Assembly (NCBI GenBank): GCA_030696435.1
Contig: JAUYSF010000450.1
Span: forward strand, 1-17,306
Source: Desulfoprunum sp.
GTDB lineage: Bacteria > Desulfobacterota > Desulfobulbia > Desulfobulbales > Desulfocapsaceae
Direction of reading: 5' to 3'
Length of the DNA stretch: 17,306 bases
The notes under the pieces are model-generated. The model saw only the letters and a program-made list of their open reading frames with translations. It had not been told where the DNA came from and did not search any database. Both the position numbers and the translations under genes were made by a program. This document shows, piece after piece, positions 1-17,306 of this stretch (its first letter is position 1; each line of letters begins with the position of its first letter).

Positions 1-741
1 TACCCCGGCAGTCAGGGCCTGGCCTTCGAACAGAGGCCAGAGATAGAAGCCGGCGGTGAAGCCCTGTTTTTCACAAAAAGAGGTGAGATGCCGCTTCAAG
101 GCCCCTTCCGGGAGTTCCCGGCAATCCCAGAGACGGCGTACCAAAGGCGGAAAAAGGAGCAGGACAAAAAAGAGAAACAGGACAAAAAAGGCCAGATCTC
201 CCCACTCGGAGGCCAGAAGCCTATGCAGCGCCGGCGAAGGAATAAGGGTCGCAAGATCATTCAGCAAAGACAGAACGACCCAGGGCAGGACGATCGGCAG
301 ATTGGCTTTGATATTGACGACAATGAAAGCAACCGCCGAATAGTTGCGACCGAAAACCCGCCGGTAATTACTCCTGCCGACCCGCCACATGAGGGCAAGA
401 TAGAGGAGAAAAAGCGACAGGCCAGAGACGTTGACAAAGGCCGGCAACCTGTTGCCAAAGGACAGAACTGCCAGATAATATTTGGCATCGCAGAGATACA
501 GAGTTGTCAGGAAAAAAACCAGTGCCACAATCGTCAGTTTTTTCTCGGCCTTGAAATAGCCAGCTGAAGTACAGGCCTCAGGATGCCTAAAATAATGGCG
601 AGCAATTCTATCAAATCCTGCAAGAAGCAGCAGAAAAGCAATGAGGGCTGCCCAACCGGGCAAAATCGGCGTTTCGGCCACGGTATTCATGCTGAAGAGA
701 AAAATGGCGACCAGAAAAATCAGCAGGTTTGTATAAATCAA
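1..741 (-). CDS. Multi-pass membrane protein, probable N-terminal half of an M48-like metalloprotease (partial)
   Basis: An open frame of 247 codons runs without a stop to the left edge, so the C-terminus is missing. I choose the TTG start at 741-739 because GAGGAG lies 6 nt upstream (753-748); the next in-frame ATG is 17 codons later and has no such site. The protein has about six hydrophobic segments, roughly residues 2-18, 29-46, 70-90, 102-120, 136-162 and 183-202. They are followed by a soluble start, RRLWDCRELPEGALKRHL, then a Cys-rich GF..GFYLWPLFEGQALTAGV stretch. In membrane-bound M48 (Ste24/HtpX-like) peptidases such a helical bundle precedes the zinc catalytic domain, and this linker resembles theirs. 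The HExxH motif would lie beyond the edge and is not seen, so the family call is an inference from architecture. A BlaR1-type sensor or other membrane protein remains possible. Confidence 0.6.
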   Translation of the reverse strand, partial: MIYTNLLIFLVAIFLFSMNTVAETPILPGWAALIAFLLLLAGFDRIARHYFRHPEACTSAGYFKAEKKLTIVALVFFLTTLYLCDAKYYLAVLSFGNRLPAFVNVSGLSLFLLYLALMWRVGRSNYRRVFGRNYSAVAFIVVNIKANLPIVLPWVVLSLLNDLATLIPSPALHRLLASEWGDLAFFVLFLFFVLLLFPPLVRRLWDCRELPEGALKRHLTSFCEKQGFTAGFYLWPLFEGQALTAGV

Positions 742-939
742 GGAACACTCCTCTTTTGAGAAACAGTTTAGCGGTACAAGCTCCAACTTTTGGAAAAAGG
801 TTGCCGAAAATCCGAAGTAAATATCATAGATCTTCTTCTGTTTTTTACCACTCCTCTCTTATCTCTCTCACGTAACGCCCAGGCCCGCGAGTCACTTGTC
901 AGGAAAATCCTGCTTTTGGGGCCAGGTTGTCTTTTTTTG

Positions 940-969
940 TTGACTTTTATCACCACCTCTTTTTATATA
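940..969 (+). promoter_or_regulatory. Probable sigma-70 promoter of the tRNA gene
   Basis: TTGACT at 940-945 is a good -35 box. TATATA at 964-969, 18 bp downstream, is a fair -10 box. Transcription would begin about 12 nt before the mature tRNA at 989. The rest of the 742-988 gap shows no convincing gene. Confidence 0.55.
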
Positions 970-988
970 GTAGGTTTCCTTGGCATAA

Positions 989-1065
989 GGGCGCATAGCT
1001 CAGCTGGCTAGAGCCACCGGCTCATAACCGGTCGGTCGTAGGTTCGAATCCTACTGCGCCCACCA
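989..1065 (+). tRNA. tRNA with CAT anticodon, probably elongator tRNA-Met
   Basis: A full cloverleaf can be folded by eye. The acceptor stem is GGGCGCA (989-995) with TGCGCCC (1055-1061), followed by discriminator A and an encoded CCA. The D stem is GCTC/GAGC. The anticodon stem is ACCGG/CCGGT around loop CTCATAA, with anticodon CAT at 1023-1025. The T stem is GTAGG/CCTAC around TTCGAAT. The first base pair is G-C and the anticodon stem lacks the three G-C pairs of initiators, so this is not the initiator tRNA. A tRNA-Ile read through lysidine at C34 shares the CAT anticodon and cannot be fully excluded by eye. Confidence 0.97.
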
Positions 1066-1201
1066 TATTTATGAATCTGACCAGAAACAACAGGTTCCTT
1101 GAGAAACCAAACTATTTTTTCTAAACATAGAGTGGAAGAGACCCTTCCTCTTCTTCATCAACGTCACATCCGGGAAGAAATCCCGGGTTCGGCGGAGTGA
1201 C
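1066..1201 (+). other. Structured tRNA trailer or candidate small RNA
   Basis: No gene is seen between the tRNA and the terminator at 1202. Two short hairpins can be drawn: GAAGAG (1135-1140) with CTCTTC (1148-1153), and CCGGGA (1170-1175) with TCCCGG (1181-1186) around AGAAA. With the terminator they form three hairpins in a row in a transcript that must begin at the tRNA promoter or within this stretch. It may simply be the 3' trailer removed when the tRNA is processed. I do not recognise an RNA family here. Confidence 0.3.
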
Positions 1202-1236
1202 AAAAAGGTACAACCCTCGGGGCTGTACCTTTTTTT
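1202..1236 (+). terminator. Rho-independent terminator after the tRNA
   Basis: AAAAAGGTACA (1202-1212) pairs perfectly with TGTACCTTTTT (1224-1234). A CCC/GGG pair tightens the loop, and the T-run continues to 1236. The site lies between the tRNA and the next gene and would end the tRNA transcript. Confidence 0.85.
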
Positions 1237-1268
1237 ATTGTATTGTTTGATATTATTAATATTTTTCT

Positions 1269-2087
1269 ATGTCACCGCAAATCAAGGATATCATTTTCAG
1301 CCTCAATTCTCACGCCCCCTTTAGTCTGGCTGAGCCATGGGATAACGTCGGCCTGCTATTGGGCGACGCAAGACGGCAGGTTTCTTCCCTGCTCATCGGA
1401 CTTGACCCCACCAGCGCCTTGATTGATGAGGCTATCGCCATCGGCGCCGATACCGTTATCACACATCACCCCTTGATATTTCAGCCAATCTCTGCAATCA
1501 ATACCGCCAGTCCCCTTGGCAGAACCCTCGAAAAAGCACTCCAGCACGGCATCAATATAATCGCCTGCCATACTAACCTCGACACTGCTGAAAATGGTGT
1601 CAGCGATGCCCTGGCCAAGGCCTTGGGCCTTGCCAATCTTACACCACTGATCATCAGCCCCAATGCAACCGATTCGGGCCATGGCATGGGCCGAATCGGC
1701 AACTACCCCGAAGGCATTCCTTCATCTGTCTTTCTGCACTATCTTCGTCAGGCCCTTGACCTTACTTCTTTTTATATCGTCGGCCCTCTGCCCGATATCA
1801 TCACTACCGTCGCCCTCTGTGGCGGAAGCGGATCAGATCTCGCAGCAATTGCCTATGAAAAAGGTGCCGATCTCTATCTTACCGCAGAGATAAAGCACCA
1901 TATTGCCCGCTGGGCCGAAGAACACGGTTTTTGCCTGATAGAGGGCACACATTATGCTACGGAACGGCCAGCAATTGGCCTTCTTGCCGATATTCTGCAG
2001 GCCGTGAAAATCTCAGCAAACTGGGATATCCTGATCACACAGACACAGACTGAGCGTCATCCCTTTGTCTTGACCCATATTGAATGA
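1269..2087 (+). CDS. Nif3-like dinuclear metal-centre protein (YbgI family)
   Basis: The 272-residue product belongs to the Nif3/YbgI family, toroidal hexamers with two metal ions per subunit and still uncertain physiological role; some members are loosely annotated as GTP cyclohydrolase I type 2. The family hallmarks are visible: SLAEPWDNVGLLLGD near residue 20, THHPLIF near residue 65, CHTNLDTAENGVSDALA near residue 100, an AEIKHH segment near residue 215 and GTHYATERPA near residue 232; their His, Asp and Glu supply the metal ligands. The length fits the short form without the large inserted domain. The ATG at 1269 is the only sensible start, because the family's N-terminus begins just there, yet it has no clear ribosome-binding site and stands only 32 nt beyond the tRNA terminator. 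The mRNA may have a very short leader. The zinc-ribbon gene follows after 37 nt, suggesting co-transcription. Confidence 0.92.
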   Translation: MSPQIKDIIFSLNSHAPFSLAEPWDNVGLLLGDARRQVSSLLIGLDPTSALIDEAIAIGADTVITHHPLIFQPISAINTASPLGRTLEKALQHGINIIACHTNLDTAENGVSDALAKALGLANLTPLIISPNATDSGHGMGRIGNYPEGIPSSVFLHYLRQALDLTSFYIVGPLPDIITTVALCGGSGSDLAAIAYEKGADLYLTAEIKHHIARWAEEHGFCLIEGTHYATERPAIGLLADILQAVKISANWDILITQTQTERHPFVLTHIE

Positions 2088-2124
2088 ACGACACAATCGC
2101 AACCACTTACACAGGAGAATTGTC

Positions 2125-2841
2125 TTGAACGATCATATTGACCAGCTTATTTCCCTCCAGAGTATCGATCTGGAAATTGACAAGATCGAAAACGAAATCA
2201 TGGCAGAACAAAATGCCCTCGACCAGCGTATTACCGCCATGGCCGACAAAGATACCCTCATCAACAACATTCTTGAGCAGATCAACCTCCTTGAAAAAGA
2301 GCGCCGCTCTCTTGAAGCAGAGGTTGCAGACAAGATCGGCCATGTCAAAGACCGACAGTCGAAGATGATGCAGGTCCAAACCGGACGCGAGCAGACAGCA
2401 CTCCTTAAGGAGATTGAGGAAGGGAAGAAAAGCGCCAAAGAAAGCGAAGAAAAGATCGTCGCTCTGATGGAAGAGGTGGAAAAACTCGGCATCCAGGCGA
2501 CCGAAGAGAAAAACCTCCTGAAAGGGGAAAAGGAACTCGTCGCTGAGGAGACCGAAAAGGTGCGTGCTACCATCGAAAGCATCACTAAAGGGAAAAAAGA
2601 AAAAGATGCTCTGCGCCTACAGCAAGCCGAGGGAATGAAAGCAACCGTCCTACGGAAGTACACCACTCTCCGCGAACGCCGCAACGGTCTCGCTGTCGTC
2701 AATGTTGTCCAGGGTGTCTGCCAGGGTTGTTTCATGAGTATCCCCCCGCAGAAATACAACATGCTGCTCAAGGGAGACCAGATGTTTGACTGTCCTACCT
2801 GCCAGCGTATCATGTATTACCGACCAGGAAATACAGAATAA
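2125..2841 (+). CDS. Coiled-coil protein with C-terminal C4 zinc ribbon
   Basis: The product is about 238 residues. I set the start at TTG 2125 because AGGAGA (2113-2118) sits 6 nt upstream and the family's N-terminus (hydrophobic IDQLISLQSIDLEIDKIE) begins there. An in-frame ATG at 2080 overlaps the preceding gene and lacks such a site. Residues about 5-180 are highly charged heptad-like coiled coil rich in E and K. The end carries two Cys pairs, CQGC and CPTC, separated by about 23 residues, forming a C4 zinc ribbon. This matches the bacterial zinc-ribbon family formerly called DUF164, in which the ribbon may bind nucleic acid; the cellular role is not established. The gene often neighbours a Nif3-like gene and rnpB in deltaproteobacteria (general knowledge), as it does here. 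Confidence 0.9.
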   Translation: MNDHIDQLISLQSIDLEIDKIENEIMAEQNALDQRITAMADKDTLINNILEQINLLEKERRSLEAEVADKIGHVKDRQSKMMQVQTGREQTALLKEIEEGKKSAKESEEKIVALMEEVEKLGIQATEEKNLLKGEKELVAEETEKVRATIESITKGKKEKDALRLQQAEGMKATVLRKYTTLRERRNGLAVVNVVQGVCQGCFMSIPPQKYNMLLKGDQMFDCPTCQRIMYYRPGNTE

Positions 2842-2923
2842 ATCCGGGCACGAAGCAGTCAACGATGCAAAGAGTTCTCTTTTTTCCTTTTCTCTTTCCG
2901 ACTTTCCAACTACACTACTGACC

Positions 2924-3270
2924 GGAGCGGGTGCATGATCGCTCCGGTTTTTACCGGAGAGGAAAGTCCGAACTCTACAGGGCAGGATGGTTCGTAACAC
3001 GAACGCCGGGTGACCGGGGGAAAGTGCCACAGAAAACAAACCGCCCAAGTTATCGGGTAAGGGTGAAACGGCGAGGTAAGAGCTCACCGCTTCCGTGGTG
3101 ACACGGAAGGCAGGGTAAACCCCATCCAGAGCAAGACCAAATAGGGAGATGTTTGAGGGCGGCCCGTCCGAAATCTCCGGGTAGGTTGCAAGAGGTGTTG
3201 AGCGATCAACATCCCAGTGAAATGATCATGACCCTTTTCAGGGAACAGAATTCGGCTTATAGCCCGCTCC
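2924..3270 (+). ncRNA. rnpB: RNase P RNA, bacterial type A-like
   Basis: This is the catalytic RNA that trims tRNA 5' ends. The ends are set by helix P1, GGAGCGGG (2924-2931) with CCCGCTCC (3263-3270). P2 is seen as CATGATC (2934-2940) with GATCATG (about 3223-3229). The universally conserved core is present: GAGGAAAGTCCG near 2958-2969, the GGTAAGGGTGAAACGGCGAGGTAAGAG region near 3056-3082 and ACAGAATTCGGCTTATAG (3245-3262). The length of about 347 nt is typical. A TACACT box at 2911-2916 may be its -10 element, and a T-rich stretch follows at 3273-3282. The 109 nt from 3271 to the next gene show nothing else. Confidence 0.95.
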
Positions 3271-3379
3271 AATTTTTCTTTTCCAGGACAGCTTCTCCGT
3301 ATACCCAACGAGAATGTCTCTTGATACGTTTTGCCCGTCCTGCATTTTCCCTCTTGCACGTTAAAATTGGGCTTCGGCG

Positions 3380-4558
3380 ATGAACGCATCGGCTGCAGCC
3401 ATTATCCCCGCTGCCGGCAGCGGTTCCCGGATGAAGCTTGATCACCCCAAGCAGTTCCACATGCTGGCTGGATCGCCTCTTCTCATCCACACGGTTCGCG
3501 CATTTCTGCTCAATCCCAATATTGGCCGATGCATCGTTGTCGTCCCTGCTGACTGGCTTGAAACAACCCGCACACTTTTTGCCCAGTATGGTCTCGACCA
3601 GAAGACTCTTGCCATTACCGCCGGTGGTCGAAGAAGGCAGGATTCCGTCCAGGCCGGTCTCAAGCTCCTTGATGACTCCACCGATATTGTCCTCGTGCAT
3701 GACGGGGCCAGGCCACTAGTCAGTCAGGATCTCATCGACCGCTGTTATCAGGCAGCCAGGGAACACGGTGCAGCCATCGCCGCTGTCCCGGTCAAGGATA
3801 CCCTGAAAAAAGCCGGGACAGACCAGTATGTCGCGGCAACCATCGACCGTCACCGACTCTGGCAGGCCCAGACCCCACAGGCGGTTCAGCGCATTCTTCT
3901 CGAAAAGGCCTACAGGGAATCGGACGGAGAGGATGTTACCGACGAATCCTCTCTCCTCGAGCAGGCCGGTATCCCGGTTTTTCTTGTGGAGGGCTCGGAG
4001 ACAAACCTGAAAATCACGAGACCGGAAGATCTTCTTCTAGCGGAAAAAATCATGCAAAACGCGCATACTCCGCGAGTGCGGATCGGGCACGGTTTTGATG
4101 CCCACCGTTTCGCACCGGACAGGCCTCTTGTTTTGGGAGGTGTGAACATACCCCATTGCCTGGGTCTGGCCGGCCACTCAGACGCCGACGTCGTCACCCA
4201 TGCCCTCTGCGATGCTCTCCTCGGAGCCCTCGGGGCACGCGATATCGGCCACCACTTTCCCGACTCAGATAGCCGGTATTCCGGTATTTATTCTATCTTG
4301 CTTCTTGAAAAAGTGATGGCATATGTTGAAGAAAAAGAGTTTTCTCTCGGGAACGCTGATATCACCATAATATGTCAGGCACCTCGGTTGGCTCGCCATA
4401 TCCCCGCCATGCAGGAAATACTGGCAAAGGCCTGCCGGACAGACGTTGAATCGGTGAACATCAAGGCTACTACCACGGAAAAGATGGGTTATACCGGCCG
4501 CGAGGAGGGTATCAGCTGCCATGCAGTGGTCCTCCTTGAAAACCGGCACTACAACTGA
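3380..4558 (+). CDS. ispDF: Bifunctional IspD/IspF, MEP-pathway isoprenoid synthesis
   Basis: This 392-residue fusion carries out two non-consecutive steps of the methylerythritol phosphate pathway. The IspD part (about 1-228) adds CTP to MEP: it shows the nucleotide loop AAGSGSRM at 11-18, [11 protein letters not shown] at 84-94, VHDGARP at 106-112 and QTPQA at 164-168. The IspF part (about 232-390) closes the cyclodiphosphate ring: it has zinc ligands D240, H242 and H274, spaced exactly as D8, H10 and H42 of E. coli IspF, then [10 protein letters not shown] and a C-terminal [16 protein letters not shown]. Both active sites look intact. Such fusions are common in delta-, epsilon- and alphaproteobacteria. 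The ATG start fits the IspD N-terminus, but only a weak ribosome site is seen. The peptidase gene follows after 11 nt. Confidence 0.97.
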
Positions 4559-4569
4559 AGGACACGCAC

Positions 4570-5739
4570 ATGACTCCGAAGATTAACAGGCAACGCCTGA
4601 CCGCAACCTTTATTGAACTCTGCGAAATAAGCAGCCCTTCCCGCTATGAAAAGCCCGTGGCAGACTATCTCAGCCACTGCTTCAAGAAGCTAGGAGCCGA
4701 GGTTATCCATATTGATAACTCGGCCTCAAGCACCGGCTCGGACAGTGGCAATCTTTTGATACGTTTCAGGGGAAATGCAAGGAATACCGATGGTCTGTTC
4801 TTCTCGTGTCACATGGACACTGTCGAACCCGGGCAGGGTGTACAGGTGGTCCAGGAGGGCGACATCTTTACCAGCAAAGGCGCCACCATCCTCGGCGGTG
4901 ATGATAAATCCGGAATTGCCGCCCTCATCGAGTTGATGAGTATAGTAACAGAGACCGGAGTCGATATCCCTATGATCGAACTGATATTCACCACCTGTGA
5001 AGAAATCGGCCTTCTTGGCGCGAAACACCTGGATTACACCTGGCTGCAAACTAGGTATGGCTATGCCCTCGATTCCACCGGAATCGACAGAGTCATCACC
5101 GGTGCTCCTGCCGCCAATAAAATCAAAATTGAGGTGCATGGCATTGCCGCCCATGCCGGTCTCAATCCGGAGAAAGGGATCAACGCCTTCTGTCTGGCGG
5201 CCAAAGCCATCGCGGAGCTTCGACTTGGCAGACTTGATGAGCAGTCTACCGCCAACTTCGGTCTCATCAAAGGAGGGATCGCCACTAATATCGTACCAGA
5301 TCTCATCACCCTTGAAGGCGAAGTCCGCAGTCATTCGGCTCAAAAACTTGATGAATATACTAAGGAGATCGAAACAACCTTCCAGAAGACTATAGAAAAC
5401 TGGCGTAATCCCTTTCTCAACCAGGACGAAATTCCGTCGGTGGATATCATGATAGAGAAGGAATATCCTGCCATGTGTCTGCCTCAGTCCGCTCCAGTCC
5501 TTGAACGAATTCGCAGGGCGGGTACCCGTATCGGCAGAAACCTCGAATTTCTCGTCGCCGGCGGTGGCAGTGATGCAAATATCCTCTGCAGCTATGGCCT
5601 CCCGACGGCCATTGTCGCCACAGGGATGGATAAAGTGCATACCACCGATGAGCGCCTGAAGCTCAATGATTTGATCAGTCTCACTGAACTGCTCTATGCC
5701 CTCGTAACGGAATCGGGGCCTGAGAGTCCAGAGCAGTAA
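4570..5739 (+). CDS. M20 family metallopeptidase, PepT-like
   Basis: The 389-residue product is a cytosolic two-zinc aminopeptidase of family M20, closest in style to the tripeptidase T-like (YqjE) branch. Expected residues are in place: H81 with catalytic D83 in SCHMDTV, bridging D111 in GGDDKSG, E144 (general base) and E145 (ligand) in TTCEEIGLLG, D168 in ALDST, and H357 near the end. The middle region (about 180-290) is the dimerisation lid with VHGIAAHAGLNPEKG. No signal peptide is present. AAGGA at 4558-4562 lies 7 nt before the ATG and overlaps the ispDF stop, so the two are probably one transcript. The substrate is not determined; short peptides are likely. Its stop lies 6 nt from that of selD on the other strand. 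Confidence 0.92.
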   Translation: MTPKINRQRLTATFIELCEISSPSRYEKPVADYLSHCFKKLGAEVIHIDNSASSTGSDSGNLLIRFRGNARNTDGLFFSCHMDTVEPGQGVQVVQEGDIFTSKGATILGGDDKSGIAALIELMSIVTETGVDIPMIELIFTTCEEIGLLGAKHLDYTWLQTRYGYALDSTGIDRVITGAPAANKIKIEVHGIAAHAGLNPEKGINAFCLAAKAIAELRLGRLDEQSTANFGLIKGGIATNIVPDLITLEGEVRSHSAQKLDEYTKEIETTFQKTIENWRNPFLNQDEIPSVDIMIEKEYPAMCLPQSAPVLERIRRAGTRIGRNLEFLVAGGGSDANILCSYGLPTAIVATGMDKVHTTDERLKLNDLISLTELLYALVTESGPESPEQ

Positions 5740-5745
5740 CCGGTG

Positions 5746-6819
5746 TCAGACCAGTTCGATCATGCCCTTGTTGCCGTCGATAATCTCGCCAATGCTGGTA
5801 CAGGGCAGAGCATAGCCCCGCGCCAGCATCGTTTTATGTATCGCCTCTACCGCCTTCGGGGTTGCGGCAATCAGCAGACCGCCTGATGTCTGAGGATCGG
5901 CGATAAGCATCTCCATATCGGTTGGCACGTCTGAGCAACCCGCCAGCCACTGCTGGTAGTACTTCCGGTTAGCATGCGCCCCGCCCGGGATTATGCCCAT
6001 TTGCACAAATTCGGTCGCCCGATCCAATAGGGGAATCTTCTCCACGAAGAGCCTGGCCGATACACCCGAGGCCTCAGCCATCTCGTGCAGATGCCCGAGC
6101 AGACCAAAGCCCGTGATATCTGTACAAGCATGCACATCGTCTTCCATGCCCTGCTCAGAACGGACTGATTCAACTGCTTCTGCTGCAAGTTTGTTCAGGG
6201 TGATCATTACCTGGATGATCTGTTCTTCAACATCACTTCCAGCCATACCGCCTTTAATGGCCGTTGAGAGGATGCCTATGCCAAGAGGCTTGGTGAGAAA
6301 AAGGACATCCCCCGGACGGGCACCGGCATTCAGCAGAACTCTTTTCGGATGTACCAAGCCAGTGACGGACAGACCGTATTTCAGCTCCTGATCTTCGATG
6401 CTGTGCCCTCCCACCAGAAGGGCCCCTGCCTCTTGAATCTTATTGAGACCGCCCTGAATAATCTGGCGAAAAACCTCCTTCGCCATAGTCTTGACTGGGC
6501 AGGCAAGTATGTTCATGGCCAGCAGAGGCCTGCCTCCCATGGCATAGACATCGCTCAGGGCATTGGCGGCCGTGATCTGGCCGAAACTATAGGGATCATC
6601 GACTATCGGCGTAAAAAAATCCAATGTCTGGATCAGGGCCGTATCCTCATTGAGACGATACACTCCAGCATCATCCGAGGTTTCAGCGCCGACTATCAGA
6701 TTTACATCACGAGGCAACTCTATACCGCACAGTATCTGGCTCAGGTCCCCTGGGCCTAGTTTCGCCGCTCAACCGGCGGCTTTGACTGTTTTCGTCAGTT
6801 TTGTCTGATTTGTCGGCAT
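5746..6819 (-). CDS. selD: Selenophosphate synthetase containing selenocysteine (TGA read through)
   Basis: SelD makes selenophosphate from selenide and ATP, the selenium donor for selenocysteine tRNA. Starting at ATG 6819 the frame reads MPTNQTKLTKTVKAAG, then TGA (6769-6771), then AAKLGPGDLSQILCGIELP, and stays open to the TGA stop at 5746-5748, about 357 residues. The TGA falls at codon 17 and Lys at 20, the positions of the catalytic Cys17 and Lys20 in E. coli SelD, so it is read as selenocysteine. A gene call from TTG 6717 (323 residues) would remove the active site. Later motifs are normal: ETSDDAGVY, LDFFTPIVDDPYSFGQITAANALSDVYAMGG and ACTDITGFGLLGH. No strong ribosome site precedes 6819. 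The gene faces the peptidase gene with only 6 nt between stops. The host must also have selA, selB and selC. Confidence 0.95.
6738..6756 (-). promoter_or_regulatory. Candidate SECIS hairpin of selD
   Basis: Starting 12 nt after the selenocysteine codon, the coding strand can fold as GGC-C-CAGG-GGA-CCTG-A-GCC: a 4-bp upper stem, a C/A mismatch and a 3-bp lower stem around a GGA loop. Bacterial SECIS elements sit inside the gene just 3' of the UGA with an apical loop about 16-37 nt away, and this loop is about 21-23 nt away. Primary sequence is not conserved in the class, so the call rests on position and fold. Confidence 0.5.
6769..6771 (-). other. Selenocysteine codon (in-frame TGA) of selD
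   Basis: The plus strand reads TCA at these positions, TGA on the coding strand. It is flanked on both sides by SelD-family sequence in one frame: KAAG before it and AAKLGPGDL after it. A stop here would abolish the conserved N-terminal catalytic loop. Confidence 0.93.
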
Positions 6820-6987
6820 TGTCAGATTTGTTAGATTAATCATTTCTACTCAGCATGTTGTTAAAGCAGGATAATCACCTGCAATATGTTCTTCTTTTGG
6901 ATAATTGTCTCCGCTGATAACAAGCAATTAATGCCTAGCGCAAGCGCCACCAAGCAGGAGAAAAACTTGAGCCCTTTCTCTTTCTTG

Positions 6988-7014
6988 TTGAATTTCAGCA
7001 TAACATACTATAAA
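6988..7014 (+). promoter_or_regulatory. Possible promoter of the purF leader
   Basis: TTGAAT (6988-6993) and TATAAA (7009-7014) are separated by 15 bp; TTGTTG at 6985-6990 would give 18 bp. Transcription would begin near 7021, so the terminator hairpin at 7038 would fall in the purF leader. The rest of 6820-6987 shows one imperfect hairpin (about 6952-6990) and no gene. Confidence 0.3.
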
Positions 7015-7037
7015 CATTTTACATCGGATTGAGAAGG

Positions 7038-7080
7038 AAGGCACAAAGAGACCCCTAATTCTTTGTGCCTTTGCTTTTTT
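7038..7080 (+). terminator. Strong intrinsic terminator upstream of purF, possible attenuator
   Basis: AAGGCACAAAGA (7038-7049) pairs perfectly over 12 bp with TCTTTGTGCCTT (7060-7071). TGC and six T (7075-7080) follow, so it acts on plus-strand transcripts. No plus-strand gene lies upstream, because selD runs the other way. It therefore ends either a small RNA from 6820-7037 or an early purF transcript. I recognise no riboswitch core around it. Confidence 0.75.
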
Positions 7081-7169
7081 ATATATTGCCACCAACCCTA
7101 TAACTGTTCTTTTTTGCACATTACCCTTCTTCGATGATACACAAGAGAGACACCTCAAGGAAAGTTGCC

Positions 7170-8597
7170 ATGCTACATGATTCCAGCACCTCTGTCCAGC
7201 ACCCTGGGCGCCCCACCCATGAATGCGGCGTGTGTGGCATTTTCGACCATCATGATTCTGCCAAATTGACCTATTTCGGCCTTTATGCCCTGCAGCACCG
7301 AGGACAAGAAAGTGCCGGAATAGTGACCTCCGATGGTGAAAAGGTCAGCGCCCATAAAAATATGGGCCTTGTCCCGGAAGTCTTTTCAGAAGCCGTGCTC
7401 CAGAAATTGCAGGGTCACATGTCAATTGGTCATGTCCGTTATTCAACAACAGGGGCCTCCAACCTCACCAACGCCCAACCGCTGATGGTAACCCACAAAG
7501 GAACCACCTTGGCAGTCGCCCATAACGGCAATCTCGTCAACTCAATAGAATTACGAAAAAAACTTGAGGAACAGGGTTCAATATTCCAGACCACCATGGA
7601 CAGTGAGGTCGTGCTGCATCTCATGGCCAGAACAGCACATCTCGGCCTGGAAAAAGCCCTATGGGAGACTTTCTCTTCTCTTAAAGGGGCCTACTCCCTG
7701 CTTCTGATGACCCAGGACACCATGGTGGCGGTGCGAGATCCAGACGGATTTCGCCCCTTATGTCTTGGAAAATTGAATAATGGCGGATGGATAGTAGCGT
7801 CCGAGACCTGTGCCCTCGACCTAGTTGAAGCCCAGTACGTTCGCGATATCAAGCCCGGCGAGGTGCTCATTTTCACCCAGAAAGAAATACTTTCCCTCTT
7901 CCCCTGGCCCAAACAGGATTCCCACTTCTGTATCTTCGAACAGGTCTATTTCGCTCGACCGGACTCCGATATTTTCGGCATCAACGTTTATGAGGCCCGA
8001 AAACGTATGGGCAAGATTCTCGCCCGAGAGGCCGTGATTGAGGCCGATTTTGTCATGCCGTTCCCGGACTCCGGCAATTATGCAGCCTTGGGATATTCTC
8101 AAGCATCAGGTATCCCCCTTGAGATAGGCATGATTCGTAATCATTATGTCGGTCGAACCTTTATCCAGCCAACCCAGTCAATGCGTGACTTTAATGTCAG
8201 GGTGAAACTCAATCCGGTCCGGTCTTTCCTCAAGGGAAAAAGGGTGATCATCGTCGAAGACTCGATCATAAGAGGAACTACAGGCAAGAGCAGAGTCCGG
8301 GCGTTGCGAGCCGCCGGCGCCAAAGAGGTGCATATGGTGGTAAGCTGCCCACCGACACGACATGCGTGCTATTACGGTATTGATTTCCCCACTTCAAAAG
8401 AGCTTGTCGCCTGCAACCGAGAGATCAAAGAGATCGCTGACTATCTGGGGCTGGATTCTCTACATTACCTGAGCCTGGAAGGCCTTGTTGAAGCAACAGG
8501 TCTGACCAAGAAGGATTTTTGTCTTGCCTGTTTCAATGGGGTCTATCCCGTCCCCCCTGATCGCTCCTTTTTCAAAGAGGCACTCAGTAACTGCTGA
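7170..8597 (+). CDS. purF: Amidophosphoribosyltransferase, first step of purine synthesis
   Basis: PurF converts PRPP and glutamine to phosphoribosylamine. I choose ATG 7170 (475 residues) because AAGGAAA (7157-7163) sits 6 nt before it; an in-frame ATG at 7134 adds 12 residues and lacks a ribosome site. The catalytic Cys of the glutaminase domain is residue 19 (HE-CGVCGIF), so an 18-residue propeptide would be removed, as in the B. subtilis-type enzyme. The N-terminal domain shows LQHRGQESAGI, GHVRYSTTG and AHNGNLVN. The phosphoribosyltransferase domain shows the PRPP loop VIIVEDSIIRGTT. Cysteines at HACYYGIDFP and FCLACFNGVYP near the end fit the Fe-S cluster ligands of oxygen-labile PurF enzymes. 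The gene stands alone, with a long leader carrying a terminator hairpin. Confidence 0.97.
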   Translation: MLHDSSTSVQHPGRPTHECGVCGIFDHHDSAKLTYFGLYALQHRGQESAGIVTSDGEKVSAHKNMGLVPEVFSEAVLQKLQGHMSIGHVRYSTTGASNLTNAQPLMVTHKGTTLAVAHNGNLVNSIELRKKLEEQGSIFQTTMDSEVVLHLMARTAHLGLEKALWETFSSLKGAYSLLLMTQDTMVAVRDPDGFRPLCLGKLNNGGWIVASETCALDLVEAQYVRDIKPGEVLIFTQKEILSLFPWPKQDSHFCIFEQVYFARPDSDIFGINVYEARKRMGKILAREAVIEADFVMPFPDSGNYAALGYSQASGIPLEIGMIRNHYVGRTFIQPTQSMRDFNVRVKLNPVRSFLKGKRVIIVEDSIIRGTTGKSRVRALRAAGAKEVHMVVSCPPTRHACYYGIDFPTSKELVACNREIKEIADYLGLDSLHYLSLEGLVEATGLTKKDFCLACFNGVYPVPPDRSFFKEALSNC

Positions 8598-8601
8598 TCA
8601 G

Positions 8602-8656
8602 GCCGCTGTTACAGGGGGGGAAGAACTCCTTTAAAAGGCACCCCTCTACAAGCGGC
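8602..8656. repeat. Imperfect inverted repeat between convergent genes, possible terminator
   Basis: GCCGCTGTTACAGGGG (8602-8617) can pair with CCCCTCTACAAGCGGC (8641-8656) with a few mismatches. The right arm includes the stop of the REC-GGDEF gene. There is no T-run on either side, so a terminator role for purF and its convergent neighbour is only possible. Confidence 0.35.
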
Positions 8657-9542
8657 AGACAATGCAATTTTTGCCGCTTTTCTTGGCATCGTACATTGCC
8701 TGATCCGCCCTTTCCTTCATCCGTCTCTCATCGACCTCAATCGAAACATCCTTATTGCGTTTGCAGGACACCACTCCTATAGAAAGCGTGGTCCGTCCCA
8801 GATTGCGCTCCACATACTTGAGGAGAATCCTCTGGACGATTTCTGTGGCCTGATCGGCAGTGGTTTGGGGAAGAAGCACGGCAAATTCGTCACCCCCAAG
8901 GCGGAAGCTCATATCGACATTATTTCGAGTGCATTCGGTGAAGATTTCTGCCAGAGCAATCAGCACACCGTCGCCTGCCTGGTGACCGTAAGTATCATTA
9001 TACTCTTTAAAATTGTCGATATCGACGATGGCCAAAAACACCTGATAGCGCTGTCTGCCAGCCCGCTCGACTTCCTCGGAGAAACGTTTATCAAATGCCC
9101 TTCGATTCCAGAGCGCTGTGAGACTATCGAGCATGGAGAGCTGTTCGAGGCGACGAAAGAGATATCTCTCCCGAAAGGCCCGGGTGAGCTTTGCCTCGAG
9201 TTCAGCCTGATCAATGGGTTTTTTGATAAAGTCCAACGCCCCTGCCTTTATCACGTCGGCATAGCTGTCCCTGTCGGAATGCCCCGTCGCCATAATGACA
9301 TCGGTATCTTTATGATTTTCCTTTATGTAGTGCAGTAGCTCGATCCCATCCATATTCGGCATAACAATATCCGAAAACACGAGATCAATATCTGTCGCCC
9401 GTAGCACCTCAATGGCCTCGGCTCCATCACCGGCAACAAGGCAGTGATACCCCAGTGAAGAAATGAGGACACTCAGTGTCATGCGTACAAGCTCATCATC
9501 ATCTACAATGAGAATTACTTCCGCTTTTTTACTCTCTTTCAT
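8646..9542 (-). CDS. Response regulator with GGDEF diguanylate cyclase domain
   Basis: The 298-residue product joins a receiver domain (about 8-125) to a GGDEF domain (about 135-298). The receiver has the acidic triad at 14-16, phosphoacceptor D58 in FSDIVMP, T86 and K108 in FIKKP. The GGDEF domain has LTALWNRRAF at 141-150, VDIDNFKEYND at 173-183 and an intact GGDEF at 216-220, so it probably makes cyclic di-GMP when phosphorylated. The inhibitory I-site normally reads RxxD just before the active site; here it is N207-N-V-D210 with an Arg one place earlier, so product inhibition may be weak. There is no DNA-binding domain and no membrane segment. No histidine kinase is encoded nearby. No ribosome-binding site is obvious before ATG 9542. 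The sigma-54 regulator gene lies 163 nt upstream on the same strand and may share its transcript. Confidence 0.93.
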   Translation of the reverse strand: MKESKKAEVILIVDDDELVRMTLSVLISSLGYHCLVAGDGAEAIEVLRATDIDLVFSDIVMPNMDGIELLHYIKENHKDTDVIMATGHSDRDSYADVIKAGALDFIKKPIDQAELEAKLTRAFRERYLFRRLEQLSMLDSLTALWNRRAFDKRFSEEVERAGRQRYQVFLAIVDIDNFKEYNDTYGHQAGDGVLIALAEIFTECTRNNVDMSFRLGGDEFAVLLPQTTADQATEIVQRILLKYVERNLGRTTLSIGVVSCKRNKDVSIEVDERRMKERADQAMYDAKKSGKNCIVCRL

Positions 9543-9705
9543 TGGCGAAATACATGAATGACTGCAAGTTTAATGTTGCTCCCCTAATTGCCCAGCAATT
9601 CAAACTGTACATGTAAAAAAACGCAAAGTCCAGTTCACCCCGAGATTTTTGGGCCTCCTTACGTCAAGACGCCCGGACCGCAAGTGCGATTCAAAATACG
9701 GTAAA

Positions 9706-11313
9706 TCAATCCTCCACCCCCTTCTCCTCAAGACCATACCGCTTGACCTTCTTTAAAAGTCCCTGCCGCGAGATCTGCAACAGCTGAGCTGCCCGGGATT
9801 TATTGCCACCCGTCTCTTTGAGAGCTTTTTTGATCAGATCTATTTCCAGGCTTTTCACATTATCATCCAGCGCATATCCTGACGCATCAGCAGCTTTTTC
9901 TCGGCTCCGGTAATGTTTACCGTAAAATGCAACCACCTCACGGGAGCAGCAATCCGGCTGAATCACTTTACCGTTGACTGTCAGTGCCACCAGCCGCTCT
10001 ACCTCCTTTTGCAGTTGTCTGACATTTCCAGGCCAGGGGTATCTTTCGAAAACCTCTATAAGTTCTTGGGAAAAGCCAAGGACATTTTTCTTGAATTTCT
10101 TATTCGTTTCCTCAAGGAAGTGCTGTGCTAGCGGCAGGATATCCTCTTTCCTCTGCCGGAGGGGGGGAAGGAATATTTCCACCGAAAAAAGGCGAAAAAA
10201 GAGATCTTCCCGAAAAGTGCCCTTCCTAACCTCTGCTGCCAAATCCTTATTGGTTGCACTTATCAAGCGCACATCATAGGCTGTGATCTTGTTGCTGCCA
10301 AGTCGGCTACCTTCACCTTCTTGAATCGCCCTCAGAAATTTCGGTTGGATCTGCAGAGGCATCTCGGCAATTTCATCAAGAAAAAGAGTGCCGCCGCCAG
10401 CCTCTTCAAAACGACCTTTTCTCGCTGAGTCAGCACCGGAAAAAGCCCCTTTCTCATGCCCGAAAAATTCACTTTCAATCAATGTTTCGGGGATGCAGGC
10501 ACAATTGACCGGCACAAACTGCTCTTCCTTCCTCTCCCCTTTTTCATGGATCATCCGGGCAATCAATTCCTTGCCCGTTCCATTTTCTCCCTGAATGAGG
10601 ACATTGATGGGGCTATCACTGACAATTCTCACCAGTTCAAGGACCTCGCGCATTGCCGAGCTTTCAGCGATAATGCGCGTGCCCCTGACAGATGCTTGTG
10701 CCAACCTGTCAACCTCACTGTTCAAGTAGCCGGCTATACGTAGTATTTCCTGATTGAGAACAATTGATTCAATGGAAATCGACAGATAATGGGCCACCTC
10801 TTCAAGCTGCCGCATATCCTCTTCATTAAAACACTCATCCCGGGCCTTGTTTAAGAGCTGCACCGCACCGATAACCGCATTACCGCTCGGACTCTTAATC
10901 GGAGCGCAGAGCATGTTGTGACAGGTAAAGCCCGTCTGTTCAGCAACATGGAGATGGAATCCTTCGCGAGATTCAAGGGAATTATCGATAAGGCTCAAGC
11001 CCGAGCTGATAACACCACCGACGATACTGCCTTCCATAGGAGGTTCGATCTGTCGTTCGTTCAGTTCGGTACCGAAAATCGAACAAATTTTCCTACTGCC
11101 CAGCTCCATTATAAAAATGGTACATCGTTCTACAGCCATCAATTTTGGAAGTATCCGAGTATAGAATGTTACAAAAGCTCGGTAATCATCAATTGCCCAG
11201 GAATGAGCAACCTGTGACAACCTTTGCCTCAGAAGGGTGAGGTGGGTTCTTGAAGAAGTGAAAGAGTCGAGATCCTTATCTGGCATGAGTGTAACCCCTG
11301 TTGTCATTTTCAT
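9706..11313 (-). CDS. GAF-type sigma-54-dependent transcriptional activator (enhancer-binding protein)
   Basis: The 535-residue product activates sigma-54 RNA polymerase. It has an N-terminal GAF sensor (about 40-190), an AAA+ domain (about 212-450) and a Fis-type helix-turn-helix (about 490-530, NKSRAAQLLQISRQGLLKKVKR). The AAA+ part shows Walker A GENGTGKE at 242-249, Walker B LFLDE at 310-314 and Arg residues R368 and R374. The sigma-54 contact loop reads GAFSGA (289-294) instead of the usual GAFTGA. The GAF domain ends in NK...F...D (about 155-166), reminiscent of the NKFDE motif of cyclic-nucleotide GAF domains but lacking the last Glu. No receiver domain is present, so the ligand, not phosphorylation, should control it. 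GGGAG lies 6 nt before ATG 11313. The nearest sigma-54 promoter is divergent, at 11699. Confidence 0.95.
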   Translation of the reverse strand: MKMTTGVTLMPDKDLDSFTSSRTHLTLLRQRLSQVAHSWAIDDYRAFVTFYTRILPKLMAVERCTIFIMELGSRKICSIFGTELNERQIEPPMEGSIVGGVISSGLSLIDNSLESREGFHLHVAEQTGFTCHNMLCAPIKSPSGNAVIGAVQLLNKARDECFNEEDMRQLEEVAHYLSISIESIVLNQEILRIAGYLNSEVDRLAQASVRGTRIIAESSAMREVLELVRIVSDSPINVLIQGENGTGKELIARMIHEKGERKEEQFVPVNCACIPETLIESEFFGHEKGAFSGADSARKGRFEEAGGGTLFLDEIAEMPLQIQPKFLRAIQEGEGSRLGSNKITAYDVRLISATNKDLAAEVRKGTFREDLFFRLFSVEIFLPPLRQRKEDILPLAQHFLEETNKKFKKNVLGFSQELIEVFERYPWPGNVRQLQKEVERLVALTVNGKVIQPDCCSREVVAFYGKHYRSREKAADASGYALDDNVKSLEIDLIKKALKETGGNKSRAAQLLQISRQGLLKKVKRYGLEEKGVED

Positions 11314-11350
11314 AGTATACTCCCATTTATGGCAAGCGTGACACTCGTTG

Positions 11351-11378
11351 AGGATAGCCTCTTTTTCTGATTATTCAA
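11351..11378 (-). promoter_or_regulatory. Weak candidate promoter of the sigma-54 activator gene
   Basis: On the minus strand TTGAAT (11378-11373) and TATCCT (11356-11351) are 16 bp apart, each matching four of six consensus bases. It would start transcription about 30 nt before the gene. The palindrome at 11408-11429 lies just upstream of it. Confidence 0.3.
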
Positions 11379-11407
11379 CTTCATTTTATGTTTGTCTTGG
11401 TATGATA

Positions 11408-11429
11408 GTAAGTGTTTAACAACACTTAC
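11408..11429. promoter_or_regulatory. Perfect 9-bp palindrome, candidate operator or enhancer site
   Basis: GTAAGTGTT (11408-11416) and AACACTTAC (11421-11429) are exact inverted repeats around TAAC. No T-run follows on either strand, so a protein-binding site is likelier than a terminator. It lies about 95 bp upstream of the activator start and about 270 bp upstream of the sigma-54 promoter, a suitable place for an enhancer or autoregulatory operator. Confidence 0.5.
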
Positions 11430-11511
11430 AGATAATCGATTGCCTTTTTGCAAGAGGAAAGAATTCATAAAACCCGCCTTGCGGCATCCCCACACCTCTC
11501 CAAGGATCGTT

Positions 11512-11551
11512 GTGACAACTATAATACCAGCAATGATAGTCGCGTGACAAC
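11512..11551 (+). repeat. Direct repeat of GTGACAAC, 32 bp apart
   Basis: GTGACAAC occurs at 11512-11519 and 11544-11551, a centre spacing of 32 bp or about three helical turns. A related GTGACAC occurs at 11338-11344. The first copy is also part of GTTGT-G-ACAAC (11509-11519). These could be binding sites on one face of the helix upstream of the sigma-54 promoter. The rest of the 11314-11698 gap holds no gene I can support. Confidence 0.35.
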
Positions 11552-11698
11552 CTTGTTTACTCTTCCCCCCCTCCTAACAACCAAAACGGCATTATAAGCT
11601 TTTCCTTGGCCAAGCCCCCATTTCTTTATATCAAGTAACTATTTAATACCAAATCGGTTTTTTTGAACAAACAACATTCTTCCTTCCTCTTTGATTTT

Positions 11699-11715
11699 TT
11701 GGCACAATACCTGCT
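11699..11715 (+). promoter_or_regulatory. Sigma-54 (-24/-12) promoter
   Basis: TTGGCAC-AATAC-CTGCT matches the sigma-54 consensus TTGGCAC-N5-TTGCA closely. The invariant GG (11701-11702) and GC (11713-11714) are exactly 10 bp apart. Transcription would start near 11725, some 30 nt before the small gene at 11755. It stands in the divergent region upstream of the sigma-54 activator gene, its likely regulator. Confidence 0.7.
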
Positions 11716-11754
11716 AGAGGATATATCATATCTGCAAAAGAGTGCGGAGCCACA

Positions 11755-11886
11755 ATGAATGGAACTCGAGTTGGGGGGGCCCATCTCCAGAAAGCGGATC
11801 AGATAATTAATTATTCTGATTCTTCTCGCATACAGCACGTATCATCCATCGTGTCTATTTTTAACCGCAATACCGAGTTTTCATAG
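11755..11886 (+). CDS. Small protein of 43 residues, unknown, behind a sigma-54 promoter
   Basis: The ATG at 11755 is preceded by GGAG (11746-11749) with 5 nt spacing and lies about 30 nt after the expected sigma-54 transcription start. The reading frame gives 43 residues starting MNGTRVGGAHLQKADQIINY and ending FNRNTEFS before TAG. It is hydrophilic, without a membrane segment, signal peptide or Cys. I recognise no family. The next gene starts 31 nt later in a different frame, and a stop separates them, so the two are not halves of one broken frame in any simple way. The call rests on promoter, ribosome site and position rather than on homology, and the stretch could be a leader instead. Confidence 0.45.
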   Translation: MNGTRVGGAHLQKADQIINYSDSSRIQHVSSIVSIFNRNTEFS

Positions 11887-11917
11887 AATGAATTAAGTGC
11901 AGCGAGAGAGTGACAAT

Positions 11918-12151
11918 ATGAAATATGAAAGGAACAAGCAGAAAATCCCAGCTAATGTTGGAGAAAAGGATTTGATGTTTCGTGAGATAGGAAAGGGATT
12001 TATCTTAAGTAATCCGGCCCCGGATATGCCTAAAGGGCGCCGGTTGATCACCGCCTACGCTGACCAGTTCAACCGATCCTATATCCAAACCAATGGCCGA
12101 TATGAGCTCATAACCGAACAGCACCGCTACCTCGCCGTTTCAGGAAGGTGA
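11918..12151 (+). CDS. Small hypothetical protein (77 residues)
   Basis: I prefer ATG 11918, with a modest GAGAG about 8 nt upstream; an in-frame GTG at 11897 would give 84 residues. The product is basic and polar (MKYERNKQKIPANVGEKDL... ending ELITEQHRYLAVSGR), with no membrane segment, Cys pair or repeated motif. I recognise no family. It lies downstream of the sigma-54 promoter and the 43-residue gene, on the same strand, so it may be the second gene of a sigma-54-dependent transcript. The downstream stretch 12152-12374, up to the cyclase gene on the other strand, holds no feature I can support. Confidence 0.5.
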   Translation: MKYERNKQKIPANVGEKDLMFREIGKGFILSNPAPDMPKGRRLITAYADQFNRSYIQTNGRYELITEQHRYLAVSGR

Positions 12152-12374
12152 GTAGCCACACCATGGCGCCGATTTTTTAGATGTTTATGCAAGTTAATCT
12201 GCATTGATTGATATTCAACAGCAAAGAAAAATATCCGCTTGCCCCCCTGGCAGTATCCGGATCATTTTGAAAAGTTTTTGATTTTGATTTCAGTGCAGAT
12301 TTTTTTGTTGCAGCATGTTGATAAATGCAAGGCGTCAAGAAAACACCTTTCCACAAGCGCTCTCCGGGAGCGTA

Positions 12375-14999
12375 TTAATGAATTTTTAAGGCATTTCTTT
12401 CCATATCCTCCATGACATTCATAGGGCCACCGATATCAGAAATCTCTTTTCGGTCAACGACTTCATAAATCTTCATCTTCCCCCCTTTATCATCAATAGT
12501 CCTAACTCCCCAGGGATTGGCCAAAATGAATGATTTCACTTGGAGATAGGTGGAGTCGCTCATGAGAATCAGATCGGATTTTTCCCGGGTCAGCTCCTGA
12601 AGTCGGAAGGTTTCATTTACTACATCTCCTATAGCCGTGTACTCCATTTTTCTCTCGAAGCCTATATTCCCGACAATCGCTTCACCGGTATTCAGGCTTA
12701 TGCCAATCTTCAGTGGAATACCACATCGTTCCATGGATACCTTACTCACCTCATCGAGCATCTTCACCATTTCAATGGCCGCAAATGCGGCATCCAAGGC
12801 CGGATTACGGGTAGCAACAGGCGCACCAAAGATTGCCAGAAATCCGTCCCCGAGATACTTGTCCAGCACACCTTTGTGGCGAAGGATTATATTACCCATT
12901 TTCATATAGAAATAGTTCAACACTCCCACTACATCCTCAGTTGCCGCCAACTTGGACATCTCGGAATAGCCTCTGATATCGACATTGAAAACAGTAATGA
13001 TTTTTCGCTCACCATGAGCCGTATGATCCTGATCACCCTTCTCAAGAATTGAGTTGATAACTTCTTCCGGGACGTATTTCTGAAAAACGGTTCTGATGAG
13101 CCTTTCCTTCTCGGCCAGTTGCCTGGATTCAGTATGCAACCTCGTATTTTCAAGAGCTATGGCAGTTGACGAGGCGACTGATTTAATCGATTGCAGATCT
13201 TCTTCTGTAAAGGATCCCATCTTATTGATCAGCTGAACGACCCCTACTACACGACCATTACTGATCATTGGCACGCATGCGAGGCTTCTGGTTTTAAAAC
13301 CCGTTTTGTCATCTATGCCAGCAAAGAAATGTGGGCTTTCCTTGACATCCTGTATAACAACTGACTCACCAGTAGCCGCAACCCACCCGCATATACCCTG
13401 CCCAAGCCGCACCTGAGTGCCTTCAAGGTTTTTCCCGGCAATACCCGTTGCAGCATGGAATATCAGTGCCTCATGGTCAAGTAGCATGATAGTACCAGCC
13501 TCTACATTTATCAAATTGACCACCATATCAATAATGTAGTGGAGCACACGTCTGATATCAAAAGCGGACGATGTCAGCGCAATACCAATCCTGTTTAGGA
13601 TCTCAAGTTCAGTGCTCTTCGCTCGCTCCTTTGATAAGATTCGGGTCTGCTCCAGTGCCAGAGCAATACCGGTAACCAGCTGGGAAAACACTTTCTTTTC
13701 ATGGGGGCCATAGACATAGGGTTTTTCAGCGCCGAGACAGATAGAGCCAATTATCTTACCATTTGCATGCAGGCTGTCGACCATACAGGATTGAAGGCCG
13801 AGTTTAGTAAACATATCCCTCTCAAAAAATGAGTCCTCTGCAACAAGGTTATCGCAATCTACTCTTTCCATGACATCAATGGGTCTCTGGAAAAGAGATG
13901 ATTTCTTTTCCAGTACAATTTCCCCTGGAAGGCCGGAGGCAAATTTTCGAAAGGTCCGGATCAACCGCAGCTCATTGGTTGTTTGATCGAGCAGGGCGAT
14001 CCCCAGCCACTGATGGGGAAGCACTTCATAGACCTTGTCTGCAACAGCGGCCAGAAGGTCATTTTCCTGAATGTCAGAGTTGATGATCTGGAGAATGGAT
14101 AGAATAGCTTGCAGCTCACGACCCGTTTCTTTCTCTTTCGTCCCCAGTTCCTGCATTCTCAAGCTGGAACTGGTCGCATTGAAAAATGTTGCGAGAAAAT
14201 TCAATATACTTTCATCCCAAGGTTTATCGGTACACTGAGTAAGTATCACCACCGCCTGTTGACCATTATGATAGGCCAAGGGAACAGCGGCTGCCATACG
14301 GCAATCTTCCGAAAACAGTTCCTGCCAGTTTGTAAAGCTTTCATGTAAAAACAAAGGTTTATTGTCATCGAAGGCTTTTTTTCCGACAAACTCAGAGAGT
14401 GCAAACTGTACGGAAGTACTTGCAAATCCATCCCCGGCACAATAGACACAGGCGACTGAACTCGGACCTTCACCTCTGGCAGCGATAAACACGGCTGCGC
14501 CTCCTGCACCAGTGATATCGAGAGCTTTATCAACCGCAAGAGATATCAGCGACTGCGGTTTGAGTCGCGAAGCCGCGAGAGTATTGATATCTTTGATAGC
14601 CTGGATTTCCAGCATGCGCTTTGTCAAGGATTCACTGGTCTGCTGGATATTTTGCCTCATAGCATCGGCAAGAAGCGAAATATTCTTCAGCTCGCTCTCC
14701 CCTGCTTGAGACGTAAGCTCTCTGCCTCTTTCCTTTCCCGACATCTTAGCCTCAATGGCGACAATCCCTTCGGCTATCTGTTTCAGGATGACATAGCCGC
14801 CTAGCGAAACAACCAACATGCCGAGAAGGTAGTACATAAGATCCTGACTACCGAGAAGATCTGTTTTCAAGCCGAGAAACAGTAACCCCAAAAGAGGACC
14901 GATGAAAAAAAGTGCGAAAGCAAGTGTCATTCGGTAAAAAACACTGTTCGCGTGGAGTGATAAAAACTTCTGCAGGGAGCTTTTAGACAATAATTTCAT
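12375..14999 (-). CDS. Membrane-anchored class III adenylate cyclase with three GAF domains
   Basis: The product is 874 residues from ATG 14999, chosen because AGGAA (15009-15005) stands 5 nt upstream; a TTG six codons earlier has no such site. Two membrane segments lie at about 23-44 and 54-74. A linker and three GAF-like domains follow, at about 135-285, 305-455 and 465-620. The class III catalytic domain (about 665-830) keeps metal ligands D674 (FNVDIRGY) and D718 (KYLGDGF), adenine-selecting K714 and D792 (EYTAIGD), and transition-state N795 and R799. It should therefore make cAMP. The third GAF ends NKMGSFTEED, close to the NKFDE signature of cyclic-nucleotide GAF domains. The enzyme probably works as a dimer at the inner membrane, gated by ligands on the GAF domains. 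An HD phosphodiesterase-like gene is divergent from it. Confidence 0.95.
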   Translation of the reverse strand: MKLLSKSSLQKFLSLHANSVFYRMTLAFALFFIGPLLGLLFLGLKTDLLGSQDLMYYLLGMLVVSLGGYVILKQIAEGIVAIEAKMSGKERGRELTSQAGESELKNISLLADAMRQNIQQTSESLTKRMLEIQAIKDINTLAASRLKPQSLISLAVDKALDITGAGGAAVFIAARGEGPSSVACVYCAGDGFASTSVQFALSEFVGKKAFDDNKPLFLHESFTNWQELFSEDCRMAAAVPLAYHNGQQAVVILTQCTDKPWDESILNFLATFFNATSSSLRMQELGTKEKETGRELQAILSILQIINSDIQENDLLAAVADKVYEVLPHQWLGIALLDQTTNELRLIRTFRKFASGLPGEIVLEKKSSLFQRPIDVMERVDCDNLVAEDSFFERDMFTKLGLQSCMVDSLHANGKIIGSICLGAEKPYVYGPHEKKVFSQLVTGIALALEQTRILSKERAKSTELEILNRIGIALTSSAFDIRRVLHYIIDMVVNLINVEAGTIMLLDHEALIFHAATGIAGKNLEGTQVRLGQGICGWVAATGESVVIQDVKESPHFFAGIDDKTGFKTRSLACVPMISNGRVVGVVQLINKMGSFTEEDLQSIKSVASSTAIALENTRLHTESRQLAEKERLIRTVFQKYVPEEVINSILEKGDQDHTAHGERKIITVFNVDIRGYSEMSKLAATEDVVGVLNYFYMKMGNIILRHKGVLDKYLGDGFLAIFGAPVATRNPALDAAFAAIEMVKMLDEVSKVSMERCGIPLKIGISLNTGEAIVGNIGFERKMEYTAIGDVVNETFRLQELTREKSDLILMSDSTYLQVKSFILANPWGVRTIDDKGGKMKIYEVVDRKEISDIGGPMNVMEDMERNALKIH

Positions 15000-15213
15000 T
15001 ACAGTTCCTGACAACAATACCCAATATTAAATTATATGTGCTCAGGCCTTATTCCTCGTTTGCTTTAGAATAAAACCCCTTCAGCCTGTTTTCTTTCGAC
15101 CCAGAGGGGATCAACTCGCCTCATGAATCAGCAAGGCTAACCACCTGAAAAGCCGACGACATAAAGACATAATCCTTACATGTCAGGTCGGATATTGTCA
15201 AACAAATAGAGCC

Positions 15214-15247
15214 TTCTCTCACAAGAGCATTTCTTGATATGAGAGAA
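15214..15247. repeat. Long hairpin in the divergent cyclase/HD intergenic region
   Basis: TTCTCTCA (15214-15221) pairs with TGAGAGAA (15240-15247). Inside it CAAGA pairs with TCTTG around GCATT, with a 3-nt bulge. No T-run follows. It is the clearest structure in the 412-nt stretch between the two divergent genes (15000-15411), which holds no gene I can support. It may be a shared operator or an RNA leader element. Confidence 0.4.
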
Positions 15248-15411
15248 TTCCTCAAACAACTTTAGGAATCAACTATGAGACAGAAGTGATCTGAGGTATA
15301 TCTCTTATGCGTATGTTTTTATGCACGTATTGAATATTTCAGAATAATCAGTGATAGTAATTTCATCCCTCGCCATTGATTTGTTAACCTCAAGAGGATA
15401 GGATAGATGCC

Positions 15412-16317
15412 ATGGATACTCATCACATGACAGAAATATTTGAGGGTGACAAACACGGGGATTCCCACGAGGAAATCCTCCAAATCGCCCTCCTTATTCA
15501 CCCCAGCGTGGACTGTGCGCTAATTTCTCAGGCACATGAAGATCTGACAAGGATCTATTCAGGCACCTTCCCTGGATTTCGGCTCAGCAGTCCCAAATAT
15601 CACAACCTGCGCCATGCTCGCCTGGTCGCCCTCGCCGCTGTTCGGCTTTTTCACGGTCTCTGGTGTGAAGGGAAGACTTTTTCGCCGGAGACCGTAACCC
15701 AGGGCCTTTTGAGCGCCTTTTTTCACGATACCGGCATGTTGTTGACGGATTCCGACACGGCCCTAACGGGTTCGGAATATTTCAAATACCACGAAGAACG
15801 ATCCGTCACTTTTGTACAAAGGTATATCGAATCATCGACAATCCCCACATTCTACGCAGGCAATTGTGCCCTCATTATCCGTTGTACTGATCTCAACCGC
15901 GATCCCAGGACATTTGCCTTTCCTTCTGAGGAAATCCGTCTAGCTGGACAGGTAGTAGGGTCGGCCGACATCCTTGCGCAGATGGCGGATCGGTATTATC
16001 TGGAATGCCTTCCCCTGCTTTTTCAGGAACAAAAAGATGGAGACGCCCACAAGCATGATTCTCCCCTGGAACTCATGCAACGCACAGCGCAGTTTTATCA
16101 TACCACTATAACCGAGCGGTTACAGATCGTCTTTGATGATATTTCCCGGGCCATGTACAGCCATTTTCGAGAACGCTGGAACATTGAGGGAGATTTCTAC
16201 TCAAATTCTATCCGGAAAAATGTCGCCTACCTCGAAACAATCATAGCTAGATGCAAGTCGGAACAGGATTGTCTCAAGAGACATCTCAGACGCACTCCTC
16301 CTGCCCATTCCTCCTGA
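15412..16317 (+). CDS. HD-domain phosphohydrolase, resembling cyclic-nucleotide phosphodiesterases
   Basis: The 301-residue product carries a metal-dependent HD domain at about 55-190. It reads YHNLRHARLV at 63-72, then H105-D106 in AFFHDTGM, H127-E128 further on and D186 in GSADILAQMADR. The YHNxxH...HD...D pattern is that of class I cyclic-nucleotide phosphodiesterases, which hydrolyse cAMP or cGMP, more than of HD-GYP or (p)ppGpp hydrolases. No membrane segment or sensor domain is visible; the C-terminal 100 residues are helical and charged. AGGAT lies 7 nt before ATG 15412. The gene is divergent from an adenylate cyclase, so degrading cAMP is a natural guess. Other HD substrates such as nucleotides remain possible. 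It ends 49 nt from a convergent small gene. Confidence 0.8.
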   Translation: MDTHHMTEIFEGDKHGDSHEEILQIALLIHPSVDCALISQAHEDLTRIYSGTFPGFRLSSPKYHNLRHARLVALAAVRLFHGLWCEGKTFSPETVTQGLLSAFFHDTGMLLTDSDTALTGSEYFKYHEERSVTFVQRYIESSTIPTFYAGNCALIIRCTDLNRDPRTFAFPSEEIRLAGQVVGSADILAQMADRYYLECLPLLFQEQKDGDAHKHDSPLELMQRTAQFYHTTITERLQIVFDDISRAMYSHFRERWNIEGDFYSNSIRKNVAYLETIIARCKSEQDCLKRHLRRTPPAHSS

Positions 16318-16366
16318 ACTATCCCCTGCAGGCAGTCTTATTCTGAAGAATAATCCTTCAAAGACC

Positions 16367-16570
16367 TCATTTTTGCCTTGGATCATGGCCTGTTTCAAAC
16401 ATTTCAAAAAGATCATAAAAGAGCCGTGTCACCGCACTGAAATGGGTGACAGAACCCGAACTAGCATAGGCCTTGGTCAACTCCAGGGCCTTGAGAAAAC
16501 TCTCCTGACTCTCAGATGTCTGCGGTGCCTTGAGGGCCTGCACCAACCTCTGACCAATATCTTCGTTCAT
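16367..16570 (-). CDS. Small hypothetical protein (67 residues)
   Basis: The start is ATG 16570, with AGGAG nine nt upstream; an open frame extending to 16672 lacks a ribosome site, so I exclude it. The product, MNEDIGQRLVQALKAPQT..., is mildly acidic and probably helical (LVQALKAP, FLKALELTKAY, LFYDLFEMF), with no membrane segment or Cys. I recognise no family. It lies convergent to the HD gene and in the same direction as the next unknown gene, 286 nt away. The 286-nt gap between them contains a poorer open frame (16593-16820) that I do not accept. Confidence 0.55.
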   Translation of the reverse strand: MNEDIGQRLVQALKAPQTSESQESFLKALELTKAYASSGSVTHFSAVTRLFYDLFEMFETGHDPRQK

Positions 16571-16856
16571 TTCAAATCGCTCCTTTCGCGTTTTATAGAG
16601 ACAACCATTTTTTCTGTTGACCGCTTTTGGCCGCCGCATTATCCAGGCACACCGGACTTTCAGAATCTTCAAGAATAGCTAAAGAGAAGGCGTTTCCTTG
16701 TTCCATGACCGGCCACAGGAGGGAGAGAGATGGTTCATTTTCATCTCGTTGCCGATAAATACAGCACACTCTCTTTGTCAGATGGTGCATTGAAAGAGAT
16801 CTCTTGCGAGCGAAACACAATATTTATTTAATCAGAACTCCCCCCATGATAGACAA

Positions 16857-17180
16857 CTACCTCTGCGAGACATGGCACCCATGTCTGGTCCAGCCATCAA
16901 ATTGCGCAGCAATACCGAATTGTTCAGCCTTCTGATAAAGGGAGTGGAAATGGGACTGGAGATTGGCAAGCTGTTTGGGACTCATTCTGAGGACCCGTTT
17001 GAATTGGACTATTTTCCAGTGCTGACGAGCTACATACCGACTACTCCTTGCCCTTCCAACCTCCTCGGTATCGGCAAAAACCATCACTGTGGCAATAGCA
17101 CCGGCCAATTCCTGTACCTGATTGTTCTGTGTTGTTGGCTGGACTTCGAACTGATAAAAGACTGGATAAATTGTCACCAT
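16857..17180 (-). CDS. Conserved-looking hypothetical protein (107 residues)
   Basis: ATG 17180 has an excellent AGGAAGGA site 6 nt upstream. The 107-residue product starts MVTIYPVFYQFEVQPTT and has no membrane segment. It has an alpha/beta look, with strands such as IATVMVFAD and a helix KQLANLQSHFHSLYQKAEQFG, and ends with a WTRHGCHVSQR tail. I recall small proteins of this style in deltaproteobacteria but cannot name a family with confidence. A hairpin (GTAAAGGAA/TTCCTTAC, near 17194-17214) lies in its leader just before the ribosome site and could influence translation. Confidence 0.65.
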   Translation of the reverse strand: MVTIYPVFYQFEVQPTTQNNQVQELAGAIATVMVFADTEEVGRARSSRYVARQHWKIVQFKRVLRMSPKQLANLQSHFHSLYQKAEQFGIAAQFDGWTRHGCHVSQR

Positions 17181-17273
17181 AGTCAGTCCTTCCTGGTAAG
17201 GAACAATTTCCTTTACAAAAAAACCCGAAAAATATCAGCCTCCACAATATCATGCTGGATGTTACCGGACAAC

Positions 17274-17306
17274 AAAAAACCCGCAATCCTTTTCAGGGTG
17301 CGGGTT
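17274..17306 (-). terminator. Intrinsic terminator of a minus-strand gene beyond the right edge
   Basis: On the minus strand AACCCGC (17306-17300) pairs perfectly with GCGGGTT (17284-17278), and a T-run (17279-17274) follows. It reads from the right, so it ends a transcript from outside the window and separates it from the gene at 17180. Confidence 0.8.

What the first reader, a model, noticed from the sequence alone, without database searches (positions are those of the whole stretch)
11699..12151. Sigma-54 promoter driving two small unrecognised proteins, divergent from a GAF-type activator
A near-consensus -24/-12 element (TTGGCAC-N5-CTGCT, GG-N10-GC) sits 30-40 nt before a 43-codon frame with its own ribosome site, followed by a 77-codon frame. 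The divergent gene encodes a sigma-54 activator. The layout suggests a dedicated regulator-target pair whose output is small proteins of unknown role. This is the best candidate in the window for something undescribed.
Basis: partly seen in the sequence, partly recalled or inferred. Interest (0 to 1): 0.7.

Follow-up and report, generated by a model that had tools for sequence, protein, structure and literature searches.

The report
Sigma-54 small-protein and RNA unit
In a family of bacteria related to known sulfate reducers, a dedicated activator appears to switch on one short transcript that encodes a conserved small protein of unknown function and ends in a conserved hairpin RNA with a C-rich loop, so the output is probably both a protein and a regulatory RNA.

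Summary
The promoter is real: TGGCACAATACCTGCT (11700-11715) has a score reached in 0.15% of 2000 shuffles, and a strong -24/-12 element lies upstream of the 77-codon gene in 14 of 16 linked loci, window included. That frame is a real, undescribed small-protein family: 30 of 257 order genomes, all in one family. It lies divergent from the GAF-type activator at 16 of 16 loci outside genus g6 where both could be read, with shared operator-like sites (24 against 0.46 shuffled). The 43-codon frame is not supported as a gene: its only database match is an identical copy.

Downstream (12194-12307) is a conserved hairpin RNA with a covarying stem and a central C-run in 11 of 11 sequences. Two genomes keep promoter, operators and RNA without the small-protein gene. 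A different RNA, more conserved than the protein, takes its place in four genomes. In genus g6 the activator's divergent gene is a sigma-70-family factor. Best reading: an activator-controlled protein-plus-RNA unit. Targets, signal and expression are untested.

The parts
9706..11313 (-). GAF / sigma-54 AAA+ / Fis-type HTH activator (bEBP), the presumed regulator
   Evidence: Pfam Sigma54_activat 223.6 bits, HTH_8, GAF; no NCBIfam cut-off reached in the 25 rows shown of 32; orthologs at E<=1e-120 in 39 of 93 family genomes
11291..11305 (+). operator-like site GTAACCCCTGTTGTC at the activator start (3 mismatches to GTAAACNNNGTTTAC, a weak match)
   Evidence: similar sites near the activator start in relatives
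11546..11560 (+). operator-like site GACAACCTTGTTTAC (2 mismatches), 154 nt upstream of the -24 element (enhancer position)
   Evidence: 24 sites with <=2 mismatches in 16 linked loci against 0.46 in dinucleotide shuffles
11700..11715 (+). sigma-54 promoter TGGCACAATACCTGCT (-24/-12); predicted start near 11726
11768..11787 (+). leader hairpin GAGUUGGG-GGGG-CCCAUCUC with G-rich loop (one U-U mismatch in the stem)
   Evidence: 6 of 16 linked leaders have a GGGG-loop hairpin against 1.16 expected
11755..11886 (+). 43-codon frame, probably not a gene (overlaps the leader hairpin)
   Evidence: only an identical record found; not conserved in G003/G004 leaders
11918..12151 (+). 77-codon small-protein gene (orf77), conserved family of unknown function
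12194..12307 (+). 3' structured RNA (type A): rod hairpin, outer arms 12196-12207 / 12290-12301, then a U-tract; C6 run at 12242-12247 in the apical region

Best explanation
The region is a locally paired sigma-54 unit. The GAF-domain activator (9706-11313) binds GTAAACNNNGTTTAC-like sites in the divergent intergenic region and, on an unidentified signal, drives RpoN-dependent transcription from 11700-11715. The transcript carries a leader hairpin with a G-rich loop, one conserved small protein (77 aa, predicted small beta fold), and a 3' hairpin RNA with a C-run loop that in this genome also looks like the terminator. I think the transcript has two outputs: the small protein, and a C-loop RNA that pairs with G-rich RNA (its own leader in some species, other mRNAs in others). 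Shown here by sequence: promoter, linkage, operator enrichment, protein conservation, RNA conservation and covariation, RNA present where the protein gene is absent. Inferred: activator binding, RpoN dependence, translation, release of the RNA, base pairing, targets, signal.
For: Promoter score >=19 upstream of orf77 in 14 of 16 linked loci against 0.6% of shuffles. Operator-like sites: 24 against 0.46 shuffled. Divergent arrangement at 16 of 16 readable non-g6 loci. Nested presence: 30 of 39 activator genomes, 0 of 54 others. Purifying selection on the protein. Type A trailer RNA: 12-bp outer stem, 97.7% of cells paired, covariation score reached by 0 of 500 shuffles and by no slid control; a central C-run of >=4 in 11 of 11 against 1.5 expected; four or more Cs with unpaired probability >=0.5 in 10 of 11. 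G033 and G141 have promoter, operators and RNA without orf77. G032 has three tandem RNA copies with the same C-loop. A second RNA at the same place in four genomes is 78-96% identical in DNA, while the proteins of these four are 31-74% identical.
Against: No expression data. The trailer could be just a terminator: 7 of 11 copies end in a run of five or more U. Two weaker measures of the stem are less striking: 9 of 500 shuffles reach the 5 pairs with double changes and 66 of 500 the number of pair types. No trailer of either type was seen in five loci of genera g14, g15 and g3 nor recognised in g6 (one weak match in G154 lies on a contig with neither gene), so the RNA is not part of the unit everywhere. 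The leader G-loop is present in only 5 of 9 linked loci with the type A trailer. No Hfq was found in this 93%-complete genome. Genome-wide operator-like sites are fewer than the reversed-pattern control (59 against 99 in ten genomes), and the window's own two sites have 2 and 3 mismatches. The operator, G-run and C-run patterns were noticed before they were tested, and the sequences are related.
Confidence: 0.6

Rival explanations
1. The trailer is only an unusually long intrinsic terminator of a sigma-54 small-protein gene; all function lies in the protein.
For: A U-run of five or more follows the stem in 7 of 11 sequences, the window included; in the window the hairpin lies between convergent genes; loci of three genera lack it.
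Against: 4 of 11 have no such U-run, and in G032 the second copy has none and the third has one only a few bases beyond the stem. A central C-run is kept in 11 of 11. The RNA is present in two genomes without orf77. The type C RNA is 78-96% identical in DNA among four genomes whose proteins are 31-74% identical.
Confidence: 0.25
2. The 5' G-loop and 3' C-loop form a kissing contact inside one transcript that controls translation or decay of orf77 in cis (this overlaps in part with the best explanation).
For: G-loop hairpins with differing stems in g1, g18, g16 and g14 leaders, 5 of the 6 with a C-loop trailer; by eye no strong ribosome site precedes orf77 in the three g1 genomes.
Against: 4 of 9 linked type A loci and both orf77-less loci (leaders read by eye) lack a leader GGGG loop; the minimum-energy fold of the window transcript does not pair the two (a method that cannot show pseudoknots).
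Confidence: 0.2
3. One reading: two small proteins are the output, encoded by the 43- and 77-codon frames.
For: The 43-codon frame has an ATG with an upstream GGAG, 29 nt after the predicted start.
Against: No relative other than an identical record, no ATG in the matching place in G004; the conserved part of the leader is the hairpin.
Confidence: 0.05

Closest known systems
Desulfovibrio vulgaris sigma-54 regulons with non-coding RNA targets (DVU2359, DVU0653, DVU0679; PMC4641369 and PMC3333781, passages seen)
   Same: Sulfate reducer; activator gene beside a sigma-54 promoter with an ncRNA as predicted or mapped target; DVU2359 is a single-component activator divergent from such a promoter
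   Different: There the listed targets are ncRNAs; here the unit also encodes a conserved protein and has a C-loop hairpin. Sequence relation of the RNAs or of DVU2359 to these was not tested.
GlnZ, an sRNA released from the 3' UTR of glnA mRNA (PMC9731577, abstract and outline seen)
   Same: A 3' UTR RNA with a separate regulatory role on an mRNA induced under nitrogen limitation (sigma-54 control of glnA is recalled)
   Different: GlnZ is Hfq-dependent and sits on an enzyme mRNA; no Hfq was found here
Dual-function RNAs such as VcdRP (PMC8672173, search listing only) and SgrS (PMC4021124, search listing only; its small protein is recalled)
   Same: One RNA with a small protein and a pairing RNA
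   Different: Target pairing is not shown here; the promoter type of those RNAs was not read
QseF regulon, glmY sRNA and rpoE (PMC6075780, abstract start in search listing)
   Same: A sigma-54 activator controls a small RNA and a sigma factor; here a sigma-70-family gene is the divergent gene in genus g6
   Different: Here a one-component GAF regulator and other genes; no relation tested
Desulfotalea-1 RNA motif (PMC2864571, one table passage seen)
   Same: Candidate RNA named after an organism of the same wider group (recalled)
   Different: Not compared: the table passage gives no Rfam number for it, so the Rfam scan may not cover it

Membership tests
Sigma-54 promoter | GG-N10-GC near TGGCAC-N5-TTGCW | tested here: met
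Sigma-54 promoter | RpoN-dependent transcription | not testable with these tools
   an rpoN-type gene is present; no expression data
Sigma-54 enhancer-binding protein | AAA+ sigma-54 domain with GAFTGA-type loop and DNA-binding HTH | tested here: met
   Pfam; GAFSGA in the translation, a variant that PMC4641369 lists as compatible with activation
NorR / NifA / PrdR equivalogs | curated NCBIfam score cut-off | tested here: not met
   338.2 of 476, 324.3 of 528.85, 344.4 of 795 bits
Known Pfam or NCBIfam protein family for orf77 | match to a model | tested here: not met
   0 families at E<=1 in Pfam and at E<=0.1 in NCBIfam
Known Rfam RNA family (type A trailer and leader) | covariance-model match | tested here: not met
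   0 matches at E<=5 in 11600-12420
Dual-function RNA | translated small ORF | tested here: inconclusive
   purifying selection; no ribosome data
Dual-function RNA | base pairing with a target RNA | not tested
   only loop complementarity with the own leader was looked at
Desulfotalea-1 | consensus sequence and structure | not tested
   no model or alignment of it was available in the calls made

The most novel reading that the evidence does not exclude
A new sigma-54-driven dual-function RNA family of Desulfocapsaceae-like bacteria. A C-loop 3' RNA, possibly working without Hfq, pairs with G-loop hairpins (its own 5' leader and further G-rich mRNAs), acts together with a new small beta-fold protein, and can persist where the protein gene is absent; the same activator line was rewired to a sigma-70-family factor in one genus.
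Probability: 0.3. Interest if true: 0.75.

Novelty: new variant of a known kind. Interest (0 to 1): 0.55.

Why it matters
Activators of this class are numerous in a model sulfate reducer and the roles of many are unknown (PMC4641369, abstract start in the listing). Here the target is pinned to one transcript with a defined protein family, operator-like sites and an RNA, so it can be tested directly. If the RNA is functional it adds a structured RNA that gave no Rfam match and a protein-plus-RNA output under sigma-54 control, in a genome where no Hfq was found. The switch to a sigma-70-family factor in genus g6 would be a clear case of regulator rewiring.

Full report
What the sequence shows. 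The window is contig C423 of a 3.8-Mb assembly, 93% complete. The activator 9706-11313 (-) has GAF, sigma-54 AAA+ and Fis-type HTH domains. A -24/-12 element, TGGCACAATACCTGCT, lies at 11700-11715 on the other strand. Two frames follow, 11755-11886 (43 codons) and 11918-12151 (77 codons). The next gene, with three GAF stretches and a nucleotide cyclase domain, is convergent and ends at 12375.

The 77-codon frame is a gene. A protein search of 58 genomes (own included) found it in 16, and a profile search of 257 order genomes found it in 30, all in family f1. A profile search of 5.8 billion proteins gave 150 relatives at E<=1e-3, of which 120 were listed; the readable names were 'hypothetical protein', with organisms such as Desulfoprunum, Desulforhopalus, Desulfopila and Desulfobulbaceae. 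The contig length shown for a Desulforhopalus hit (402505) equals that of G017 contig 4, and NCBI places Desulforhopalus in Desulfocapsaceae, so f1 is probably that family. This is an inference; NCBI places Desulfoprunum in Desulfobulbaceae. In three pairwise comparisons within the genus pS is 0.69-1.0 and pN 0.16-0.26. No Pfam or NCBIfam model matches.

The 43-codon frame is not supported. One record in the database matched it, identical, without source and on a 2869-base contig; the tool lists proteins of the window itself without source. In G003 the matching leader has other frames, and in G004 there is no ATG before the G-run. What the leaders of the genus share is GAGTTGGGGGGG followed by CC.

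Regulator and target belong together outside g6. There are 18 non-g6 orf77 loci; in 16, the window included, the upstream could be read, and in all 16 the activator ortholog is divergent. In the other two (G020, G006) the contig begins at the gene; the G020 activator contig carries operator-like sites and a sigma-54 element in the stretch before its edge (L200). All 30 genomes with orf77 have the activator at E<=1e-120, 9 of the 39 activator genomes lack orf77, and none of the 54 family genomes without the activator has it (lists compared by eye; related genomes are not independent, and some assemblies are incomplete). In the 300 nt upstream of the protein match, a promoter score >=19 occurs in 14 of 16 linked loci (shuffles 0.6%) and 10 of 13 g6 loci (shuffles 1.8%); the exceptions are L022 (17.0) and L189 (17.7) among the linked loci, and L030 (18.7), L180 (13.0) and L183 (15.0) in g6. 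Sites close to GTAAACNNNGTTTAC: 24 with <=2 mismatches in the 16 linked regions, mean 0.46 and maximum 3 in 100 dinucleotide shuffles; 15 of 16 regions have at least one. Taking sites with <=3 mismatches, one starts 146-204 nt upstream of the -24 element in 15 of 16 loci, all but L021 (positions). The motif was deduced from these regions, so the enrichment is partly by construction. The g6 orf77 upstreams have no excess (3 sites, shuffled mean 3.2), and genome-wide counts in ten genomes are below control (59 against 99).

A structured RNA follows the gene. Reading the 3' regions of 31 loci showed a hairpin of about 110 nt in the window and relatives. Eleven sequences from genera g1, g18, g2, g16 and g13 were aligned. 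RNAalifold gives a 12-pair outer stem with double changes at 5 pairs. On that stem 97.7% of cells pair; the covariation score was reached by 0 of 500 shuffles and by no slid control, the 5 double-change pairs by 9 of 500, and the number of pair types by 66 of 500. Two pairs at the base hold the 3 unpaired cells. The centre of the hairpin has a run of at least four C in 11 of 11, against 1.5 expected from shuffled cores; four or more Cs have an unpaired probability >=0.5 in 10 of 11, and two in G022. A U-run of five or more follows in 7 of 11. A covariance model finds the RNA in 12 of 93 family genomes and in 11 of 257 order genomes with fewer candidates scored. Eleven are the training genomes, where the RNA lies only at this locus; the twelfth, G154, is a weak match (3.8e-4) elsewhere. 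G032 has three tandem copies that keep the same C-loop. Rfam has no match.

The RNA occurs without the protein gene. G033 (99% complete) and G141 (63% complete) have the activator, operator-like sites, a sigma-54 element (21.2 and 19.7) and the hairpin, but no orf77 in the locus (frames read) or at the threshold of the genome search. This is the strongest sign that the RNA has its own role.

A second RNA (type C) takes the place in G008, G024, G020 and G011 (genera g5, g17, g8). In the order search its DNA was found at this place in these four; two other matches covered 21-26 bases only. Over the aligned RNA the four are 78-96% identical in DNA, their proteins 31-74% identical. The 15-pair stem has 98.3% of cells paired and 4 pairs with double changes; 1 of 500 shuffles reaches the covariation score, 7 of 500 the double-change pairs, 402 of 500 the number of pair types. 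It carries a C6 run next to its stem rather than in a loop. With four sequences this is modest evidence, and no common origin with type A was shown. Five loci of g14, g15 and g3 have neither RNA in the 250-700 nt read.

Leader hairpins. In 6 of 16 linked leaders a stem of at least 4 bp closes a loop with GGGG (1.16 expected): three g1 genomes, G021, G032 and G017, with different stems. Five of these six also have a C-loop trailer, but 4 of 9 linked type A loci have no such leader hairpin. A G-loop to C-loop contact within or between transcripts is therefore possible, not shown.

Rewiring in g6. Of 17 g6 genomes with the activator, 11 loci were inspected; one had too little upstream. In the other 10 a divergent long frame (341-408 codons) is present. 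Three were read in full, and one was scanned as a sigma-70-family factor (106.2 bits, cut-off 42.9). 7 of 10 have an operator-like site with <=2 mismatches and 7 of 10 a promoter score >=19, six of these 72-74 nt before the frame. So the same activator line seems to control a sigma factor there, while orf77 sits elsewhere behind its own sigma-54 element. All 25 genomes searched have a related factor; outside g6 the best match is 50-53% identical.

Function. The small protein is predicted as four strands with moderate confidence and has no usable structural relative in the searches made. The signal sensed by the GAF domain is unknown. Known parallels are sigma-54 activators with ncRNA targets in Desulfovibrio (PMC4641369 and PMC3333781, passages), a 3' UTR sRNA (PMC9731577, abstract and outline), and dual-function RNAs (PMC8672173, listing only). 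This unit works like these in outline; membership in a dual-function class is not shown, because pairing was not tested. No Hfq was found in this assembly, and other RNA chaperones were not looked for. The published Desulfotalea-1 motif (PMC2864571, one table passage) could not be compared.

Verdict.

Noticed in passing
2923-3275 (+) and 989-1062 (+): Bacterial RNase P RNA (class A) and a tRNA.
   Followed up: no
3380-4558 (+): A 392-codon frame that reads as a fused IspD-IspF enzyme; name recalled from the sequence, no family search run.
   Followed up: no
12375-15017 (-): 880-aa protein with three GAF stretches and a nucleotide cyclase domain, convergent to orf77 in g1, g18 and g2 loci.
   Followed up: partly
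L209:3414-4514 and other g6 loci: Sigma-70-family factor divergent from the activator in genus g6.
   Followed up: partly
L020, L026, L027, L191: Type C RNA downstream of orf77, more conserved than the protein.
   Followed up: partly
L025 (G032:C58:10932-11286): Three tandem copies of the type A hairpin with an identical C-loop.
   Followed up: yes
G005:C2:789551 and other single operator-like sites: Isolated GTAAACNNNGTTTAC-like sites elsewhere in the genomes, in total below control.
   Followed up: no
15412-16317 (+) and 16367-16672 (-): A 301-aa protein with a weak HD-CE match (below cut-off) and a 101-aa protein without a Pfam match, both kept in G003 and G004.
   Followed up: no
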